Shown: piece after piece, positions 1 to 64,000 of the stretch | Layout of the letters: every line of letters begins with the position of its first letter | Numbering within the stretch: position 1 is the first letter of the stretch | Origin: Alphaproteobacteria bacterium | GTDB lineage: Bacteria; Pseudomonadota; Alphaproteobacteria; Ferrovibrionales; Ferrovibrionaceae | Assembly: GCA_026126215.1 (NCBI GenBank) | Contig: JAHCJQ010000006.1 | Coordinates: 1 to 64,000 of the forward strand | Direction of reading: 5' to 3' | Length of the DNA stretch: 64,000 nucleotides | Program-made: the position numbers and the translations under genes | The notes under the pieces: generated by a model | The model's database searches: none | Told to the model about the DNA's origin: nothing | Seen by the model: only the letters and a program-made list of their open reading frames with translations

Positions 1-261
1 GCCTATCTGGCGGAGGATGGGCGGGCCTCGGTGCGGGTGTGGGACGAGCCGTCCGGGCAGTGGAAGCAGCCGGTCGGCGAACGCTGGAGCGTGGAGGGCG
101 AGACCTTCTGCCTGAGCGCGGAGCGGCTCTCGGTCGGGCTGCGCCGCTTCTGCATGGAGACGATCGTCTGGCACGGGGTCTTTTCCGGAACCTCGGTCCC
201 CGGCGGCGGCGACTTCATGGTCAAGGGCAACCTGATGCAGGGCAACCCGCAGAAGCTCTGA
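1..261 (+). CDS. C-terminal fragment of an unidentified protein
   Basis: The frame is open from the first base of the window to a TGA at 259-261, so this is the last 86 residues of a gene that starts upstream. The fragment is rich in Gly, Trp and Glu (motifs such as VRVWDEPSGQW and GERWSVEGETFCL) and has two cysteines and no membrane segment, which suggests a small beta-rich secreted or periplasmic domain. I do not recognise the family. It runs convergently towards the MFS gene, whose stop lies 18 bases further on. The reading frame itself is fairly secure because it keeps the G/C-rich third position of its neighbours. Confidence 0.55.
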   Translation, partial: AYLAEDGRASVRVWDEPSGQWKQPVGERWSVEGETFCLSAERLSVGLRRFCMETIVWHGVFSGTSVPGGGDFMVKGNLMQGNPQKL

Positions 262-278
262 AGTTTCCGCCGCAAGCC

Positions 279-1553
279 TCAGCGCGCAGGGGTCGCGCGC
301 CGCGCCTCCTCGCTCGGCTTCGCGTCCTCGATACGCCAGTAGACGAGAAGCGCCAGCGCCAGGCACAGCGCGAGCGTGCCGAACATGGCGCGGTAGGCGC
401 TTTCCGGCGGCACCGCGCCGTCCGCGGTGCCGAAGGCGCTGATGACGAGGCCGGTCAGATACTGCAGGGTGAAGCTGCCCATCATGGTGCCGAAATTGAG
501 CACCGTCATGCCGCGCCCGACGAGACGCTCCTCGAAGACGCTGCGGCCATGCGCGAGCACGAAGGCGAAGCTGCTGGCGAGGAAGCCATGGGCGGCAAGC
601 AGCGCAGAGACCTGCCAGAGGGCGAGGCCGGGCACGAAGGCGAGCAGGCAGAGAACGGCCACGATGCCACAGGCGCCGCCGATCACCAGCCATTTGCGCG
701 TGTCGAGGACCCGGTCCAGCGGGCCGAAGGCGAGATAGCCGATGATGGAGGCGATCGCCATGTTCTGGAGCACCTGCCCGCGCGCCGCGGTGTCGAGGCC
801 GTGCACGTCGGCAAGATAGGGGCCGCCCCACAGGCCGAGCACCGTGATGGTGCTGGGGTAGGCGGTGAAGTTCATGGCGAAGATCAGCCACATGCGCCTG
901 TTGCGCAGCACCTCGCGGATGCCGCGGAAGCTGTCGATCAGCCGTTCCGGCTCGCGGGTCAGGAAGGGATGGCCGCTTGGCCCGTCGCGCACCACGACGA
1001 GGATCAGCACGGCGAAGAGCGCGGTGATCGCCGTCATGCCGAGAAAGGCGCCGCGCCAGCCGAAGGTGGCGGAGGCCTCGGCGAGCGGCGAGGTGGCGAG
1101 CAGGGTGCCGAGCGAACCGACCGCGATATGCACCGATGTCAGCAGGCCGAAGCGCTGCGGCGGGAACCAGCGCGCATAGACGACAAGCGGCCCGATCAGC
1201 AGCGCCGAGTTGCCGATGCCGAGCAGGATGCGGGCAAAGGACAGACCCTCGAGACTGCTGGAGACGGCAAACAGGATGGCGCCGGCCACCGCCACGACCA
1301 TCAGCGCGGTCATGCTGAAGCGCGGGCCATAGCGGTCGAGGAGCACGCCGACGAAAGGCTGCACCAGGCCGAAGGCGATGAAGAAGCTCGATGTGATGAT
1401 CGACAGCTCGACCGGGCCGAACTGCAGCTCGCGCGTGATGTCGGGGCCGATCACCGCATTGGCGGCGCGGTAGAACTGGCTCAACGTGTAGGCCAGGCAA
1501 AGGACGGCGAAGATGGTCCAGGCGCCGCCGCCGGCGCGGGTCGATGGCTGCAA
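279..1553 (-). CDS. MFS transporter
   Basis: Major facilitator superfamily permease of about 424 residues with the usual series of hydrophobic segments, starting with AWTIFAVLCLAYTLSQFYR and with the loop 2-3 signature region reading GVLLDRYGPRFS. Substrate unknown; loop motifs of this kind occur in uptake permeases for small organic acids as well as in exporters. No in-frame ATG lies near the first helix. I place the start at a TTG (1551-1553) because a strong GGGGAGGA ribosome-binding site sits 7-8 bases upstream; the longer open frame to 1814 runs into the start of the divergent dehydrogenase gene and looks non-coding. Membrane protein, probably monocistronic. Confidence 0.8.
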   Translation of the reverse strand: MQPSTRAGGGAWTIFAVLCLAYTLSQFYRAANAVIGPDITRELQFGPVELSIITSSFFIAFGLVQPFVGVLLDRYGPRFSMTALMVVAVAGAILFAVSSSLEGLSFARILLGIGNSALLIGPLVVYARWFPPQRFGLLTSVHIAVGSLGTLLATSPLAEASATFGWRGAFLGMTAITALFAVLILVVVRDGPSGHPFLTREPERLIDSFRGIREVLRNRRMWLIFAMNFTAYPSTITVLGLWGGPYLADVHGLDTAARGQVLQNMAIASIIGYLAFGPLDRVLDTRKWLVIGGACGIVAVLCLLAFVPGLALWQVSALLAAHGFLASSFAFVLAHGRSVFEERLVGRGMTVLNFGTMMGSFTLQYLTGLVISAFGTADGAVPPESAYRAMFGTLALCLALALLVYWRIEDAKPSEEARRATPAR

Positions 1554-1685
1554 TCGGTCTTCCTCCCCCGGCCCATGATAGAGAGCCGCGCGCCGATCCG
1601 TGAGCCTTTGCGCCCCGTGAATCCCGCATGCTAACCTGCGCCCCATGCAGGGCGGCTGGTCCGCCCAGGGCCGAGGAGGACAGGC

Positions 1686-2729
1686 ATGCTGAGTTACCGG
1701 GTCGCCAGTTTCGGGGAGCAGCTCAAGGAAACGCGCGAGGCCGATCCGGAGCCCAAAGGCGCGGAGGTGCTGCTGCGCATCGAGGCGAGCGGCGTCTGCC
1801 ATTCCGACCTGCATCTCTGGGAAGGCTATTTCGACATGGGGGCGGGCAAGAAGCTCCCCTTCGGCAGCGCGCTGCCGTTAACGCTGGGCCACGAGATCGC
1901 CGGCGAGGTGCTGGCCGTGGGCCCGGAGGCAAGTGGCGTCAAGGTCGGCGACCGGCGCGTGGTCTTCCCCTGGATCGGCTGCGGCCAATGTGCCTTTTGC
2001 CGCGCTGGCGACGAACATCTTTGCGGCAAGCCGCAGGCCCTGGGCATAAACCGTCATGGCGGCTATGCCGACCGCGTCCTCGTTCCGCATGCGCGCTACC
2101 TGATCGATTACGCGGGCGTGCCGGCGGATCTGGCCTGCACGCTGGCCTGTTCCGGACTCACCGCCTTCGGCGCGCTCAAGAAGGTCGGGCGGCTGGCCGA
2201 GGGCCAGCGGCTTCTGATCGTGGGCGCGGGCGGCGTCGGCATGGCCGCGGTGCGCCTGGCGGAGATCGTCACCGGCCAGGCGCCCATCGTCGCCGATATC
2301 GACGATGCGAAGCTCGCTGCGGCGAAGGCTGCCGGTGCTGCCGAGGTGATCAATACCCGCGAGGACGGCGCGGCAAAGAAGATCGTCGGCATGAGCGGCG
2401 GCGGTGTCGCGGCCGCGCTGGATTTCGTCGGTTCCGAGCCCTCGGTCAATTTTGCCATCGGCGCCCTGAAGAAGGGCGGCCGCCTCTTCATCGTCGGGCT
2501 GTTTGGCGGCCTGCTCTCCATGCCGATCCCGATGTTCCCCTTCCGGGTCATCCAGATCGGCGGCTCCTATGTCGGTTCGCTTGCCGACATGCAGGAGCTG
2601 GTGGCGCTGGCGCGCTCGGGCCGGGTGCAGCCGATTCCCATCACCCGCCGGCCGCTGGCCGAGGCGAGCCGAACGCTCGAGGATCTGAAGGCCGGGCGGA
2701 TCGTCGGCCGAGTGGTTCTCGCGCCGTGA
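1686..2729 (+). CDS. zinc-dependent alcohol dehydrogenase (MDR family)
   Basis: 347-residue medium-chain dehydrogenase/reductase that oxidises an alcohol with NAD(P). Catalytic zinc ligands are visible as Cys38 in GVCHSDLH and the His69-Glu70 pair in LGHE, with a third ligand probably Cys155. Structural-zinc cysteines are present (Cys99, 102, 105, 113 in the pattern CX2CX2CX7C). The Rossmann motif GAGGVG is at 180-185, followed by an acidic VADID stretch that favours NAD over NADP. The start is supported by GAGGAGG seven bases upstream. It is divergent from the MFS gene and shares a 130-bp promoter region with it. Substrate cannot be read from sequence. Confidence 0.9.
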   Translation: MLSYRVASFGEQLKETREADPEPKGAEVLLRIEASGVCHSDLHLWEGYFDMGAGKKLPFGSALPLTLGHEIAGEVLAVGPEASGVKVGDRRVVFPWIGCGQCAFCRAGDEHLCGKPQALGINRHGGYADRVLVPHARYLIDYAGVPADLACTLACSGLTAFGALKKVGRLAEGQRLLIVGAGGVGMAAVRLAEIVTGQAPIVADIDDAKLAAAKAAGAAEVINTREDGAAKKIVGMSGGGVAAALDFVGSEPSVNFAIGALKKGGRLFIVGLFGGLLSMPIPMFPFRVIQIGGSYVGSLADMQELVALARSGRVQPIPITRRPLAEASRTLEDLKAGRIVGRVVLAP

Positions 2730-2827
2730 TACCCGTGCGGCGATCGGTCGCGCCGGGGGCGGTTGGCGGGCGGCTGCCGGGCGCCTAGTTTCTCTGCGCC
2801 CTTCCATCGATCCTGCGAGCCGTGCAC

Positions 2828-3898
2828 ATGGCGAGCCTCAGCCCAAGTGCCGCGATGACCGATCCGCGCGAAGCCGCGCGCCGCCAGGTCGGATGGTGGC
2901 TGCTCTTTGTCGCCCTGCTGGTTTTCTGCATGGTGGTGGTGGGCGGCATCACGCGGCTCACCAATTCCGGCCTCTCCATGGTGGAATGGCGGCCGGTGAC
3001 GGGCTGGCTGCCGCCGCTCTCCGAGGCGGCGTGGCAGGAGGAACTTGAGAAGTACCGGCAGTTCCCCGAATACCAGAAGATCAACCGGGGCATGTCGCTC
3101 GACGAGTTCAGGGCAATCTACTGGTGGGAGTATGGTCATCGCCTGTTCGGCCGCATCATCGGGCTGGTTTTCCTGCTGCCTTTCCTGTTCTTCCTGCTGA
3201 CGCGCCGCATCGCCACTTCCGAGGCGCCGGGGCTGTTGCTCCTTTTCCTGCTGGGCGGCGCGCAGGGTGCGCTCGGCTGGTTCATGGTGAAGAGCGGACT
3301 GGTCGATCATCCCGATGTCAGCCACTACCGCCTCACCGCCCATCTCGGCCTCGCGGTGCTCATCTTCGCCCTGCTCCTCTGGCAGGCGATGAACCGGCTG
3401 ACGCCGGCCCGCCGGTCCGTCCGCCCCGAGGCCCGGCTGCGCGCTCACGCCGATCTGGTGATCGGCCTGGTGGGCCTGCAGATCCTCTCGGGCGGGCTCG
3501 TCGCCGGCCTCGATGCGGGCCATGTCTTCAACACCTGGCCGCTGATGAACGGCGCGCTGCTGCCCGACGATTTCCTGCACCGCGCGCCCTGGTGGCTGAA
3601 CTTTCTGGAAAGCCATGGCACGGTGCAGTTCACGCACCGCACCATCGCCTACATGATCGTGGCGGCGGTGGCGGCACTCTGGTGGCGGGCGCGCGGCAGC
3701 GAGGTGGCGCGCCGGACCGACCTGCTGCTCGGTGCCATGCTGTGCCAGGTGCTGCTCGGCGTGACGACGCTCCTGCTCATGGTGCCGGTGGCGCTCGGCG
3801 CCCTGCACCAGGCGGGCGCGCTGATCCTGCTCGCCGCCGCGCTCTGGCTGCGGCATGGATTGCGTTCCCCCCTGGCGGGAGGTGCCAATGGACGATGA
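2828..3898 (+). CDS. ctaA: heme A synthase, COX15/CtaA family
   Basis: Converts heme O to heme A for cytochrome aa3 oxidase in the inner membrane. About 356 residues with eight predicted membrane segments arranged as two similar four-helix halves. Diagnostic features are the first-helix sequence GGITRLTNSGLSMVEW, the WEYGHRLFGR motif with its heme-ligand histidine, the DHPDVSHYRLTAHL helix and, in the second half, THRTIAYM and LGALHQAGA; this matches the type-2 (alphaproteobacterial/mitochondrial) form. The start is uncertain: GTG 2822, ATG 2828 and ATG 2855 are all possible. The next gene overlaps its 3' end, so the two are probably cotranscribed. Confidence 0.93.
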   Translation: MASLSPSAAMTDPREAARRQVGWWLLFVALLVFCMVVVGGITRLTNSGLSMVEWRPVTGWLPPLSEAAWQEELEKYRQFPEYQKINRGMSLDEFRAIYWWEYGHRLFGRIIGLVFLLPFLFFLLTRRIATSEAPGLLLLFLLGGAQGALGWFMVKSGLVDHPDVSHYRLTAHLGLAVLIFALLLWQAMNRLTPARRSVRPEARLRAHADLVIGLVGLQILSGGLVAGLDAGHVFNTWPLMNGALLPDDFLHRAPWWLNFLESHGTVQFTHRTIAYMIVAAVAALWWRARGSEVARRTDLLLGAMLCQVLLGVTTLLLMVPVALGALHQAGALILLAAALWLRHGLRSPLAGGANGR

Positions 3899-4196
3899 CC
3901 GGCTCTACCGGGCGGCGTTGCGGCGCGTGCGGGCGATGAAGATCTTCTACATGCACCTGATCGTGTATGTGGCCGTCAACCTGCTTCTATTTCTCATCGA
4001 CATGATGACGACCGGCGGGCCGTGGTTCTTCTGGCCGCTGGTCGGCTGGGGCTTCGGCCTGGCGTTGCAGGGCGTTTTCACCTTCGGACCGCTGTTCTTC
4101 GATCCGGCCTGGGAGGAGCGCAAGGTCGGCGAACTGGTGGCACGGGAACGCAACCGGCGCGGCAGCAAGGATTCTAGCGGAACCGCGCCGGGCTGA
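3888..4196 (+). CDS. 2TM domain protein
   Basis: 102-residue protein with two hydrophobic helices (FYMHLIVYVAVNLLLFLID and a second around WFFWPLVGWGFGLALQG) between short charged ends. This is the pattern of the 2TM domain (PF13239), often found alone or fused to histidine kinases. The start is the ATG following GGGAGG, inside the last codons of ctaA, so it is translationally coupled to heme A synthase. Its 3' end overlaps the convergent oxidoreductase gene by 23 bases. Function unknown; a membrane helper role is only a guess from the coupling. Confidence 0.7.
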   Translation: MDDDRLYRAALRRVRAMKIFYMHLIVYVAVNLLLFLIDMMTTGGPWFFWPLVGWGFGLALQGVFTFGPLFFDPAWEERKVGELVARERNRRGSKDSSGTAPG

Positions 4197-5304
4197 GCGC
4201 GGCAGCGCGCGCCCCCAGATCCTCGAGATCGGCCGGCATCGGCAGGCCACGCGCCAGTTCGGCGACCAGCCGTCCCATGGCTGGCGCGGTCTGGATGCCA
4301 TAGCCGCCCTGGCCGGCAAGCCAGAAGAAGCCGGCATGACCGGGCTCGAAGCCCACAACGGGGGTCTTGTCGGGCGCGAAGGTCCTGAGGCCGGCCCAGC
4401 GGCTCTCGATCCGCCGCACCTCGATCGAAGTCGCGGCCTGCAGCCGGTCGACGCAGATCGCGATGTCGAGTTCGTCGGGCTGCGCGTCGCAGGGCTCGCT
4501 CGGCGTCTCGTCGGCCGGCGAGGCCAGCAGCCGTCCGGCATCGGGCTTGAAGTAGAACCGCTCGTCGGCATCGATCAGCGCCGGCCAGGCCCTGATGCTC
4601 TGGCCCGCCGGCGGATCGAAAGTAATGGCCGTCCGCCGCTTGGGCGAGAGGCCCACCGGCGGGATGCCAGCCAGGGAAGCGACACGGTCCGCCCAGGCAC
4701 CGGCCGCGTTGATCAGGACCGGCGCCGCGAAGCGCCCGGCCGGCGTCTCCGCCTCCCACGATTCGCCCCTTCGGGCGAGCGCGAGGACTTCCGCATCGGT
4801 CCGCACCGCACCACCGGCGGCGCGCAGGCCGCGCAGGAAACCCTGATGCAGGGCATGAACGTCGATATCCATGGCATCGGGCTCGTCGACGCCAAGCAGC
4901 GCCTGCTCCGGCCGCATCACCGGCACGCGGCGGAGTATCTCGGCCTGGTCCACCAGGCGCACGCTCGCCACCAGCCGCCGGCCTTCCTCATGAATGCGCT
5001 CCACGCTCGCGCGCTGTGCCGCGCTGCCCACCACAAGTACGCCGCGCGCCGCGAGCAACGGGTGATCGGTGAAGCCTGCGGGCGGCGAGATGAAGAACGA
5101 GCGCCCGCCGGTGGTGATGGCCCGCACGGCGGCATTGCCATAGGTCTCGGAATAGAGCGCGGCCGAGCGCCCGGTCGCGTGATAGGCGGGCTGGCTCTCC
5201 TGCTCCAGCACGATCACCCTGCCGTGACGGCCGAGAAAGAAGCCGGCCGAAACGCCAGCCATGCCGGCGCCCACCACGAGAAAATCGCATTCCGTCACAG
5301 ACAT
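4174..5304 (-). CDS. FAD-dependent oxidoreductase (DAO family)
   Basis: 376-residue D-amino-acid-oxidase-like flavoprotein. The N-terminal dinucleotide motif is clear (DFLVVGAGMAGVSAGFFL, GxGxxG at 12-17, then a terminal acidic VLEQES). Conserved DAO features follow: ATGRSAALYSETYGN, the LINAAGAWAD motif mid-protein and GYGIQTAPAMG near the C-terminus. Such enzymes oxidise amine or amino-acid C-N bonds (sarcosine, glycine and D-amino acid oxidases or dehydrogenases); the substrate is not decidable here. The start chosen is the ATG beginning MSVTECDF. It faces away from flgL, with a 310-bp intergenic region between them. Confidence 0.85.
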   Translation of the reverse strand: MSVTECDFLVVGAGMAGVSAGFFLGRHGRVIVLEQESQPAYHATGRSAALYSETYGNAAVRAITTGGRSFFISPPAGFTDHPLLAARGVLVVGSAAQRASVERIHEEGRRLVASVRLVDQAEILRRVPVMRPEQALLGVDEPDAMDIDVHALHQGFLRGLRAAGGAVRTDAEVLALARRGESWEAETPAGRFAAPVLINAAGAWADRVASLAGIPPVGLSPKRRTAITFDPPAGQSIRAWPALIDADERFYFKPDAGRLLASPADETPSEPCDAQPDELDIAICVDRLQAATSIEVRRIESRWAGLRTFAPDKTPVVGFEPGHAGFFWLAGQGGYGIQTAPAMGRLVAELARGLPMPADLEDLGARAAALSPARFR

Positions 5305-5425
5305 CGAAACTCCAGGACAGACCGGTTTGCCGACAGCTTGACTGCCGTGTCCGCACGGCTGCGGCAATGGGTCGGGGCGCGCATGTTGGCCTTACCGCCA
5401 GCGCTTGTCGAGCCGGCTTTGCTTC

Positions 5426-5440
5426 TGGCACGCCGATTGC
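5426..5440 (+). promoter_or_regulatory. sigma-54 (RpoN) promoter of flgL
   Basis: TGGCACGCCGATTGC matches the -24/-12 consensus TGGCACG-N4-TTGC at every defined position, with the invariant GG and GC separated by 10 bases. It points at flgL, 175 bp downstream. The 5305-5614 gap contains, besides this, the palindrome at 5532-5550; I see no gene in it. Confidence 0.85.
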
Positions 5441-5531
5441 GTCGGTCATGGCGGAAACCGGAAGGGAAGGTGCCATGCAGGCGACAGATCGGCGGATTTC
5501 GGGCCTTCACGCCCAAGCCGGCGGTGGCGGA

Positions 5532-5550
5532 CCCGGCAGCAATTGCCGGG
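5532..5550. promoter_or_regulatory. 19-bp palindrome, ftr-like operator (flgL)
   Basis: CCCGGCA-GCAAT-TGCCGGG: perfect 7-bp arms around 5 bases. It lies about 100 bp downstream of the sigma-54 promoter, inside the flgL leader. The same element recurs at 13103, 15419 and 20633. It resembles the position and symmetry of FlbD-bound ftr elements in Caulobacter, some of which lie downstream of their promoter; factor assignment is inferred. Confidence 0.65.
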
Positions 5551-5614
5551 CGCACGCGATGGTCCGGTCGAAAATGCCGGCCGGCGGGCAGCGGCGCGCC
5601 AGGAGGTCAGAGCC

Positions 5615-6793
5615 ATGAACCGGGTCGGTACCTACAACCAGTCCTACTGGCTGCAGCAGGCCATCCTGCAGCGTCAGGACCGGCTGGCGGAAAGTCAGCG
5701 CCAGGTGGCTTCCGGCTACAAGGCCAACGACTTCAAGGGCGTGGCCCGGGACGCGACCGCGCTGCTCGCCACCAAGTCGCTGATCAGCCGTTCGGAAAGC
5801 TTCACCGCGACCGGCAAGCTGCTCAAGCTCCGCCTCGACCAGTATGACGCGGCGATGAGCGGCCTGCGCGCCTCCTATGAGACGATCAAGCAGGAGATCG
5901 TCGGCGCCATTGCCAAGCGGGACGCCTCCAACCTGATGAACCAGGTCGGGCAACTCTTCGATATCGTTTCGAGCCAGCTTACCAGCCAGGTGGATGGGAA
6001 GTACATCTTCGGCGGTACCCGCAACAGCGAGAACCCGCTCGGCTTCAGCACGATCGGGGACCTCCTTGCCCTGCCCGACGCGGCGTCGGGCTTCCTCAAC
6101 AACCAGACCCGTTCGCAGGCGCAAGTCGACGACAACCTGATCATCAGCGACGGGATCCTCGCCGATGAGATTGGCGCACAGGCGATGCAGGTGATCCGCA
6201 ACATAGCCCGCTTCCATGCCGGCACGCTCGATGCCGGCGCGGGCGCGCCCCAGCTCGCCTCACCGCACCTGGCCGGCGCCACGACCCTGACACTGGACGG
6301 TTCATCCGGCACGCTGGCGGGCAGTGTGGTTCCTGGCGATACCATCAGCTTCGCCGGCGATCCTTCCGGTACGATTCACACGGTGACGGCGGCGGCGACG
6401 GCGGCCGGCGACAGCATCACCATCGATATCGCACCACCTTTGCAGCAATCCTTCGCTGCCGGCACGGCCGTTTCCTTCGGCGGTCCGTTCGGGTCCGAGA
6501 TCACGCCCCAGCAACGCCAGTTCCTCGAGGAACAGCTCGGCATGATGGCCGGCGCTACGCGCGCGCTCGATCTGGCGCAGGCCGAGAATGGCATACGCCA
6601 GCAGCAGATCACCGGCATCCTCGAGCGCCACGAGGGCGCGCGCGTCACGCTGCGCGGCTTCGAGGCCGATCTTCAGGAGGTCGATCTCACCGAGGCGATC
6701 TCGCGGCTCAACCAGGACCAGATCGCCCTCGAGGCCAATCTGCGCGTGGTGAGCCAGATCGGGCGTCTCAGCCTGCTTGATTTCCTGCGTTAA
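5615..6793 (+). CDS. flgL: hook-filament junction protein FlgL
   Basis: 392-residue flagellin-superfamily protein (HAP3), secreted through the flagellar export channel to join hook and filament. The N-terminal coiled-coil domain (residues 1-130, with RLAESQRQVASGYK and a VDGKYIFGGTRN motif typical of FlgL rather than filament flagellin) and the C-terminal helix (IALEANLRVVSQIGRLSLLDFLR) are conserved; the middle is variable Ala/Gly/Thr-rich sequence. ATG 5615 follows AGGAGG by 8 bases. flgK and flgE are not in the window. Expression is expected from the sigma-54 promoter at 5426 with the palindrome in the leader. Its stop codon is embedded in a CtrA-type motif serving the next gene. Confidence 0.9.
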   Translation: MNRVGTYNQSYWLQQAILQRQDRLAESQRQVASGYKANDFKGVARDATALLATKSLISRSESFTATGKLLKLRLDQYDAAMSGLRASYETIKQEIVGAIAKRDASNLMNQVGQLFDIVSSQLTSQVDGKYIFGGTRNSENPLGFSTIGDLLALPDAASGFLNNQTRSQAQVDDNLIISDGILADEIGAQAMQVIRNIARFHAGTLDAGAGAPQLASPHLAGATTLTLDGSSGTLAGSVVPGDTISFAGDPSGTIHTVTAAATAAGDSITIDIAPPLQQSFAAGTAVSFGGPFGSEITPQQRQFLEEQLGMMAGATRALDLAQAENGIRQQQITGILERHEGARVTLRGFEADLQEVDLTEAISRLNQDQIALEANLRVVSQIGRLSLLDFLR

Positions 6794-6805
6794 GCGCCGC
6801 TTAAC
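6790..6805 (+). promoter_or_regulatory. CtrA-type motif before the DUF1217 gene
   Basis: TTAA-GCGCCGC-TTAAC is a full TTAA-N7-TTAAC site. It overlaps the TAA stop of flgL and ends 41 bp before the next start codon. The factor assignment rests on the motif and on cckA being in the window. Confidence 0.6.
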
Positions 6806-6846
6806 GGACCCCAACTAGCCTGAGAGCCGAGGGGAAAGGACTCCGG

Positions 6847-7614
6847 ATGCTGGGTGTGCAGTCGAGCCTGGTGCAGTTCAAGCTGGTGAACCGTCAGTTC
6901 GACCGGCAGATGCAGACGTTCGAGCGGCTGCCGCAGGTCCGGCGCGACCTCGAGTATTTCGAGAACAAGGCGCCCGCCGTGAAATCGGTGGACGAGCTGC
7001 TCAAGGACCGCCGGCTCACCGAATTCGTCCTGAAGGGGTTCCAGCTCGAGGAGCGGGTGGACGCAAAGGGTTTCATCCGCAAGATCCTGACCGAGGATAC
7101 CGAAGAGCCGAAGGCCCTGGTCAATCGCCTGAACGACCCGCGGTTCCGCCAGCTCGCCAAGGCGCTTCAGGGCCTGGCTGAAGGCAAGGCCATCTTCGCC
7201 GATCCGGACGCGCGCGCCGCCATGGTCCGGGCCTATAAGACGAACGAGTTCGAGAAGTATCAGGGTGAGCAGGCGCCGGGCCTGCGGGAGGCGCTCTATT
7301 TCCGGCGCGAGATCGGCAAGATGGAGAACATCTTCCAGGTCATCGCCAGCAAGCCGCTGGCCACTGTCATGCGCGTGGCGCTCGGCCTGCCGGAAGAGTT
7401 CGCCACCCTGCCGGCGGCGCAGCAGAAACGCTTTCTCGATGGTCGCTTCGATCTGGAAAAGCTCAAGGATCCCAAGTTTCTTGACCGCTTCCTGGATCGC
7501 TTCCTTGCCAATAACGACCTGAGGAACAACAATGCGGGCAGTCCTTACGCCATGCTCTTCTCGCCCGGACCCGGTCTCGGCGTGAATCTCGGGCCGCAAG
7601 GGCTGATCATCTGA
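6847..7614 (+). CDS. DUF1217 flagellar-cluster protein
   Basis: 255-residue, mostly helical, charged protein of the DUF1217 family, which in alphaproteobacteria accompanies flagellar genes. No signal peptide or membrane segment. The conserved pattern of lysine/arginine-rich helices is seen (LTEFVLKGFQLEERVDAKGFIRKILTED, KTNEFEKYQ, MRVALGLPEEFATLPAAQQKRFLDGRFD); the tail is Gly/Asn/Pro-rich. The start ATG has an AAAGGA site 6 bases upstream. It lies between flgL and flbT in the same direction; its role is unproven, with a cytoplasmic chaperone or regulator conceivable. Confidence 0.8.
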   Translation: MLGVQSSLVQFKLVNRQFDRQMQTFERLPQVRRDLEYFENKAPAVKSVDELLKDRRLTEFVLKGFQLEERVDAKGFIRKILTEDTEEPKALVNRLNDPRFRQLAKALQGLAEGKAIFADPDARAAMVRAYKTNEFEKYQGEQAPGLREALYFRREIGKMENIFQVIASKPLATVMRVALGLPEEFATLPAAQQKRFLDGRFDLEKLKDPKFLDRFLDRFLANNDLRNNNAGSPYAMLFSPGPGLGVNLGPQGLII

Positions 7615-7664
7615 GCGCAATCCCGGCCCGGGCTCCGATGGGCCGGCCATAACCCCTGGCGAAC

Positions 7665-8117
7665 ATGGCACTGGTCCTCAAGCTGAAGCCCCGCGAGCGA
7701 CTTCTGGTCAATGGCGCGCTGATCCGCAACGCTTCCGATTCGGTGGCGACGCTGCACCTGATCAACCGCGCCAACATCCTGCACGAGAAGGATATCCTCT
7801 TGCCGGAGCAGGCCGCAAACGCCCTCGGCCATCTCTATATCGCGCTGCAGGACCTGCTTCTGGAGCCCGAGCGCAGCGAGACGCGGCGCGCCGCCGCGAT
7901 CCACATGGCGGCGCGCATCTACGCCGACGCGGTGACGAGCCGCGAGAACGCGACCTGCAATCTGATCGCCGAGGTGATCAAGGTGGTGGGAGAGGACAAC
8001 ATCTACCGGGCACTGCGTCTGCTCAAACCCCATCTCGGGCCCGGAACCGCGCCGCAAACGACAGCGGCGCCCGAACGGCCTGCGCGGGCCGGGGCAAAAA
8101 GCAAAGCGCGGAAGTGA
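7665..8117 (+). CDS. flbT: flagellar biosynthesis repressor FlbT
   Basis: 150-residue FlbT. In Caulobacter FlbT acts post-transcriptionally on flagellin mRNA leaders. The family core is visible: LVLKLKPRERLLVNGALIRN at the N-terminus, then ANILHEKDILLPEQAA and a helical region ending RALRLLKPHL; the basic Pro/Ala-rich tail (about residues 128-150) is variable. It is cotranscribed with the DUF1217 gene and converges on flaG, 10 bp away. Its usual partner flaF lies just beyond on the other strand. Confidence 0.92.
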   Translation: MALVLKLKPRERLLVNGALIRNASDSVATLHLINRANILHEKDILLPEQAANALGHLYIALQDLLLEPERSETRRAAAIHMAARIYADAVTSRENATCNLIAEVIKVVGEDNIYRALRLLKPHLGPGTAPQTTAAPERPARAGAKSKARK

Positions 8118-8127
8118 CGCGCGGCGA

Positions 8128-8502
8128 CTATACGGACTTGTCCACCTTTCCGGCGAGCTGCTCGCGCAGGAAGGCGACACGGCGGATCATGTCCTCGTTG
8201 GGGAATTGCTGCACGACCCTGCCGGTTGTGGGCTCCACGCTCTGATAGACGAAGCGGGCCGCTTCCTTGTTGAACTCGATGCGAAGCCGCGTCATGACCG
8301 TGGCATGCGGCTTCTGTACCGCCTGCACCGTCTCGGTCTTCGGCGCCGCTTCCGTTTCGGCGACAGTCGTGGCAAAGGACGAACTGTCGCCCGACCTTGG
8401 CGCGCGGGTGCGGCCCGGGTCGGCTTCCGGCTCGCTTACTGGCCGCTTTGACGTCGAACTCACCACTTGCGCGCCGACGGAACCCAATCGTTCGATCGAC
8501 AT
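8128..8502 (-). CDS. flaG: FlaG family protein
   Basis: 124 residues: a low-complexity polar N-terminal half (about 1-65) and a FlaG-type C-terminal domain beginning LRIEFNKEAARFVYQSVEP and continuing TTGRVVQQFPNEDMIRRVAF, the family's 'DxxTGevVRQIP' pattern. FlaG proteins influence filament length or flagellin assembly. It is last in the minus-strand run flagellin - TPR/methyltransferase - flaF - flaG. The family is recognised from pattern, not alignment, and divergence is appreciable. Confidence 0.75.
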   Translation of the reverse strand: MSIERLGSVGAQVVSSTSKRPVSEPEADPGRTRAPRSGDSSSFATTVAETEAAPKTETVQAVQKPHATVMTRLRIEFNKEAARFVYQSVEPTTGRVVQQFPNEDMIRRVAFLREQLAGKVDKSV

Positions 8503-8569
8503 GAGGCTTCTCCTTGCAACTCCGGCACCGTCATTCTGACGGTCCGGTATCCAACCCGCGTTTTGCCGG

Positions 8570-8968
8570 CTACATCGCCGGCTGGGCCGCGGGCATGCCC
8601 TTCGCTCCGTCGGGGACCGGCGGCGCGGCCGCCGGAGGCGGACGCAGGCCCGCCATGATCTCCCTGTTCACCTGGATCAGCGGCGCGGCATCCGCCTCTC
8701 CCGCCATCACCTTGGCGCCATATCGAAGGCTCCAGAGCGCCAGCGAGATCAGGCGACCGCGCAGATCCTGCGGCAGCCGATTGTCCGGACTCGCCAGGTC
8801 GGCGGCGAGGATGTTCCACAGGCGGTTGTTCATGTAGACCGCCTCGACCATCTTGGCCGGACTGTCGGCCGCCATCAGCTTGCCGATGACCAGGCCGAAG
8901 GCCCGGTATTCCGTGTCCCGCGGATCGGCCGCGAGTTGGGATGCTCTGGAATATGCGTTGACGCTCAT
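8570..8968 (-). CDS. flaF: flagellar biosynthesis regulator FlaF
   Basis: 132-residue FlaF, the positive counterpart of FlbT in flagellin translation and filament assembly. Recognisable by MSVNAYSRASQLAADPRDTEYRAFGLVIGKL at the start, the NNRLWNILAADLASPDNRLP block and the following ALWSLRYG helix; the C-terminal 30 residues are Pro/Ala-rich. The start codon overlaps the stop of the upstream TPR/methyltransferase gene by 4 bases, so the two are translationally coupled, tying that methyltransferase to flagellin biogenesis. Confidence 0.92.
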   Translation of the reverse strand: MSVNAYSRASQLAADPRDTEYRAFGLVIGKLMAADSPAKMVEAVYMNNRLWNILAADLASPDNRLPQDLRGRLISLALWSLRYGAKVMAGEADAAPLIQVNREIMAGLRPPPAAAPPVPDGAKGMPAAQPAM

Positions 8969-10152
8969 CGACTTCCCCCAAGTCTTCCTGAGACCCTGTC
9001 CGCGGTCAGAAGGGCAAGGTAGCCCTCCACCGGCGCGCCGAACTCGTGACGCAAGACAATGCTTTCCAGGCGCTCCACGCGAAGCCCGGCGGTGGCGGCC
9101 GCTGCCGCCACGTGCGCGCGACCATGCGCGTAGCGGCCGGAGGGCAGCAACTCGACGCCATCCTCGCGCAGCGCCTCGAGGGTAAAAATGAGATGGCCGT
9201 CAGGCTGCAGCGCGCCGGCCAGACGGCAGAAGAGGCTGGAGAGATCGCCGAAATAGCAGAACACGTCCGCCGCCACGATCAGATCGAAGCTTCGCGGATG
9301 CAGCGCGAGGAACGCGCCGATTTCATCGGCCGTGAGGTTGTCATAACAGCCTCGTGCCTGTGCGCGCGCGAGCATGCGCGGCGAGAGGTCGACGCCCTCC
9401 AGCCGTTCGCCGAGGGGGCGCAGCTTCGGGCCACAAAGACCGGTGCCGCAGCCGGCATCGAGGATGCGCCGTGCCATGCCACCGGCCAGCACTTCAAGGG
9501 CGGTGGCCGCCACATGCTCGGGCGCGCTGTAACGCAGGCTGGCGAGCTTTCGGTCGAACTCGTCGGCAAAGCGATCGAATACCTGCCGCACATACTCGTT
9601 GCTGGCGCGCTCCGCCACGTTGCGGCCGCTGACCGCCGCCAGCATGTGACCGACGACCGGATCGCCGGGGCAATGGTCGAGAGCCTGGCGCAGTGCCGCC
9701 TCTGCCGCGTCCCGGCGGCCGGCGCGCATCAAGGCGCGGACCTGATTCTCGTAGAGCTGCGGCAGCGTCGGGAAGAGGCGGATCGCCACCCCGTAGGCGC
9801 TGGCGGCCGCGTCGTACTGGGCGAGGGCCATCAGCACGTTGCCCATGTCGTTGAAGATGGCTGGCGTCTGGCGGCCGCCCGTCACCGCTTCCTGGAGCGT
9901 GCGCAGCGCGACGATATTGTTGTCGAGTTGATGATGCACCCGGCCGACGAGGTGCAGGCATTCGCCCGAGCGCGGAGCGAAGCCCATGGCCTGACGCAAC
10001 AACCCTTCGATCTGCTGGAATTTCTCCAGGCTGAGCGAGGCGCGCGCCTGGCGCAGCATCTCGCGCACCGGATGTTCGCCGGGCGAGCGGGCGCGGCGGG
10101 CATCGGAAATGCTGGGCAGATCCGCGCCGATCGGGACGCCTGGCATGGACAT
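8965..10152 (-). CDS. TPR-methyltransferase fusion, candidate flagellin-modifying enzyme
   Basis: About 395 residues. The N-terminal half consists of tetratricopeptide-like helical pairs (for example GMGNVLMALAQYDAAASAYGVAIRLFP-like units around residues 75-180). The C-terminal half is a class I SAM-dependent methyltransferase with motif I ILDAGCGTGLCG, motif II LEGVDLSPRML and motif IV FDLIVAADVFCYFGD. The gene sits between flagellin 1 and flaF, overlapping flaF by 4 bases. Function is inferred as methylation of flagellin or another flagellar protein; a TPR-fused small-molecule or ubiquinone-type methyltransferase cannot be excluded. ATG 10152 was chosen; ATG 10146 and TTG 10194 are alternatives. 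Confidence 0.75.
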   Translation of the reverse strand: MSMPGVPIGADLPSISDARRARSPGEHPVREMLRQARASLSLEKFQQIEGLLRQAMGFAPRSGECLHLVGRVHHQLDNNIVALRTLQEAVTGGRQTPAIFNDMGNVLMALAQYDAAASAYGVAIRLFPTLPQLYENQVRALMRAGRRDAAEAALRQALDHCPGDPVVGHMLAAVSGRNVAERASNEYVRQVFDRFADEFDRKLASLRYSAPEHVAATALEVLAGGMARRILDAGCGTGLCGPKLRPLGERLEGVDLSPRMLARAQARGCYDNLTADEIGAFLALHPRSFDLIVAADVFCYFGDLSSLFCRLAGALQPDGHLIFTLEALREDGVELLPSGRYAHGRAHVAAAAATAGLRVERLESIVLRHEFGAPVEGYLALLTADRVSGRLGGSR

Positions 10153-10267
10153 GGTTGCTGCAAATCCGCTCAAGGTGAGGCTCCGGCCGTTCAACCAGGC
10201 GAGTATTCGCCACGATGTTTAAGAAAGGGCGAAGAGGCGCGGTTAACGACTGGTTGGGGCGGGCGTG

Positions 10268-10310
10268 CCCGCCGGCCGGACGGTCGAAGGATCGACCGGC
10301 GGCCGGCGGG
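10268..10310 (-). terminator. hairpin downstream of flagellin 1
   Basis: 11-bp perfect arms (CCCGCCGGCCG at 10268-10278 and its complement at 10300-10310), extended inward by a further GGTCG/CGACC pair. It starts 10 bp after the flagellin stop. No U-tract follows, so attenuation or mRNA 3'-end protection is as likely as full termination, which would let the TPR/methyltransferase, flaF and flaG be read at lower level. Confidence 0.55.
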
Positions 10311-10319
10311 TCATTGCGC

Positions 10320-11474
10320 CTAGCGGAACAGGGCGAGGACCGCGCTCGGACCCTGGTTGGCAATCGCCAGTGCCTGGATGCCGAGCTGCTGGCGGGTCTG
10401 CACCGCCTGCAGGTTCGCGCTTTCCTCCGCGAGGTCGGCATCGACCAGCGTGCCGACACCTTCGGTCAGCACGTCGGTCAGCGACTTCACGAAGTCACCC
10501 TGCGTCTTGAGCTGGTTCAGCGAGGTGCCGAGGGTGGCGAGCGAGGTCTTCACCGTGGTGATCGCCGACTCGATGGTGGCCAGCGCGGCGGCGCGGTCAC
10601 CGCCCGCCACGTCGGTCGATTCGAGGCCGGTAGCGTTAGTCGCGGCATCGACCGTCACCGTCCCGTCGGCATGGCTGACCACGATCTCGCCTGCCGTGTT
10701 GTAGCCCGCGCTGAAGCCCTTCGACTGCAGGGCGGCGATGAGGTTGGCGAGCGTTTCGCCATTCGAGCCGCCGATCACCACCGCGGTGTTCTCGGCCGCC
10801 GTCAGGGCGCTGGTCAGGTCGTTGACGAACTCGAAGGTATAGACCGTGCCGTCGACATCGAGGGCAACGAACTCGCCTTCGGCCGGCGCCAGGTCGCCGT
10901 CGGAGTCGAATAGCGCCACCGTGCCGTTGGTCACGTTGATGCCGTCGATGCCGAGGGTGGTGGAGGTGATGTTCTGCTGTGCCACGTCGATATAGGCCGC
11001 TGTCGGCGCCGAGGAGGCGTCGGAGCGGTTCAGCGAGGAGAGGACGCGGAGATCGCTGTCCACGCCATCCAGCAGGTTGACGCCGTTGAACTGCGCGGCG
11101 TCGACGATGGCGCCCACCTGGTTGACGAGGGCGTTGATGTCGTTCTGGATCGCGTTACGATCGACGTTATCCGCCTGGGCGGCGACGATCTTCGCCTTGA
11201 TGGTGTTGAGCGTGTTGGAGACCTGCTCGGCGGCGCTGAGCGCCACGTTGGCGGTCGCCTGGCCGAAGGCGATGGCTTCCGAGATGGCCTTGAAGCCGGC
11301 AATGTCGGAGCGCAGTCCCTGGGCGATGGCGAAGGTCGAGGCGTCGTCCTTGGCGCTCGCGACCTTGAAGCCCGAATTGATGCGGGCCTGGGTGGTCTCG
11401 AGCAGACGGTTCGTCGCGTTCAGGGTGCGAATCGCGGCGAGGGCGGAAGCATTGGTGTTGACGGAAAAGGCCAT
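10320..11474 (-). CDS. flagellin 1
   Basis: 384-residue filament protein. The conserved N-terminal D0/D1 region (MAFSVNTNASALAAIRTLN, then LETTQARINSGFKVASAKDD and the IAQGLRSD helix) and C-terminal helix (DLAEESANLQAVQTRQQLGIQALAIA ending SAVLALFR) are intact; the centre (about 160-290) is a variable exposed domain. Secreted without a cleaved signal by the flagellar export apparatus. ATG 11474 follows AAGGGGAG. It is a diverged paralogue of flagellin 2, with which it shares the terminal domains but not the centre. Its upstream region contains a TTAA-N7-TTAA motif and a 16-bp palindrome rather than a clear sigma-54 promoter. Confidence 0.95.
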   Translation of the reverse strand: MAFSVNTNASALAAIRTLNATNRLLETTQARINSGFKVASAKDDASTFAIAQGLRSDIAGFKAISEAIAFGQATANVALSAAEQVSNTLNTIKAKIVAAQADNVDRNAIQNDINALVNQVGAIVDAAQFNGVNLLDGVDSDLRVLSSLNRSDASSAPTAAYIDVAQQNITSTTLGIDGINVTNGTVALFDSDGDLAPAEGEFVALDVDGTVYTFEFVNDLTSALTAAENTAVVIGGSNGETLANLIAALQSKGFSAGYNTAGEIVVSHADGTVTVDAATNATGLESTDVAGGDRAAALATIESAITTVKTSLATLGTSLNQLKTQGDFVKSLTDVLTEGVGTLVDADLAEESANLQAVQTRQQLGIQALAIANQGPSAVLALFR

Positions 11475-11561
11475 CTTGAAATCTCCCCTTCTGGAGCGAG
11501 CCGCCGCTTCTGCGGCGTACGATGGATTGCCATCGCGGAAGGGAGATTGCACCTGCGGCCT

Positions 11562-11576
11562 TTAATGACGATTTAA
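11562..11576 (-). promoter_or_regulatory. CtrA-type motif before flagellin 1
   Basis: TTAA-TGACGAT-TTAA, about 90 bp upstream of the flagellin 1 start. Complete in both half-sites. Another TTAA lies 10 bp further upstream (11586-11589), with non-canonical spacing. Confidence 0.5.
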
Positions 11577-11596
11577 TCGGGACGGTTAATGCCGCT

Positions 11597-11612
11597 AAAT
11601 TGCCGGCAATTT
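11597..11612. promoter_or_regulatory. 16-bp perfect palindrome in flagellin 1 upstream region
   Basis: AAATTGCCGGCAATTT, a perfect palindrome whose core TGCCGGCA contains the same half-sites as the 19-bp flagellar palindrome but fused in the opposite order. It may be an alternative arrangement of the same operator half-sites; no factor can be assigned. Confidence 0.4.
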
Positions 11613-11690
11613 GCTTCAGGCCCGGAAAACGCGGGAAATCTGCCGGTTCAATAGCGCGAGCCGTGCCGCGGGGCGCGTTTACCATGCCGG

Positions 11691-11726
11691 AAAAAAGCGA
11701 AAGGCCGGCGCCGCTGGGCGCCGGCC
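11691..11726 (-). terminator. intrinsic terminator of flagellin 2
   Basis: On the minus strand a perfect 10-bp GGCCGGCGCC stem with a 4-base loop is followed directly by TTTCGCTTTTTT. It starts about 30 bp after the flagellin 2 stop. Textbook Rho-independent terminator that separates the two flagellin transcripts. Confidence 0.9.
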
Positions 11727-11757
11727 GGTCGCGATTGTCGCCCCTCGGGAGCGGGGT

Positions 11758-12948
11758 CTAGCCGCGGAAGAGCTGCAGCACTGCCGAAGGCGCCTGGTTG
11801 GCGATGGAGAGGGCCTGCAGGCCGAGCTGCTGGCGGGTCTGCACCGCCTGCAGGTTGGCGCTCTCCTCGGCGAGGTCGGCATCGACCAGCACGCCCACAC
11901 CTTCGGTCAGGGTATCCTGCAGCGCCTTCACGAAGTCGCCCTGCGTCTCGAGCTGGCGCAGCGAAGTGCCAAGACGGGCGAGCGAGTCCTTCACCAGCGT
12001 GATGGCATCTTCGATGGCGACCAGTGCCTGTTGCGTGTCGCCGGCGGCGATCACGGTCGGGAAAGCGACCTGGTCCGCATTCTCCAGGCTGCCGGTGGCG
12101 AAGCTTTCCGCGAAAGCGGTGATCGAGCCTGCGGAATGAGTCACGATGATATCGCCATCGGCATTGTAGCTGGCAGAGAAGCCACGCTCCTGGAGCTTGG
12201 CGTTGAGCGCCGCGAGATTGGCCTGGGTCGAGCCGGCCGGGTCGATGTCGACGGCGATGTTGCCGGCGTTGGTCAGGCCATCGACGGCCGGATCGTCGAC
12301 GAACTCGAAGGTATAGTCGGTGCCATCGACGGTGAAGGTAACGGTGTCGGCGGTGGCAAAGGCGAGATCGCTCGATGCCCGCAGGCGCGCAAACCCATTG
12401 TCGATGTTAAGGCCGGCGATGCCGAGGCCGCCCGAGGTGGTGAGGTTCTCCCGCTGCACGGTGATGTAGTAGGGCTCGGGCGCCGTCTGCGCATCGAGCC
12501 GGTTCAGCGAGGCGAGTACCGTGAGATCGCCGTCGGTGTCGTTCAGCAGGTTGATGCCGTTGAACTGCGCCGCATCGACGATCGCCTGGATCTGGTTCGT
12601 CATCGCGACGATGTCGTTCTGGATGGCGCGGCGGTCGACGTTCGCCGCCTGGGCGGCGACGACCTTCTGCTTGATCGTGTTCAGCGTGTTGGAGATCGTT
12701 TCGGCGGCGCGCAGCGCCACGTTGGCCGTTGCCTGGCCGAAGGAGATCGCCTCGGCGATGGCCTTGAACGAATTGATGTCGCTGCGCAGGCCCTGCGCGA
12801 TGGCGAAGGTCGAGGCATCGTCCTTCGAGCTGCTCACCTTGAGGCCCGAATTGATGCGCTGCTGGACCTGCTCAAGCTGGCGGTTCGTCAGGTTGAGCTG
12901 GCGGATCGCCGCCAGCGACGACACGTTTGTGTTGACTGAAAGAACCAT
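11758..12948 (-). CDS. flagellin 2
   Basis: 396-residue flagellin with conserved N-terminal (MVLSVNTNVSSLAAIRQLN, then VQQRINSGLKVSSSKDDAS) and C-terminal (DLAEESANLQAVQTRQQLGLQALSIA, ending SAVLQLFRG) domains and a variable middle that differs strongly from flagellin 1. It is transcribed as a separate unit: its own sigma-54 promoter at 13002-13017, a palindromic operator about 95 bp further upstream, and a strong terminator after the stop. The leader is about 40 nt and contains GGAG before the start. Confidence 0.95.
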   Translation of the reverse strand: MVLSVNTNVSSLAAIRQLNLTNRQLEQVQQRINSGLKVSSSKDDASTFAIAQGLRSDINSFKAIAEAISFGQATANVALRAAETISNTLNTIKQKVVAAQAANVDRRAIQNDIVAMTNQIQAIVDAAQFNGINLLNDTDGDLTVLASLNRLDAQTAPEPYYITVQRENLTTSGGLGIAGLNIDNGFARLRASSDLAFATADTVTFTVDGTDYTFEFVDDPAVDGLTNAGNIAVDIDPAGSTQANLAALNAKLQERGFSASYNADGDIIVTHSAGSITAFAESFATGSLENADQVAFPTVIAAGDTQQALVAIEDAITLVKDSLARLGTSLRQLETQGDFVKALQDTLTEGVGVLVDADLAEESANLQAVQTRQQLGLQALSIANQAPSAVLQLFRG

Positions 12949-13001
12949 TGTTCGTCTCCGTTCTGGTCAGAAGTGTCAGCCGTGAACTCGCGCCAGTGCT
13001 T

Positions 13002-13017
13002 TGCGAGTTCCGTGCCA
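13002..13017 (-). promoter_or_regulatory. sigma-54 promoter of flagellin 2
   Basis: Minus strand TGGCACGGAACTCGCA: TGGCACG-N4-TCGCA with GG and GC exactly 10 bases apart; one deviation (C for T) in the -12 element. It is about 54 bp before the start codon. Confidence 0.85.
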
Positions 13018-13102
13018 AGTGCGGAAATCCGCGGGGGAGAGCCAAATCTCGGAAATGCGCATGCCTGAATGACAGGGTCGGCGGCGCAGGAATTTCCCGC
13101 TG

Positions 13103-13121
13103 CCCGGCAAGCCTTGCCGGG
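13103..13121. promoter_or_regulatory. 19-bp palindrome, ftr-like operator (flagellin 2)
   Basis: CCCGGCA-AGCCT-TGCCGGG, perfect arms (the symmetry extends to 9 bp, CCCGGCAAG/CTTGCCGGG). It lies 95-100 bp upstream of the flagellin 2 sigma-54 promoter, where an enhancer for an RpoN activator would be expected, and downstream of the flgN-like gene. Confidence 0.7.
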
Positions 13122-13160
13122 TGGTGCAACCGCGCCTTGGGTCCGGTTTCCGGGTCATGC

Positions 13161-13643
13161 TCACACCGCCTGGTTGACGACGACCGACGCCGGCCGGGAA
13201 TTCAGGCGCGGATTGGGCGTAATGGTGCGCATCACTCCGTCCTTGCCATAGCCCTGCACCGGGGCACTGCGGCGCGCGAGCTGTTCGCCCACGGCCTTGA
13301 CGATCCCCTCGTTGATCGTGCGCAGTCGTGCGAGCTTGCCCTGTTCGCGTTCCGCCAGTTCGGCCAGTGCGCCGGCTGCAGCCTTGAGTTCGGCGAGCAG
13401 CGCCGGATTGCCCTGATCTGGCATGTCCATCCCGGCGCGCAGCAACGCGAGGCGCGAACGGTAGGCGGCGAGCAGTTCGTTCTTCTGCTGCACCAGCCGT
13501 TCGAGTTCTCGCGGCCGCTGGCGATCCAGCACTTCCATTTCCTCGGTCATGAGCTGGCGGATGCGCTCCACCAGCGCCAGAAGATCGACCAGGGCGCGCT
13601 CGCGCTCCCGGGCGGCGGCGAGTGCGTCGGCGCGCGTGTTCAT
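13161..13643 (-). CDS. flgN: FlgN-like flagellar export chaperone
   Basis: 160-residue, almost wholly helical protein with long heptad-like charged segments (LLALVERIRQLMTEEMEVLDR, then ELERLVQQKNELLAAYRSRL) and a short Asn/Pro/Arg-containing tail. This is the size and architecture of FlgN chaperones for FlgK/FlgL. The start codon overlaps the stop of the rod-binding gene by 4 bases, so it is the third gene of a flgI - flgJ - flgN operon, which supports the assignment more than sequence identity does. Confidence 0.75.
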   Translation of the reverse strand: MNTRADALAAARERERALVDLLALVERIRQLMTEEMEVLDRQRPRELERLVQQKNELLAAYRSRLALLRAGMDMPDQGNPALLAELKAAAGALAELAEREQGKLARLRTINEGIVKAVGEQLARRSAPVQGYGKDGVMRTITPNPRLNSRPASVVVNQAV

Positions 13644-13954
13644 CCTTCCTCCTGCATGCGCAGCATCTGCCGGTAGACGGCATCGGCGATGCCGATGCCT
13701 CCGCGCGCGGCGATGGCGCGGCCATGATGTTCGTTGAGCAGCGAGCGGTAGACGCCCTCGCCGTGGCCGCCGCCGAAATTCGGGTCCGGCCGGATGCCGG
13801 CGGACATGAATTCCAGCATCTGCTGCAGAAAAAAGCTCTCGTAGGCGCGCGCCGTCTCGCGCAGCTTCGCCTCGTTGCGGGGGAGGCGGGCCGTTTCGGG
13901 CGCCCGCGCCAGCCCGGCCTCCATGCGCGGCGACTGGAGCGGACCTGGTAGCAT
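13640..13954 (-). CDS. flgJ: rod-binding protein (FlgJ N-terminal type)
   Basis: 104-residue single-domain FlgJ-type rod scaffold: the family core reads LRETARAYESFFLQQMLEFM followed by GGGHGEGVYRSLLNEHHGRAIAARGGIGIADAVYRQML. It lacks the muramidase domain that enterobacterial FlgJ carries, as usual in alphaproteobacteria; the peptidoglycan hydrolase must be encoded elsewhere. Its first base coincides with the last base region of flgI (shared ATG/stop junction at 13954), and its end overlaps flgN. Confidence 0.88.
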   Translation of the reverse strand: MLPGPLQSPRMEAGLARAPETARLPRNEAKLRETARAYESFFLQQMLEFMSAGIRPDPNFGGGHGEGVYRSLLNEHHGRAIAARGGIGIADAVYRQMLRMQEEG

Positions 13955-15291
13955 CAGCGCACCACGATCTCGGCCTGGAGCGCGCCCGCGGCCTTGATGG
14001 ACTGGAGTATCGAGATCATGTCGCGCGGGCCAATGCCAAGCGCATTGAGCCCGTTGACCAGTTCGCCGAGCGAGATGCCGGCCGGCAGCACGGCGAGCTG
14101 GCGCTGGTTCTGCTCGTCGACCTCGATATTGGTGCGCGGCACCACCACGGTCTGGGCGCCGCCGCCGATCTGGCCAGGCTGCGCCGGCACGTTCGGAACC
14201 TGGGTGCCGGGAACGAGTTGCTGGACCGGATCGAATATCGGCCGCCCCTGGCCGTCGACCGCCTGGCTGCCGTCCGGATTGAGGCGGGGCACGAAAACCG
14301 GCGCGACCTGCGGTGCGATGCCGGTCGGCTGGCCAGGCTGGCCCTGCACCACGCCGGGGCCGGGCGAGAACGGCAGGGGCTGGGAGACCTGCGGCGTCTC
14401 GGTGATGCGGATGGTGAGGTTGCCCTGGGCGATGGCGACGGTGGAAATGCGCACGTCCTTGCCCATGACGATGATGCCGTTGTTCTCGTCCACCACCACG
14501 CGGGCGATCTGGTCGGGCTCGACCTGGAGCTGCTCGATCTCGCCGAGCAGTCCGGCAACGTCCTGCTGGCGATCGGCCGGGATTTCCAGCACCACCGTGC
14601 CGGGATCGGTCATGCGCGATAGCGGCGCACGCAGATAGGCATTGATCGCCTGGGCGACCCGGCGGGCAGTGGTGAGGTCGGGGTTGCGGAGCGCGATGCG
14701 CACGCTGGAGAGCGTGGTGAGATCGAAGCCGACCTCCCGCTCGACGATGGCGCCGCTTGCGATGCGCCCGGAGGTCGGCACGCCCTTGGTGACGGATGCG
14801 GCCTGGCCTCGCGCGGTGAAGCCGCCGATCACGACCGGTCCTTGCGCCACCGCATAGACCTCGCCGTCGGCGGCCATCAGCGGCGTCACCAGCAGCATGC
14901 CGCCCTGCAGGCTCTTGGCATCGCCGATGGCACTCACGGTCACGTCGATGCGCGAACCCTGCCGGGCGAAGGCCGGCAGGTTGGCGGTCACCATCACCGC
15001 CGCGACATTGTCGGTGTTGACGTTGGATTCCCGGATGTTGACGCCCATGCGTTCGAGCATCGCCTCCAGGCTCTGGCGGGTGAAAGGCGAATTGCGGAGC
15101 GAATCGCCCGAGCCGTTGATGCCGACCACCAGGCCATAGCCGATCAGCATGTTCTCGCGCACGCCCTCGAAGTCCGAGACGTCCTTGATGCGCGAGGCAC
15201 CCGCGCCCGGCGCTGGCCAGAGGGCGAGCGCCAGGGCAAGCGCCGTCAGAAGGGCGGCGAGTTGGCGGTGGATCGGCATGGCGTTCTTCAT
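13954..15291 (-). CDS. flgI: flagellar P-ring protein FlgI
   Basis: About 445 residues, with a Sec signal peptide (hydrophobic [20 protein letters not shown]) followed by the mature FlgI start [31 protein letters not shown]-type motif. Further family landmarks are [23 protein letters not shown] and, at the C-terminus, [34 protein letters not shown]. A proline- and glutamine-rich insert around residues 330-400 is longer than in most FlgI. Forms the periplasmic P ring around the rod. First gene of flgI-flgJ-flgN; sigma-54 promoter 40 bp upstream; divergent from fliX. ATG 15279 is an alternative start. Confidence 0.96.
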   Translation of the reverse strand: [445 protein letters not shown]

Positions 15292-15304
15292 GTCTGGTCC
15301 CGGA

Positions 15305-15323
15305 CCTGGCAATTCTTGCAAGG
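15305..15323. promoter_or_regulatory. imperfect ftr-like palindrome near flgI start
   Basis: CCTGGCA-ATTCT-TGCAAGG: same 7-5-7 layout as the perfect palindromes, with one mismatch within each arm's symmetry. It lies in the first bases of the predicted flgI transcript, just downstream of the -12 element. Could be a second, weaker binding site. Confidence 0.4.
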
Positions 15324-15331
15324 CCCGGCCT

Positions 15332-15347
15332 TGCGAAAGCCGTGCCA
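15332..15347 (-). promoter_or_regulatory. sigma-54 promoter of flgI-flgJ-flgN
   Basis: Minus strand TGGCACGGCTTTCGCA; GG and GC 10 bases apart, -24 element perfect, -12 element TCGCA as in flagellin 2. Start codon about 41 bp downstream. Confidence 0.85.
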
Positions 15348-15418
15348 GCGCCGGACCGGCGGAGGGCTGCGGTTTTTCCCGGCGCGTGCCGTCGTCGCGC
15401 GGCAGGGTGGACCTGGTG

Positions 15419-15437
15419 GCCGGCAGGAATTGCCGGG
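15419..15437. promoter_or_regulatory. 19-bp palindrome, ftr-like operator (flgI/fliX)
   Basis: GCCGGCA-GGAAT-TGCCGGG. About 85 bp upstream of the flgI sigma-54 promoter and only one base from the CtrA-type motif of divergent fliX, so a bound protein would face both promoters. Confidence 0.65.
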
Positions 15438-15438
15438 C

Positions 15439-15453
15439 TTTACCGGGCGTTAA
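15439..15453 (+). promoter_or_regulatory. CtrA-type motif before fliX
   Basis: TTTA-CCGGGCG-TTAAG: 7-base spacing, one deviation in the left half-site. It ends 45 bp before the fliX start codon, the position of a -35-overlapping CtrA site. Confidence 0.5.
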
Positions 15454-15498
15454 GGCTGTTTCTGCCAGTCTGGCCCGCATTGGAGGCGCAGGTTTGCG

Positions 15499-15912
15499 AT
15501 GAAGGTCCTAGGCCCCGGCCGAATTCAGCCGGCCCGTATCCGAGGCAGCGAGCGCTCGCATGGCGCCGGCGGCGATTTCGCGCGTCATCTCGTCGACGAT
15601 GCGGCCGCGCCCGGGGCCAGCGCGCCGGCCAGGCCGGTCCAGGCGGTCAACCCGCTTCTCGCCCTGCAGGAAGTTCCCGATGCGCTGCACGCGAGGAAGC
15701 GTGCCGTCCGCCGGGGACAGGAACTGCTGGAACGCCTCGATTCGCTTCGCCACGCCCTGCTGACCGGCCGACTCACGGACGAGATCCTACGCCGTCTGGC
15801 GGACGAGGTGACGCGTGAGAGGCCGCTCGTCAGCGACCCCGGGTTGCAGCAAGTCCTTGACGAAATTGAGATTCGGGCCCAGGTGGAGCTCGCGAAACGC
15901 GGCCTGGCCTGA
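15499..15912 (+). CDS. fliX: flagellar assembly regulator FliX
   Basis: 137 residues matching the FliX family in the C-terminal half: NPLLALQEVPDALHARKRAVRRGQELLERLDSLRHALL-type sequence followed by ILRRLADEV and the ending LQQVLDEIEIRAQVELAKRGLA. The N-terminal half is Gly/Ala/Arg-rich and poorly conserved, as usual. In Caulobacter FliX couples assembly of early flagellar structures to the activity of the RpoN activator FlbD. Its divergence from flgI and the nearby palindromes and sigma-54 promoters support that role here. The exact start is uncertain. Confidence 0.88.
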   Translation: MKVLGPGRIQPARIRGSERSHGAGGDFARHLVDDAAAPGASAPARPVQAVNPLLALQEVPDALHARKRAVRRGQELLERLDSLRHALLTGRLTDEILRRLADEVTRERPLVSDPGLQQVLDEIEIRAQVELAKRGLA

Positions 15913-16036
15913 CCGGTTCGGATGACAAATTTGCAATCAGAATCAGGCAGTTGAATGCGCTTGTGATGGGCGGGGACGATCCATATACTCCGCCGCGTTT
16001 TTTGGATGCCGCCGTGCCGGCTGTGGGGAGTCGACG

Positions 16037-16453
16037 ATGGGTGTGAATTTGTCCGCGAATTATCGGCCGACCGAAGACGAGCCCTTTATGAACAAGCGTC
16101 AGAAGGAGTATTTCCGGCGCAAGCTGCTCGCCTGGAAGGACGATATCCTGCGCGAGTCCCAGATCACCCTCCAGCACTTGCAGGAAGATACGGTGGCGGA
16201 ACCGGACCTGGCGGACCGGGCCTCGACCGAAACCGACCGGGCGCTGGAACTCAGGACCCGGGACCGCCAGCGCAAGCTGATCGCCAAGATCGATGCCGCG
16301 CTGCGCCGCATCGATGAGGGAACCTACGGGTATTGCGAGGAAACCGGCGAGCCGATCAGTCTGAAGCGTCTTGATGCCAGGCCGATCGCCACCCTCTCCA
16401 TCGAGGCGCAGGAGCGTCACGAGCGGCGGGAAAAGGTCTACCGGGACGATTGA
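16037..16453 (+). CDS. dksA: DksA-type RNA polymerase-binding regulator
   Basis: 138-residue DksA/TraR protein that acts with ppGpp in the RNA polymerase secondary channel. The coiled-coil (about 25-100, with the tip-region acidic pair in LADRASTETDRA) and globular region (RIDEGTYGYCEETGEPISLKRLDARP) are clear. Of the four zinc cysteines only the first remains: the second is Thr and the C-terminal pair is Ser/Ala in IATLSIEAQERH. Such cysteine-depleted DksA is known in alphaproteobacteria. The N-terminal extension (MGVNLSANYRPTEDEP) before MNKRQKEYF is short; an inner ATG at 16088 could also serve. Confidence 0.93.
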   Translation: MGVNLSANYRPTEDEPFMNKRQKEYFRRKLLAWKDDILRESQITLQHLQEDTVAEPDLADRASTETDRALELRTRDRQRKLIAKIDAALRRIDEGTYGYCEETGEPISLKRLDARPIATLSIEAQERHERREKVYRDD

Positions 16454-16493
16454 CCGCTTGCCTCGCGCGGCTCGAGGGGTAGAGTGCCGCGCC

Positions 16494-17159
16494 ATGTCCG
16501 ATCTCATCTTTCTCCATACCGCGCCGGCCAACGAATTGCTGTTCTCCGACCTGATGTCGGAGCTGGCCCCCGGCCGGGCCGCGCTGCACGTGACAGAGCC
16601 AGGCCTGCTCGACGAGGCGCTGAGCGCCGGGCGGGTGACGCCGGCCATCGAGGCACGGCTGTTGCGGCTTGCAGGGACGCTGGGGGCGCCGAACGAGCAG
16701 GGGCGGCCGACCGTGATTTGCACCTGCTCGACCCTGGGGGAGGCGGCCGAGCAGGCCGGAAGAGCGGCCGGCGTGCGGCTGGTGCGGATCGATCGGGCGA
16801 TGGCGGAGGAGGCCGTGCGCCTCGGCGACAGGATCCTTGTCGCTGCCTGCGTGCCGACGACGCTCGCGCCCACGGAGGATCTGTTGCGCGAGGTGGCGGG
16901 ACTTGCCGGCCGCGAGGTCGAGATCCGCGCGCTGCTGGTCGAGGATGCCTGGGCGCATTTCCAGCGCGGCGACCGGGTTGCCTATTGGCGACGGATCGCC
17001 GAGGCGCTGGAGGGCGCCGTGGGCACGGCGGATGTCGTCGTTCTTGCCCAGGCATCCATGGCGGGCGCCGTCGATTTTCTCGCCGGCCTCGGGCGACCGG
17101 TGCTTTCCAGCCCGCGCCTCGGTCTCGAAGCCTGCCTCGCCGGCGCGCTCCCCGTCTAG
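16494..17159 (+). CDS. Asp/Glu/hydantoin racemase-superfamily protein
   Basis: 221-residue cytoplasmic protein with the two-lobe racemase pattern: a first-lobe catalytic-type cysteine in VICTCSTLGEAA (about residues 79-88), a second-lobe VLVAACVPTTLAPT strand-turn and a C-terminal VVVLAQASMAGAV segment. The second cysteine usually expected in the latter strand is replaced (LAQAS), so a one-cysteine or non-racemase activity is possible. It overlaps convergent flgH by 4 bases and follows dksA by 40 bp. Substrate unknown. Confidence 0.65.
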   Translation: MSDLIFLHTAPANELLFSDLMSELAPGRAALHVTEPGLLDEALSAGRVTPAIEARLLRLAGTLGAPNEQGRPTVICTCSTLGEAAEQAGRAAGVRLVRIDRAMAEEAVRLGDRILVAACVPTTLAPTEDLLREVAGLAGREVEIRALLVEDAWAHFQRGDRVAYWRRIAEALEGAVGTADVVVLAQASMAGAVDFLAGLGRPVLSSPRLGLEACLAGALPV

Positions 17160-17956
17160 AAGGGGAAAATCACATCGAATATCTGCTGGCCGTAGCGCGG
17201 CTGCTGCACGTCCGAAAGGATGCCGCGCCCGCCATAGGAAATGCGCGCCTCGGCGATCTGGGTGTGGTTGATCACGTTCGTCGCGGTGATGTCGGCGGGG
17301 CGCACGACGCCCGTAATCTGCAACTCGCGCATCTCGAAGTTCACGCGCACCTCCTGCCGGCCCGAGATGACCAGGTTGCCGTTAGGCAGCACCTGGGTGA
17401 CGATGGCCGCTACCTTGAGATTGATCGTCTCCTCGCGCTGCAGCGAGCCCTTGCCCTGGGAGTTCGAGGTCGCGCCCACATCCAGCGCGTTGCTCACGTC
17501 GATGCCGGGGAAGAGCCGGTCGATCGGCGCGCGCGAGCGCGAGATGTTGGAGGTGGCGGACGTCAGTGCCTCGGCACCGAGCAGCTTGGGAAGATCGACA
17601 TTCTCGCTATTGTCGCGCTGGCGCGTGGTCGAGTTGTTGAACTTCGCCTTGTCGGAGATCGATACGGTCACCGTGATGATGTCGCCCACCTTGGCGGCGC
17701 GCTGGTCCTTGAAGAACTGGCGCGAGCCGGGGCGCCACAGGCTGTTCGCCTGGAAGGATACCGGCTCGGGCCGCGGCATGGGCAGGGCGACGGGCCGGTA
17801 GTTCTTGTCGACGGTCGGGTCCTCGATCTTGCTGAGCGGCGGCGGCGCGCCGAGATTGGCCAGCCGCTCGGCCGCGTTGCATCCGGCAAGCAGCCCGCCT
17901 GCCAGGACCAGCAACGCAATGCGGCGGAAGGGCGGGTTCACGATCGAGCTGGGCAT
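17156..17956 (-). CDS. flgH: flagellar L-ring lipoprotein FlgH
   Basis: 266-residue outer-membrane ring protein. The N-terminus MPSSIVNPPFRRIALLVLAGGLLAGC carries a lipobox (LAGC). FlgH landmarks follow: SLWRPGSRQFFKDQRAAKVGDIITV, then VTVSISDKAKFNNSTTRQR and the C-terminal ISGRQEVRVNFEMRELQITGVVRP plus ARISYGGRG. ATG 17956 is preceded by GGAG at 8 bases. Last gene of the flgF-flgG-flgA-flgH operon; the gap from flgA is 25 bp. Confidence 0.95.
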   Translation of the reverse strand: MPSSIVNPPFRRIALLVLAGGLLAGCNAAERLANLGAPPPLSKIEDPTVDKNYRPVALPMPRPEPVSFQANSLWRPGSRQFFKDQRAAKVGDIITVTVSISDKAKFNNSTTRQRDNSENVDLPKLLGAEALTSATSNISRSRAPIDRLFPGIDVSNALDVGATSNSQGKGSLQREETINLKVAAIVTQVLPNGNLVISGRQEVRVNFEMRELQITGVVRPADITATNVINHTQIAEARISYGGRGILSDVQQPRYGQQIFDVIFPF

Positions 17957-17981
17957 GGGGCTTCTCCCGAAATGCATTTCT

Positions 17982-18929
17982 TCAATTGAGTGCGGCAGCA
18001 ATCCGCGCGGCGCCGACCTCGACCTGGTTGGGGCCGACCACGACGCCGGTGACGGTGCGCTTGCTCTGCAGGTTCATGATCTGGATGACCTCGCCGGCGG
18101 CGCCCGCTTCGAGCGCGCGGCCGATCGCCGAAAGCTGCATGTTCGGCACGGTGACCGACATCGAGACGAGCGCGCCCTTGCTGACCAGGGAGGGGCGCTG
18201 CAGGTCGGAGGCGCGCAGCGGGCGGCCGGGTGGCAGGGAGCGGCGCGCCGCCTGCCCGACGATCTCCGTCATGTCGGTGAGGACATTCCCGCCGAGGCGC
18301 AGGCTCGGTACGCCGACCCATTCGATATCTGCCTCGCCGATCACCTGACCGGCGGAGACGGCCTGACGCAGCACCGGAACCTCGCTCACTTGCTGCACGC
18401 GACCCTGCACGCGCAGCCGCTGGGCATCCGCTCCGTCGCTTGCGACGATGGTGGCGTGGAACCGGCGGGCATGGCGATCGAAATCGACGTCCTCGACGCG
18501 GATTTCGGGATCGACGCCGACCGGCAGCATCATGGCGATGTTGCCTGGCAGGATGATGGCCTGCCCGCCGCCGGCATCGCCGAGGTCGAGCGCCTCGGCC
18601 AGCCGGCGCAGGATTTCCTCCCTGGGCACGGTCCGGCCCGCCCGCTCGACCACTACGGCGCGCAGGCCAGGGTCAGGCGACCAGGAGATTCCCACCTGAG
18701 CCGCCATGGCCTGCACGGTCTGCGGGCGGTAGATGGCGCGCTCGCCCGGCGGGGGCGCCGCCGCGAAAACTTTCTCGCCGCCGGCGCCGGCGCGGATGAA
18801 CAGATCGGCGAAGGTCACCTCCGGACCGTCCACGAGAACGACGGGCTTCAGGCGCGCTTCGGCAAGGGCGAGGCCGGGCAGCAGCAGCAGGCAGGCGCCG
18901 GCGAAAAGGGTGAGGACGAGGCGTTTCAT
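17982..18929 (-). CDS. flgA: flagellar P-ring assembly chaperone FlgA
   Basis: 315-residue periplasmic chaperone for P-ring formation. Signal peptide MKRLVLTLFAGACLLLLPGLALA; C-terminal SAF domain with LRQAVSAGQVIGEADIEWV and RSLPPGRPLRASDLQRPSLVSKGALVSM, ending in the ALEAGAAGEVIQIMNLQSKRTVTGVV motif. It is longer than enterobacterial FlgA (about 220) because of an N-terminal domain, the usual alphaproteobacterial form. The start codon shares a base with the flgG stop (TGATG), indicating translational coupling. Confidence 0.93.
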   Translation of the reverse strand: MKRLVLTLFAGACLLLLPGLALAEARLKPVVLVDGPEVTFADLFIRAGAGGEKVFAAAPPPGERAIYRPQTVQAMAAQVGISWSPDPGLRAVVVERAGRTVPREEILRRLAEALDLGDAGGGQAIILPGNIAMMLPVGVDPEIRVEDVDFDRHARRFHATIVASDGADAQRLRVQGRVQQVSEVPVLRQAVSAGQVIGEADIEWVGVPSLRLGGNVLTDMTEIVGQAARRSLPPGRPLRASDLQRPSLVSKGALVSMSVTVPNMQLSAIGRALEAGAAGEVIQIMNLQSKRTVTGVVVGPNQVEVGAARIAAALN

Positions 18930-19717
18930 CAGCGGATCGCCTGGTTGGCCTGGGCGAGCATCTCATCGGAGGTCGTGATGACCTTCGAGTTCATCTCGTA
19001 GGCACGCTGTGCCGTGATCAGGTTGGTGATCTCCTGCACGGGGTTGACGTTGGAGGTTTCGAGGAAGCCCTGGCGCACGGTGCCATAACCGGCGGCGCCC
19101 GGCACGCCGACCTGGGCGGCGCCGGAGGAAGGCGTCTCCAGGAACAGGTTGTCGCCGATCGCCTCGAGGCCCGCTTCGTTGAAGAAGCTGGCCAGTTCGA
19201 GCTGACCGGCCACCTGCGGCTGCACCTGGCCGGCGAGCTTGACCTGCACCTCGCCGGTGGCATTGATCGACACATCCACCGCATCCTGCGGAATGGCGAT
19301 ACCGGGCTGTACCACGTAGCCGTCCTGGGTGACGATCTGGCCGGTCGGCGAGAGCTGGAAGGAGCCGGCACGGGTATAGCCGATATCGCCGTTGGGGAGC
19401 TGGATGCGGAAATAGCCGTTGCCCTGGATGGCGATGTCGAAGGTGTTCTCGGTCGATTGCAGGTTGCCCTGTTCGGTAATGCGATAGACGGCGCCGGTCT
19501 TGACGCCGATGCCGACCTGAACGCCCGCCGGCACCACGGTGCCCTGATCGGAGGAATTGGATCCGATGCGCCGCATGTTCTGGTAGAGCAGGTCCTGGAA
19601 CTCGGCGCGCTGGCGCTTGTAGCCGGTCGTGTTCAGGTTGGCGATGTTGTTGGAGATGACTTCCACGTTGAGCTGCTGGGCCAGCATTCCCGTCGCGGCG
19701 ATGCTCAGTGAGCGCAT
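18929..19717 (-). CDS. flgG: flagellar distal rod protein FlgG
   Basis: 262 residues, the standard length. N-terminal MRSLSIAATGMLAQQLNVEVISNNIANLNTTGYKRQR with the ANLNTTGYKR rod signature, central domain with GYFRIQLPNGDIGYTRAGSFQ, and C-terminal SNVNPVQEITNLITAQRAYEMNSKVI. Secreted by the flagellar export apparatus and polymerises as the distal rod. Second gene of the flgF operon, 40 bp after flgF. Confidence 0.97.
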   Translation of the reverse strand: MRSLSIAATGMLAQQLNVEVISNNIANLNTTGYKRQRAEFQDLLYQNMRRIGSNSSDQGTVVPAGVQVGIGVKTGAVYRITEQGNLQSTENTFDIAIQGNGYFRIQLPNGDIGYTRAGSFQLSPTGQIVTQDGYVVQPGIAIPQDAVDVSINATGEVQVKLAGQVQPQVAGQLELASFFNEAGLEAIGDNLFLETPSSGAAQVGVPGAAGYGTVRQGFLETSNVNPVQEITNLITAQRAYEMNSKVITTSDEMLAQANQAIR

Positions 19718-19757
19718 GTCCTGTCCCTCGGTTCTTCGTGATGTTTCACTGGCGGCA

Positions 19758-20483
19758 TCAGGCGATCTTGCCGAGCCGCTCGATGGCGCGCCGCTGGATC
19801 TCCTGATCCGCCTCCAGAACGCGCTGCATCGCCTGATAGCTGCGATGCAGCTCGACCATGTTGGTCATTTCGACAATCGGCTCGACATTCGATCCCTCGA
19901 TGGCGCCCTGCACGAACTGCGCGCCCTCCGCCGGGAGTTCCGGCTCGTCGCTGCTGTAGAGATTGTCGCCGGTCTTACGCATCTGCTGTTCGTTCTCGAA
20001 ACGCACGAGGTTCAGCCGGGCGACCAGGCCGTTGGCATTGCTGACGCTGCCATCCGGCGCGATGGTGATCTTGCCGTCGGCCCGCTCCAGCCGGACCGGC
20101 GCGTTGCGGTCGTCGAGGACCGCATGTCCGTCGCGCGTCGTAAGCTCGCCCTGCTCGCTCAGCCGCAGATGGCCGTTGCGCGTGTAGCGCCGGCCTTCGG
20201 GCGTCTCGACGACGAGAAAGCCGCGGCCGCTGATCGCTACGTCGAGCGGATTGCCCGTGGTCTCGATCGGCCCGTCCCGCAGGCTGCGGAGCGTGCCCCA
20301 GTCGAGGACGAAGGATGCCTTGGCCTGCTCGCGCCCGGCCATGCGCATCAGGTGCTCCTCGAACAGCATCTGCTCGCTGCGAAAGCCGGCGGTGTTCATG
20401 TTCGCCAGGTTGTTGGCGATCACGTCCATCTGCCTTCGCATCGCCATCTGGCGGGACAGCCCGATATAGGTGGCGTTCTCCAT
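19758..20483 (-). CDS. flgF: flagellar proximal rod protein FlgF
   Basis: 241 residues. N-terminal MENATYIGLSRQMAMRRQMDVIANNLANMNTAGFRSE, middle GRGFLVVETPEGRRYTRNGHLRLSEQG, C-terminal SNVEPIVEMTNMVELHRSYQAMQRVLEADQEI; all FlgF/FlgG family landmarks. ATG 20483 is the family start; an upstream in-frame ATG (20495) would add four residues. First gene of the flgF-flgG-flgA-flgH operon, driven by the sigma-54 promoter 61 bp upstream, divergent from fliL. Confidence 0.95.
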   Translation of the reverse strand: MENATYIGLSRQMAMRRQMDVIANNLANMNTAGFRSEQMLFEEHLMRMAGREQAKASFVLDWGTLRSLRDGPIETTGNPLDVAISGRGFLVVETPEGRRYTRNGHLRLSEQGELTTRDGHAVLDDRNAPVRLERADGKITIAPDGSVSNANGLVARLNLVRFENEQQMRKTGDNLYSSDEPELPAEGAQFVQGAIEGSNVEPIVEMTNMVELHRSYQAMQRVLEADQEIQRRAIERLGKIA

Positions 20484-20543
20484 TCTGGTCTCCATGGCGC
20501 GGACGGCCGTTCTTGGCCGCCGACTGAATGCTGGGGTCGGACA

Positions 20544-20559
20544 TGCAGGGGCCATGCCA
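20544..20559 (-). promoter_or_regulatory. sigma-54 promoter of the flgF operon
   Basis: Minus strand TGGCATGGCCCCTGCA; GG and GC 10 bases apart, TGGCAtG -24 element and cTGCA -12 element. Matches consensus at all but two non-invariant positions. Confidence 0.8.
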
Positions 20560-20632
20560 GATGCGGGATGGCGGGAATCCGCGCCGAAGCAGAGGCGCGC
20601 GGAACGGGCCGGCGGTGCGGGGGCAGCGCTTG

Positions 20633-20651
20633 CCCGGCAGGATTTGCCGAC
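20633..20651. promoter_or_regulatory. 19-bp ftr-like palindrome between flgF and fliL
   Basis: CCCGGCA-GGATT-TGCCGAC; left arm perfect, right arm with two changes at its outer end. About 85 bp upstream of the flgF sigma-54 promoter and 12 bp before the CtrA-type motif of fliL. Confidence 0.55.
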
Positions 20652-20663
20652 CCTTGTCCGGAC

Positions 20664-20679
20664 TTCACCGCTTGTTAAC
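20664..20679 (+). promoter_or_regulatory. CtrA-type motif before the fliL operon
   Basis: TTCA-CCGCTTG-TTAAC; spacing 7, right half-site perfect. It ends 71 bp before the fliL start. Confidence 0.55.
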
Positions 20680-20750
20680 CCAAGCCTCCCCAGAATGCGC
20701 CGCGGATGACGCCGCATCTCCGGCGAGGCAACGGGAACGGACGGACAAGC

Positions 20751-21269
20751 ATGGCCGACATCACCGCCGATCAAGCGGACGCACAGGCGGCTGCCGAAGG
20801 GACGGTCCGCAAACACAGGATCTCCGGCAAGGTGCTGGTGCTGTTCATCGTGCTGCCACTGCTTCTGGTGGGCGGCCTTGGCGCGGCCGGCGCTGGCTAC
20901 TTCCTTGGCTGGTTCGGCTCTGGCGATGAGGCGGCCGAAGCGGCCAAGCCGGTGGCGCCGCGCGCCGTGGTCTTTCACGATCTTCCCGAGATGCTCGTCA
21001 ACCTGCAGAGCACGGGCCGCCAGGCAAGCTATCTCAAGATCCGCGTCTCCCTCGAGCTCGACGATGCGGAGGCAGTGAAGCGCGTCGATCAGGTGATGCC
21101 GCGCGTTCTTGACAATTTCCAGGTCTATCTGCGCGAACTCCGTCCCGATGAGCTGCATGGCTCCGCCGGCGTGCAGCGCCTGAAGGAGGAACTTCTGATC
21201 CGCGTCAACGCCGCCGTGGCGCCGGCGCGGGTCAACGACGTGCTGTTCAAGGAAATGCTGCTGCAATAG
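20751..21269 (+). CDS. fliL: flagellar basal body-associated protein FliL
   Basis: 172-residue single-pass inner-membrane protein that sits at the stator/MS-ring region. Cytoplasmic N-terminal tail of about 23 residues, TM helix VLVLFIVLPLLLVGGLGAAGAGYFLGWF, then the periplasmic FliL domain with VVFHDLPEMLVNLQSTGRQASYLKIRVSLEL and the C-terminal LKEELLIRVNAAVAPARVNDVLFKEMLLQ. An in-frame ATG at 20706 is the alternative start. First gene of fliL-fliM-DUF6468-motE, with 14 bp to fliM. Confidence 0.95.
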   Translation: MADITADQADAQAAAEGTVRKHRISGKVLVLFIVLPLLLVGGLGAAGAGYFLGWFGSGDEAAEAAKPVAPRAVVFHDLPEMLVNLQSTGRQASYLKIRVSLELDDAEAVKRVDQVMPRVLDNFQVYLRELRPDELHGSAGVQRLKEELLIRVNAAVAPARVNDVLFKEMLLQ

Positions 21270-21283
21270 ACGGACAAGGCCAG

Positions 21284-22405
21284 ATGGCTGACGAGAGCGA
21301 AAGCGGTATCGACGAAGAGAAGCTCGCCGCCGAATGGGCCGCGGCCGCCGAGGCGGATCAGCCGGACATGGAGGCGGAGGCGGCTCGAGCGGCGGACGAG
21401 AATGGCCAGCCGGGACCTGCCGTCGGCGGCGGCCAGGCCACGCGCGTCCTGAACCAGGACGAGATCGACAGCCTGCTCGGATTCGACAGTTCCGATGACG
21501 AGGATCGCGAGAGATCGGGTATCCGCGCGATCATCAACAGCGCCCTCGTCTCCTACGAACGCCTGCCCATGCTCGAGGTGGTCTTCGACCGCCTGGTGCG
21601 CCTGATGACCACGTCGCTGCGCAATTTCACTTCCGACAACGTGGAAGTCTCGCTCGACCAGATCACCTCGATCCGTTTCGGCGATTACCTGAACTCGATC
21701 CCGCTGCCCGCCATCCTTTCGGTGTTCCGGGCGCAGGAATGGGACAATTACGGGCTGATCACGGTGGACAGCTCGCTCATCTACTCGATCGTGGATGTCC
21801 TGCTGGGTGGCCGGCGCGGTACCGCCGCCATGCGCATCGAGGGCCGGCCGTATACCACGATCGAGCGGAACCTTGTCGAGCGCATGATCAGCGTCGTGTT
21901 GAACGACCTCAGTCAGGCTTTCGAGCCGCTTTCACCGGTCAATTTCGTCTATGACCGGATCGAGACCAATCCGCGCTTCGCAACCATCGCCCGTCCGGCC
22001 AATGCGGCGATCCTCGCCAAGTTCAGAATCGACATGGAGGATCGCGGCGGCAGGTTGGAACTGATGCTGCCATACGCGACGCTCGAACCCGTGCGCGAAC
22101 TCCTGCTGCAGATGTTCATGGGCGAGAAGTTCGGTCGCGACAGCATTTGGGAGAACCACCTGGCGACCGAGTTGTGGTCGACCGACATCGACATACAGGC
22201 CGTGCTCGACGAACAGTTGATGACCTTGCGCGAGGTCATGAACCTGGAGGTCGGGGCCACCATCATGCTCAACGCAACGCCCGATACGCCGGTCGAACTG
22301 CGCTGCGGCGGCATTCCGCTGCTGCGCGGCAGGATGGGTCGCATCGGACCGCAGATCGCGGTCCGGGTCGACCGTTCGCTCCGCCCCATGAGGCCAAACC
22401 CATGA
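21284..22405 (+). CDS. fliM: flagellar motor switch protein FliM
   Basis: 373-residue C-ring protein that binds phosphorylated CheY and sets rotation direction. The CheY-binding motif LNQDEIDSLLGFD is at about 57-68, preceded by an unusual acidic/alanine-rich extension containing DEEKLAAEWAAAAEAD. The middle domain (LPMLEVVFDRLVRLMTTSLRNFT through TTIERNLVERMISVVLNDL) and C-terminal SpoA domain (VLDEQLMTLREVMNLEVGATIML, then VELRCGGIPLLRGRMGRIG) are complete. FliN and FliG are not in the window. The stop overlaps the next start (ATGA). Confidence 0.96.
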   Translation: MADESESGIDEEKLAAEWAAAAEADQPDMEAEAARAADENGQPGPAVGGGQATRVLNQDEIDSLLGFDSSDDEDRERSGIRAIINSALVSYERLPMLEVVFDRLVRLMTTSLRNFTSDNVEVSLDQITSIRFGDYLNSIPLPAILSVFRAQEWDNYGLITVDSSLIYSIVDVLLGGRRGTAAMRIEGRPYTTIERNLVERMISVVLNDLSQAFEPLSPVNFVYDRIETNPRFATIARPANAAILAKFRIDMEDRGGRLELMLPYATLEPVRELLLQMFMGEKFGRDSIWENHLATELWSTDIDIQAVLDEQLMTLREVMNLEVGATIMLNATPDTPVELRCGGIPLLRGRMGRIGPQIAVRVDRSLRPMRPNP

Positions 22406-22845
22406 CCCTGGCACTTCTCCTCGATATCCTGTTGATCGGCCTGCTGGTCGCGACGCTCGGCTTCTGCATACGCCTCAATGGCCGGCTGCAGGCGGTGCGC
22501 GGCGCGAACCAGGAATTGCGCCAGCTCGTCACGTCCTTCGATACCGCGACGGAAAAGGCGCGTGCGGGCGTCGCTGAACTGAAGGTCGCGAGTGAAGCAG
22601 CCGGGCGCGACCTCAAGGACCGGATCGAGAAGGCACGGGCGCTGGCCGACGAACTCGCCATCATTACCGAATCGGGCAACCGGCTTGCCGACCGCCTGGA
22701 GCATGGTCTGACCAGCCGCCGGACCGGCGCACGCCGCCAGGGCGCGAGCGCCAGCGATGAGGATCCGGCCGAGGAAGAGGGCGAACCGGCGCCGCGGATG
22801 AAGGCCGAACGCGACCTTCTCCAGGCGCTCAGGCGCGTGAAGTGA
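22402..22845 (+). CDS. DUF6468 flagellar-cluster membrane protein
   Basis: 147 residues: an N-terminal TM helix (TLALLLDILLIGLLVATLGFCIRLN), then a coiled-coil (about 40-110) with regular heptads including VTSFDTATEKARAGVAELK, and a charged disordered tail. This fits the DUF6468 family found between fliM and motE in alphaproteobacteria. Translationally coupled to fliM by an ATGA overlap. The role is unknown; its place suggests a motor or stator accessory in the inner membrane. Confidence 0.75.
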   Translation: MTLALLLDILLIGLLVATLGFCIRLNGRLQAVRGANQELRQLVTSFDTATEKARAGVAELKVASEAAGRDLKDRIEKARALADELAIITESGNRLADRLEHGLTSRRTGARRQGASASDEDPAEEEGEPAPRMKAERDLLQALRRVK

Positions 22846-22852
22846 GGTCCCG

Positions 22853-23740
22853 ATGAGCTATCTCAACGCGCTGGCCACCCGGCTCCGCCTGCGCCGGCCG
22901 AGGCTGCTGCCCGTGCTGGTAGCGGCGATCACTCTTGCCGCCGGCATGAAGGTCGGCACGGTCTGGACCGATGCCACGTTGATGCTGGGTTTCCAGCGCG
23001 CCGATGCGCAGGCGCAAACCGGCCGCGCGCAACCGGGTCCGGCTCCGGCCGGCAACGGGGCGCCCCGGCCGCTGCTGCCCAAGGGCGCGGAGGCGCCGCG
23101 CCCGCCGATGCCCGACGCTCCGCCGCCGGCCCGGCCGCAAGCGCCGGTCCAGCAGCAAGCGCCGGTCCAGCAGCAATCGCCGGTCCTGGCCCAGGCCGAG
23201 CCGACGGCTTCCGCCAGGCCGCAGGAGGGGGCGGGCGCCAATCCGTCACCGCCGGTGCCGCCGCAATCGGCGATGCGAGATCCGTCCAGCTACTCGAAGT
23301 CCGAGGTCGAGATCCTCCAGAGCCTTTCGCAGCGGCGCGAGGAACTGGAGGCGAAGGCGCGCGATATCGAGTTCCGCGAACAGCTTCTCGGTGCCACGGC
23401 AAAACAGGTCGACGAGAAGATCGCCGCGCTCAAGGAGATCGAACGCCGGATCGAGGACCTGCTGAAAAAGCGCGACGAGGAAGAGGAGCGCAACCTGCGC
23501 AGCCTGGTCAAGGTCTACGAGAACATGAAGCCGGTCGATGCAGCGCGCATCTTCGAGCAGCTCGAGATGGCAATTCTGCTCGACGTGGTGGAACGCATGC
23601 GCGAGGCCAAGGTCGCGCCGATCCTCGCGCAGATGAATCCGGGCAAGGCAAAGAAAGTTACGGAGGAACTTGCCGCACGGCGGGCATTGCCCTCGCGCAT
23701 GCCCGCGGAGAGTGGCCAGGATTCCGCGCGACGGGGCTGA
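22853..23740 (+). CDS. motE: MotE-like flagellar motor protein (MgtE_N domain)
   Basis: 295 residues. An N-terminal TM/signal anchor (LLPVLVAAITLAAGMKVG) is followed by a long Pro/Ala/Gln-rich linker (about 50-145) with a short tandem repeat, a coiled-coil (150-225, IEFREQLLGATAKQVDEKIAALKEIERRIEDLLKKR-type heptads) and a C-terminal MgtE_N-like domain (YENMKPVDAARIFEQLEMAILLDVVERM, ILAQMNPGKAKKVTEELA). This is the MotE architecture; in rhizobia MotE is the periplasmic chaperone of the stator component MotC. Follows the DUF6468 gene by 7 bp. Confidence 0.82.
   Translation: MSYLNALATRLRLRRPRLLPVLVAAITLAAGMKVGTVWTDATLMLGFQRADAQAQTGRAQPGPAPAGNGAPRPLLPKGAEAPRPPMPDAPPPARPQAPVQQQAPVQQQSPVLAQAEPTASARPQEGAGANPSPPVPPQSAMRDPSSYSKSEVEILQSLSQRREELEAKARDIEFREQLLGATAKQVDEKIAALKEIERRIEDLLKKRDEEEERNLRSLVKVYENMKPVDAARIFEQLEMAILLDVVERMREAKVAPILAQMNPGKAKKVTEELAARRALPSRMPAESGQDSARRG
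23138..23191 (+). repeat. three 18-bp tandem repeats inside motE
   Basis: Unit CAAGCGCCGGTCCAGCAG twice without change, then a degraded third copy. It encodes QAPVQQ repeats in the proline-rich linker; repeat-number change would lengthen the linker without a frameshift. Confidence 0.8.
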
Positions 23741-23760
23741 TTGCGCCCATCGTTTGGGCA

Positions 23761-23776
23761 TTTACCATGACTTAAC
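23761..23776 (+). promoter_or_regulatory. CtrA-type motif before cheY-cheZ-motB
   Basis: TTTA-CCATGAC-TTAAC; 7-base spacing, right half-site perfect. It ends 79 bp before the cheY start and suggests that cheY begins a new transcript rather than being read only from fliL. Confidence 0.55.
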
Positions 23777-23855
23777 AGCCCGAGGTCTAACGTCGCCAAG
23801 GCGCGCGAAGCGCCGATCCGCCAGGCGTAAAGTCGCTGCCCAAGGAGCAAGCCCC

Positions 23856-24242
23856 ATGTCGGTCGACAAGTCGATGCCGATCCTGATCGTCGATGATTAC
23901 AAGACGATGCTGCGCATCATCTCCAACCTTCTGAAGCAGCTAGGGTTCAGCAACATCGACGAAGCGACCGATGGCGGCGCGGCACTCGGCAAGCTGCGGG
24001 AGAGGAGCTACGGTCTGGTGATCTCGGACTGGAACATGGAACCGATGACCGGGCTGCAGCTTCTGAAGGAGGTGCGGGCCGACGAACGTCTTAAAGGTCT
24101 GCCGTTCATCATGATTACCGCCGAGAGCAAGACCGAGAACGTCATCGCTGCCAAGCAGGCCGGGGTGAACAACTATATCGTCAAGCCGTTCAACGCCGAG
24201 ACGCTCAAGAAGAAGATGTCGTCGGTGCTGGGCGAGTTCTGA
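23856..24242 (+). CDS. cheY: CheY-type single-domain response regulator
   Basis: 128-residue receiver. Acidic pocket Asp13-Asp14, phospho-acceptor Asp58 (VISDWNMEPMTG), Thr88 and Lys110 (IVKPF) are all present; the sequence around helix 4 (ESKTENVIAAKQAGVNNYIVKPFNAETLKKKM) is of the chemotaxis CheY type. It presumably binds the FliM N-terminal motif to change motor rotation. Start ATG after AAGGAG. The neighbouring cheZ dephosphorylates it. No CheA or receptor gene is in the window, so its kinase is elsewhere. Confidence 0.95.
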   Translation: MSVDKSMPILIVDDYKTMLRIISNLLKQLGFSNIDEATDGGAALGKLRERSYGLVISDWNMEPMTGLQLLKEVRADERLKGLPFIMITAESKTENVIAAKQAGVNNYIVKPFNAETLKKKMSSVLGEF

Positions 24243-24278
24243 CGCCGCGCAAGCGCGACGAGGAAGGAAAAGCTGCCG

Positions 24279-24926
24279 ATGCCAGTAACGAACCTGGCCG
24301 CTTCCGGACTGGACCGCCGCATCGCCGAGTTGCGCGCCGTGCGCGGCGGGAGCGTGCGGCTGGAGGAGGTGGGCGAGCTCGTCGAGAGCATGATCGGCAG
24401 CCTGCAAGGCGACTTGTCGCCGGGCGAGATCATCGTCCAGAGGGAACTGGGCGAGCTGGTGGACTATATACGGCAGGCCCATGCGGAGATCGCCTCCATC
24501 CATCCCGCTGAAATCGGCTCGGTGCACATCCCCGCCGCGACCGACGAGCTGGATGCGGTGGTGAGCGCCACCGCCGAGGCCACCAACGCCATCCTCGATG
24601 CTGCCGAACAGCTCAACCGCATGGCGGAAAGCCTGCCCGCGAAGCATGCGGAGGCGCTGGCGGAAATTACGACGCGCATCTACGAGGCGTCAAATTTCCA
24701 GGACATCACAGGTCAGCGCATCACCAAGGTGGTGCGGACCTTGCGCCATATCGAGGACAGGGTTCTTGCCCTGGCGCACAGTTTTGGCGAGGCGGCATCG
24801 GTGCCTGTCGATACCTCAAGTGGCTCTGCCCGGGACGACGAGGCGTCCTTGCTCAACGGTCCGCAGCTTCCAGGCCGGGCCAACAGCCAGGCGGACATCG
24901 ATGCGCTGCTGGAAAGCTTTGACTGA
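24279..24926 (+). CDS. cheZ: CheY-P phosphatase CheZ
   Basis: 215-residue helical protein. The CheZ active-site region is visible as YEASNFQDITGQRITKVVRTLRHIE, with the catalytic Gln in FQDITGQR. The C-terminus ends in QADIDALLESFD, the tethered CheY-binding peptide typical of CheZ and similar to FliM's LNQDEIDSLLGFD, so the same CheY face is recognised by both. Cytoplasmic. It lies between cheY and the motB-like pair, 3 bp from the next start. Confidence 0.92.
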   Translation: MPVTNLAASGLDRRIAELRAVRGGSVRLEEVGELVESMIGSLQGDLSPGEIIVQRELGELVDYIRQAHAEIASIHPAEIGSVHIPAATDELDAVVSATAEATNAILDAAEQLNRMAESLPAKHAEALAEITTRIYEASNFQDITGQRITKVVRTLRHIEDRVLALAHSFGEAASVPVDTSSGSARDDEASLLNGPQLPGRANSQADIDALLESFD

Positions 24927-24929
24927 GAG

Positions 24930-25547
24930 ATGACGCGCGCGGGACCACAATCCCGGATCGAAACACGCGATCCGAGCGTGATGGTCTTCATGTCGCTGTA
25001 TCTGATCCTGCTCACGTTCTTCATCGTCCTGGCGGCCCTCTCGCGCGTCGAAAACCGGCGGCTCGAGCAGGCGCTCATCGGGGTCGAGCATTCCTTTGGC
25101 GGTGCCGGCGGGCGGAGCCGGGTCAGCGTCATCGAGCCGCTCGATCCGTCGGCGCTTCCCGGAAGCGACGTAGCGGCACTGCTGAGCGAGGAACTGGCCG
25201 CCCTTGCCGTCCTGCCGTTCGCGTCGCTCTCGGCCGAGCGGGGCGAGGTCCGGCTCGCGATGCCGGCACGGCTCTTCTTCCCGCCCTCGGGCAGCGAACT
25301 GACCGGTCTGGGCAAGCGGGTTCTCCATAGCCTTGCCAAAGTCGCCGCGCGCGTGGAGGAGCCGTTACGGCTCGGCATTCTCCTGGTCCGCCCGGCAAGT
25401 TTCTGGGGTCTCGGACCGTTGCCGCTCGATCGTGCCGCAGCACTGCGCGCGGCCTTGCACGAGGCGATCGCGGGCGCGGACATCGGCATCGTGGATGCAG
25501 GCGGCGGCGACATCGTTTTCCGCTTCCGCATCGTTCAGGAGGAGTAG
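24930..25547 (+). CDS. degenerate MotB-like protein lacking the proton-binding Asp
   Basis: 205 residues: a single N-terminal TM helix (VMVFMSLYLILLTFFIVLAAL), then a periplasmic domain with the OmpA/MotB outline (ARLFFPPSGSELTGLGKRVLHSLAKVAARV; LDRAAALRAALHEAI; DIVFRFRI). Aligning the TM on its FF pair with MotB puts Ser22 where MotB has the essential aspartate, and the peptidoglycan-binding TD..G motif is absent. It immediately precedes a MotB that keeps the Asp. It may form a heterodimer with it or be a structural stator subunit; a non-motor OmpA-like protein is possible. Start 3 bp after the cheZ stop. Confidence 0.7.
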   Translation: MTRAGPQSRIETRDPSVMVFMSLYLILLTFFIVLAALSRVENRRLEQALIGVEHSFGGAGGRSRVSVIEPLDPSALPGSDVAALLSEELAALAVLPFASLSAERGEVRLAMPARLFFPPSGSELTGLGKRVLHSLAKVAARVEEPLRLGILLVRPASFWGLGPLPLDRAAALRAALHEAIAGADIGIVDAGGGDIVFRFRIVQEE

Positions 25548-25552
25548 CGGAA

Positions 25553-26212
25553 TTGATCCGCCTGTCTTTTGCATCGGGATCGGGCACGCCGCTCTGGCTG
25601 GTGACGCTGGCCGATCTGCTGGCGCTGCTGCTTGCCTTCTTCGTCCTGCTCTTCGCCATGTCCAACCTGGAGGCGCCGGCCTGGCGCGCGATCAGCCAGT
25701 CACTCGGCACCGCGTTCAATCCGGCGGCCTTGATCGGAGCTGGTCGGGCGAGGCAGGACGTGCCTGGCCGCGCCATGGCTCCGGCGACCGACCCTGGATA
25801 TCTGGCGACGGTCATCGCCGGCAAGCTCGCCAGCGATCCGGCGCTTGCCGGAGCGCGGACCGATCTGCGTGCCGATCATCTGGCGATCACGCTGCCGCCC
25901 GGCATTTTCTTCGCGCGCGGCGCGGCGGAAATGACCGAGCCGGCGCGCCGTGCCGCCGTTTCCCTCGCGACGACCCTCGCCTCCCTCGGTAACCGGATCG
26001 AGATTTATGGCGCGACCGATCTCCCCGCGATCGGGGAGGAGCGCGATGCCGCGTCGTGGATTCTGTCACTTCGGCGCGCCCATGCGTTGGCCGGGGCGCT
26101 CGCCGAGGCCGGTTATCCGGGGCCGGTCCCGGCCTTCGCTGCCGGAAGGACCAGTGCCGATATCGAAATCGTCATCGCGCTCGAACACCGGAGCGACCCG
26201 CATGCGCCCTGA
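25553..26212 (+). CDS. motB: MotB-like stator protein
   Basis: 219 residues. TM helix LVTLADLLALLLAFFVLLFAMS contains Asp21 at the position of the proton-carrying MotB aspartate, 8 residues before the FF pair. A linker of about 50 residues leads to an OmpA-C-like peptidoglycan-binding domain (LPPGIFFARGAAEMTEPARRAA; IEIYGATD; LSLRRAHALAGALAEAGY). The domain is less conserved than in canonical MotB. MotA is not in the window. The start lies 5 bp after the upstream MotB-like gene; the 3' end overlaps the TPR gene by 11 bases. Confidence 0.8.
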   Translation: MIRLSFASGSGTPLWLVTLADLLALLLAFFVLLFAMSNLEAPAWRAISQSLGTAFNPAALIGAGRARQDVPGRAMAPATDPGYLATVIAGKLASDPALAGARTDLRADHLAITLPPGIFFARGAAEMTEPARRAAVSLATTLASLGNRIEIYGATDLPAIGEERDAASWILSLRRAHALAGALAEAGYPGPVPAFAAGRTSADIEIVIALEHRSDPHAP

Positions 26213-29102
26213 TTTCCTCGCCATCCCGACACTCTGCCTCGCTCTCTTGCTGCCCTCGGGCATGGCCGGGGCGCAGGCGCCGCAAGTGCGCGCGGGCGAA
26301 CATGCCGGCTACAGCCGTCTGGTCGTCGAGTGGCCGGGCGCGTTCAGCTATGAAGCGAAGGTGGAGGGCGGGCGCGCGCGCATCGTGCTCGATCGCGGTT
26401 CGGAATTCGATCTCGCGGCGGCGGCGGGAACCCTGCCAAGCCGGCTGCGAGCGGCACGTGCGACGATGGAAGACGGCAGGCTGGTCATTGAAGTCGAAGC
26501 GGTCCCGGGCGCCGGGCTCAAAGTGGCGCGCTGGGGCAACCGGCTGGTGATCGACGCGGCGGCCGCCGCGCAAGCCAAGCCCGCGCGGGCCGAGTCCAGG
26601 CCGGCGCCGAAAGCGGCGACGCCGGCCGCGCCGCCGCCGCCGGCCGGACCGGAACGACGGGCGCCACAACCTGCTTCCACTCCGCCCCAGGTGCGGGATG
26701 CGCTGCCCGCTGCCACGCCTCCGGCGGCAAAAACTGTCGCGGAGCCACGACCGGAGGCGGCGCAGCCGCAACTCGCGCTTGCACTCGAAGCCGAAAAGCG
26801 TCCGGACGGCGCCCGCCTCGTCTTTCGCAGCCCGACCCCGCGGGCGGCGCTGGTGCTGCATCGCGCCGGCACGCTCTGGGTCGTGCTCGATGGCGCGCCG
26901 GCGCGCCTCGACCTCGCGGGTCTCGTTCCGGCGCTGGGAGAGGCCGCCGGCCGGGCGGAGCAGATCTCCCATGAGGCAGCGACGATCCTGCGCCTGCCGC
27001 TCAGGCCCGGCCTGTTGCCGGTTGCGCGCCGCGCCGGCAATGATTGGGTCGTCGAACTCCGGCCCTCGGCCGATGGTGCGCTGGCCCGTCCGGTCGAGGT
27101 GCGGGCCGAACGCGATGGCACCGGTGGACGCCTTCTCGTGGCGTTGGTCGAGGCGGGCGAACCGCTCGCCCTGACCGACCCGGATGTGGGGGACCGGCTG
27201 GTCCTGGTGCCCAGCGCCGCGTCCGGTCTCGGCATGAACCTGCCGCGCCAGTATCCGCAGCTCACCATGTTGCAGAGCGCGCAGGGGCTTGCGATCCAGG
27301 TGAAGAGCGATCATCTCGCGGTGACGCGCGCCGGTTCGCAGGTGGCGATCCATGCGGAGGGCGGTGTGCTGGCGGCGGCGCTGGGTGCGGCCGACGTCAA
27401 GCCGAGCGGCGGGCTGCTTCGCTTTGGCGACTGGGCCGGGCCGCGCGATGGCTTCGTCCGGCGCGAGCAGGAGCTGCTGGCAGCGCTCGCGGCGGCCCCT
27501 GTCGCGCGCCAGCCCTCGGCGCGCCTCGATCTGGCGCGCTTCTATCTGGCCAATGGCATGGCGCAGGAGGCGGTCGGCGTGCTCGGTCGGCTGAGCCGTT
27601 CCGACCCGGCCATGTTCGAGGAGCGCGGAAACCGGCTGCTGCGTGGCGCGGCGCTGGTCGCGGCGCGCCGGCCCGGCGAGGCGGAAGCCGACCTCACCCA
27701 CCCGACGCTGGCGGAAGATGGCGAGGGCGCGCTCTGGCGCGGGCGGATGTATCTGTTGCAGGAGCGCAATGGCGAGGCGCGGGCCGAGTTCATCAGGGCC
27801 GGCGACAGCTTCGTCCGCTATGGCGAGCCATTGCGCAGCCGCATGCTGACGGAGATGGCCGAGGCCTATCTCCAGGCGGGCGACAAGGAGAGCGCCGCCG
27901 CGGTTCTCGCCGTATTCGACAAGGCGGCGGCGCCGGAGACAATGGCCAGCCGGATCAGTTATCTCAAGGGTCGCTTTCATGAGCGCCACGACGATCCCGC
28001 TTCGGCGATCCTGGCCTATGAAATGGCGGAGGCAGGCGGCGAGCGGCTGACGCGTGCCCGCGCCCTGCTGGCGCGCACCGCATTGCAGGTGCGTGGTGGC
28101 AAGATCGAGAAGCAGGAGGCGATCGAGCGCCTGGAGGGACTGCGCTATGCCTGGCGTGGCGACAGGGTGGAACTCGAGACCTTGCGGCGCCTGGGCGATC
28201 TCTACCTGGCGACAGGCGACTACCGGTCCGCGCTCGCCACCATGCGACAGGCGATCACGCTCTTCCCCCGCTCGGCAGAGGCGAAGGAGCTGGCCTCGGC
28301 CATGGGCCGGGCCTTCGAGCACCTGTTCCTGGACGGGCTGGCCGACCATATGCCGCCCGTCGAAGCTCTCGGCCTCTTCTTCGACTATCGAGAACTGGCC
28401 CCGGTCGGCGCGCGCGGCGACGAGATGATCGGGCGGCTGGCCGGTCGGCTGGTGGCGCTCGACCTGCTCGACCGGGCGGGCGAACTGCTGGAGCATCAGG
28501 TCGGCTCCCGCCTAACCGGCACGCCGAAGGCGCTGGCCGCCATCGATCTCGCGGCCATCCGCCTGCTGGACGGCAAGCCCGAAAAGGCGCTCGCCGCCCT
28601 GCGCCACGCGGCCAGCGGACTGCCCGAGGCGCGGATGCCGGAACGGCGCCTGCTCGAGGCACGGGCGCTGATCGCGCTCGACCGGCCGGCCGAGGCACTT
28701 GCGGCGATTGCCCAGGAAACCGGCGAGCAGGCGCTTGGCCTGCGCGCGCAGATTCACTGGAGGGGGCAGAATTGGCCCGGCGCGGCCGAGGCACTCGGCG
28801 CATTGCTGCGACGGGGCGGCGGACCTGGCGAAAAGCTCGATGCCGCTGCCCGGCAGCGGGCGTTGCAGCTCGCGGTGGCGCTCGCTTATGCCGGAGACGG
28901 CGCCGGCATCGACCGGCTGCGTGCCGAGTTCTCCGCCCGCTTCGAGGGCAGCGCCGAGGCGCCAGCCTTCCGGGTGCTGACGAACCGGGTCAACCGTAAC
29001 GAGACGGAGTTCCGGGAGCTTGCCCGCAGCATTGCGGGGCTGGGCCAGCTCGATGCCTTCATGAGCGAGTACCGCGACAGGCTGCGCAAGAGCGCATCCT
29101 GA
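26202..29102 (+). CDS. exported TPR protein of the motor operon
   Basis: 966 residues. Signal peptide (MRPDFLAIPTLCLALLLPSGMAGAQA); a beta-rich AMIN-like N-terminal region (GYSRLVVEWPGAFSYEAKVEGGRARIVLDR); a Pro/Ala-rich linker around 125-190; a second domain of similar type to about 480; then a long alpha-helical TPR solenoid to the end (for instance YLANGMAQEAVGVLGRLSRSD and YLATGDYRSALATMRQAITLFP). Periplasmic. The overlap with motB implies coupled synthesis. By place and export it could be a MotC-like stator partner, with MotE as a possible chaperone; no sequence identity to MotC is claimed. Upstream in-frame codons are ruled out because they lie inside motB. Confidence 0.75.
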   Translation: MRPDFLAIPTLCLALLLPSGMAGAQAPQVRAGEHAGYSRLVVEWPGAFSYEAKVEGGRARIVLDRGSEFDLAAAAGTLPSRLRAARATMEDGRLVIEVEAVPGAGLKVARWGNRLVIDAAAAAQAKPARAESRPAPKAATPAAPPPPAGPERRAPQPASTPPQVRDALPAATPPAAKTVAEPRPEAAQPQLALALEAEKRPDGARLVFRSPTPRAALVLHRAGTLWVVLDGAPARLDLAGLVPALGEAAGRAEQISHEAATILRLPLRPGLLPVARRAGNDWVVELRPSADGALARPVEVRAERDGTGGRLLVALVEAGEPLALTDPDVGDRLVLVPSAASGLGMNLPRQYPQLTMLQSAQGLAIQVKSDHLAVTRAGSQVAIHAEGGVLAAALGAADVKPSGGLLRFGDWAGPRDGFVRREQELLAALAAAPVARQPSARLDLARFYLANGMAQEAVGVLGRLSRSDPAMFEERGNRLLRGAALVAARRPGEAEADLTHPTLAEDGEGALWRGRMYLLQERNGEARAEFIRAGDSFVRYGEPLRSRMLTEMAEAYLQAGDKESAAAVLAVFDKAAAPETMASRISYLKGRFHERHDDPASAILAYEMAEAGGERLTRARALLARTALQVRGGKIEKQEAIERLEGLRYAWRGDRVELETLRRLGDLYLATGDYRSALATMRQAITLFPRSAEAKELASAMGRAFEHLFLDGLADHMPPVEALGLFFDYRELAPVGARGDEMIGRLAGRLVALDLLDRAGELLEHQVGSRLTGTPKALAAIDLAAIRLLDGKPEKALAALRHAASGLPEARMPERRLLEARALIALDRPAEALAAIAQETGEQALGLRAQIHWRGQNWPGAAEALGALLRRGGGPGEKLDAAARQRALQLAVALAYAGDGAGIDRLRAEFSARFEGSAEAPAFRVLTNRVNRNETEFRELARSIAGLGQLDAFMSEYRDRLRKSAS

Positions 29103-29124
29103 TCGAAAGGACTGGGGCGGGCGC

Positions 29125-29871
29125 TCAGGCGCCGGCGAAGCTGCGCACCAGCGATCCGGCCAGCAGGTTCCAGCCGTCCACCAGGACGAAGAAGATCAGC
29201 TTGAAGGGCAGGGAGAGAATGATGGGTGGCAGCATCATCATGCCCATCGACATGAGGAGCGAGGCCACCACCATGTCGATGATGATGAAGGGCACGAAGA
29301 GCAGGAAACCGATCTCGAAGGCGCGCTTGAGTTCGCTGATCATGAAGGCCGGGATGAGGACGCGCAGCGGTATTGCCGCGGGATCCTGAACACTCTCGAT
29401 CCGTCCCATGTCCATGAACAGCCGCAGGTCGTTCTCGCGCACGTGTGTGCGCATGAATTCGTGCACGGGCGCCACCGTGCGCTCGAAGGCTTCCGCTTCC
29501 TCGATACGATCCTCGATCAGCGGCAGGATCCCGTCCCGATAGCTGCGCTCGAACGTGGGCGCCATGATGAAGGCGGTCAGGAACAGCGCCAGGCTGATCA
29601 GGACCACGTTGGGCGGCGTCATCTGCGTGCCGAGCGCGCTGCGCACCAGCGATAGCACGATGACGATCCGCGTGAAGGACGTGACGACGACCAGGATCGA
29701 GGGCGCGAGGCTCAGTACCGTGATCAGCGCGATGAGCTGCACGATCCGGCCGGTGAGCTGCCCGCTTTCGCCGAGATCTATACTGACCGACTGGGCCAAA
29801 GCCGCCCCCGGGGCGAGGCAGGCCAGCAGGACGGCAGGGAGGAGGAGGGACATTCTACGCATGCGTTGCAT
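29125..29871 (-). CDS. fliP: flagellar export gate protein FliP
   Basis: 248-residue core component of the FliPQR export gate. Signal peptide-like N-terminus (LLLPAVLLACLAPGAALA) and FliP signatures LAPSILVVVTSFTRIVIVLSLVRSALGTQMTPPNVVLISLALFLT and, in the C-terminal part, LIPAFMISELKRAFEIGFLLFVPFIIIDMVVASLLMSMGMMMLPP. The start overlaps fliO by 17 bases. It ends convergently with the TPR gene, 22 bp away. Confidence 0.97.
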   Translation of the reverse strand: MQRMRRMSLLLPAVLLACLAPGAALAQSVSIDLGESGQLTGRIVQLIALITVLSLAPSILVVVTSFTRIVIVLSLVRSALGTQMTPPNVVLISLALFLTAFIMAPTFERSYRDGILPLIEDRIEEAEAFERTVAPVHEFMRTHVRENDLRLFMDMGRIESVQDPAAIPLRVLIPAFMISELKRAFEIGFLLFVPFIIIDMVVASLLMSMGMMMLPPIILSLPFKLIFFVLVDGWNLLAGSLVRSFAGA

Positions 29872-30157
29872 CCTGGCTGGCCGGAGCAGGCGCCTCGCGC
29901 CCGGCGTCCTTCTCGATCAGCAGCGCCCCGCCGGCGCCTAGAAGCAGGAGATGCTCCCTTCCGTCGCGGCGAACCAGGAGGAGGCGGTGGCGCGCGTCGA
30001 TTTGCAGGCTCTCGACGACGCCGAGCCGCCGCCCCTGGCGTGCCTGCGCGATGCCGAGACCGGCGCCGAAGCGGCGCAGCGCCCAGGCGGTGGCGAGGAT
30101 GAGGCCGACAACGAGCAGCAGCGCGGCGGCGAAACGGAGATAGTCGAGGGCGCTCAT
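29855..30157 (-). CDS. fliO: flagellar export protein FliO
   Basis: 100 residues: one TM helix (YLRFAAALLLVVGLILATAWALRRF) followed by a small cytoplasmic beta domain (RLGVVESLQIDARHRLLLVRRDGREHLLLLG), the classic FliO pattern. Assists FliP complex assembly. It overlaps both neighbours, so it is coupled in the 30776-to-29125 minus-strand operon. Confidence 0.9.
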   Translation of the reverse strand: MSALDYLRFAAALLLVVGLILATAWALRRFGAGLGIAQARQGRRLGVVESLQIDARHRLLLVRRDGREHLLLLGAGGALLIEKDAGREAPAPASQDATHA

Positions 30158-30450
30158 GTGCGGAGGGAATTTTCCATGCTGGCGCGCCAATCCTCGCCGA
30201 GGATTCGGCGCTGCTGCCGCTCCATAGCTCGCCCGGTTTCGTCGAGATCGCCCATCAGCTTCTCGATCAGCGGCACCAGGCGAAGGGCCTCGGCCCGGTC
30301 CATCGACTGCAGCCTGGCGCAGACCCCCTCGATCCGCGGGACGATCGCGGCGAGATCGCAGATCCGGCCGTCATTGGCCTTAAGGCGGGCATCGGCAACA
30401 AGGCCGATGACCTCCGCGATGTCGTAGCGCAGGGAGCGCGGTTCGTTCAT
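30154..30450 (-). CDS. 98-residue helical protein of the fliO-fliP operon
   Basis: Not recognised. Short, soluble, helical, with alternating charged and hydrophobic residues (YDIAEVIGLVADARLKANDGRICDLAAIVPRIEGVCARLQSMDR; then LVPLIEKLMGDLDETGRAMERQQRRI). Overlaps the FlhB-domain gene and fliO by 4 bases on each side. The operon position suggests a chaperone or regulator of export-gate assembly; nothing in the sequence proves that. Confidence 0.7.
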   Translation of the reverse strand: MNEPRSLRYDIAEVIGLVADARLKANDGRICDLAAIVPRIEGVCARLQSMDRAEALRLVPLIEKLMGDLDETGRAMERQQRRILGEDWRASMENSLRT

Positions 30451-30776
30451 CGGGCGGGCTCCGTCGCGGGCGGCGCATCCGCCGGCGCATGGGCGGGCGT
30501 CGTGCGGCCCTGCATCCGGTAGAGGTAGTGGAGGATTTCCATGACGGCGGGCAGGGCTTCCAGCGGAATCGGGCTGTCGATGTCGAGCTGCTCGAGGATT
30601 TCCGCCAGATCGGCATCCTCGCGCACCTTGACGCCGTGATCGAAGGCCAGCCGCAGGATCTCTTCGGCGAGCGCGCCGCGACCCTTGGCCAGGATCCTCG
30701 GCCCTTCCCGCCCCTCAAGCTCCAGCGCCACCGCCTTCTGCGGAGCGGCGCCGGCGATCTTTGAGTTCTGCGACAT
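30447..30776 (-). CDS. free-standing FlhB C-terminal domain-like protein
   Basis: 109 residues resembling the cytoplasmic domain of FlhB (EscU/YscU family; compare FlhX/YlqH): APQKAVALELEGREGPRILAKGRGALAEEILRLAFDHGVKVREDADLAEILEQLDIDSPIPLEALPAVMEILHYLYRM-type sequence. The NPTH autocleavage motif and the membrane domain are missing. It corresponds to the part downstream of NPTH (compare [35 protein letters not shown] in flhB). First gene of the operon leading to fliO and fliP, divergent from flgB. Possibly a substrate-switch modulator. Tail Pro/Ala-rich. Confidence 0.82.
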   Translation of the reverse strand: MSQNSKIAGAAPQKAVALELEGREGPRILAKGRGALAEEILRLAFDHGVKVREDADLAEILEQLDIDSPIPLEALPAVMEILHYLYRMQGRTTPAHAPADAPPATEPAR

Positions 30777-30819
30777 TCCACGCCCCGCCTTGCCTGCGCG
30801 GCAGGATCGCCGGTCATGC

Positions 30820-30835
30820 CTAACATGTGGTTAAC
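30820..30835. promoter_or_regulatory. CtrA-type motif 1, flgB / FlhB-like divergent region
   Basis: CTAA-CATGTGG-TTAAC; 7-base spacing with one change in the left half. Lies 44 bp from the start of the minus-strand operon and 100 bp before flgB. Confidence 0.55.
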
Positions 30836-30851
30836 GGCGGCCGGCGCGCCA

Positions 30852-30867
30852 TTCACCATTCGTTAAC
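30852..30867 (+). promoter_or_regulatory. CtrA-type motif 2 before flgB
   Basis: TTCA-CCATTCG-TTAAC; right half perfect, 7-base spacing, 67 bp before flgB. With motif 1 it gives one plausible site per divergent operon. Confidence 0.55.
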
Positions 30868-30934
30868 GCAGAACGCCCATGATCGCGAAGAACTGCAAGG
30901 AACCGCGACCGATGCGTCGCCGGAGGGCCCGACT

Positions 30935-31348
30935 ATGGACCTCGACAGGATGCCGATCTTCTCCGCGCTGACGCGCCGCATGGACTGGCTTTCGGAGCGC
31001 CAGCGGGTGATCGCGCAGAATATCGCCAATGCCGACACGCCCGGCTACCGGCCCCAGGAACTCAAGCCGCTTTCCTTCCGCGAACTTGTGGCGAGGGAAG
31101 GGGCGCCTGGCGGGCGCATGGCGCCGGTCCAGACGAGCGAGGGACATATCAAGGGCGGCGCGACGCAGGTCCGCCACCGGGTGGAGACCCAGCGCCAGAC
31201 CTACGAGACCGCGCCTTCCGGAAACGCGGTCGTGCTGGAGGAACAGCTCGTCAAGATGGCCGAAACGCAGCTTGAATTCTCCACTGCCGCTAATCTCTAT
31301 CGCAAGCATGTGGGCCTGCTGAAGCTCGCGCTCGGACGGCGCGGCTGA
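30935..31348 (+). CDS. flgB: flagellar proximal rod protein FlgB
   Basis: 137 residues. FlgB pattern: IFSALTRRMDWLSERQRVIAQNIANADTPGYRPQELKPLSF at the N-terminus and VVLEEQLVKMAETQLEFSTAANLYRKHVGLLKLALGR at the C-terminus. Secreted, proximal rod. The start ATG has CGGAGGG upstream. It opens the operon flgB-flgC-fliE-fliQ-fliR-flhB, with cckA following. Confidence 0.96.
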   Translation: MDLDRMPIFSALTRRMDWLSERQRVIAQNIANADTPGYRPQELKPLSFRELVAREGAPGGRMAPVQTSEGHIKGGATQVRHRVETQRQTYETAPSGNAVVLEEQLVKMAETQLEFSTAANLYRKHVGLLKLALGRRG

Positions 31349-31372
31349 GGGCGGAGGGTAAGGACGCTCGCC

Positions 31373-31780
31373 ATGGATCTGATGAAATCGGTTCTCGTCT
31401 CCACCTTCGGCATGCGCGCCCAGGGCGAACGCATGCGGGTGATCTCGGAGAACCTCGCCAATGCCGACAGCACGGCGAAGGACGCCGAAAGCGACCCCTA
31501 TCGCCGCAAGGTGGTGACCTTCCGCAACGAACTCGATCGCGCCATGGAAACCCGACTGGTCAAGGTGGCGAAGGTCGGCTTCGACCGGTCGGAGTTCCAG
31601 CTTCGGCACATGCCGGGCCACCCGGCGGCGGACGCCAACGGCTATGTGCGGATGCCAAACGTCAACGCCCTGATCGAGCTCGCCGACATGCGCGAGGCGC
31701 AGCGCTCCTACGAAGCCAACATGGCCGCCATCGATGCAGCCAAAGGCATGATCAGCAAGACCATCGACCTGCTGCGCTAG
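31373..31780 (+). CDS. flgC: flagellar proximal rod protein FlgC
   Basis: 135 residues, normal length. N-terminal LVSTFGMRAQGERMRVISENLANADSTAKDAESDPYRRKVV; C-terminal GYVRMPNVNALIELADMREAQRSYEANMAAIDAAKGMI, the FlgC hallmark. 24 bp after flgB, preceded by GGAGGGTAAGG. Confidence 0.97.
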   Translation: MDLMKSVLVSTFGMRAQGERMRVISENLANADSTAKDAESDPYRRKVVTFRNELDRAMETRLVKVAKVGFDRSEFQLRHMPGHPAADANGYVRMPNVNALIELADMREAQRSYEANMAAIDAAKGMISKTIDLLR

Positions 31781-31812
31781 CGCAGGGGCACTGAAGGAAG
31801 GACGCACACGCC

Positions 31813-32130
31813 ATGGATGCCAAGATCGCCAATGCCTCGCTGGCCTATGCCCGGGCGCTGGAACGGCTGGGGCAAGGCGGCGGAACGGCCAGTTCCGGCG
31901 CGAGCGGCGGAACAAGCTTCGCCGAACTGGTGCGCGAGGCCGGCGCCGGCGCGATGGAAAGCGCGCGAAGCTCGGAGGCGCTCTCCCTCAAGTCGCTGTC
32001 GGCCGCGAAGCCGGAACTGACCGAGATCGTCGCCGCCGTCACCAATGCCGAGGTGGCGGTGGAAACGGTGACGGCGATCCGCGACCGCGTGATCGGCGCC
32101 TACCAGGAAATCATGCGGATGCCGATCTGA
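31813..32130 (+). CDS. fliE: flagellar hook-basal body complex protein FliE
   Basis: 105 residues: conserved FliE C-terminal half (FAELVREAGAGAMESARSSEALSLKSLSAAKPELTEIVAAVTNAEVAVETVTAIRDRVIGAYQEIMRMPI) after a Gly/Ala/Ser-rich N-terminus. Joins MS ring and rod and is an early export substrate. 10 bp before fliQ. Confidence 0.95.
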   Translation: MDAKIANASLAYARALERLGQGGGTASSGASGGTSFAELVREAGAGAMESARSSEALSLKSLSAAKPELTEIVAAVTNAEVAVETVTAIRDRVIGAYQEIMRMPI

Positions 32131-32140
32131 GGCCCCGCCC

Positions 32141-32407
32141 TTGTCGCCAGCGGAAGTCATCGACGTCACGCGCGACGCGCTCTGGGTCCTGATCAAGGTC
32201 GCCGGCCCCATCATGATGATCGCGCTTGGCGTCGGGCTGATCGTCTCGCTCTTTCAGGCCCTGACCCAGGTCCAGGAAATGACGCTCGCCTTCGTGCCGA
32301 AGATCATTTCCATCTTCTTTGCGCTGCTCCTGTTCCTGCCTTTCATGATCGGCAGCATGACCACGTTCATGCAGGAGATCGCCGAGCGGATCTCCGCCCT
32401 GCAATAG
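32141..32407 (+). CDS. fliQ: flagellar export gate protein FliQ
   Basis: 88 residues with two TM helices: VIDVTRDALWVLIKVAGPIMMIALGVGLIVSLFQALTQVQEMTLAFVPKI is the FliQ signature. The initiation codon is TTG (32141) giving MSPAEV; the frame has no ATG before the first helix. Its upstream ribosome-binding site is weak, so translation may depend on fliE. It is followed after 11 bp by fliR. Confidence 0.95.
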   Translation: MSPAEVIDVTRDALWVLIKVAGPIMMIALGVGLIVSLFQALTQVQEMTLAFVPKIISIFFALLLFLPFMIGSMTTFMQEIAERISALQ

Positions 32408-32418
32408 GGCGGCGCGCC

Positions 32419-33180
32419 ATGCTCCAGCAGATCCTGCCGGTCGAGACTTTCGCCTTCCTGCTGGTCTTTTGCCGCGTCGGCGCCAGCCTGATGCTTGTAC
32501 CCGGCATTGGCGAGGTCTATGTTGCCGCGCCGATTCGCCTCGTTCTGGCGCTGGCGGTGAGCTTTCTCATCGCTCCCTTCGTGGTCGCCGGCCTGCCGCC
32601 CCTGCCGGCGGATGGCATCGGTGTCTTCCTGCTGATCGCCAACGAGACACTGATCGGCCTTTTCATCGGCGGCGTGGCGCGGCTGGCCATCTCGGCCCTG
32701 CATGCCGCCGGCACCGTCATCGCCTTCCAGTCGAGCCTCGGCTTCTCGACCTTCTACGATCCCACCCAGGGCGCGCAGAGCGCGCTGATCGCCACTTTCT
32801 TCTCGATGCTCGGCGTCATGCTGATCTTTGCCGCCGACCTGCACCTGCTGATGCTGCGCGCCACCGTGGATTCCTACGTCCTTTTCCCGGCCCGTGCGCT
32901 GCCCCCGCTCGGCGAGTTCGCCATGCTGGCGGCCGGCTTCGTCGCCGGTGCCTTCAAGCTCGGCATCCAGGTGGCGGCGCCCTTCCTCGTCTATGGCATC
33001 GTGTTCAATATCGGCCTCGGCGCCGTCAACCGCCTGATGCCCAGCATGCAGGTCCTCTTCGTCGCCATGCCGCTGCAAATCCTGCTTGCCTTCGTGCTGC
33101 TCACTTTCAGCGTCGGCGCAGCGATGATCTGGTTCCTCGAGTATTACGAGGGGGCGGCCTCCGCCCTGCTCGCCAGGTAG
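32419..33180 (+). CDS. fliR: flagellar export gate protein FliR
   Basis: 253 residues with about six TM segments. FliR landmarks: VETFAFLLVFCRVGASLMLVPGIGEVYVAAPIRLVLALAVSFLIAP and the conserved ISALHAAGTVIAFQSSLGFSTFYDPTQGAQSALIATFFSML. Part of the FliPQR gate; adjacent to flhB, with which it is fused in some bacteria. Confidence 0.96.
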   Translation: MLQQILPVETFAFLLVFCRVGASLMLVPGIGEVYVAAPIRLVLALAVSFLIAPFVVAGLPPLPADGIGVFLLIANETLIGLFIGGVARLAISALHAAGTVIAFQSSLGFSTFYDPTQGAQSALIATFFSMLGVMLIFAADLHLLMLRATVDSYVLFPARALPPLGEFAMLAAGFVAGAFKLGIQVAAPFLVYGIVFNIGLGAVNRLMPSMQVLFVAMPLQILLAFVLLTFSVGAAMIWFLEYYEGAASALLAR

Positions 33181-33189
33181 GAGGCGGGA

Positions 33190-34302
33190 ATGGCCGAAGA
33201 CCAGGATCCCGCATCGAAAACCGAAGAACCGACCTCCAAACGGCTCGATGATGCGCGCCAGAAGGGCCAGATCGCCCACAGCCAGGAGGTCAATCACTGG
33301 TTCATGATCGCGGCGATCACGCTTGCCGCCGCGACCATGTCGGGCTGGGTCGGCACCGATATCTTCGGCCAGCTTCGGGCACTGATGGAAGTGGCGCACG
33401 ATATGCCGCTCGAACCGGAAGGCATGGCGTCGCTGCTCGCCTCGCTCGCCCGCTCGGTCGGGCTGGCGCTGCTACCGGTCATTGCCTTGCTCGCCGCCGC
33501 GGCGCTGCTCGGCAACATGGTCCAGCATCCGGTCGGAATTGCCGCCGAGCGGATCAAGCCGCAGCTCAAGCGCCTCTCGCCGCTGTCCGGCCTCAAGCGC
33601 ATCTTTTCAGCGCGCGGCATTTCCGAGTTCGTCAAGGGCATCCTGAAACTCTGCCTGGTCGGCGCCGTCGGCACATGGCTGGTCTGGCCGCGGCTCGATT
33701 CGATCCCGCAGATGGTCACCGCCGATCCGGTCGGCATCATGCGACTTGTCCTGGAACTCTCGCTCACATTCCTGGCCGGCGTCGCCGCCGTTCTTGCCTT
33801 CATCGCCGGTGCCGACCTCCTCTACCAGAAATGGGAGCACCGCAAGGGCCTGCGCATGAGCCGGCAGGAGATCAAGGACGAGATCAAGCAGTCCGAAGGC
33901 GATCCCCAGATCAAGGCCAGGATCCGCGCGCTGCGTCTCGAGCGCTCGCGCCGGCGCATGATGGCCGCCGTGCCCGGCGCCGACGTGGTGGTGACCAATC
34001 CGACGCACTTCGCCGTCGCGCTGAAGTACGAGATGGAGAAGATGGGCGCGCCGCGCGTCGTGGCCAAGGGACAGGACCTGATCGCCTTCGCAATCCGCGA
34101 GCTGGCGGGCAAGCACAAGGTGCCGGTGGTGGAAAATCCGCCGCTTGCCCGCGCCCTCTTTGCCGCCTGCGACATCGACCAGGAGATCCCGACGGAGCAT
34201 TACAAGGCGGTGGCGGAGATCATTTCCTACGTGATGCGTCTCAAGGGCGCGCGGCTGCCGGCGCGAGGGCGCATGGCAACGCCCGGCCCTCGCCGGCCCT
34301 GA
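33190..34302 (+). CDS. flhB: flagellar export switch protein FlhB
   Basis: 370 residues. N-terminal KTEEPTSKRLDDARQKGQIAHSQEVNHW motif, four TM helices (about 35-215), then the cytoplasmic switch domain with the autocleavage motif NPTH at 270-273 (VVVTNPTHFAVALKY) and GQDLIAFAIRELAGKHKVPVVENPPLARALFAACD. Controls the change from rod/hook to filament export. Complete, unlike the free-standing paralogue at 30447-30776. Last flagellar gene before cckA (46 bp gap). Confidence 0.97.
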   Translation: MAEDQDPASKTEEPTSKRLDDARQKGQIAHSQEVNHWFMIAAITLAAATMSGWVGTDIFGQLRALMEVAHDMPLEPEGMASLLASLARSVGLALLPVIALLAAAALLGNMVQHPVGIAAERIKPQLKRLSPLSGLKRIFSARGISEFVKGILKLCLVGAVGTWLVWPRLDSIPQMVTADPVGIMRLVLELSLTFLAGVAAVLAFIAGADLLYQKWEHRKGLRMSRQEIKDEIKQSEGDPQIKARIRALRLERSRRRMMAAVPGADVVVTNPTHFAVALKYEMEKMGAPRVVAKGQDLIAFAIRELAGKHKVPVVENPPLARALFAACDIDQEIPTEHYKAVAEIISYVMRLKGARLPARGRMATPGPRRP

Positions 34303-34348
34303 AGCGATGATCTAGACTGTCCGGGAAGGATTCGGGAGACCGGCAGAG

Positions 34349-36826
34349 GTGGCAAACGGCGCGCATATGGGCGGGGTGGGTTCGGCGATCGGCCGCCGGG
34401 GTGCCGCCGCCATCATGACCGCCGTGGCTGCCGGCATCGGTGGCTTGTTCGGCGCGCTGCTGCTGGCTTCGAGCGTCGGCATGGTGGTGGCGCTGCTGCT
34501 GGCCATGCTCGCCCTTGGCCCGTTCGCCTTCGTCGCCTGGTGTCTCTGGCGTGGCCGCGGCATCAGCCTGCTCGACCGGCCCGCCCGCATGGCGCTCTCG
34601 GCGGTCGAGGAAGCCCCCAATGCCCGGCTGATCGTCGATCGCGCCGACCGGCTGCTCTATCACAATCCCGCCTACCGCCGGCTCGTCGGACATGTGCGAG
34701 GCCCGGTGCCCGGACCGATGGCGCTGTTTGGCGGCGACCCGGAATTGGCCGAAAAGGTCCGCCGACTTCGCCACCAGGGCACCGGCGGCCTGGATTTCAG
34801 CCGCATCGGGCCGGGCGGCGAGCGGCAGTGGCTCCGCCTTTCGGTGCAGCGGGCCAATAATGGCGCGGCCGCGGAATACTGGCGCATCGAGGATATCAGC
34901 GCCGAACATGAACTGACCTCGACCATTCACGCGGAATTGCGGCGCCTTTCGGATTTCATCGACCGGGCACCGGTCGGCTTCTTTTCGGCCGATGCCGAAG
35001 GTCGCTTCGATTTCGTCAACGCGACCCTGGCAAGCTGGCTCGGCCTAAGTCCCGAGGCACTGGCCAGCGGCAAGATCCGGGTGGGCGACCGCATCCGGCC
35101 GGCGCCGGAGCTGGCGCTCGGCGAAAGTGCGGAGTTCCGCCGTGGCGGCGAAGCCTGGCTGATCCGCGCCGATGGCAGCGAGATGCCGGTCCGGGTCGAG
35201 CGCGGCGCGGCGGCCGGGCAGGGGGTTTCCGGTTCGTCGGCGGTGGTGCACGACCTGACGCAGGAACTGGCCTGGCGGCGCGCGCTGCGACAGGCGGAGG
35301 CGCATTTCGGGCATTTCTTCGATTTCGCCCCGATCGGCATCGTCGTGCTCGACGAGCGCGACCGCGTGACGGAAGCAAACAAGGCGTTTCTCGCCATGCT
35401 CGGAGCCGGCGGTGCCGACGCGCTCTCGGGCGGCATGCTCGACCTGGTCGCCGAGGGCGACCGGCAGGACATGCGCGAACGCCTGCAGGCGACCAGGGAG
35501 GGCCGCCATGGCGGACCGATCGAGGTGCGCCTGTCGACCCGGCCCGAGCGCGTGGCGCAGGTCTTCGCCTCGCGGCTCGATCCGCAGACGGCCGGCAACA
35601 GCGGCCTTCTGCTGCATCTGATCGACACGACCGACCAGAAGAATCTGGAACTGCAGTTCGCGCAGAGCCAGAAGATGCAGGCGGTTGGCCAGCTTGCCGG
35701 CGGCATCGCGCATGACTTCAACAACCTGCTCACCGCCATGATCGGCTTCTGCGACCTGCTGCTGCTGCGCCATCAGCCTGGCGACCAGTCCTTCGCCGAC
35801 ATCATGCAGATCAAGCAGAACGCCAACCGCGCCGCCAACCTGGTGCGCCAACTCCTTGCCTTTTCGCGCCAGCAGACGCTCAGGCCCAAGGTGCTCGACA
35901 TTACCGACGTGCTTGCCGATCTTTCCAACCTGCTGCGGCGGCTGCTCGGCGAAACGATCGAATTCCGCCTGGTGCATGGCCGCGATCTCGGCCTCGTCAA
36001 GGTCGACCAGGGACAGTTCGAGCAGGTCGTGATCAACCTCGCGGTCAATGCGCGGGACGCCATGACCGACGGCGGCGAACTCACCATCCGCACCGCCAAC
36101 GTGACGGCGGAGGAATCGACCCGGCTCGGGCATGAACTGATGCCGGCTGGCGAATATGTGCTGATCGAAGTGAGCGATACCGGCAAGGGCATTCCGAAGG
36201 ACATCCTCGGCAAGATCTTCGAGCCCTTCTTCACCACCAAGGAAGTGGGTGCCGGCACCGGCCTTGGTCTCTCCACCGTCTACGGCATCATCAAGCAAAC
36301 CGGTGGGTTCATTTTCCCCGAGAGCGAGGTCGGCCGCGGCGCCACGTTCCGCATCTACCTGCCACGCCACCGGCAGGCGGCGAACCGTGAGGTGGCGCAG
36401 CTTGCCGAGGCGGGCGAGAAACGCGCCTCGCGCGATCTGACCGGCAAGGGGACTGTCCTGCTGGTGGAGGACGAGGACGCGGTGCGCATATTCGCGGCAC
36501 GCGCGTTGCGCAACAAGGGATATACGGTTCTCGAAGCGAATTCGGGCGATGCGGCGCTCGAGCAGGTCCAGCGCCATGCCGGTGAAATCGACATTCTCGT
36601 CTCCGACGTGGTGATGCCGAACATGGATGGGCCGACGCTGGCGCGCGAGATCCGCCGGCGCCGGCCCGACCTCAAGATCATCTTCATTTCCGGTTATGCC
36701 GAGGATGCGTTCCGGCGCAACCTGGACCGCGATGTCGAGATCGACTTCCTGCCCAAGCCCTTCAGCCTGAAACAGCTCGCCGGCAAGGTGAAGGAAGTGA
36801 TCGAGCGGGAGAGCGTGAAGGGTTAG
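34349..36826 (+). CDS. cckA: CckA-type hybrid histidine kinase
   Basis: 825 residues. Two N-terminal TM helices (about 20-70), two to three PAS-like domains (about 85-430, including [25 protein letters not shown] and [29 protein letters not shown]), HisKA with His455 in [27 protein letters not shown], HATPase_c ([12 protein letters not shown]-type N box, [36 protein letters not shown]), and a C-terminal receiver with Asp753 ([13 protein letters not shown]). This is the CckA layout, the kinase/phosphatase feeding CtrA through ChpT. GTG 34349 or ATG 34367 may start it. Direction and 46-bp gap suggest read-through from the flhB operon. Confidence 0.93.
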
Positions 36827-37638
36827 TTTTCGCCGAGCCCATGCGCGCGCGCGAAGCGGGCACGGGCAATCCGGCGCGCCTCCGCCCAGGTCCGGCTGGT
36901 CTCCAGGCGCGGGGCCGGCTCGCGCGGATCGGGAACTTCCGGCGCCACGCCAAGATCGGGATGACGGCACAGCCAGCGGTCCGGTGCGCGTTCTCCGGCG
37001 CCGTCCTCGATCTCGAGGACGCGGAGGGCAATCACCCGTCGCCGCTCCGCCGGCAGGTTCGCGAAATGCCGCTCCATGTCGGCGAGCTGGAGCGAGGCAT
37101 CCTCGATCCGGAACAAGGCCCCCTCGCGCAGCGCGCACCAGCCGCCATCAATGATCATGGCAAGCTTGGCATAGGCCGCCCACATGGCGGCGATCTCGCC
37201 GAATTCCGCGCGTTGCCGATGGCCGCCGGCGCCGGCCAACCGCCAGTGGCTCCGTGCCTGCAGCACGGCATACCAGGCAAGGCTCTGCCCGCCCATGATC
37301 CGTGCCGCGAGCCAGTTCCTCGCCGTGGCGGCCTCGCGCGGCTCGCCGGCGCCTGCGATGGTTTCGGCCAGGCCGCCGCCCGGCACGGCCTCCAGCCGGT
37401 CGAGGCGGATGGCGAAGGCGCGGTCGGGACCGGCCGCAACGGGAGTGGGTGCCTGGTTGCGCCGCTGCGGCGGAGCCGATGCGCCCGATGCCGAATCGGG
37501 CGGGGCCGCGCCGCGCGGCAGGGCCGGTTGCGGCCGTTCGCTGTCCCCGCAGGCGGCAAGCAGCGCGAGCGCGAGGGCGATGGCAAGGGGCGCGGCGCGG
37601 CGCGCTCGCGGCAGGTGGGCGAGGGACGAGGCAAACAT
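36823..37638 (-). CDS. putative lipoprotein, unknown family
   Basis: 271 residues with a lipoprotein signal (RRAAPLAIALALALLAACGD, lipobox LAAC). A Pro/Ala-rich stretch to about 65 is followed by a helical domain with several Trp (AARIMGGQSLAWYAVLQARSHWRLAG; AEFGEIAAMWAAYAKLAMIIDGGWCALREGALFRIEDA) and a C-terminal segment with CRHPDLGVAPEVPDPREPA. Not recognised. It converges on cckA with a 4-base overlap and is divergent from recA. Confidence 0.65.
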   Translation of the reverse strand: MFASSLAHLPRARRAAPLAIALALALLAACGDSERPQPALPRGAAPPDSASGASAPPQRRNQAPTPVAAGPDRAFAIRLDRLEAVPGGGLAETIAGAGEPREAATARNWLAARIMGGQSLAWYAVLQARSHWRLAGAGGHRQRAEFGEIAAMWAAYAKLAMIIDGGWCALREGALFRIEDASLQLADMERHFANLPAERRRVIALRVLEIEDGAGERAPDRWLCRHPDLGVAPEVPDPREPAPRLETSRTWAEARRIARARFARAHGLGEN

Positions 37639-37757
37639 GGCCCGATGATGGGCGCGGTCGCCCTCGTGCCGTGTTCAAACCTGCGTGTGCCGGGCGCACG
37701 GGGATTCGCCGCGCCATGACGGCTATGGCGGGTGGAAGCCATCATGCCCAAGGCCAT

Positions 37758-37772
37758 GAACGTATCTGGAAC
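37758..37772 (+). promoter_or_regulatory. SOS box (LexA site) of recA
   Basis: GAAC-GTATCTG-GAAC, exact match to the alphaproteobacterial LexA direct-repeat box GAAC-N7-GAAC. It lies 117 bp before the recA start, followed by an AT-rich stretch (37773-37815) that stands out from the GC-rich surroundings and probably contains the promoter. Confidence 0.85.
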
Positions 37773-37888
37773 GGAAAAAATAGCTATTATTTATCAATAT
37801 GATAAGAAAAACATGGACAGTGAGAACAAAATAGGTACATTGACCGTGTTTGCGCCTCCGTCGCGGCTGTGGAATAAGGAGCAAGGGC

Positions 37889-38965
<1,077 letters not shown>

Positions 38966-38990
38966 GCGACCGCCTCCGGACAGGACGCGC

Positions 38991-39042
38991 GGCGGCATTT
39001 CCAGGCGGCTCCGTTCGCAGTCGCGAGCCCGGGAATGCCGCC
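38991..39042 (+). terminator. hairpin after recA
   Basis: GGCGGCATTTCC (38991-39002) pairs with GGGAATGCCGCC (39031-39042) with one G-U pair; the intervening bases can pair further. It lies 26 bp after the recA stop. No T-run follows, so termination is only probable. Confidence 0.55.
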
Positions 39043-39086
39043 GTCGCCCCTTGGGGTCGGCGCGCGCGGGTGGAAGGAGATCTCGA

Positions 39087-39464
39087 TCAGCCCGGAATGT
39101 GAGCGAAGAGCCCGGTCGGTGAGCGGGGATCGAAAGCGCTCAGACCAAGCCCAGACAGGATCCGGGCGATGACCCGGTCGGCCAGCCGGCCGGCTACTGG
39201 GCAGGCGGCCTGGACGCGGAAGGCAATGCTCTCCACGATTTCCCGCTCGCCCAGTTCGATCTCAAGCCGGAAGCCTTGACCTCGCAGGAGCCCGAATCCG
39301 GCCTCGATGAAAGCCGCGGACGGCTCGACCTTTAGGATGGCGGCGGCAAGGCCGGCGCGGGAGCCAAGCGGCGCGGGTTCGTGATCGGCGGGGATGTCAT
39401 CGAAATGCCGCGCCGCCGGCGGCAGATCCTGCGCGTAGATGGTCCAGCTTGCGGCGCCGTCCAT
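39087..39464 (-). CDS. hypothetical 125-residue protein
   Basis: Not recognised. Soluble, no signal peptide; N-terminal WTIYAQDLPPAARHFDDIPAD, a helix AGLAAAILKVEPSAAFIEAGFGLL, a strand LEIELGEREIVESIAFRVQAAC and a C-terminal Pro/Gly segment SAFDPRSPTGLFAHI. It fills the gap between recA and alaS on the opposite strand. Codon use resembles neighbours. Plausibly real, because an open frame with this third-position GC bias and a compact alpha/beta pattern is unlikely by chance. Confidence 0.5.
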   Translation of the reverse strand: MDGAASWTIYAQDLPPAARHFDDIPADHEPAPLGSRAGLAAAILKVEPSAAFIEAGFGLLRGQGFRLEIELGEREIVESIAFRVQAACPVAGRLADRVIARILSGLGLSAFDPRSPTGLFAHIPG

Positions 39465-39635
39465 GGGGCCTCCTCGGATCGGGGCAAGATGCCGCTGCTG
39501 GCGGGGCGGGTGCCAGACAAAAGCCCGTGAAGGTTGCGCGAGCGGGCTGGCTGGACAGGCCGCGGCATGAAGGCTAAAAGCTCAGGCTCGCGTGAGGCAC
39601 GGCCTCGGGCGCGTGGCATTCTTCCGGGTGAAGGC

Positions 39636-42281
39636 ATGACGACCGGCAACGATATCCGCAGGGCATTCCTCGACTATTTTGTGCGGCATGGCCATACCGC
39701 CGTGCCTTCGAGCCCGCTGGTGCCGCACAACGACCCGACCTTGATGTTCACCAATGCCGGCATGGTCCAGTTCAAGAACGTCTTTACCGGTGCCGAGAGC
39801 CGCCCCTACAGCCGCGCGGCGAGCTCGCAGAAATGCGTGCGGGCCGGCGGCAAGCACAACGATCTCGACAATGTCGGCTATACGGCGCGGCATCACACCT
39901 TCTTCGAGATGCTGGGCAATTTCTCCTTCGGCGACTATTTCAAGGACCTGGCGATCGAGCTGGCCTGGAACCTGGTGACGAAGGAATACGGCCTGCCCAG
40001 CGAGAAGCTCTGGGTGACCGTCTATCACGAGGACGAAGAGGCATTCGGCCTGTGGAAGAAGATCGCCGGCCTGCCCGACGAGCGCATCGTGCGCATCGCG
40101 ACTTCCGACAATTTCTGGGCGATGGGCGATACCGGTCCCTGCGGCCCCTGCTCGGAGATCTTCTACGACCATGGTCCGGGTATCCCGGGCGGGCCGCCCG
40201 GCAGCGCCGATGCGGATGGCGACCGCTATGTGGAAATCTGGAACCTGGTTTTCATGCAGTTCGAGCAGGTCAGCCGGGACGAGCGCATCGCATTGCCCAA
40301 ACCCTCCATCGATACCGGCATGGGACTGGAGCGCATCGCCGCGGTGATGCAGGGCAAGCATGACAATTACGACACCGACCTGCTGCGCAGCCTGATCGAG
40401 GCCTCGGCCGACGCCAGCGGCGCCGCGCCGGACGGGCCGCATGCCGTCTCGCACCGGGTGATCGCCGATCATCTGCGCGCGTCGAGCTTCCTGATCGCCG
40501 ACGGCGTGCTGCCGGCCAACGAGGGGCGGGGCTACGTGCTGCGTCGGATCATGCGCCGCGCCATGCGCCATGCGCAGATGCTGGGCGCACGCGAGCCGCT
40601 GATGTGGAAACTGGTGCCGGCGCTTTCGGCCATGATGGGGCGCACCTATCCTGAACTGCTGCGCGCCGAGAGCCTGATCCAGGAGACGCTCAAGCTCGAG
40701 GAAACGCGCTTCCGCCAGACCCTGGAACGGGGCCTTAGGCTGCTGGACGAGGAACTCGGCCGGCTCTCGCCGTCGCAGAAACTGCCGGGCGAGGTCGCCT
40801 TCCGCCTCTACGACACCTACGGTTTCCCGCTCGACCTGACGCAGGATGCGCTGCGCGCCAAGGGTCGCGAAGTCGACGTGCAGGGCTTCAGCGAGGCCAT
40901 GGCGCGCCAGAAGGAGGAGGCGCGGCGCGCCTGGGCCGGTTCGGGCGAAGCGGCGACCGAGGCGGTCTGGTTCGAGATCCGCGAGGCGGTGGGCGCGACC
41001 GAGTTCCTTGGCTACGAGACCGAGGTGGCGGAGGGCCGCGTCGAGGCGATCGTCGTCGATGGCCGCCGCACAGGAGAGGCGCCGGCGGGCGCGCGGGCGT
41101 CGGTCGTGCTGAACCAGACCTGCTTTTATGGCGAAAGCGGCGGCCAGGTGGGCGATACCGGCGCGATATTCACCGCCCATGGCGTGGAGCTGCGGGTTCT
41201 CGATACGCAGAAGAAGCTGGGCGAGTTGCATGTGCATGTGGGCGAGGTGCATGGCGGCACGCTCAAGGTCGGCGATCTGGTCGAGATCCGCGTCGATGGC
41301 CGCCGCCGCGCTTCGGTGCGCGCCAATCACTCGGCCACCCATATCCTGCATTCGGCGCTCCGCCGGCGTCTCGGCGATCACGTGACCCAGAAAGGCTCGC
41401 TCGTGGCGCCCGACCGGCTGCGCTTCGATTTCTCGCATCCCAAGCCGGTCTCGGAACAGGAACTCGCCGATATCGAGGCTGAGGTCAACCGCGTGATCCG
41501 CCAGAACGCCGACGTGGCGACGCGGCTGATGACGCCGGACTCGGCCATCGAGGCCGGGGCTTTGGCGCTGTTCGGCGAGAAGTATGGTGAAGAGGTGCGC
41601 GTCGTCTCCATGGGCATCGAGGATGCGGAGCGCGCCTTCTCGACCGAGCTTTGCGGCGGCACGCATGTCCGGCGCACGGGTGATATCGCTCTGTTCCGCA
41701 TCGTTTCCGAGGCGGGCGTGGCGGCGGGCGTGCGCCGCGTCGAGGCGCTGACCGGCGAGGCGGCGCGCCTTTACCTGATCGAGCAGGAACGCAGCCTGCG
41801 CGAGGCGGCGAACGCGCTCAAGGCGCCGCCGGCTGAGGTGGCGGCGCGCGTGCGCCAGCTCATCGAGGAGCGGCGCCGGCTTGAGCGCGAGCTGTCGGAG
41901 GCGCGCCAGAAGGCGGCGACCGGCGGCGGCGTTTCGGCGCGCAAGCTGGGCGACGTCAGTTTCGTGGCGCAGTCGCTGGAAGGCGTGCCGGCCAAGGATC
42001 TGCGTGGCATGATCGACGCGATCAAGAAGCAGGCGGAGAATTCCGTGGTCGCCCTGGTCTCGGTCAGCGACGACAAGGCCGCGCTGGTGGTGGGCGTCGC
42101 TGACGGGCTGACCGGGCGGGTCAACGCGGTGGACCTGGTGCGGGTCGGCGCCGCCGAACTGGGTGGCAAGGGCGGGGGCGGGCGCCCGGAATTCGCCCAG
42201 GCGGGCGGACCGGACGGGGCGCGCGCGAAGTCTGCCCTGGAAGCGATCGAGAAGGCTCTGATCGAGCGCATCGGGGCCTGA
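39636..42281 (+). CDS. alaS: alanyl-tRNA synthetase
   Basis: 881 residues, normal length. N-terminal class II catalytic domain ([41 protein letters not shown]), editing domain with the HxxxH zinc site from His565 ([13 protein letters not shown]) and the Cys673 site (CGGTHV), and the C-Ala domain with a [13 protein letters not shown] motif. Charges tRNA-Ala. Start at ATG of MTTGNDIRR; the open frame upstream is not conserved. Its stop codon lies inside the first copy of a 34-bp tandem duplication that includes part of the terminator. Confidence 0.98.
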
Positions 42282-42336
42282 GCGGCGCCGGCCCCCGTCC
42301 CGCATCGGGGCCTGAGCGGCGCCGGCCCCCGTCCCG
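42269..42336. repeat. 34-bp tandem duplication at the alaS stop
   Basis: CATCGGGGCCTGAGCGGCGC begins both copies (42269 and 42303); each copy is 34 bp and the two are identical. Copy 1 contains the alaS stop codon; copy 2 provides the 5' arm of the hairpin at 42319-42358. Confidence 0.9.
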
Positions 42337-42358
42337 CAGCGGGGCAGGGGGCCGGCGC
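42319..42358. terminator. bidirectional hairpin between alaS and icd
   Basis: GCGCCGGCCCCC (42319-42330) and GGGGGCCGGCGC (42347-42358) are perfect 12-bp arms around 16 bases, between convergent genes. Copy 1 of the duplication offers an alternative 5' arm. No T-tract. Confidence 0.7.
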
Positions 42359-42369
42359 TCCGGCCTGGG

Positions 42370-43584
42370 TCAGGCCATCGCCTTCTGCAGGTTCTGGTCC
42401 ACCGCATCGAGAAACTGGTTGGTGGTGAGCCAGGGCTGATCCTTCGAGATCAGGACCGCAAGGTCCTTGGTCATCTTGCCGCTTTCGACCGTGGCGATGA
42501 CCACCCGCTCCAGGCTTTCCGCGAACTTGCGCAGCTCCGCGTTGCCATCCAGCTTGGCGCGGTGCATCAGGCCGCGGCTCCAGGCGAAGATCGAGGCGAT
42601 CGGGTTGGTCGAGGTTTCCTTGCCCTTCTGATACTCGCGGTAATGGCGCGTCACCGTGCCATGGGCGGCCTCCGATTCCACCACCTTGCCGTCCGGCGTC
42701 ATCAGCACCGAGGTCATCAGGCCGAGCGAGCCGAAGCCCTGCGCCACGATGTCCGACTGCACGTCGCCATCGTAGTTCTTGCAGGCCCAGATCAGCTTGC
42801 CGTTCGACTTGAGGGCGAAAGCCACCATGTCGTCGATCAGCCGGTGTTCGTAGGTGATGCCCGCCTTGGCGAAGGCGCCGGCGAAATCCTTCTCGAACAC
42901 CTCCTGGAACAGGTCCTTGAAGCGGCCGTCATAGGCCTTGAGGATGGTGTTCTTGGTCGACATGTAGAGCGGCCAGCCGCGCGAGAGCGCGTAGTTCATG
43001 CTGGAGCGGGCGAAGTCGCGGATCGAATCGTCGAGATTGTACATGGCGAGCGCCACGCCCGAGCCGGGGAAGGCGAAGACCTCGCGCTCGATCGGCTTGC
43101 CGCCGCCCTCGGGCTCGAAGCGGATGGTGAGCTTGCCCTTGCCGGGCACCTTGAAATCGGTGGCGCGATACTGGTCGCCGAAGGCGTGGCGGCCGACCAC
43201 GATCGGGTCGTTCCAGTGCGGCACGAGACGGGGGACGTTGCGGCAGATGATCGGCTCGCGGAAGATCGTGCCGCCCAGGATGTTGCGGATCGTGCCGTTG
43301 GGCGACTTCCACATTTCCTTGAGGCCGAACTCCTCGACGCGCGCCTCGTCGGGCGTGATGGTCGCGCATTTCACCGCCACGCCATGCTTGAGCGTGGCCT
43401 TCGCGGAATCGATGGTGATCTGGTCGCCGGTACGGTCGCGGCTCTCGATGCCGAGGTCGTAATATTCCAGCTCGATATCGAGATAGGGCAGGATCAGCTT
43501 TTTCTTGATGAAGTCCCAGATGATCCGGGTCATCTCGTCGCCGTCCATCTCGACGACCGGGTTGGCCACCTTGATCTTTTTCAT
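42370..43584 (-). CDS. icd: NADP-dependent isocitrate dehydrogenase
   Basis: 404 residues, the eukaryote-like dimeric IDH common in alphaproteobacteria. Motifs: [57 protein letters not shown] (substrate Ser/Asn), [13 protein letters not shown], and the C-terminal [35 protein letters not shown] with the NADP-type signature. TCA cycle, oxidative decarboxylation of isocitrate to 2-oxoglutarate. Monocistronic; converges on alaS. Confidence 0.97.
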
Positions 43585-43729
43585 CTTATGTCCTCAGCCA
43601 GGGGATACGAACCAGGGGTGTGAAACCGGGGTTCAGAAACGGGCGCCAAAATAGCACCCGGGTAGAGTGGGTTGAAGCCGAAAAGCCCCGCAGGCTGCGG
43701 CGAATTGGCGCTGCGGTGAACGGCGGGCG

Positions 43730-44311
43730 CTACATCTTCGCCGCCTGCGCGCGCGTCTTCGGCTCGGGCTCCGCCAGCAGTTCCGGCAGCAGCGCGCCGA
43801 CGCCCTCGACCACGCTGTAGAGACGGCGAATCGTGGGGCGGGCGAAGCCGCTCTCGATGATGTGGTCGAGAAGCGACAGGAACGGGTTCCAGTAGCCGGC
43901 TTCATTCACCACCACCACGGGCTTGTCGTGCAGGCCGAGCTGGCGCCAGGTGATGATCTCGAACGCCTCGTCCATGGTGCCGATGCCGCCGGGCAGGATG
44001 GCGAATGCATCCGATTCCTCGAACATCATCTGCTTGCGCTCGTGCATGCTCGACACGATGCGCAGTTCGCCGCCGCGATGGCCGACTTCCGCTGCATCCA
44101 GGTGTTGCGGAATGATGCCGAGAACGCGGCCGCCGCCGGCGAGGGCCGCATCGGCGCAAATCCCCATCAGCCCGACCCGGCCGCCGCCATAGACGAAGCG
44201 GATGTCCCGGCGCGCCAGTTCCTCGCCGAGGCGGCGGGCGGCCTCCCGGTGCACCGGATCGACGTTGCTGGACGAGCCACAATAGACGCAGAGGGAAGTC
44301 ACTCGGGCCAT
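43730..44311 (-). CDS. LOG family protein (TIGR00730 type)
   Basis: 193 residues of the lonely-guy/lysine-decarboxylase-like family: VTSLCVYCGSSSNVDPVHREAARRLGEELA at the start, VYGGGRVGLMGICADAAL, SMHERKQMMFEESDAFAILPGGIGTMDEAFEIITWRQLGLHDKPVVV with the PGGxGTxxE motif. Family members are nucleoside 5'-monophosphate phosphoribohydrolases (cytokinin-activating or nucleotide-salvage type). Earlier database labels as lysine decarboxylase are incorrect for this family. Start ATG 44311. Confidence 0.92.
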   Translation of the reverse strand: MARVTSLCVYCGSSSNVDPVHREAARRLGEELARRDIRFVYGGGRVGLMGICADAALAGGGRVLGIIPQHLDAAEVGHRGGELRIVSSMHERKQMMFEESDAFAILPGGIGTMDEAFEIITWRQLGLHDKPVVVVNEAGYWNPFLSLLDHIIESGFARPTIRRLYSVVEGVGALLPELLAEPEPKTRAQAAKM

Positions 44312-44508
44312 GAGACCTGCCGTGTTGAGCCGTGCAACGGGAATGCTCCGGGGTTTAATGCAAGCAGCGCTCCGGGTCCACAACCTAGATATTCAGGTGC
44401 GCGGCGCTCCGGGCGATGCCAGAGTTGGAGGGCGGACGACACGGAATAAACCCCGGGGCCTGGACGTCTGTCATCCGGAGTGCTCTCACAGAACAGGGAA
44501 TTCCCAAA

Positions 44509-44961
44509 ATGAGAATGTGGATTGGTAAGGTTGCGCTTGGCTTCGCGCTTACGGGGCTGCTCGCCGGCGCTCCCGCCATGGTCGCTCTCGCCCAGGCGGA
44601 TGCAATCAAGGAGCGCAAGGACAACCGGCAGGAGATGCGCAAGGCGATGGGCGCCATCAAGGCCGTAATCGACGCAAAGGGCGATGCGAAGACCGTGGTG
44701 CCGCTGGCGGAGCGCCTGGTCAATCTGGAGAAGGCCTTTTCGGGCCACTTCCCGGCGGGGTCCGACAAGGGCGAGACCAAGGCCCTGCCGGCGGTCTGGA
44801 GCGACTGGAACGGCTTCCTTGCGGCCTCGAAGAACACGCAGGAAGCGGCGACGAAGCTCGCCCAGGTGGCGGCGGCCGGCGATCTGGCTGGCGTCGGCCA
44901 GCAGTTCGGCGCCGTCGGCGGAACCTGCGGCGCCTGCCACGACAAGTACCGCGCCAAGTAG
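44509..44961 (+). CDS. cytochrome c'
   Basis: 150 residues. Signal peptide (MRMWIGKVALGFALTGLLAGAPAMVALA) and a four-helix-bundle domain starting with DAIKERKDNRQEMRKAMGAIKAVID, with a single C-terminal heme c site Cys140-Gly-Ala-Cys143-His144 near the end, the hallmark of class II cytochrome c'. Periplasmic; proteins of this class bind NO or CO, or transfer electrons. It converges on a cytochrome b561 gene, a frequent partner, here on the opposite strand. Confidence 0.92.
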   Translation: MRMWIGKVALGFALTGLLAGAPAMVALAQADAIKERKDNRQEMRKAMGAIKAVIDAKGDAKTVVPLAERLVNLEKAFSGHFPAGSDKGETKALPAVWSDWNGFLAASKNTQEAATKLAQVAAAGDLAGVGQQFGAVGGTCGACHDKYRAK

Positions 44962-44996
44962 GAAGGCAAAAGACCGAGGACAGGGAGGCGCGCGCG

Positions 44997-45024
44997 GAGG
45001 CCGGGCCAGCGATGACCCGGCCTC
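44997..45024. terminator. hairpin between cytochrome c' and b561 genes
   Basis: GAGGCCGGG and CCCGGCCTC, perfect 9-bp arms with a 10-base loop, between convergent genes; TTGT follows on the plus strand. Confidence 0.65.
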
Positions 45025-45039
45025 TTGTCATCCGGCAGC

Positions 45040-45717
45040 CTATCCCAGGCTGACCAGACCCAAGACGGCGAGCGCGGAGACCGCGAGCAGGAGCAGGGCG
45101 CGCGGCAGGCCGGCGATGCGGGCCGGTTCCATGCCCGGCCGGCGCGGCTTCCGGCCGGTGAACATCGGCCGGATCAGGTCGTGGCGGGCGATGGTGAAAT
45201 AGAGGATCACTGCCGCCACATGGAGGCCGGCCAGGATCAGGATCAGGTCGAAATTCAGCCGGTGTATCGTGCTGATCCGCTGCACGGTGTCGTAGCTCGC
45301 GAGGCTGGCGAGCGGTCCGCTGGTCGCCACGTCGTCGTCGGTGAAGAGGCCGGTCAGCCCTTGCAGCGACAGCACCAGCAGCAGGACGATCACCATCCAG
45401 CCACCCAGTGGGTTGTGCCCGACCTGATCGTCGGGCTCGCGCGCCAGCATGTGCCGCAGATGCGCGAGCGCCGCCCCCGGTCCCTTGAGGAAGTTCGCGA
45501 AACGTGCTGTCGAGGAGCCGGCCAGGCCCCAGAGCAGGCGGAAGAGCAGCAGCGTCAGGATGGCGTAGCCCGACCAGAAATGCCACTTGAGCCAGGAACC
45601 GCCGGTATTGCCGCTCCACCAGGAGAAGCCGATGAGGAGCACCAGCGCCCAGTGGAAAACACGTACCGGCAGATCCCAGACCGGAATGCGTTCCGGGGCC
45701 GCGTCCTTGCCTGCCAT
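45040..45717 (-). CDS. cytochrome b561-type diheme membrane protein
   Basis: 225 residues with four TM helices of the bacterial cytochrome b561/Ni-hydrogenase b-subunit family: IPVWDLPVRVFHWALVLLIGFSWWSG (heme-ligand His in RVFHW), LKWHFWSGYAILTLLLFRLLWG, and HRLNFDLILILAGLHVAAVILY (His in the IHRLN and GLHV segments). Transfers electrons between quinol and periplasmic acceptors, here probably the adjacent cytochrome c'. Start ATG of MAGKDAAP. Confidence 0.9.
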   Translation of the reverse strand: MAGKDAAPERIPVWDLPVRVFHWALVLLIGFSWWSGNTGGSWLKWHFWSGYAILTLLLFRLLWGLAGSSTARFANFLKGPGAALAHLRHMLAREPDDQVGHNPLGGWMVIVLLLVLSLQGLTGLFTDDDVATSGPLASLASYDTVQRISTIHRLNFDLILILAGLHVAAVILYFTIARHDLIRPMFTGRKPRRPGMEPARIAGLPRALLLLAVSALAVLGLVSLG

Positions 45718-45862
45718 ATGTCGCCGGTCCTTGCCTGAGAATTCCGTCGCGCCTCGCGCAAATCTTGCCCCGCTCGGCGGGCGCATGGCAAGGCCGGGCG
45801 AGCATTGCGCCGATGGGGCACGCGTATTAGGCTGCGGCGTTCTCTAGACAGGGCGGTCAGTT

Positions 45863-46999
45863 TTGCGCGGTCCTTGGATTGCAGTGATTCTCGCGGTGAT
45901 CGGCGCCGCGCTGATCATCACGTTCACCTTCGTGCGGCCGCCGGAGCCGCACCGCGCCGGCCTGCGCCCGATCGAGCCGCCTGCGCCGCCGCCGCAAGCC
46001 CAGCACCAGCCGGCCGCTCCGGCCGCGCCGCGGACCGCAGCCGCACCGCCGGCCCCGCAGGCAGGGACGGCGGCGCGCGCACCGGCAGAAGCCGCGCGGC
46101 CTGCCGATGCGCCGGCCGCAGCCGCGCCGGCCACGCTCGCCGGCCCGACCTTCGACGTGGTGCGCGTCAGCCAGACCTGCACCGCGGTGCTGGCCGGCAA
46201 GGCGATGCCCGGCATGGTGGTGGTGGTGCGCTTCGGCGAACGTGAGATCGGACGGGTGACGGCAGACCAGCGCGGCGAGTGGGTCCTGGTGCCCGACCTG
46301 CCGCTTCCGTCGGGTGCCCAGGAACTCACCGCCGCCGGCCTCGTCCAGGGTCGCGCCGAGCCGGTGCCAGGACAAGAGGCGGTGGCGCTGGTCGTGCCGA
46401 AATGCGCGCCGGGCGAACCAGATCCCGGGGAGACCGCGGTTGCGGTGCTCGCGCCGCGGCAGGGCGCCAGCCGCCTGCTTCAGCCGCCGGTTCCCGAAGG
46501 TGACGTCAGCGCCGCGAAGGGGCTCAATCTCGATACGGTCGATTACAACGATGCCGGCCTGCTGATCCTTTCCGGGCGGGCCATCCCGCGCACGACGGTG
46601 CAGATCTATCTGAACAACCAGCCGCTCGGCACGGCGGTCGCCGACGAACGCGGCCGCTGGACCCTGACGCCCCGGGATCTGGTCGATCCGGGCATCTACA
46701 CGCTGCGCGTCGATCAGGTGCAGGAGGCGGGAAGGGTGGCCGCCCGGGTCGAGGTGCCTTTCAGCCATGCCCGGCCCGAGGAATTGCGCCGCGATGGCGG
46801 GCGCATCATCGTCCAGCCCGGTAATTCGCTCTGGCGCATCGCGCGGAGAACCTATGGCGAGGGCGAGCTTTATACCGTCATCTACCGCGCCAATCGCGAA
46901 CAGATCCGTGATCCCGACCTGATCTATCCGGGCCAGATCTTCGACATTCCGGAGTCGCCGGTTACGCCCGAGCCACCGCCGGCACCGGCTTCGCGCTGA
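45863..46999 (+). CDS. LysM peptidoglycan-binding protein
   Basis: 378 residues. N-terminal membrane anchor or signal (WIAVILAVIGAALIITFTFV), Pro/Ala-rich linker to about 90, two repeats of an Ig-like domain (VSQTCTAVLAGKAMPGMVVVVRFGEREIGRVTADQRGEWVLVPDLPLPSG and LLILSGRAIPRTTVQIYLNNQPLGTAVADERGRWTLTP), and a C-terminal LysM (GRIIVQPGNSLWRIARRTYGEGELYTVIYRANREQIRDPDLIYPGQIFDIP). Anchored to the cell wall from the periplasmic side. TTG 45863 is the likeliest start because no ATG precedes the helix. The ribosome-binding site is weak. Confidence 0.88.
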   Translation: MRGPWIAVILAVIGAALIITFTFVRPPEPHRAGLRPIEPPAPPPQAQHQPAAPAAPRTAAAPPAPQAGTAARAPAEAARPADAPAAAAPATLAGPTFDVVRVSQTCTAVLAGKAMPGMVVVVRFGEREIGRVTADQRGEWVLVPDLPLPSGAQELTAAGLVQGRAEPVPGQEAVALVVPKCAPGEPDPGETAVAVLAPRQGASRLLQPPVPEGDVSAAKGLNLDTVDYNDAGLLILSGRAIPRTTVQIYLNNQPLGTAVADERGRWTLTPRDLVDPGIYTLRVDQVQEAGRVAARVEVPFSHARPEELRRDGGRIIVQPGNSLWRIARRTYGEGELYTVIYRANREQIRDPDLIYPGQIFDIPESPVTPEPPPAPASR

Positions 47000-47014
47000 A
47001 CGGCCATCAGACCG

Positions 47015-47437
47015 TTACCCGGCGCGTACCTCCCGCGCCAGTTCGAGGTAGGGCGCGGCCTCCAGGGCAAGACGCACCGCTTCCGCCATCACCGAGGCTG
47101 CGCAGGTGCCCCGGGCCTCGCCGCTGGCGAGCAGTCCAAGGCGATTGCGGCCAGAGACGACGAAGCGGGCATCGCCTCCGCCTTCGCGCCAGGCGGCGAG
47201 TTCGAGCAGCCGGCGGCGGCGGTCCGGCGCCTCGCCGGTAAAGGGGACGACGCCGAGATCGCCAAGCAGGCGGATCCGGGCGGTTCCCCGTTCTGTCAGG
47301 TCCGCCCGAGCGTCGAACCTGGTATCGCGCCAATGGAAACGAAAGCGGAGGGGATAGCGGGCGGCAAAGCCGTGCAGCCGGCGTTCCGCATCTGCCAGCC
47401 GGCCGGCAAGGGCGCCTGTCGGCCACTGTGCAGTCAT
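47015..47437 (-). CDS. hypothetical 140-residue protein
   Basis: Not recognised. Soluble alpha/beta protein: N-terminal helix ALAGRLADAERRLHGFAARYPL, beta-rich middle (FRFHWRDTRFDARADLTERGTARIRLLGDLGVVPFT), helix RRRLLELAAWREGG, strand ARFVVSGRNRLGLLASG and a final helix VMAEAVRLALEAAPYLELARE. Divergent from the ABC exporter gene, 113 bp away. Strong third-position GC bias and a compact fold pattern argue that it is a real gene. Confidence 0.6.
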   Translation of the reverse strand: MTAQWPTGALAGRLADAERRLHGFAARYPLRFRFHWRDTRFDARADLTERGTARIRLLGDLGVVPFTGEAPDRRRRLLELAAWREGGGDARFVVSGRNRLGLLASGEARGTCAASVMAEAVRLALEAAPYLELAREVRAG

Positions 47438-47550
47438 GGCTGTTTCTCCCCCAATCGTCGATGGCGATAATCCGCACGCCGGGCTTAACAGCGGGTAAAC
47501 TGCGACAGTCAGGCAAGCCATCGCACGATCCCCCCGACCGGTCCGAACCC

Positions 47551-49428
47551 ATGCGTTCCCTCAAGCCCTCCGAGCGCGCCGAAGGCGCGAAATCCGATTT
47601 CGGCGAACGGCCCTTTGCCACGCTGGTGACCCTCGCCCGTCATCTCTGGCCCGATGGCAGGACCGATCTGAAGGCGCGGGTTCTGTTCGCCCTCGGGTTG
47701 CTGGCGCTAGCCAAGCTCTGCAACGTCTCGGTGCCGTATTTCTACAAACAGGCGGTCGATGGCGTCTCGGGCGCGGGGGGCGCCTGGCTGCTGATGCCTG
47801 CCATCCCGATCCTCGCCTATGGCGGCGCGCGGGTACTGGCACAGGCATTTGGTGAACTCCGCGATGCCGTCTTTGCCCGCGTCGGCCAGCATGCGGTGCG
47901 CGAACTGGCACTCACCACTTTCCGCCACCTGCATGCGCTCTCTCTCCGCTTCCATCTGGAGCGGCAGACGGGAGGCATCACCCGCGCCATCGAACGCGGC
48001 ACCGCCGGCATCAACTTCCTGCTGAGCTTCATGCTCTTCAACATCCTGCCGACCCTGCTCGAGATCGGGCTGGTCTGCGGCATCCTGGCCCACTTTTATG
48101 GCTTCGACTTCGCGGCAGTCACTTTCGTCACCATTGCGCTCTATATCGTCTACACCTTCGCCATCACCGAGTGGCGAATCAAATATCGTCGCGAGATGAA
48201 CCTGCGCGAGCAGGAGGCATCGACACGCGCCATCGACAGCCTGCTGAACTTCGAGACAGTCAAGTATTTCGGCAACGAGGCACACGAGGCTCGCCGCTAT
48301 GATGGCTCGCTCGAGCGCTATCAGCGTGCGGCCGTGATCAGCCAGCAGACGCTGAGCCTGCTCAATATCGGCCAGGGCCTGATCATCGCCGCCGGCCTCG
48401 TCGTGGTCATGCTGCTTGCCGCGCGTGGCGTCCAGTCCGGGGAGCTTACGATCGGCGACTTCGTTCTGCTCAACACCTATCTGGTCCAGCTCTACATGCC
48501 GCTCAACTTTCTCGGCATGGTCTATCGCGAGATCAAGCAGAGCCTCACCGACATGGAGCGGATGTTCGGCCTGCTGGCCGAGCGCGAGGAGGTACGCGAC
48601 GCGCCGGATGCGCGGCCGCTTGCCGTGACGCGGGGCGAGATCGAATTCGAGCGAGTGGATTTCAGCTACGATGCCCGTCGCGCGATCCTGCACGGCGTGA
48701 GCTTTCGTGTCGGCGCCGGCGCCAAGGTGGCGATCGTCGGCCCCTCGGGTTCCGGCAAGTCGACCATTTCGCGGCTTCTCTTCCGCTTTTACGACGTTAC
48801 TGGCGGGCGCATCCTGATCGACGGCCAGGATCTCAGGACGCTGACCCAGTCCTCGCTGCGGGCCGCCATCGGCATCGTTCCCCAGGACACGGTCCTGTTC
48901 AACGACACCATCCTCTACAACATCCGCTACGGCAGGCCGGATGCGAGCGAGGAGGAGGTGCGCGAGGCGGCGCGGCTGGCGCAGATCGACGGCTTCGTCT
49001 CGCAGCTTCCTGACGGATACCGGACCATGGTGGGCGAGCGCGGGCTCAAGCTTTCGGGCGGCGAGAAGCAGCGCGTCGCCATCGCCCGCACGATTCTCAA
49101 GGGACCGCGCATCCTGCTCTTCGACGAGGCGACCTCGGCACTCGATTCGCACACGGAAAAGGAGATCCAGGCGGCACTCGCCCAGGTCGCGGCCAACCGG
49201 ACGACCCTGATCATCGCCCACCGCCTTTCGACCATCGTCGATGCGGACGAGATCATCGTGCTCGAAGGCGGACGGATCGTCGAGCGCGGCCGGCATGGCG
49301 AACTGCTGGCAAGGGGCGGGAAGTACGCGGGCATGTGGGCGCGCCAGCAGGAGGCGGAGGCGGGGCAGGCTCGGGTGGCGGCCCAGGCATCACCCTCGCC
49401 GCCCGGCAACGCGCCCGCGACGTCGTGA
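47551..49428 (+). CDS. Atm1-type ABC exporter (half-transporter)
   Basis: 625 residues: six-TM ABC membrane domain (about 40-330) fused to an ATPase. Walker A GPSGSGKST from residue 397, signature LSGGEKQR from 501, Walker B ILLFDEATSALDS and the H-loop IIAHRLST. The N-terminal NVSVPYFYKQAVDGVSG and LHALSLRFHLERQTGGITRAIERGT are typical of the ATM1/HMT1/AtmA group, which exports glutathione-linked sulfur or metal conjugates and supports Fe-S and heavy-metal homeostasis. Functions as a homodimer in the inner membrane. Start ATG of MRSLKPSERAEG. Followed at 100 bp by psd. Confidence 0.9.
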   Translation: MRSLKPSERAEGAKSDFGERPFATLVTLARHLWPDGRTDLKARVLFALGLLALAKLCNVSVPYFYKQAVDGVSGAGGAWLLMPAIPILAYGGARVLAQAFGELRDAVFARVGQHAVRELALTTFRHLHALSLRFHLERQTGGITRAIERGTAGINFLLSFMLFNILPTLLEIGLVCGILAHFYGFDFAAVTFVTIALYIVYTFAITEWRIKYRREMNLREQEASTRAIDSLLNFETVKYFGNEAHEARRYDGSLERYQRAAVISQQTLSLLNIGQGLIIAAGLVVVMLLAARGVQSGELTIGDFVLLNTYLVQLYMPLNFLGMVYREIKQSLTDMERMFGLLAEREEVRDAPDARPLAVTRGEIEFERVDFSYDARRAILHGVSFRVGAGAKVAIVGPSGSGKSTISRLLFRFYDVTGGRILIDGQDLRTLTQSSLRAAIGIVPQDTVLFNDTILYNIRYGRPDASEEEVREAARLAQIDGFVSQLPDGYRTMVGERGLKLSGGEKQRVAIARTILKGPRILLFDEATSALDSHTEKEIQAALAQVAANRTTLIIAHRLSTIVDADEIIVLEGGRIVERGRHGELLARGGKYAGMWARQQEAEAGQARVAAQASPSPPGNAPATS

Positions 49429-49528
49429 TCGTGAGTTGGGCCGGTCCGCTCTCCGCGCGGGGTGCATTTCCGGACCTGTCTCCCTATATTAGGCCGGCTA
49501 TTGCAATGTTCGAGGAGCGGATCCGTCC

Positions 49529-50221
49529 ATGGACCCGATGCGCAAGGTTTTGGTGCCCATCCATCGCGAGGGCTGGCGTTTCATCGCCATATTTGCCGTC
49601 GTCACGCTGGTTCTGTTCCAGCTTTCGGACTTTCTCGGCTGGGTCGGCGTGGTCCTCACGCTCTGGTGCGTCTATTTCTTCCGCGACCCGCCGCGCATCG
49701 TGCCGACCCGGCCGGGCCTGATCGTCAGCCCGGGGGATGGCGTGGTGCAGATGATCGAGCGCGCCGTGCCGCCGCCCGAACTCGAGATGGGCACCGATCC
49801 GCGCCCGCGCATCTCGATCTTTCTCAACGTCTTCAACGTTCACGTGAACCGGGTACCGGCGGATGGCAAGGTGGTGAAAGCCGCCTACCGGCCAGGCAAG
49901 TTCTTCAATGCCGCCCTCGACAAGGCCTCGGACATGAACGAGCGGCAATCCGTGCGTCTCGCACTCGACGATGGCCGCGAGATCGCCTTCGTCCAGATCG
50001 CGGGGCTGGTGGCGCGCCGCATCGTCTGCGACCTGGTGGAAGGGCAGCGCACCCGCGCCGGCGAGCGTTTCGGCCTGATCCGCTTCGGCAGCCGCTGCGA
50101 CGTCTATCTGGACGAGGGCATGGCGCCGCTGGTGGCGGTCGGGCAGAGCGTGCTGGGCGGCGAGACGGTGATCGCCGACGCGCTCTCAAACGAGCCGCCG
50201 CGCCAGGGCGAAGAGCGGTGA
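49529..50221 (+). CDS. psd: phosphatidylserine decarboxylase proenzyme
   Basis: 230 residues, the short Psd form. [20 protein letters not shown]-like N-terminal membrane part, [56 protein letters not shown] and the self-cleavage site in [10 protein letters not shown] with Ser188 becoming the pyruvoyl group. Makes phosphatidylethanolamine from phosphatidylserine. It forms an operon with pssA, which starts 20 bp downstream. Confidence 0.95.
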
Positions 50222-50241
50222 GTCGGCGGGGGAGAAGGAGT

Positions 50242-51072
50242 ATGTTCGGTCCGGCCGGATCGCGTTTCCGTGGGCTTCCGATCCGAAGCCTGATTCCCAA
50301 CAGCCTCACCGTGCTGGCGCTCTGCGCCGGCCTTACCTCGATGCGCTTTGCCCTGCAGGGCCACTTCCAGACGGCGGTGACGCTGATCCTGGTCGCGGCC
50401 GTGATCGATGGGCTGGACGGGCGCATGGCGCGCCTGCTCAAGGGGACGTCGCGCTTCGGCGCGGAACTCGATTCGCTCTCGGATTTCGTCTGTTTCGGCG
50501 TCGCGCCCGCCTTCCTGCTCTATCAATGGAGCCTGTCCGACATGGGCGGCCTGGGCTGGATGGCGGTGGTGGCTTACGCGGTCTGCTGCGCGCTCCGACT
50601 GGCGCGCTTCAACACCATGGTGGACGATCATTCCCGGCCGGCCTGGACGGCGCATTTCTTCACCGGCGTCTCCTCGCCGGCCGCGGCGGGCCTTGCCATG
50701 CTCTTCATCATCCTGAGCTTCGAGGCTGGCGATACCCTCTGGCGTCTCGCCCCGCTCAATGCGCTCTGGCTGATCTTCGTCGCCGCGCTGATGGTGAGCC
50801 GCCTGCCGAGCTATTCCTTCAAGAAGCTCCGCATCCGTCGCGAAGCAGGTCTTCTCATCCTGCTTGGCGTGGCGCTGACGGCGGGCCTGCTCATCAGTTT
50901 CCCCTGGTACACTCTCTTCGGTTTCGGCGTCCTTTATCTGCTGAGCCTGCCGCTAGCCTATCGGTCCTACATCCGCCATCAGGAGCGCGACCGCGCCTTG
51001 CCGGAAGAAGACGCGCCCCCGCCGCAGGCGCCGGCCGTCGAAGACGAGGCGGCCACGCGCCACCTGCACTGA
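50242..51072 (+). CDS. pssA: CDP-diacylglycerol-serine O-phosphatidyltransferase
   Basis: 276 residues, multi-pass membrane enzyme of the CDP-alcohol phosphotransferase family. Active-site pattern DG-x2-AR-x8-G-x3-D-x3-D is seen in VIDGLDGRMARLLKGTSRFGAELDSLSDFV. N-terminal LIPNSLTVLALCAGLTSMRFALQG is typical of type II PssA. It supplies phosphatidylserine to Psd, encoded immediately upstream. A GGAGAAGGAG site precedes ATG 50242. The C-terminal 30 residues are polar and probably cytoplasmic. Confidence 0.95.
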   Translation: MFGPAGSRFRGLPIRSLIPNSLTVLALCAGLTSMRFALQGHFQTAVTLILVAAVIDGLDGRMARLLKGTSRFGAELDSLSDFVCFGVAPAFLLYQWSLSDMGGLGWMAVVAYAVCCALRLARFNTMVDDHSRPAWTAHFFTGVSSPAAAGLAMLFIILSFEAGDTLWRLAPLNALWLIFVAALMVSRLPSYSFKKLRIRREAGLLILLGVALTAGLLISFPWYTLFGFGVLYLLSLPLAYRSYIRHQERDRALPEEDAPPPQAPAVEDEAATRHLH

Positions 51073-51093
51073 CGATCGGGGCGCCGCTTACGC

Positions 51094-54000
51094 CTATTCT
51101 GCCGGCTGTGGTTCGGGCTGCCGGCGCAGTATGCGGCGAAACAGCCGCCTGGCGCCGAAGCCGAAATTCTCCCCCAGCACCAGCAGTGATGGCGTAATCA
51201 CCAGGGTCAGCACCGTAGCGAAGCCGAGACCAAAGGCGATGGCAGTGGAAATCTGCACCCACCATTGCGTCGCCGGCGCGCCGATCGAGATTTCCTGCCC
51301 GAAGAAATCCACATTGACGCGGAAGACCATGGGCAGGAGGCCCAGCACCGAAACGATCGCGGTAAGGAATACCGGGCGGAGGCGCTGCACGCCCGTCCGC
51401 ACGGCCGCTTCGATCGGCAGCAGGCCGCGCTGGCGCAGCTCCGCATAGGCGTCGATGAGCACGATATTGTTGTTAACCACGATGCCGGCGAGCGCGATGA
51501 TGCCGATGCCGGTCATGACGATGCCGAAAGTCTGACCCGTGACGATCAGGCCCAGCACGACGCCGATGGTGGAGAGCACCACCGAAGTCAGGATCAGGAA
51601 GGCGTGGTAGAAGCTGTTGAACTGGGTCACCAGCACGATCGCCATCAGGAACATCGCGAGCAGGAACGCCTTGCCGAGGAAGTCGGCAGCCTTCTGCTGT
51701 TCCTCGTCCTTGCCGCGGAAACGCCAGTCGATGCGCGGATCGAGGCCGGCCTCGCTTTGCAGCCATTGCCTGAGTTCGCGCACCTTGTCGTCCGGCAGGA
51801 CGCCGTCCTCGACATTGGCCCGCACCAGCATGACCCGACGCCCGTCGAAGCGGTTGATCGAGCCCACCTTCTGCTGCGGCGTGCGGGTGATGAAATTGGA
51901 GATCGGGACCGAGCCCTTCGGTGTCTCGACGCGGAGGTTGTCGATCTGCGAAATGCCGCGCTCGTCGACGGGGAAGCGGACGCGGATATCGACCTCCTCG
52001 TCAACGCCGTCGGGCCGATACTCGCCGACCTTGATGCCGGTGGTCACGAGCTGCACCACCGCGCCGACAGAGGCGACATCGGTGCCGAACCGCCCTGCCT
52101 GGGCCCGGTCGACCTTGACCTGCCATTCGATGCCCGGCTGCGGGCGGGTATCCTCCACGTCGATCAGTCCTTCCGTCGCGTCGAAGCGGGCGCGCACCCG
52201 GGCGACGGCCTCGGGAAGAAGATCCGGGAAGTGACTGGCAAGCTGGATCTGGACGGCCTTGCCGGTCGGCGGGCCGGCTTCGGGGATGCGCGTCTCGACC
52301 GAGATGCCGGCCAGGTCTGCGGTCTTCTCGCGAAGCTGGCGCAGGATTTCCTTGGCCGGCGGCCGGGACTTCCAGTCCTCGAACTCCATGCGGATGACGC
52401 CGATCGTGTCCTCGGTCTCCTCCGAGCCCTGGGTGCGGCCGCCGGTGCGCGTATAGACCGTGCGGATGCCGCGATGGCCTATCACGCGCTGCTCCACCTC
52501 GCGCACGAGCGCGTCCTTCTCCTGGATCGAGAGGTTGCCGCGCGCATGGACATAGATCAGCGCCTGGGGCGGATCGACATCGGGGAAGAATTCGACACCG
52601 TTGCCATGGGTCGCGTAATAGCCCTGCACGCCGACCAGGATCAGGATGGTGGCGATCGTCACCTTGGCCGGGTGGCGGACCAGTAGTGACAGGACGCGCG
52701 CGTATGAGCCAAGGAAGCCACCCAGCTCGCGAAGGTCGCCTCGCTCCGCCACCTCGACCTCGCGCGCGCTGGCGGCATCGGCGGCGGCCGGCTTGCCGAA
52801 ATAGGATCCGAGCACGGTGACGAAGATCAGTGCCACGATCAACGAGGCGGTGAGCGTGATCACCTGGGTAAGCGGCAGGTATTTCATGAACTCGCCGACG
52901 ACGCCCGGCCAGAAGAGCAGCGGCATGAAGGCGCAGGCCTGGGTCGCGATGGAGGCAATGATCGGCCATGACATGCGGCTCGCCGCCATGGCATAGGCCT
53001 CGCGCTTGGGGATGCCTTCGGTCATGCGGCGTTCCGCATATTCCGTGACGACGATGGCGCCGTCCACCACGTTGCCGGCGGCGAGGATCAGGCTGAACAG
53101 GACGACGATGTTCACCGTCAGTCCCATGCCGGCCAGGACCAGGATGCCCATCAGGAACGAGGCGGGGATGGCGATGCCGACCAGCGCGCCGGAGCGCAGG
53201 CCGAGCGAGGCCACCACCACGATCATGACCATGACGATGGCCGAGAGCAGGTTGTTGCCGAGATCGCTCAGCATGTCGCGGATGTCTTTCGAGGCATCCT
53301 GGGTGAAGGTCACCTCCACCCCCTCCGGCCAGCGCGCCTTCTCAAGCTCGACCGTGCGCTGCACGTCCTCGATGGTGAGGATGACGTTCTCGCCGATCCG
53401 CTTCTTGATCTCCAGCGCGATGGCCGGCTGGCCGTTCAGCCGCGCGAACGACGTCGGGTCCTTGAAGGTGCTGCGGATGGTGGTGATGTCGCCAAGCGTC
53501 ACCACGCCTTCGGCCGAGACCTTGATCGGCAGGTCGAGGACGTCGCGCGCCGTCTCGAACAGGCCCGGCACCTTGACCGAGAAGCGGCCCTGTCCGGTGT
53601 CGATGGCGCCGGCCGCCACCAGGCGGTTGTTCAGGGTCACCGCGTTGATCAGTTCCGTCTGCGAGACGCGGTAATTCTCGAGCTTCTTCGGATCGACGAT
53701 GACCTCGAGCAACTCCTCGCGCTTGCCCACGAGCTGAGCCTCAAGCACGCCGGGCAGCCCTTCCAGCCGGTCCTTCAGGTCGCGGGCGAGCCGCGTCAGG
53801 GTGCGTTCCGGCAGGTTGCCGGACAGGGTTACGATAAGAACGGGGAAGAGGCCCACATTGACCGACTGCACCACCGGCTCGTCGGCATCGCCGGGCAGGT
53901 CCTTCTTGCCCTGATCGACCTTGTCGCGCACGTCGCGCAGGGCCTTGTCCGCATCGAAGCCGGCCTCGAATTCGAGAATGATCGAGGCCTGACCCTCCAC

Positions 54001-54255
54001 GGTGGTCGCCCGCATCTCCTTCAGTCCCTCGACGGTCTTGAGCTTGGTCTCCAGCGGGCGGACGAGCAGGCGCTCTCCATCTTCCGGCGAGATGCCTTCG
54101 AGGGTCACGGAGACATAGATGATCGGAATGTCGATGTCAGGCTGCGATTCCTTCGGAATCTGCTGATAGGCGATCGTGCCGGCGACCAGAATCATCACCA
54201 GCGCGGCGAGCACTGTGCGGGAACGGTCGAGGGCCGCGTAGATGATGGCTTGCAT
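51094..54255 (-). CDS. RND efflux pump, HAE1-like permease
   Basis: 1053 residues, 12 TM helices in the RND layout with two large periplasmic loops. N-terminal MQAIIYAALDRSRTVLAALVMILVAGTIAYQQIPKESQPDIDIPIIYVSVTLEGISPEDGERLL; TM4 has a single Asp (AGNVVDGAIVVTEYAERRM), not the double Asp of AcrB; the C-terminal half has GIIALAGIVVNNNIVLIDAYAELRQRG and RLRPVFLTAIVSVLGLLPMVF. Drug or lipophile export rather than metal export by these signatures. Operon order padR - adaptor - pump. No outer-membrane channel gene is adjacent. Confidence 0.93.
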   Translation of the reverse strand: MQAIIYAALDRSRTVLAALVMILVAGTIAYQQIPKESQPDIDIPIIYVSVTLEGISPEDGERLLVRPLETKLKTVEGLKEMRATTVEGQASIILEFEAGFDADKALRDVRDKVDQGKKDLPGDADEPVVQSVNVGLFPVLIVTLSGNLPERTLTRLARDLKDRLEGLPGVLEAQLVGKREELLEVIVDPKKLENYRVSQTELINAVTLNNRLVAAGAIDTGQGRFSVKVPGLFETARDVLDLPIKVSAEGVVTLGDITTIRSTFKDPTSFARLNGQPAIALEIKKRIGENVILTIEDVQRTVELEKARWPEGVEVTFTQDASKDIRDMLSDLGNNLLSAIVMVMIVVVASLGLRSGALVGIAIPASFLMGILVLAGMGLTVNIVVLFSLILAAGNVVDGAIVVTEYAERRMTEGIPKREAYAMAASRMSWPIIASIATQACAFMPLLFWPGVVGEFMKYLPLTQVITLTASLIVALIFVTVLGSYFGKPAAADAASAREVEVAERGDLRELGGFLGSYARVLSLLVRHPAKVTIATILILVGVQGYYATHGNGVEFFPDVDPPQALIYVHARGNLSIQEKDALVREVEQRVIGHRGIRTVYTRTGGRTQGSEETEDTIGVIRMEFEDWKSRPPAKEILRQLREKTADLAGISVETRIPEAGPPTGKAVQIQLASHFPDLLPEAVARVRARFDATEGLIDVEDTRPQPGIEWQVKVDRAQAGRFGTDVASVGAVVQLVTTGIKVGEYRPDGVDEEVDIRVRFPVDERGISQIDNLRVETPKGSVPISNFITRTPQQKVGSINRFDGRRVMLVRANVEDGVLPDDKVRELRQWLQSEAGLDPRIDWRFRGKDEEQQKAADFLGKAFLLAMFLMAIVLVTQFNSFYHAFLILTSVVLSTIGVVLGLIVTGQTFGIVMTGIGIIALAGIVVNNNIVLIDAYAELRQRGLLPIEAAVRTGVQRLRPVFLTAIVSVLGLLPMVFRVNVDFFGQEISIGAPATQWWVQISTAIAFGLGFATVLTLVITPSLLVLGENFGFGARRLFRRILRRQPEPQPAE

Positions 54256-54291
54256 GATGTTTACCTGTCTGCCCCGGTATTGCTCGGCCGG

Positions 54292-55392
54292 TCAGCTTTC
54301 CGGCTGCCCGACTGGAACCGCCTTCACGGTCTGGCCTTCCTTGACGAAATCCTGGCCAACCACGATGACGCGGATCCGTTCGGGCAGGCCGGACAGCCAG
54401 ACGCCGTCCAGACCCTCCGAGAGAATTTCCGCCTCGCGGAACTGGACCCGTCCGCTTTCATCCACGATCCGCAGTCCGACCTGGCCCTTGTCGTTGAGGG
54501 TCAATGCCTGCGGCGAAAGGCGGTGGGCCATGACCGACCGCACCGGCAGGCGCATTTCGGCGGTGATGCCATCGCGCAGAGTGCCATCGCGGTTCGGCAC
54601 CTCCAGTTCGACCCGGAAGGTTCGCGTCGCCGGTTCGGCCGTGGTGGCGATGAAGCGGACGCGGCCCTTCACTTCCTCGCCCGTGGCAAGCACCGCGCGC
54701 CCCTCGTTGCCGAGCTTCACCTCGGATATGTCGCGTTCGGAGACCTGCCCGATGACGAGGAAGGGATCGCGCGCCACCAGGGTGGCCAATGGATCGCCGA
54801 CCTTGAGGAAAGCGCCGATCTCCGCCGCGCGCTCCTCCACCACCGCGTCGAATGGCGCGACGATCTCGGTCTTGGAGATTTCCATTTCCATGCGCGCCAC
54901 CATGGCGCGCGCCGCATCGTAGAGCGCCTCGTTCTCCTTGAGGCGATTGGCGGGACGGTAGCCCTTGGCGGCCAGCTCCTGGCCTGCGCGCAACTCGACC
55001 TCGCGCAGGCGCATCATCGCCTTTGCTTCTTCCAGCCGTTCCTTGCGGTCATCCAGGGCAAGGCGGGCGATGACCTGGCCCTTCTTGACCACGCTGCCTT
55101 TGGGCGCCGGCAGTTCGACGACGCGCGCCTGCACTTCCGACTTGATTTCGACCTTGCGTTCCACCGCCGTGCGTCCGCGCACGACGATCTCCCGTTCGCG
55201 CCGTTCGGCTTTCGAGTCGAGGACGCGCACGGCGATGACGGCCTCTTCGCGCGCGGCGGTCGCGCCGGCGGCGGGCTGGGCCGGGCCATCCTCGCCGCCG
55301 CGGCCATCGGCGCCGACAATATTGAAGGTGAGCGCCACATAGGCGCCGAGACCGATGGCGAGCAGGCCGGCGATGAGATACGAGCGGTTCAT
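54292..55392 (-). CDS. RND efflux periplasmic adaptor
   Basis: 366-residue membrane-fusion protein. N-terminal anchor (YLIAGLLAIGLGAYVALTF), a biotinyl-lipoyl half-motif (VKSEVQARVVELPAPKGSVVKKGQVIARLAL-like), a short helical hairpin (about 130-185) and beta-barrel domain (IVAPFDAVVEERAAEIGAFLKVGDPLATLVARDPFLVIGQVSE). Connects the RND pump to an outer-membrane channel. 36 bp before the pump start and 24 bp after padR. Confidence 0.92.
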   Translation of the reverse strand: MNRSYLIAGLLAIGLGAYVALTFNIVGADGRGGEDGPAQPAAGATAAREEAVIAVRVLDSKAERREREIVVRGRTAVERKVEIKSEVQARVVELPAPKGSVVKKGQVIARLALDDRKERLEEAKAMMRLREVELRAGQELAAKGYRPANRLKENEALYDAARAMVARMEMEISKTEIVAPFDAVVEERAAEIGAFLKVGDPLATLVARDPFLVIGQVSERDISEVKLGNEGRAVLATGEEVKGRVRFIATTAEPATRTFRVELEVPNRDGTLRDGITAEMRLPVRSVMAHRLSPQALTLNDKGQVGLRIVDESGRVQFREAEILSEGLDGVWLSGLPERIRVIVVGQDFVKEGQTVKAVPVGQPES

Positions 55393-55416
55393 GACGATAC
55401 TCCGGGTCCGGTTCGT

Positions 55417-55968
55417 TCAGTCGGCGGCGGCCGAGCCAGGCGCGCGGCCCAGCAGCGCCGCGCCCTCGATCACATGCCGGCGCTCTTCGAGAAAGTTCAC
55501 CTCGGCCTCCAGAACAGCGATGCCGTAGGCGATGACGAAGCGGTCGCCCGCGGCGCGCGCCTCTTCCTTTGCCTGCGCGCGCAGTTCGGCCAGAAGGCTG
55601 CGCGTCTCCGCCAGGCGGCCGTCGATCAGTCCGGCGATCTGGCGCGGCGAGAGCAGGTCGGCGAAGAGGATCGTCGCCAGGAAGTCGGAGCGGATGCGGT
55701 CATGTCCCGGCGGACGGCCGAGCGCGTCGATGAAGGCAAGCCGGCCAGCGGGGGTGATGCGGTAGACTTTCTTGTCCGGACGCTTGTCCTGCGGCTCTTC
55801 CTTGCAGGTGACGAGGCCCTCCTCGGTCAGCCGCGAGAGCGCCGGATAGATCGAACCGAAGCTCGCATCGTAGAAATGGCTGAGGCCGCTCTGGAACGCC
55901 TTCTTTATCTCGTAGCCGGAGGCTTCCGAGCGCGTGAGCAGGCCAAGGCACAGCGTGCGGACGTCCAT
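55417..55968 (-). CDS. PadR family transcriptional regulator
   Basis: 183 residues. Winged-helix DNA-binding domain (VRTLCLGLLTRSEASGYEIKKAFQSGLSHFYDASFGSIYPALSRLTEEGLVTCKEE, wing KVYRITPAGRLAFIDAL) and a helical C-terminal dimerisation domain (Vir_act_alpha_C type). First gene of the padR-adaptor-pump operon, so it is likely an autoregulating repressor of efflux, relieved by a ligand. A candidate operator lies just upstream (56005-56021). Confidence 0.92.
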   Translation of the reverse strand: MDVRTLCLGLLTRSEASGYEIKKAFQSGLSHFYDASFGSIYPALSRLTEEGLVTCKEEPQDKRPDKKVYRITPAGRLAFIDALGRPPGHDRIRSDFLATILFADLLSPRQIAGLIDGRLAETRSLLAELRAQAKEEARAAGDRFVIAYGIAVLEAEVNFLEERRHVIEGAALLGRAPGSAAAD

Positions 55969-56004
55969 CGGCGGGGCCCCCGTAATGACGAATACATCGC
56001 ATTC

Positions 56005-56021
56005 TATATTGAACCGATATA
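56005..56021. promoter_or_regulatory. candidate PadR operator / promoter region
   Basis: TATAT-TGAACCG-ATATA, an AT-rich inverted repeat within GC-rich DNA, 37 bp before the padR start. The 55969-56210 gap is AT-rich and must also hold the promoter of the divergent diiron gene (AT-rich region around 56095-56135); no gene seen in it. Confidence 0.45.
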
Positions 56022-56210
56022 TGACGAGTCAACATTTCCATTTCGCTGCATCAGCGCGACGCCGCGTCCCGACAGGAATTACGTAGCGTCAACAAGCCAC
56101 TTAGCTAAATAATTGAGGTACATGGAAAAATTCGCATGGAGGATGGCCGAGCGGGTGTCGGCGTGCCTATAATCGCTCAACGAACGGGCGAAAGACCCTT
56201 GGGAGGAACG

Positions 56211-57269
56211 ATGTCGACGCAGCTCCGCTATACCCTGCCGGTGGACCAGACGGAATGGACCGTCAATGGCGAGACCTCGACCACGCTGGTCTGGGAATAC
56301 GAGGATGGCCGGGATGCCCTCCTCAATCTGTACGACAAGGGCAAGAAGCAGCAATGGGACGCCAGCGACCGCATCGACTGGTCGCTCGATCTCGATCCGG
56401 AGAATCCCATGCTGATGCCCGACCAGGCGGTGCCGATCTTCGGCTCGCGGGTCTGGGAGAAGCTGACCGAAAAGGAGAAGGTCCAGGTTCGCCGTCATGG
56501 CCAGGCCTGGCAGATCTCGCAGTTCCTGCATGGGGAGCAGGGGGCGCTCGTCTGCACCGCGAAGATCGTGCAACAGGTGCCGGACATGGACGCGAAGTTC
56601 TATGCCGCGACCCAGGTGATCGACGAGGCGCGCCATGTCGAGGCCTATTCGCGCCTGCTGCACGAGAAGTTCGAGCTGGCCTATCCGATCAATCCGCATC
56701 TGAAGGCGCTGCTCGACAACATCATCTCCGACAGCCGCTGGGACTTCACCTATCTCGGCATGCAGATCCTGATCGAGGGGCTGGCGCTCGCCGCCTTCCA
56801 GCGCATCCGCGACGTGTCGCAGAACCGGCTGGCGGCCTCGGTCAACGCCTATGTCATGCAGGACGAGGCGCGCCATGTCGCCTTCGGCCGGCTGGCCCTG
56901 CGCGACTATTATCCGCACCTCACCGAGCACGAGCGGGCCGAGCGCGAGGAATTCGTGGTCGAGGCCTGCTACCTGATGCGCGACCGCCTGCTCGCCGAGG
57001 AGGTCTGGGGCGCGGTCGGCCTTCCGGTCAAGGAATGCCTGGAATATTCCCGCGATTCCGATGCGATGCGGCATTTCCGCGGCCGCCTGTTCAGCCGCAT
57101 CGTGCCGACGGTGAAGGATATCGGTCTCTGGGGCAAGCGCGTGCGCGATGCCTACGAGAAGATGGGCGTGCTCGACCTCGCCGCGCTCGACAGCCAGGCC
57201 ATGCTCGACCAGGACGCCAAGGTCGCCGACCAGTTCGACATCGAGACCCGCATGGCGCAGGCGCGGTAG
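56211..57269 (+). CDS. ferritin-like diiron oxygenase (AurF / R2-like)
   Basis: 352-residue helical protein with a complete carboxylate-bridged diiron site: Glu109 (FLHGEQGALV), Glu139/His142 (QVIDEARHVEAY), Glu189 (LIEGLALAAF), Glu219/His222 (VMQDEARHVAFG). The two DEARHV repeats belong to the ribonucleotide reductase R2/AurF superfamily rather than bacterioferritin. No radical-forming Tyr pattern of class I RNR and no R1 gene nearby, so an oxygenase or N-oxygenase/desaturase-type activity is more likely. Start ATG of MSTQLRY after GGGAGGA. Divergent from padR. Substrate unknown. Confidence 0.75.
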   Translation: MSTQLRYTLPVDQTEWTVNGETSTTLVWEYEDGRDALLNLYDKGKKQQWDASDRIDWSLDLDPENPMLMPDQAVPIFGSRVWEKLTEKEKVQVRRHGQAWQISQFLHGEQGALVCTAKIVQQVPDMDAKFYAATQVIDEARHVEAYSRLLHEKFELAYPINPHLKALLDNIISDSRWDFTYLGMQILIEGLALAAFQRIRDVSQNRLAASVNAYVMQDEARHVAFGRLALRDYYPHLTEHERAEREEFVVEACYLMRDRLLAEEVWGAVGLPVKECLEYSRDSDAMRHFRGRLFSRIVPTVKDIGLWGKRVRDAYEKMGVLDLAALDSQAMLDQDAKVADQFDIETRMAQAR

Positions 57270-57370
57270 ACCGCGCCGGATTGCCGGACAATCCTTGGAG
57301 ACGCCGGAGCAAAGCCAGTTCCGCCCCGTCCTGTCATCCTGCGATCGTTTCGTGATTGCGGGAGTGGACG

Positions 57371-57979
57371 ATGAACGTGGAGATGCTCGCCGCCCTGACG
57401 GGCTTCGCTTTCGTCATGTCGATTTCCCCCGGGCCGGGCAATTTCCTGCTGCTGGCCTCGGGCGCGAACTTCGGCTTCCGGCGCTCGCTGCCGCTGCTGC
57501 TTGGCATTTCCAGCGGGTTTCTGACCATTCTCTTCTGTGTCGGGCTCGGCCTCGGCGCGCTGCTGCAGCGCCATCCTGAGCTGCACTTCTTCCTCCGCCT
57601 CGGTTGCGGGCTCTACGTGCTCTGGCTCGCGCTCCGCATCGCGCGCAGCCGCTCGGCCGGCGCCGCCGCGGACCCCGGGGCGGCGCGGCCGATCACGTTC
57701 CTCGAGGCGGCGCTCTTGCAGATCGTCAATCCCAAGGCCTGGGCGGTCTCGCTGATCGTCACCGTCAGCTACACGCGCCCTGAACAGTTCATGGCGAGCC
57801 TGCTGCTGCTCATCGCCGTTTTCGCCATGGTCAACCTGCCCTCGCTCGGCGTCTGGGTCGTGTCGGGCAGCGCGCTGCGCGGCATGCTGGCCAAGGGGCG
57901 GCGCATCGCCGTCTTCAACGTCGCGATGGCCTTGCTCCTGGTCGCCTCGATGGCGCCGGCGCTGCTCGCATCAGGCTGA
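57371..57979 (+). CDS. LysE family exporter
   Basis: 202 residues with five to six TM helices. LysE/RhtB signature AALTGFAFVMSISPGPGNFLLLASGANFGFRRSLPLLLGISSGF with the PGP motif, then LRLGCGLYVLWLALRIARS and EAALLQIVNPKAWAVSL. Exports amino acids or derivatives; the specific substrate is unknown. ATG 57371 follows GGAG by 7 bases. It converges on the BCCT gene, 12 bp away. Confidence 0.93.
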   Translation: MNVEMLAALTGFAFVMSISPGPGNFLLLASGANFGFRRSLPLLLGISSGFLTILFCVGLGLGALLQRHPELHFFLRLGCGLYVLWLALRIARSRSAGAAADPGAARPITFLEAALLQIVNPKAWAVSLIVTVSYTRPEQFMASLLLLIAVFAMVNLPSLGVWVVSGSALRGMLAKGRRIAVFNVAMALLLVASMAPALLASG

Positions 57980-57991
57980 GAGCGGTTGCAA

Positions 57992-59968
57992 TCAGCCGGA
58001 ATGTTCCGGCGCGCTTGCGTAGAGGGCGGCCCCGGGAGCTGCGAGCTGCGCCTGGTAGCGCTCGATCTGGGCCAGGATGTCGGCGATCAGTTCATCCCGC
58101 GAGAGACCCATCACGTCGTAGCCGCGCCGGCCGTCGCTGAAGAAGGTGCGGGCCTCGAAGCGCGACTGGTCCCGCGCGGCATCGAGGGTCGAGAAGACCG
58201 GAAGCCGCCGTCTCGCCGCGGCGACGCCATAGATGAAGTCCCGCACGCCTTCCGCCGGGGCGACCAGGCTGACCGCACCGCTCCCTTCGTCGGTTTCGAT
58301 GCGCGCCGCGCGACCGCGCCTGGCCAGTTCGTCGGCGACCGATTGCAGCGCCGGGCGCGCGATCTCGGCCATGAAGCGCCGCAGGTCGTTCTCGCGCGGG
58401 GTGCGCAGCATCAGGCCGAGGCGGCGCTGCCATGGCAGGCCGATCGCGGCGGCCGCCGGGCTCGCCTGCGCGCTCGTCGCGCTCGCGAGGTCCGCCTGCA
58501 TGCCGCGATAGAGACCCCAGCAGAGGGCGAGCATGACGAAGGCGAAGGGAAGGGCGCTGGCGATGGTCACGGTCTGCAGCGCGGAAAGTCCGCCTGCCAG
58601 CAGCAGGACCGCCGCGACCACGCCTTCCAGCACGCACCAGAAAACGCGTTGCAGCGCCCAGGTCTCGGTCTCGCCGCCGGCCGCGATTGTATCGACAACC
58701 AGCGAGCCCGAGTCGGAAGAGGTGATGAAGAAGACGCTGACCAGCGCCACCGCGATGGTCGAGGTGATGGCGCTGAGCGGCAGATACTCCAGAAATCGGA
58801 ACAGGGCGACAGACATGTCGGCGGCGACCGCCCTTGCGAGTTCACCTCCCGCGACCTGCGTGTCGATATGGATGGCTGCATTGCCGAACACCGTCATCCA
58901 CAGAAACGTGAAGCCGACCGGAATGAAGAGCACCGCCACCACGAACTCGCGCACCGTTCGCCCGCGCGAGATGCGCGCGATGAACATGCCGACGAAGGGC
59001 GACCAGGAAATCCACCAGGCCCAGTAGAAAAGGGTCCAGCCATCGATCCAGCTTCTCGGCTCGTAGGCATAGATGTTGAAGGTCTTGAGCAGGAACTTGT
59101 CCAGGTAGAGGCCGATATTCTGCACGAAGGTCTTGAGCAGCAGTGATGTCGGTCCGGCAAGCAGCACGAAGAGCATGAGCAGTACCGCGAGCATCAGGTT
59201 CAGTTCGCTGAGGCGCCGCACGCCGCGGTCAAGACCGGTGACGACGGAAAGCGTGGCGATGGCGGTGATGAGCGCGATCAGGCCAACCTGCATCGCCGGC
59301 GAGACGGGCAGGCCGACAAGGTGTTCGAGGCCGGAATTGATCTGCAGGACGCCGAAGCCGAGCGAGGTCGCGATGCCGAAGACAGTACCGACGATGGCGA
59401 AGATATCGACCGCATGCCCGATCCAGCCGTTGATGCGGTCCTTGAGGAAGGGGTAGAGGCCCGAGCGGATGGTGAGAGGCAGGTTGTAGCGGTAGCCGAA
59501 ATAGGCGAGCGACAGTCCGACCACGGCATAGATTGCCCAGGCATGGATGCCCCAGTGAAAGAACGTCACCAGCATGGCCTCGCGCTGCGCGGCGATGGAT
59601 CGGGGCACCGCCTCGGGGGGCGAGGCGAAATGGGTCATCGGCTCGCCGACGGCGAAGAACATCAGCCCGATCCCCATGCCCGCCGCAAAGAGCATGGCGA
59701 TCCATGTCAGATAGGGGAAATCCGGCTCAGCATCGTCCGGACCGAGCCGCAGGCGGCCGAAACGGCTGAAGCCGATCGCCAGCATGGCGACCAGGAAGAT
59801 CGCCACGGCGAGGATGTAGAACCAGCCGAAGCCGCGCAGCACCTCCGATTGCAGGAGCCCGAAGGCCCGCGCCGCGCGCTCCGGTGCCAGCACCCCGAGA
59901 GCAACAAACGCAATGATGATGGCCGCCGAAGTGCCGAATACGGGATAGTTGAGTTTCAGCCTTTCCAT
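57992..59968 (-). CDS. BCCT family transporter (BetT-like)
   Basis: 658 residues: 12 TM helices followed by a C-terminal cytoplasmic domain of about 130 residues, the layout of BetT-type choline/betaine transporters. Motifs: [96 protein letters not shown] with the Trp-rich substrate box, and [18 protein letters not shown]. The C-terminal domain is longer than in BetP and suggests osmosensing or regulation. Start ATG of [12 protein letters not shown]. Confidence 0.92.
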
Positions 59969-60096
59969 CGTGACGCCCCCGGCCGTCATGGCTGAAGCCA
60001 CGATCCTAGATGTCAGCGCCCGGGTTTTCCAGTTGCACATTGTAGATCGGTATCCAGGCATTGCCGCTGCCGGTCCGGGGCCCTAGATTGTCGGCC

Positions 60097-60582
60097 ATGA
60101 ATCCGAAACCCGATCTCGCGAGGCGGCCATCCCGGCGGCGACTTCTGGTCATGGCCGGCGGTGCCGCCGTCGCGCTGGCTGCCGCGCGCATGCTGGCGGG
60201 GCCGGCGCAGGCCGCGCCGGCAGAGGCGCGCCGTCTGCTCGAGCGTCTGACGCAGGGCAAGGCCAAGGCCGGCCGGATCCGGCTGGGCGTGGCTGAGATC
60301 GTCGAGAATGGCAACCTGGTGCCCGTTACCCTCTCGGTCGACAGTCCGATGACAGCCGGGGATCACGTGCGCCGGCTGCACCTGGTTGCCGAGCGCAATC
60401 CGCAGGCGCTGGCAGCGTCCTTCACCTTCACCCCGCTTGGCGGCAAGGCGGAGGTGCAGGTGCGGATCCGCCTGCTCGACAGCCAGACCGTCTTTGCCGT
60501 GGCGGAGATGAGCGACGGCAGCCTGTGGATCGCCGAGAAGTCCGTCCAGGTGACGGTCGGCGGCTGCACCGGCTCGGGTTGA
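60097..60582 (+). CDS. soxY: SoxY-like sulfur carrier protein
   Basis: 161 residues. Twin-arginine-type signal (RRPSRRRLLVMAGGAAVALAAA), then a SoxY beta-sandwich (VAEIVENGNLVPVTLSVDSPMTAGDHVRRLHLVAERNPQALAASFTFTPLGGKAEVQVRIRLLDSQTVFAVAEMSDG). The C-terminus carries the sulfur-binding cysteine Cys157 in GGCTGSG rather than the classic GGCGG. Exported as a complex with SoxZ, encoded 12 bp downstream. No soxA, soxX, soxB or soxCD is in the window. Confidence 0.88.
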   Translation: MNPKPDLARRPSRRRLLVMAGGAAVALAAARMLAGPAQAAPAEARRLLERLTQGKAKAGRIRLGVAEIVENGNLVPVTLSVDSPMTAGDHVRRLHLVAERNPQALAASFTFTPLGGKAEVQVRIRLLDSQTVFAVAEMSDGSLWIAEKSVQVTVGGCTGSG

Positions 60583-60593
60583 GGGAGGGAGGC

Positions 60594-60923
60594 ATGTCGT
60601 CGGGCATCAATCCCCGCGTGCGCCTGCCGGAACGGCTGCGCAAGGGCGAGGTCTTCGAGATCAGGACGGTCGTCTCGCATCCGATGGAGAGCGGACAGCG
60701 CCGCGATGCCGATGGCCGGCTGGTCCGGCGCCGGATCCTCAACCGCTTCACCTGCCATTTCGGTGCCTCGCTGGTCTTCGAGGCGCAGCTCGAACCGGCG
60801 GTGGCCGCGAACCCCTATATCTCGTTCCACATGCGGGCTGAGGAGAGCGGCGTCCTGACCTTCGCCTGGACCGACGACGATGGGACTGTCCATCGACTCG
60901 AGCGGCCGATCACGGTGACTTGA
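60594..60923 (+). CDS. soxZ: SoxZ-like protein
   Basis: 109 residues, the SoxZ size: VRLPERLRKGEVFEIRTVVSHPMESGQRRDADGRLVRRRILNRFTCHFGASLVFEAQLEPAVAANPYISFHMRAEESGVLTFAWTDDDGTVHR-type Ig fold. No own signal peptide, as usual; it is carried through the Tat pathway by SoxY. ATG after GGGAGGGAGG. Forms the SoxYZ carrier of sulfur oxidation. Confidence 0.9.
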   Translation: MSSGINPRVRLPERLRKGEVFEIRTVVSHPMESGQRRDADGRLVRRRILNRFTCHFGASLVFEAQLEPAVAANPYISFHMRAEESGVLTFAWTDDDGTVHRLERPITVT

Positions 60924-61086
60924 TCGCCCGATCCCGTTCAGTCGGACGGCGCACTGCAATGTGAAGTGCCCGTTACCGAAGCCTCCCGCATCCTGTCGTA
61001 GGCCGGGCGACCGTCCGGGCGGCGCGCTTGCCTCGCGCTTCTCCGGCGACCCGGCGGCTGGCAACGGCAGTGGCGGCGACGAATCC

Positions 61087-62193
61087 ATGAGCGTCCTGAT
61101 TGCGGCACTGGGCCGTGCGAACCGCGTGGCGGCCGGTCGGCGGCCCCCGGCGCGGCGCGTGCTGCCGGAACTGCCGACCCATGCGCTGTTGGCGTTGGGC
61201 TTGGCCCTGCCGGCCCTCGGCGGGGCGACGGGTATCCTGACCGGCCAGGCCGCGCCCGCGACGCTGGTGCCGCCGATCCTGCGGTCGGCGCTGCCGGCCC
61301 CGGCAAGCCTGCGCCTGACTGCTCCCGAGCCACCGCGCGCCGAGTCGCTGGCCATGCCCGCGCTGGCCGCCCTGCCGGCACCGATCGAAGTGCCGGTCCG
61401 GCCGCGCCATGCGGCGCCGGCGCAGATCGACGAGCCGCCGCATGCGCCGCCGCCGGTGGCGGCGCGCCCGGCCCCGGTCACGCCGCGCCCCGCCGCCGCC
61501 CCGGTGCGGCCGGTTGCCCTCGCCGTGCCGCCACGGCGGCCGGACCCCCAATCGGCGAGAGACCCGGTTGTGACGGCACCGAAGCCGCCTGCCGGCGAAC
61601 GGCCTGCCGGCTCTCCGACGGGCGGCGTTCCATCTACCGGGGGCTGGAAGCCGCAAGTCTCCTTCACCGGCGGATCTGCCGCCGCCGCCGCGCGTTCGAT
61701 CCCGACCGTGCGCGGCGAGAGCTTGGCGACGCTGCGCCAGGTGCTGCCCGATGGCGGCATGCAGGTCGCGGTCCGCCTGCACCAGCAGAACCTGCAGCGG
61801 CGCCATCGTCCGCCGCCGCCGGCGGAGCGCCCGCAGGGCGAAGCGGCGCGCCGCCTTCGGGACGTGCTGTCGCTGCTCGAGCGCGCCGAGCAGGCAGCGC
61901 CCAACGCGCCGCAGATCGAGGCGCAGATCGCCCTGGTCCAGGCGGCGCTCGGCGATCTGCCAGCGGCCATCGGCAACATGCGGCGTGCGGCGGAGCGCCA
62001 GCCTGCCAATCCCGCCTTCCGCGCCTTCCTGGCCATCCTGCTCGACCGGGCAGGACAAGGTGCGCAGGCAATCCCGGCCTATCTCGAGGCGCAGCGCCTG
62101 GTGCTCGATGCGGATGGCTGGCGCGTGCCCCTGCCGGCCACACTGGCGGAGATGCGCCAGCGCGTCGAGGTCCTGGTCGGGCCGCGACGCTGA
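61087..62193 (+). CDS. MshN-like TPR protein
   Basis: 368 residues. Cytoplasmic N-terminus (MSVLIAALGRANRVAAGRR), one TM helix (HALLALGLALPALGGATG), a very Pro/Ala-rich periplasmic linker (about 60-210), and C-terminal helical repeats (RRLRDVLSLLERAEQAAPNAPQIEAQIALVQAALGDLPAAIGNMRRAAERQPANPAFRAFLAILLDRAGQGAQAIPAYLEAQR) of TPR type. The architecture and its partner immediately downstream (2 bp) match MshN next to MshM in MSHA pilus operons. No other pilus gene is in the window. Confidence 0.7.
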   Translation: MSVLIAALGRANRVAAGRRPPARRVLPELPTHALLALGLALPALGGATGILTGQAAPATLVPPILRSALPAPASLRLTAPEPPRAESLAMPALAALPAPIEVPVRPRHAAPAQIDEPPHAPPPVAARPAPVTPRPAAAPVRPVALAVPPRRPDPQSARDPVVTAPKPPAGERPAGSPTGGVPSTGGWKPQVSFTGGSAAAAARSIPTVRGESLATLRQVLPDGGMQVAVRLHQQNLQRRHRPPPPAERPQGEAARRLRDVLSLLERAEQAAPNAPQIEAQIALVQAALGDLPAAIGNMRRAAERQPANPAFRAFLAILLDRAGQGAQAIPAYLEAQRLVLDADGWRVPLPATLAEMRQRVEVLVGPRR

Positions 62194-62195
62194 CC

Positions 62196-63137
62196 ATGCC
62201 GATCCTCGCGCATTTCGGCCTGCTGGAATATCCGTTCCGACTGACCCAGGAACCGCGCATGTTCTTCGGCGAAGGGGACCATGCGGCGATCCTGCAGGCG
62301 ATTGACTTCGCACTTGGGCGCGGCGATGGCCTGCTCAAGGTCGTGGGCGAGATCGGCACCGGCAAGACCATGATCGCCCGCATGCTGGCGGAGCATCTGG
62401 GCGGGCGGGTCAATGTCTGCTACCTCGCTCCGCCGGTGCATGAAGGCAACTGGCTGCCGTCGGCGATCTGCCGCGCGCTCGGCATCGCGACGGAGCAAGG
62501 CGGCGATGCGACCTTCGCCATAGAGGATTACCTGCGCCAGGAGCGGCTGCGCGAGCGCCGCACTGTCCTTATCGTCGACGAGGCGCAGGCGCTCGACGAC
62601 GATGCGATCGAGACGTTGCGCCTGCTCGGGAATCTCGAGTTGAAGGGCGACCGGCTGCTGCAGGTGATCCTGCTTGGCCAGCCGGAACTCGACCGCATCC
62701 TGGCGCAATCGACATTGCGCCCGGCCGGCCAGCGGGTCAGCTTCTCGTTCGAGACGCGGCCGATCTCCCTGCGTCTGGTGCCACGCTACGTGCGCCATCG
62801 TCTCGCCTGCGCCAGCGAACTGGCCGACGGCAAAGTGGAGATATTCACCGGTGGCGCGCTGCGCCTGCTCGCCCGTCTCAGCCGGGGCGTGCCGCGCGTC
62901 ATTCATCTGATTGCCGACAAGGCCCTGTTCGCCGCCTATGCGGACGGCGTAGGGAAAGTTGGCCGGCGCCATGTCGTGGCGGGTGCGCGGGAGCTCGCCG
63001 GCCAGATCATCGCGCTGCCGATGCGATACCGCCACGACTGGGGCCGCATGGCCCTGCTCGCCTGCCTCGGCCTGCTCTCGTTCGCAAGCGGCGTCCTATC
63101 CGTCTGGGTCTTTGGTCCCTATCTGCCGTTTGGATGA
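62196..63137 (+). CDS. MshM/ExeA-like AAA ATPase
   Basis: 313 residues. N-terminal HFGLLEYPFRLTQEPRMFF (typical ExeA/GspA/MshM start), Walker A GEIGTGKT at 51-58, Walker B VLIVDEAQAL, sensor region LRLLGNLELKGDRLLQVILLGQPELD, RPISLRLVPRYVRHRL, and a C-terminal TM helix (LACLGLLSFASGVLSVWVFGPYLPFG). Such ATPases help assemble secretins or pili, or control transposition (TnsC-like). The downstream membrane anchor and MshN-like neighbour favour a pilus/secretion role. Confidence 0.82.
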   Translation: MPILAHFGLLEYPFRLTQEPRMFFGEGDHAAILQAIDFALGRGDGLLKVVGEIGTGKTMIARMLAEHLGGRVNVCYLAPPVHEGNWLPSAICRALGIATEQGGDATFAIEDYLRQERLRERRTVLIVDEAQALDDDAIETLRLLGNLELKGDRLLQVILLGQPELDRILAQSTLRPAGQRVSFSFETRPISLRLVPRYVRHRLACASELADGKVEIFTGGALRLLARLSRGVPRVIHLIADKALFAAYADGVGKVGRRHVVAGARELAGQIIALPMRYRHDWGRMALLACLGLLSFASGVLSVWVFGPYLPFG

Positions 63138-63183
63138 GCATCGCCCGGTTGACGGCAGGCGGCGCGACCGGCAGCATCGGCGC

Positions 63184-63825
63184 ATGGCAGACGTCCTGGC
63201 AACTCCTGGCGCACGCCTGCTCGGGCGGCTCGTGGCGCTCCTGCTCGCCCTCGCCATGTTTGCGCCATCGCCTCCGGCTCGGGCAGGGGCAGGTGTCGGT
63301 GAGGCAGAACGGGCCATCGCCGATCTCGCGGACCGGGCGCTGCCCGGCCTCGTCGCTGCGGTGGATTCGGCAGCGCGCGAGCGGGCGGTCCGCCAGCTCC
63401 TGCACGAGAGTTTCGACCTGCCGGGCATGGGCCGCTTCATGCTCGGGCGTTTCTGGCGGCAGGCAAGCGAGGAGGAACGGCTGGACTATCTGGCCGCTTT
63501 CGAGGATCTCGTGGTACAGACTTTCGCTGCCGGAATCGAGGAGTATCCGGTCGAACGGCTGAGCCTGCGGGCGACGCGCCAGGAGGATGGCGAAAGCGCC
63601 TCGGTCCACTCCGAAATCTTCCTTAGGCCCAATCCCGAGCGCCCTTTCCGCGTCGAATGGCGGCTGCGGCGGTCCGACGGGCGCTACCGCATCTACGACA
63701 TCGTGGTCGAGGGCCTGAGCCTTTCGGTGCTCCTGCGGGATGCCTTCGTGCAGACCACCCAGGCAGGTGGCGGAAACGTGCGGGACTTCATCCAGCGTCT
63801 GCGACTGGTGAAGCCGGGCAACTGA
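63184..63825 (+). CDS. MlaC-like phospholipid-binding periplasmic protein
   Basis: 213 residues of the MlaC/Ttg2D family. Signal peptide (RLLGRLVALLLALAMFAPSPPARA), then the MlaC core RQLLHESFDLPGMGRFMLGRFWRQASEEERLDYLAAFEDLVVQTFAAGIEEY and RVEWRLRRSDGRYRIYDIVVEGLSLSVLLRDAFVQTTQAGGGNVRDFIQRL. Shuttles phospholipids between membranes in the Mla system; mlaD/E/F are not present here. An ATG 46 bp after the ATPase gene is taken as start. Likely separate function from the Msh pair. Confidence 0.9.
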   Translation: MADVLATPGARLLGRLVALLLALAMFAPSPPARAGAGVGEAERAIADLADRALPGLVAAVDSAARERAVRQLLHESFDLPGMGRFMLGRFWRQASEEERLDYLAAFEDLVVQTFAAGIEEYPVERLSLRATRQEDGESASVHSEIFLRPNPERPFRVEWRLRRSDGRYRIYDIVVEGLSLSVLLRDAFVQTTQAGGGNVRDFIQRLRLVKPGN

Positions 63826-63959
63826 CCGCGCTCAATTGTCCCACCCGTGGGCGCCATCCTTGGCGGGCGGCCGGTGCGCTGTTATAGATTTCCGGTCCGG
63901 CCGGGGGCGGCGCGGACCCGGTTTCGGGGCCATCATCGTTCGGGGATCGATCTTTCGTC

Positions 63960-64000
63960 ATGCTTCGTCGGTATCTTCTGTCGCGCCGCGCCCTGCTGCG
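63960..64000 (+). CDS. possible start of a gene cut by the window end
   Basis: ATG at 63960 opens a frame encoding MLRRYLLSRRALL and continues off the window; a promoter-like AT stretch (TTATAGATTT around 63881) precedes it by about 70 bp. Fourteen codons are too few for identification; the basic start followed by Leu/Ala would fit a signal or transit sequence. Confidence 0.3.
   Translation, partial: MLRRYLLSRRALL

Follow-up and report, generated by a model that had tools for sequence, protein, structure and literature searches.

Two adjacent genes in a flagellar cluster of an alphaproteobacterium of the family Ferrovibrionaceae encode MotB-like proteins, of which only the second, B2, carries an aspartate at the position of the ion-binding Asp32 of MotB, while the first, B1, carries a serine. 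The established form of the flagellar stator contains a MotB homodimer with two Asp residues. The pair and its asymmetry recur in about 50 families of Alphaproteobacteria together with an orphan MotA encoded elsewhere in the genome, and we consider it fairly probable that the three proteins form a stator in which a MotA pentamer surrounds a heterodimer of B1 and B2 that has only one ion-binding Asp.

RESULTS

B1 and B2 are divergent MotB-like proteins encoded in tandem

The window analyzed here is a stretch of 64,000 nucleotides (contig JAHCJQ010000006.1 of assembly GCA_026126215.1). B1 and B2 lie in it within a block of flagellar and chemotaxis genes, as follows.

20751..21269, + strand: FliL, first gene in the conserved block
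21284..22405, + strand: FliM, C-ring switch protein
22402..22845, + strand: DUF6468 protein (PF20072), in the same position as pflI of Cereibacter sphaeroides
22853..23740, + strand: MotE-like periplasmic protein (MgtE_N)
23856..24242, + strand: CheY-type response regulator
24279..24926, + strand: CheZ, directly upstream of B1
24930..25547, + strand: B1, Asp-less MotB paralogue, from ATG at 24930 to TAG at 25547 (205 aa)
25553..26212, + strand: B2, Asp-bearing MotB, from TTG at 25553 to TGA at 26212 (219 aa)
26202..29102, + strand: MotK-like protein with an AMIN-like N terminus and TPR repeats; its first 11 bp overlap the end of B2

A sequence-only reading had described B1 and B2 as genes 5 bp apart whose products share one N-terminal transmembrane (TM) helix and an OmpA-like periplasmic domain. 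Re-reading of the DNA bore out the coordinates, strand, gene order and 5-bp gap, and the common layout is present in both proteins. The residue numbering was also correct, with Ser22 of B1 and Asp21 of B2 each followed 8 residues later by an FF pair. Ser22 stands at the MotB Asp position in the B1 TM helix, FMSLYLILLTFFIVLAALS, and Asp21, at the position of MotB Asp32, is contained in the B2 stretch LADLLALLLAFF. The ribosome-binding (Shine-Dalgarno) sequence of B2, AGGAGGAG, is located inside the end of B1.

By its sequence, B2 is a MotB. It matches the Pfam MotB_plug profile with 48.9 bits, above the cut-off of 24, and all 29 members of its family match that profile at E≤0.01. Its match to Pfam OmpA is weak (22.2 bits against a cut-off of 27.2), and its peptidoglycan-binding motif is worn, with ATD instead of HTD and the terminal RR missing; all 29 family members match Pfam OmpA at E≤0.01. 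The closest solved relatives of B2 are MotB and PomB, and Foldseek matches it with MotB periplasmic domains.

Taken alone, B1 is barely recognizable as a MotB, with 16.5 bits against MotB_plug (E 0.006), below the cut-off of 24. All 32 members of the B1 family alignment match this profile at E≤0.01, and several relatives exceed the cut-off, with scores of 31.8 and 30.8 bits for instance. The AlphaFold2 model of B1 (mean pLDDT 76.9) has a single long N-terminal helix (residues 15-56) followed by an OmpA-like domain, and the PDB entries that Foldseek ranks closest to it are periplasmic domains of the MotB type and others that are OmpA-like. The predicted fold of B1 is thus MotB-like, with a TM helix and an OmpA-like domain. 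B1 and B2 are only about 20% identical; HHalign nevertheless aligned the profiles of the two families over 191 columns with a probability of 98.9% and an E value of 1.8e-17. The helix is ungapped in this alignment and S22 is paired with D21, which answers the concern that Ser22 might be misplaced relative to the MotB Asp.

The asymmetry is conserved across the Alphaproteobacteria

A profile search covered 387 alphaproteobacterial genomes, all 90% or more complete except that of the window, which was included at 84%, after which we retrieved the loci. B1-B2 pairs were present in 101 of the 387 genomes, from about 50 families, and lay nearly always among flagellar genes. In 101 non-redundant loci, B2 had Asp at the MotB Asp position in 99 of the 99 readable cases. 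The corresponding residue of B1 was Ser in 66 loci, Gly in 21, Ala in 11, Asn in 1 and Asp in 2, so that 99 of 101 B1 proteins had no Asp there. The profile alignment and the 101-locus survey rule out chance or misalignment as the origin of the asymmetry. A further 59 loci, partly overlapping the 101 and retrieved with a narrower B1 alignment from named genomes (Thalassospira, Rhodospira, Roseospira, Sneathiella, Kordiimonas, Oceanibaculum, Oceanibacterium, Minwuiaceae and MAGs), all had Ser, Ala or Gly in B1 and Asp in B2.

There are exceptions to the asymmetry: three B1 proteins carry Asp, two in the flagellar block (genomes G057 and G221) and one outside it (G133). Two trees disagree on the placement of these proteins and hence on the date of the Asp loss. 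The first tree nests two of them among Ser or Gly forms, with that of G133 basal, and the second leaves all three outside a clade of Asp-less B1 (SH-aLRT 95). The G133 pair (locus L077, contig C147, 1509-2943) has Asp in both proteins and lies outside any flagellar cluster, next to a cyclase-like ORF and ABC transporter genes; we looked for a MotA ortholog of the usual type in that genome and found none. In another genome, G281 (OX638326.1, loci L121 and L197), the genes for B1, B2, MotE and MotK are each broken over two frames in the one assembly, probably as a result of sequencing indels.

Conservation within B1 is highest in the helix, where the FF pair and several Leu residues are nearly invariant (F 99%, F 96%, L 97%) and a Ser stands at +16 in 80% of the sequences. 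The FF and Ser positions are common to B1 and B2, and this conservation is as expected for a helix inside MotA. The absence of the TD motif, which had been noted for the window copy, is real there and extends to the family, since B1 periplasmic domains lack the TD and N..LS peptidoglycan motif that B2 mostly retains. B1 is under purifying selection and evolves faster than B2 (dN/dS of 0.25 and 0.08, respectively, between the window genome and G001).

Most loci have the order fliL-fliM-DUF6468-motE-cheY-cheZ-B1-B2-motK, with cheY and/or cheZ absent in some. The MotK assignment rests on position and on architecture (AMIN-like N terminus and TPR); the window protein is larger than C. sphaeroides MotK, at 966 aa versus 652 aa. 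In the C. sphaeroides Fla2 system, MotE and MotK are periplasmic, bind MotB2 and are both needed for rotation (PMC10954123). We also looked for relatives of B1 occurring alone without a motor. Wherever the contig extended far enough, B2 lay next to B1 or within a few kb of it, and a MotA ortholog was found in 98 of the 101 pair-bearing genomes, so this search did not refute the reading as paired subunits. In one locus (L331, G143:C2), B1 is with cheY-cheZ and B2-motK lies about 5 kb off on the opposite strand, both having been retained.

An orphan MotA accompanies the pair

No MotA gene was found near the B1-B2 pair. The window genome has two stator sets, namely, an ordinary motA-motB pair (L001, G000:C205) and, going with B1-B2, an orphan PomA-type MotA (G000:C68; L004:1165-1956) in the order fliH-fliN-motA-flbD. 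In the loci examined, the orphan gene lay between fliN and flbD with no motB alongside. Orthologs of this MotA and the pair occurred together in 95 of the 387 genomes, with the pair only in 3, MotA only in 8 and neither in 281 (Fisher p 1.5e-76, a statistic that ignores shared ancestry). Three of the eight MotA-only genomes (G102, G275 and G400) turned out to hold divergent pairs, whose B1 has Ala where the helix is readable (G275 and G400), which brings the counts to 98 with both, 3 with the pair only and 5 with MotA only. One of these five (G229) has an ordinary MotA-MotB pair, and re-examination of the other four (G061, G390, G264 and G356) revealed no B1-B2 pair. In G390, G264 and G061, a close ortholog of the orphan MotA is present without the pair, through loss or an assembly gap.

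In five genomes (G202, G277, G401, G274 and G079), B1 and B2 are the sole MotB_plug proteins, and the sole MotA_ExbB proteins are the orphan-type MotA and a TolQ encoded beside TolR. These are mostly drafts, 91-99% complete, with 6% contamination in G079, so the absence of other stators is unproven for any single genome, but the agreement among the five is strong. We left G098 and G092 off this list on account of weak extra MotA_ExbB hits. If the cells of these five swim, their motor is made of MotA, B1 and B2.

A similar asymmetry in a second class

A phylum-wide search for further cases revealed a motA-B1-B2-fliL-fliM operon in 18 loci of another class, mainly family f181 (L287-L298 and L301-L306). 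In this operon, the Asp position is filled by Glu or Gln in B1 and by Asp in B2. Orthology of this operon with the alphaproteobacterial pair is unsupported by the tree, which does not join the two kinds of B1, and we therefore treated it as an independent case. Judging from these sequences, the asymmetry apparently had two or more origins, in each case in the first gene. Two loci from other lineages of the phylum (L299 in G419 and L300 in G428) have a tandem motA-motB-motB with Asp in both motB genes.

The genomes with no other stator, together with this motA-B1-B2 operon, make a stator role very likely. On the genomic evidence, the best explanation for the orphan PomA-type MotA is that it serves as the A subunit of the B1-B2 stator.

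DISCUSSION

We propose that one flagellar stator has B1 and B2 as its two dedicated B subunits and the orphan MotA as its A subunit. The B1:B2 heterodimer would form the axle inside the MotA pentamer, with a 5:1:1 stoichiometry. The ion-binding Asp would be on B2 only, and the B1 helix, with its Ser, Gly or Ala, would occupy the remaining half of the pore as a permanently neutral protomer. In the 5:2 model as it now stands, the two sites act alternately, and one ion advances rotation by about a tenth of a turn (PMC9389320). In the proposed stator, one ion would be loaded per MotA subunit passed, giving about five per turn in 72-degree steps and not ten in 36-degree steps. Peptidoglycan anchoring would fall mostly to B2, aided by MotE and MotK. 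The asymmetry, its conservation, the gene order, the coincidence with MotA and the genomes lacking other stator genes can be read directly from sequence; the heterodimer, its stoichiometry, the single-ion steps and the shared anchoring are inferred from them. That the window organism also has an ordinary motA-motB pair counts against the heterodimer.

The main rival is that a B2 homodimer works with MotA and that B1 resides in a separate inactive or regulatory complex. This would be a B1 homodimer in MotA or a mixed complex, non-conducting and acting as a brake, a reserve or an assembly intermediate, and B1 would be regulatory and not an obligate half of the axle. B2 on its own has all the defining features of MotB, B1 is devoid of both the ion site and the peptidoglycan motif, and Asp-bearing B1 proteins exist, all of which fits such a division. 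However, B1 is kept with B2 in all the pair-bearing genomes, including small ones with a single stator set, a pattern not easily reconciled with a regulator that the cell could do without, and a heteromeric mixture would be expected unless dimerization were strictly selective. We regard this explanation as unlikely, but as one to be taken seriously.

It is rather improbable that B1 is a membrane-anchored periplasmic accessory similar to MotC, MotE, MotK or FliL, located outside the stator or on the motor and never in the MotA pore. The location of its gene among motE and motK and the loss of the peptidoglycan motif from its periplasmic domain would suit this role, but the best-conserved part of the protein is a TM helix in register with that of MotB, in which FF and Ser are kept, and in the other class B1 is encoded between motA and B2. 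That B1 is a decaying duplicate of B2 with no function of its own is hardly credible: it has lost the Asp and the motif and has evolved faster than B2, yet its frames are open in some 50 families with a dN/dS of 0.25 and a conserved helix, which rules out a pseudogene, and it was retained after the pair split in G143.

The heterodimeric stator that we favor resembles MotA5MotB2 and PomA5PomB2 in its MotA-family pentamer partner, the single TM helix with FF, the plug region, the OmpA-like domain and the flagellar context. It differs from them in having two B genes per MotA with Asp in one only and, in the Alphaproteobacteria, a motA far from the B1-B2 genes. One motA with two motB genes is already known from the motA-motB1-motB2 operon of Aquifex aeolicus (PMC4525482). 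There, the TM segments of the tandem motB products are 97% identical, with one Gly/Ser difference at residue 20, and either MotB1 or MotB2 alone is functional with MotA as an E. coli chimera (PMC4525482). In contrast, B1 and B2 do not share near-identical TM segments of this type, and B1 has no ion site.

Two MotB-like proteins with one MotA are likewise known, from the AglR-AglQ-AglS gliding motor of Myxococcus xanthus, in which a single MotA homologue is accompanied by two MotB-like proteins that differ from each other (PMC9389320). Whether AglQ and AglS form hetero- or homodimers is not known (PMC9389320). Unlike B1 and B2, both are predicted to bear Asp, and they belong to a gliding motor and not to a flagellar stator. 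The Fla2 MotA2/MotB2 system of C. sphaeroides has the same type of locus, fliL-pflI-motE-...-motK (PMC10954123), but its single motB2 is elsewhere and motA2 holds the slot between motE and motK that B1-B2 occupy here. Sinorhizobium meliloti MotC is also an extra motility protein, made together with MotB and stabilized by MotE, but it has been described as periplasmic and its gene is downstream of motB; B1, in contrast, spans the membrane and is a homologue of MotB, and its gene precedes that of B2.

The open-access papers searched contained no account of a conserved MotB partner lacking the Asp. A 2025 survey of MotAB inferred B subunits from their proximity to motA (PMC12505986), and such surveys can therefore miss B1-B2 sets. 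The Asp-bearing B1 proteins and the standing of the two-Asp homodimer as the established form also weigh against certainty about the heterodimer, and so do mutational data: neutralization of both copies of the aspartate (D32N, D24N) abolishes motility, as seen for D-to-N in E. coli and Borrelia, and D-to-E functions only weakly in these two and in Salmonella (PMC6663468). A search of the open-access literature found no data on single-site stators.

We are evenly divided on a broader statement, that a flagellar stator exists that is obligately hetero-B and is driven by one ion-binding Asp, its second protomer having been converted, at least twice independently, to a neutral (Ser, Gly or Ala) or altered (Glu or Gln) filler. 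If true, this would be a natural single-site 5:2 motor, predicted to use about 5 ions for each turn of MotA and to move in 72-degree steps. The need for both MotB aspartates and their alternation are questions at the heart of the 5:2 rotary model, which covers stators, ExbBD, TolQR and gliding motors. Our data suggest a motor unit that works with a single ion site where two are usual, and a natural one-site stator, kept across a bacterial class and the only stator found in some genomes, would make ions per turn, step size and torque open to direct testing.
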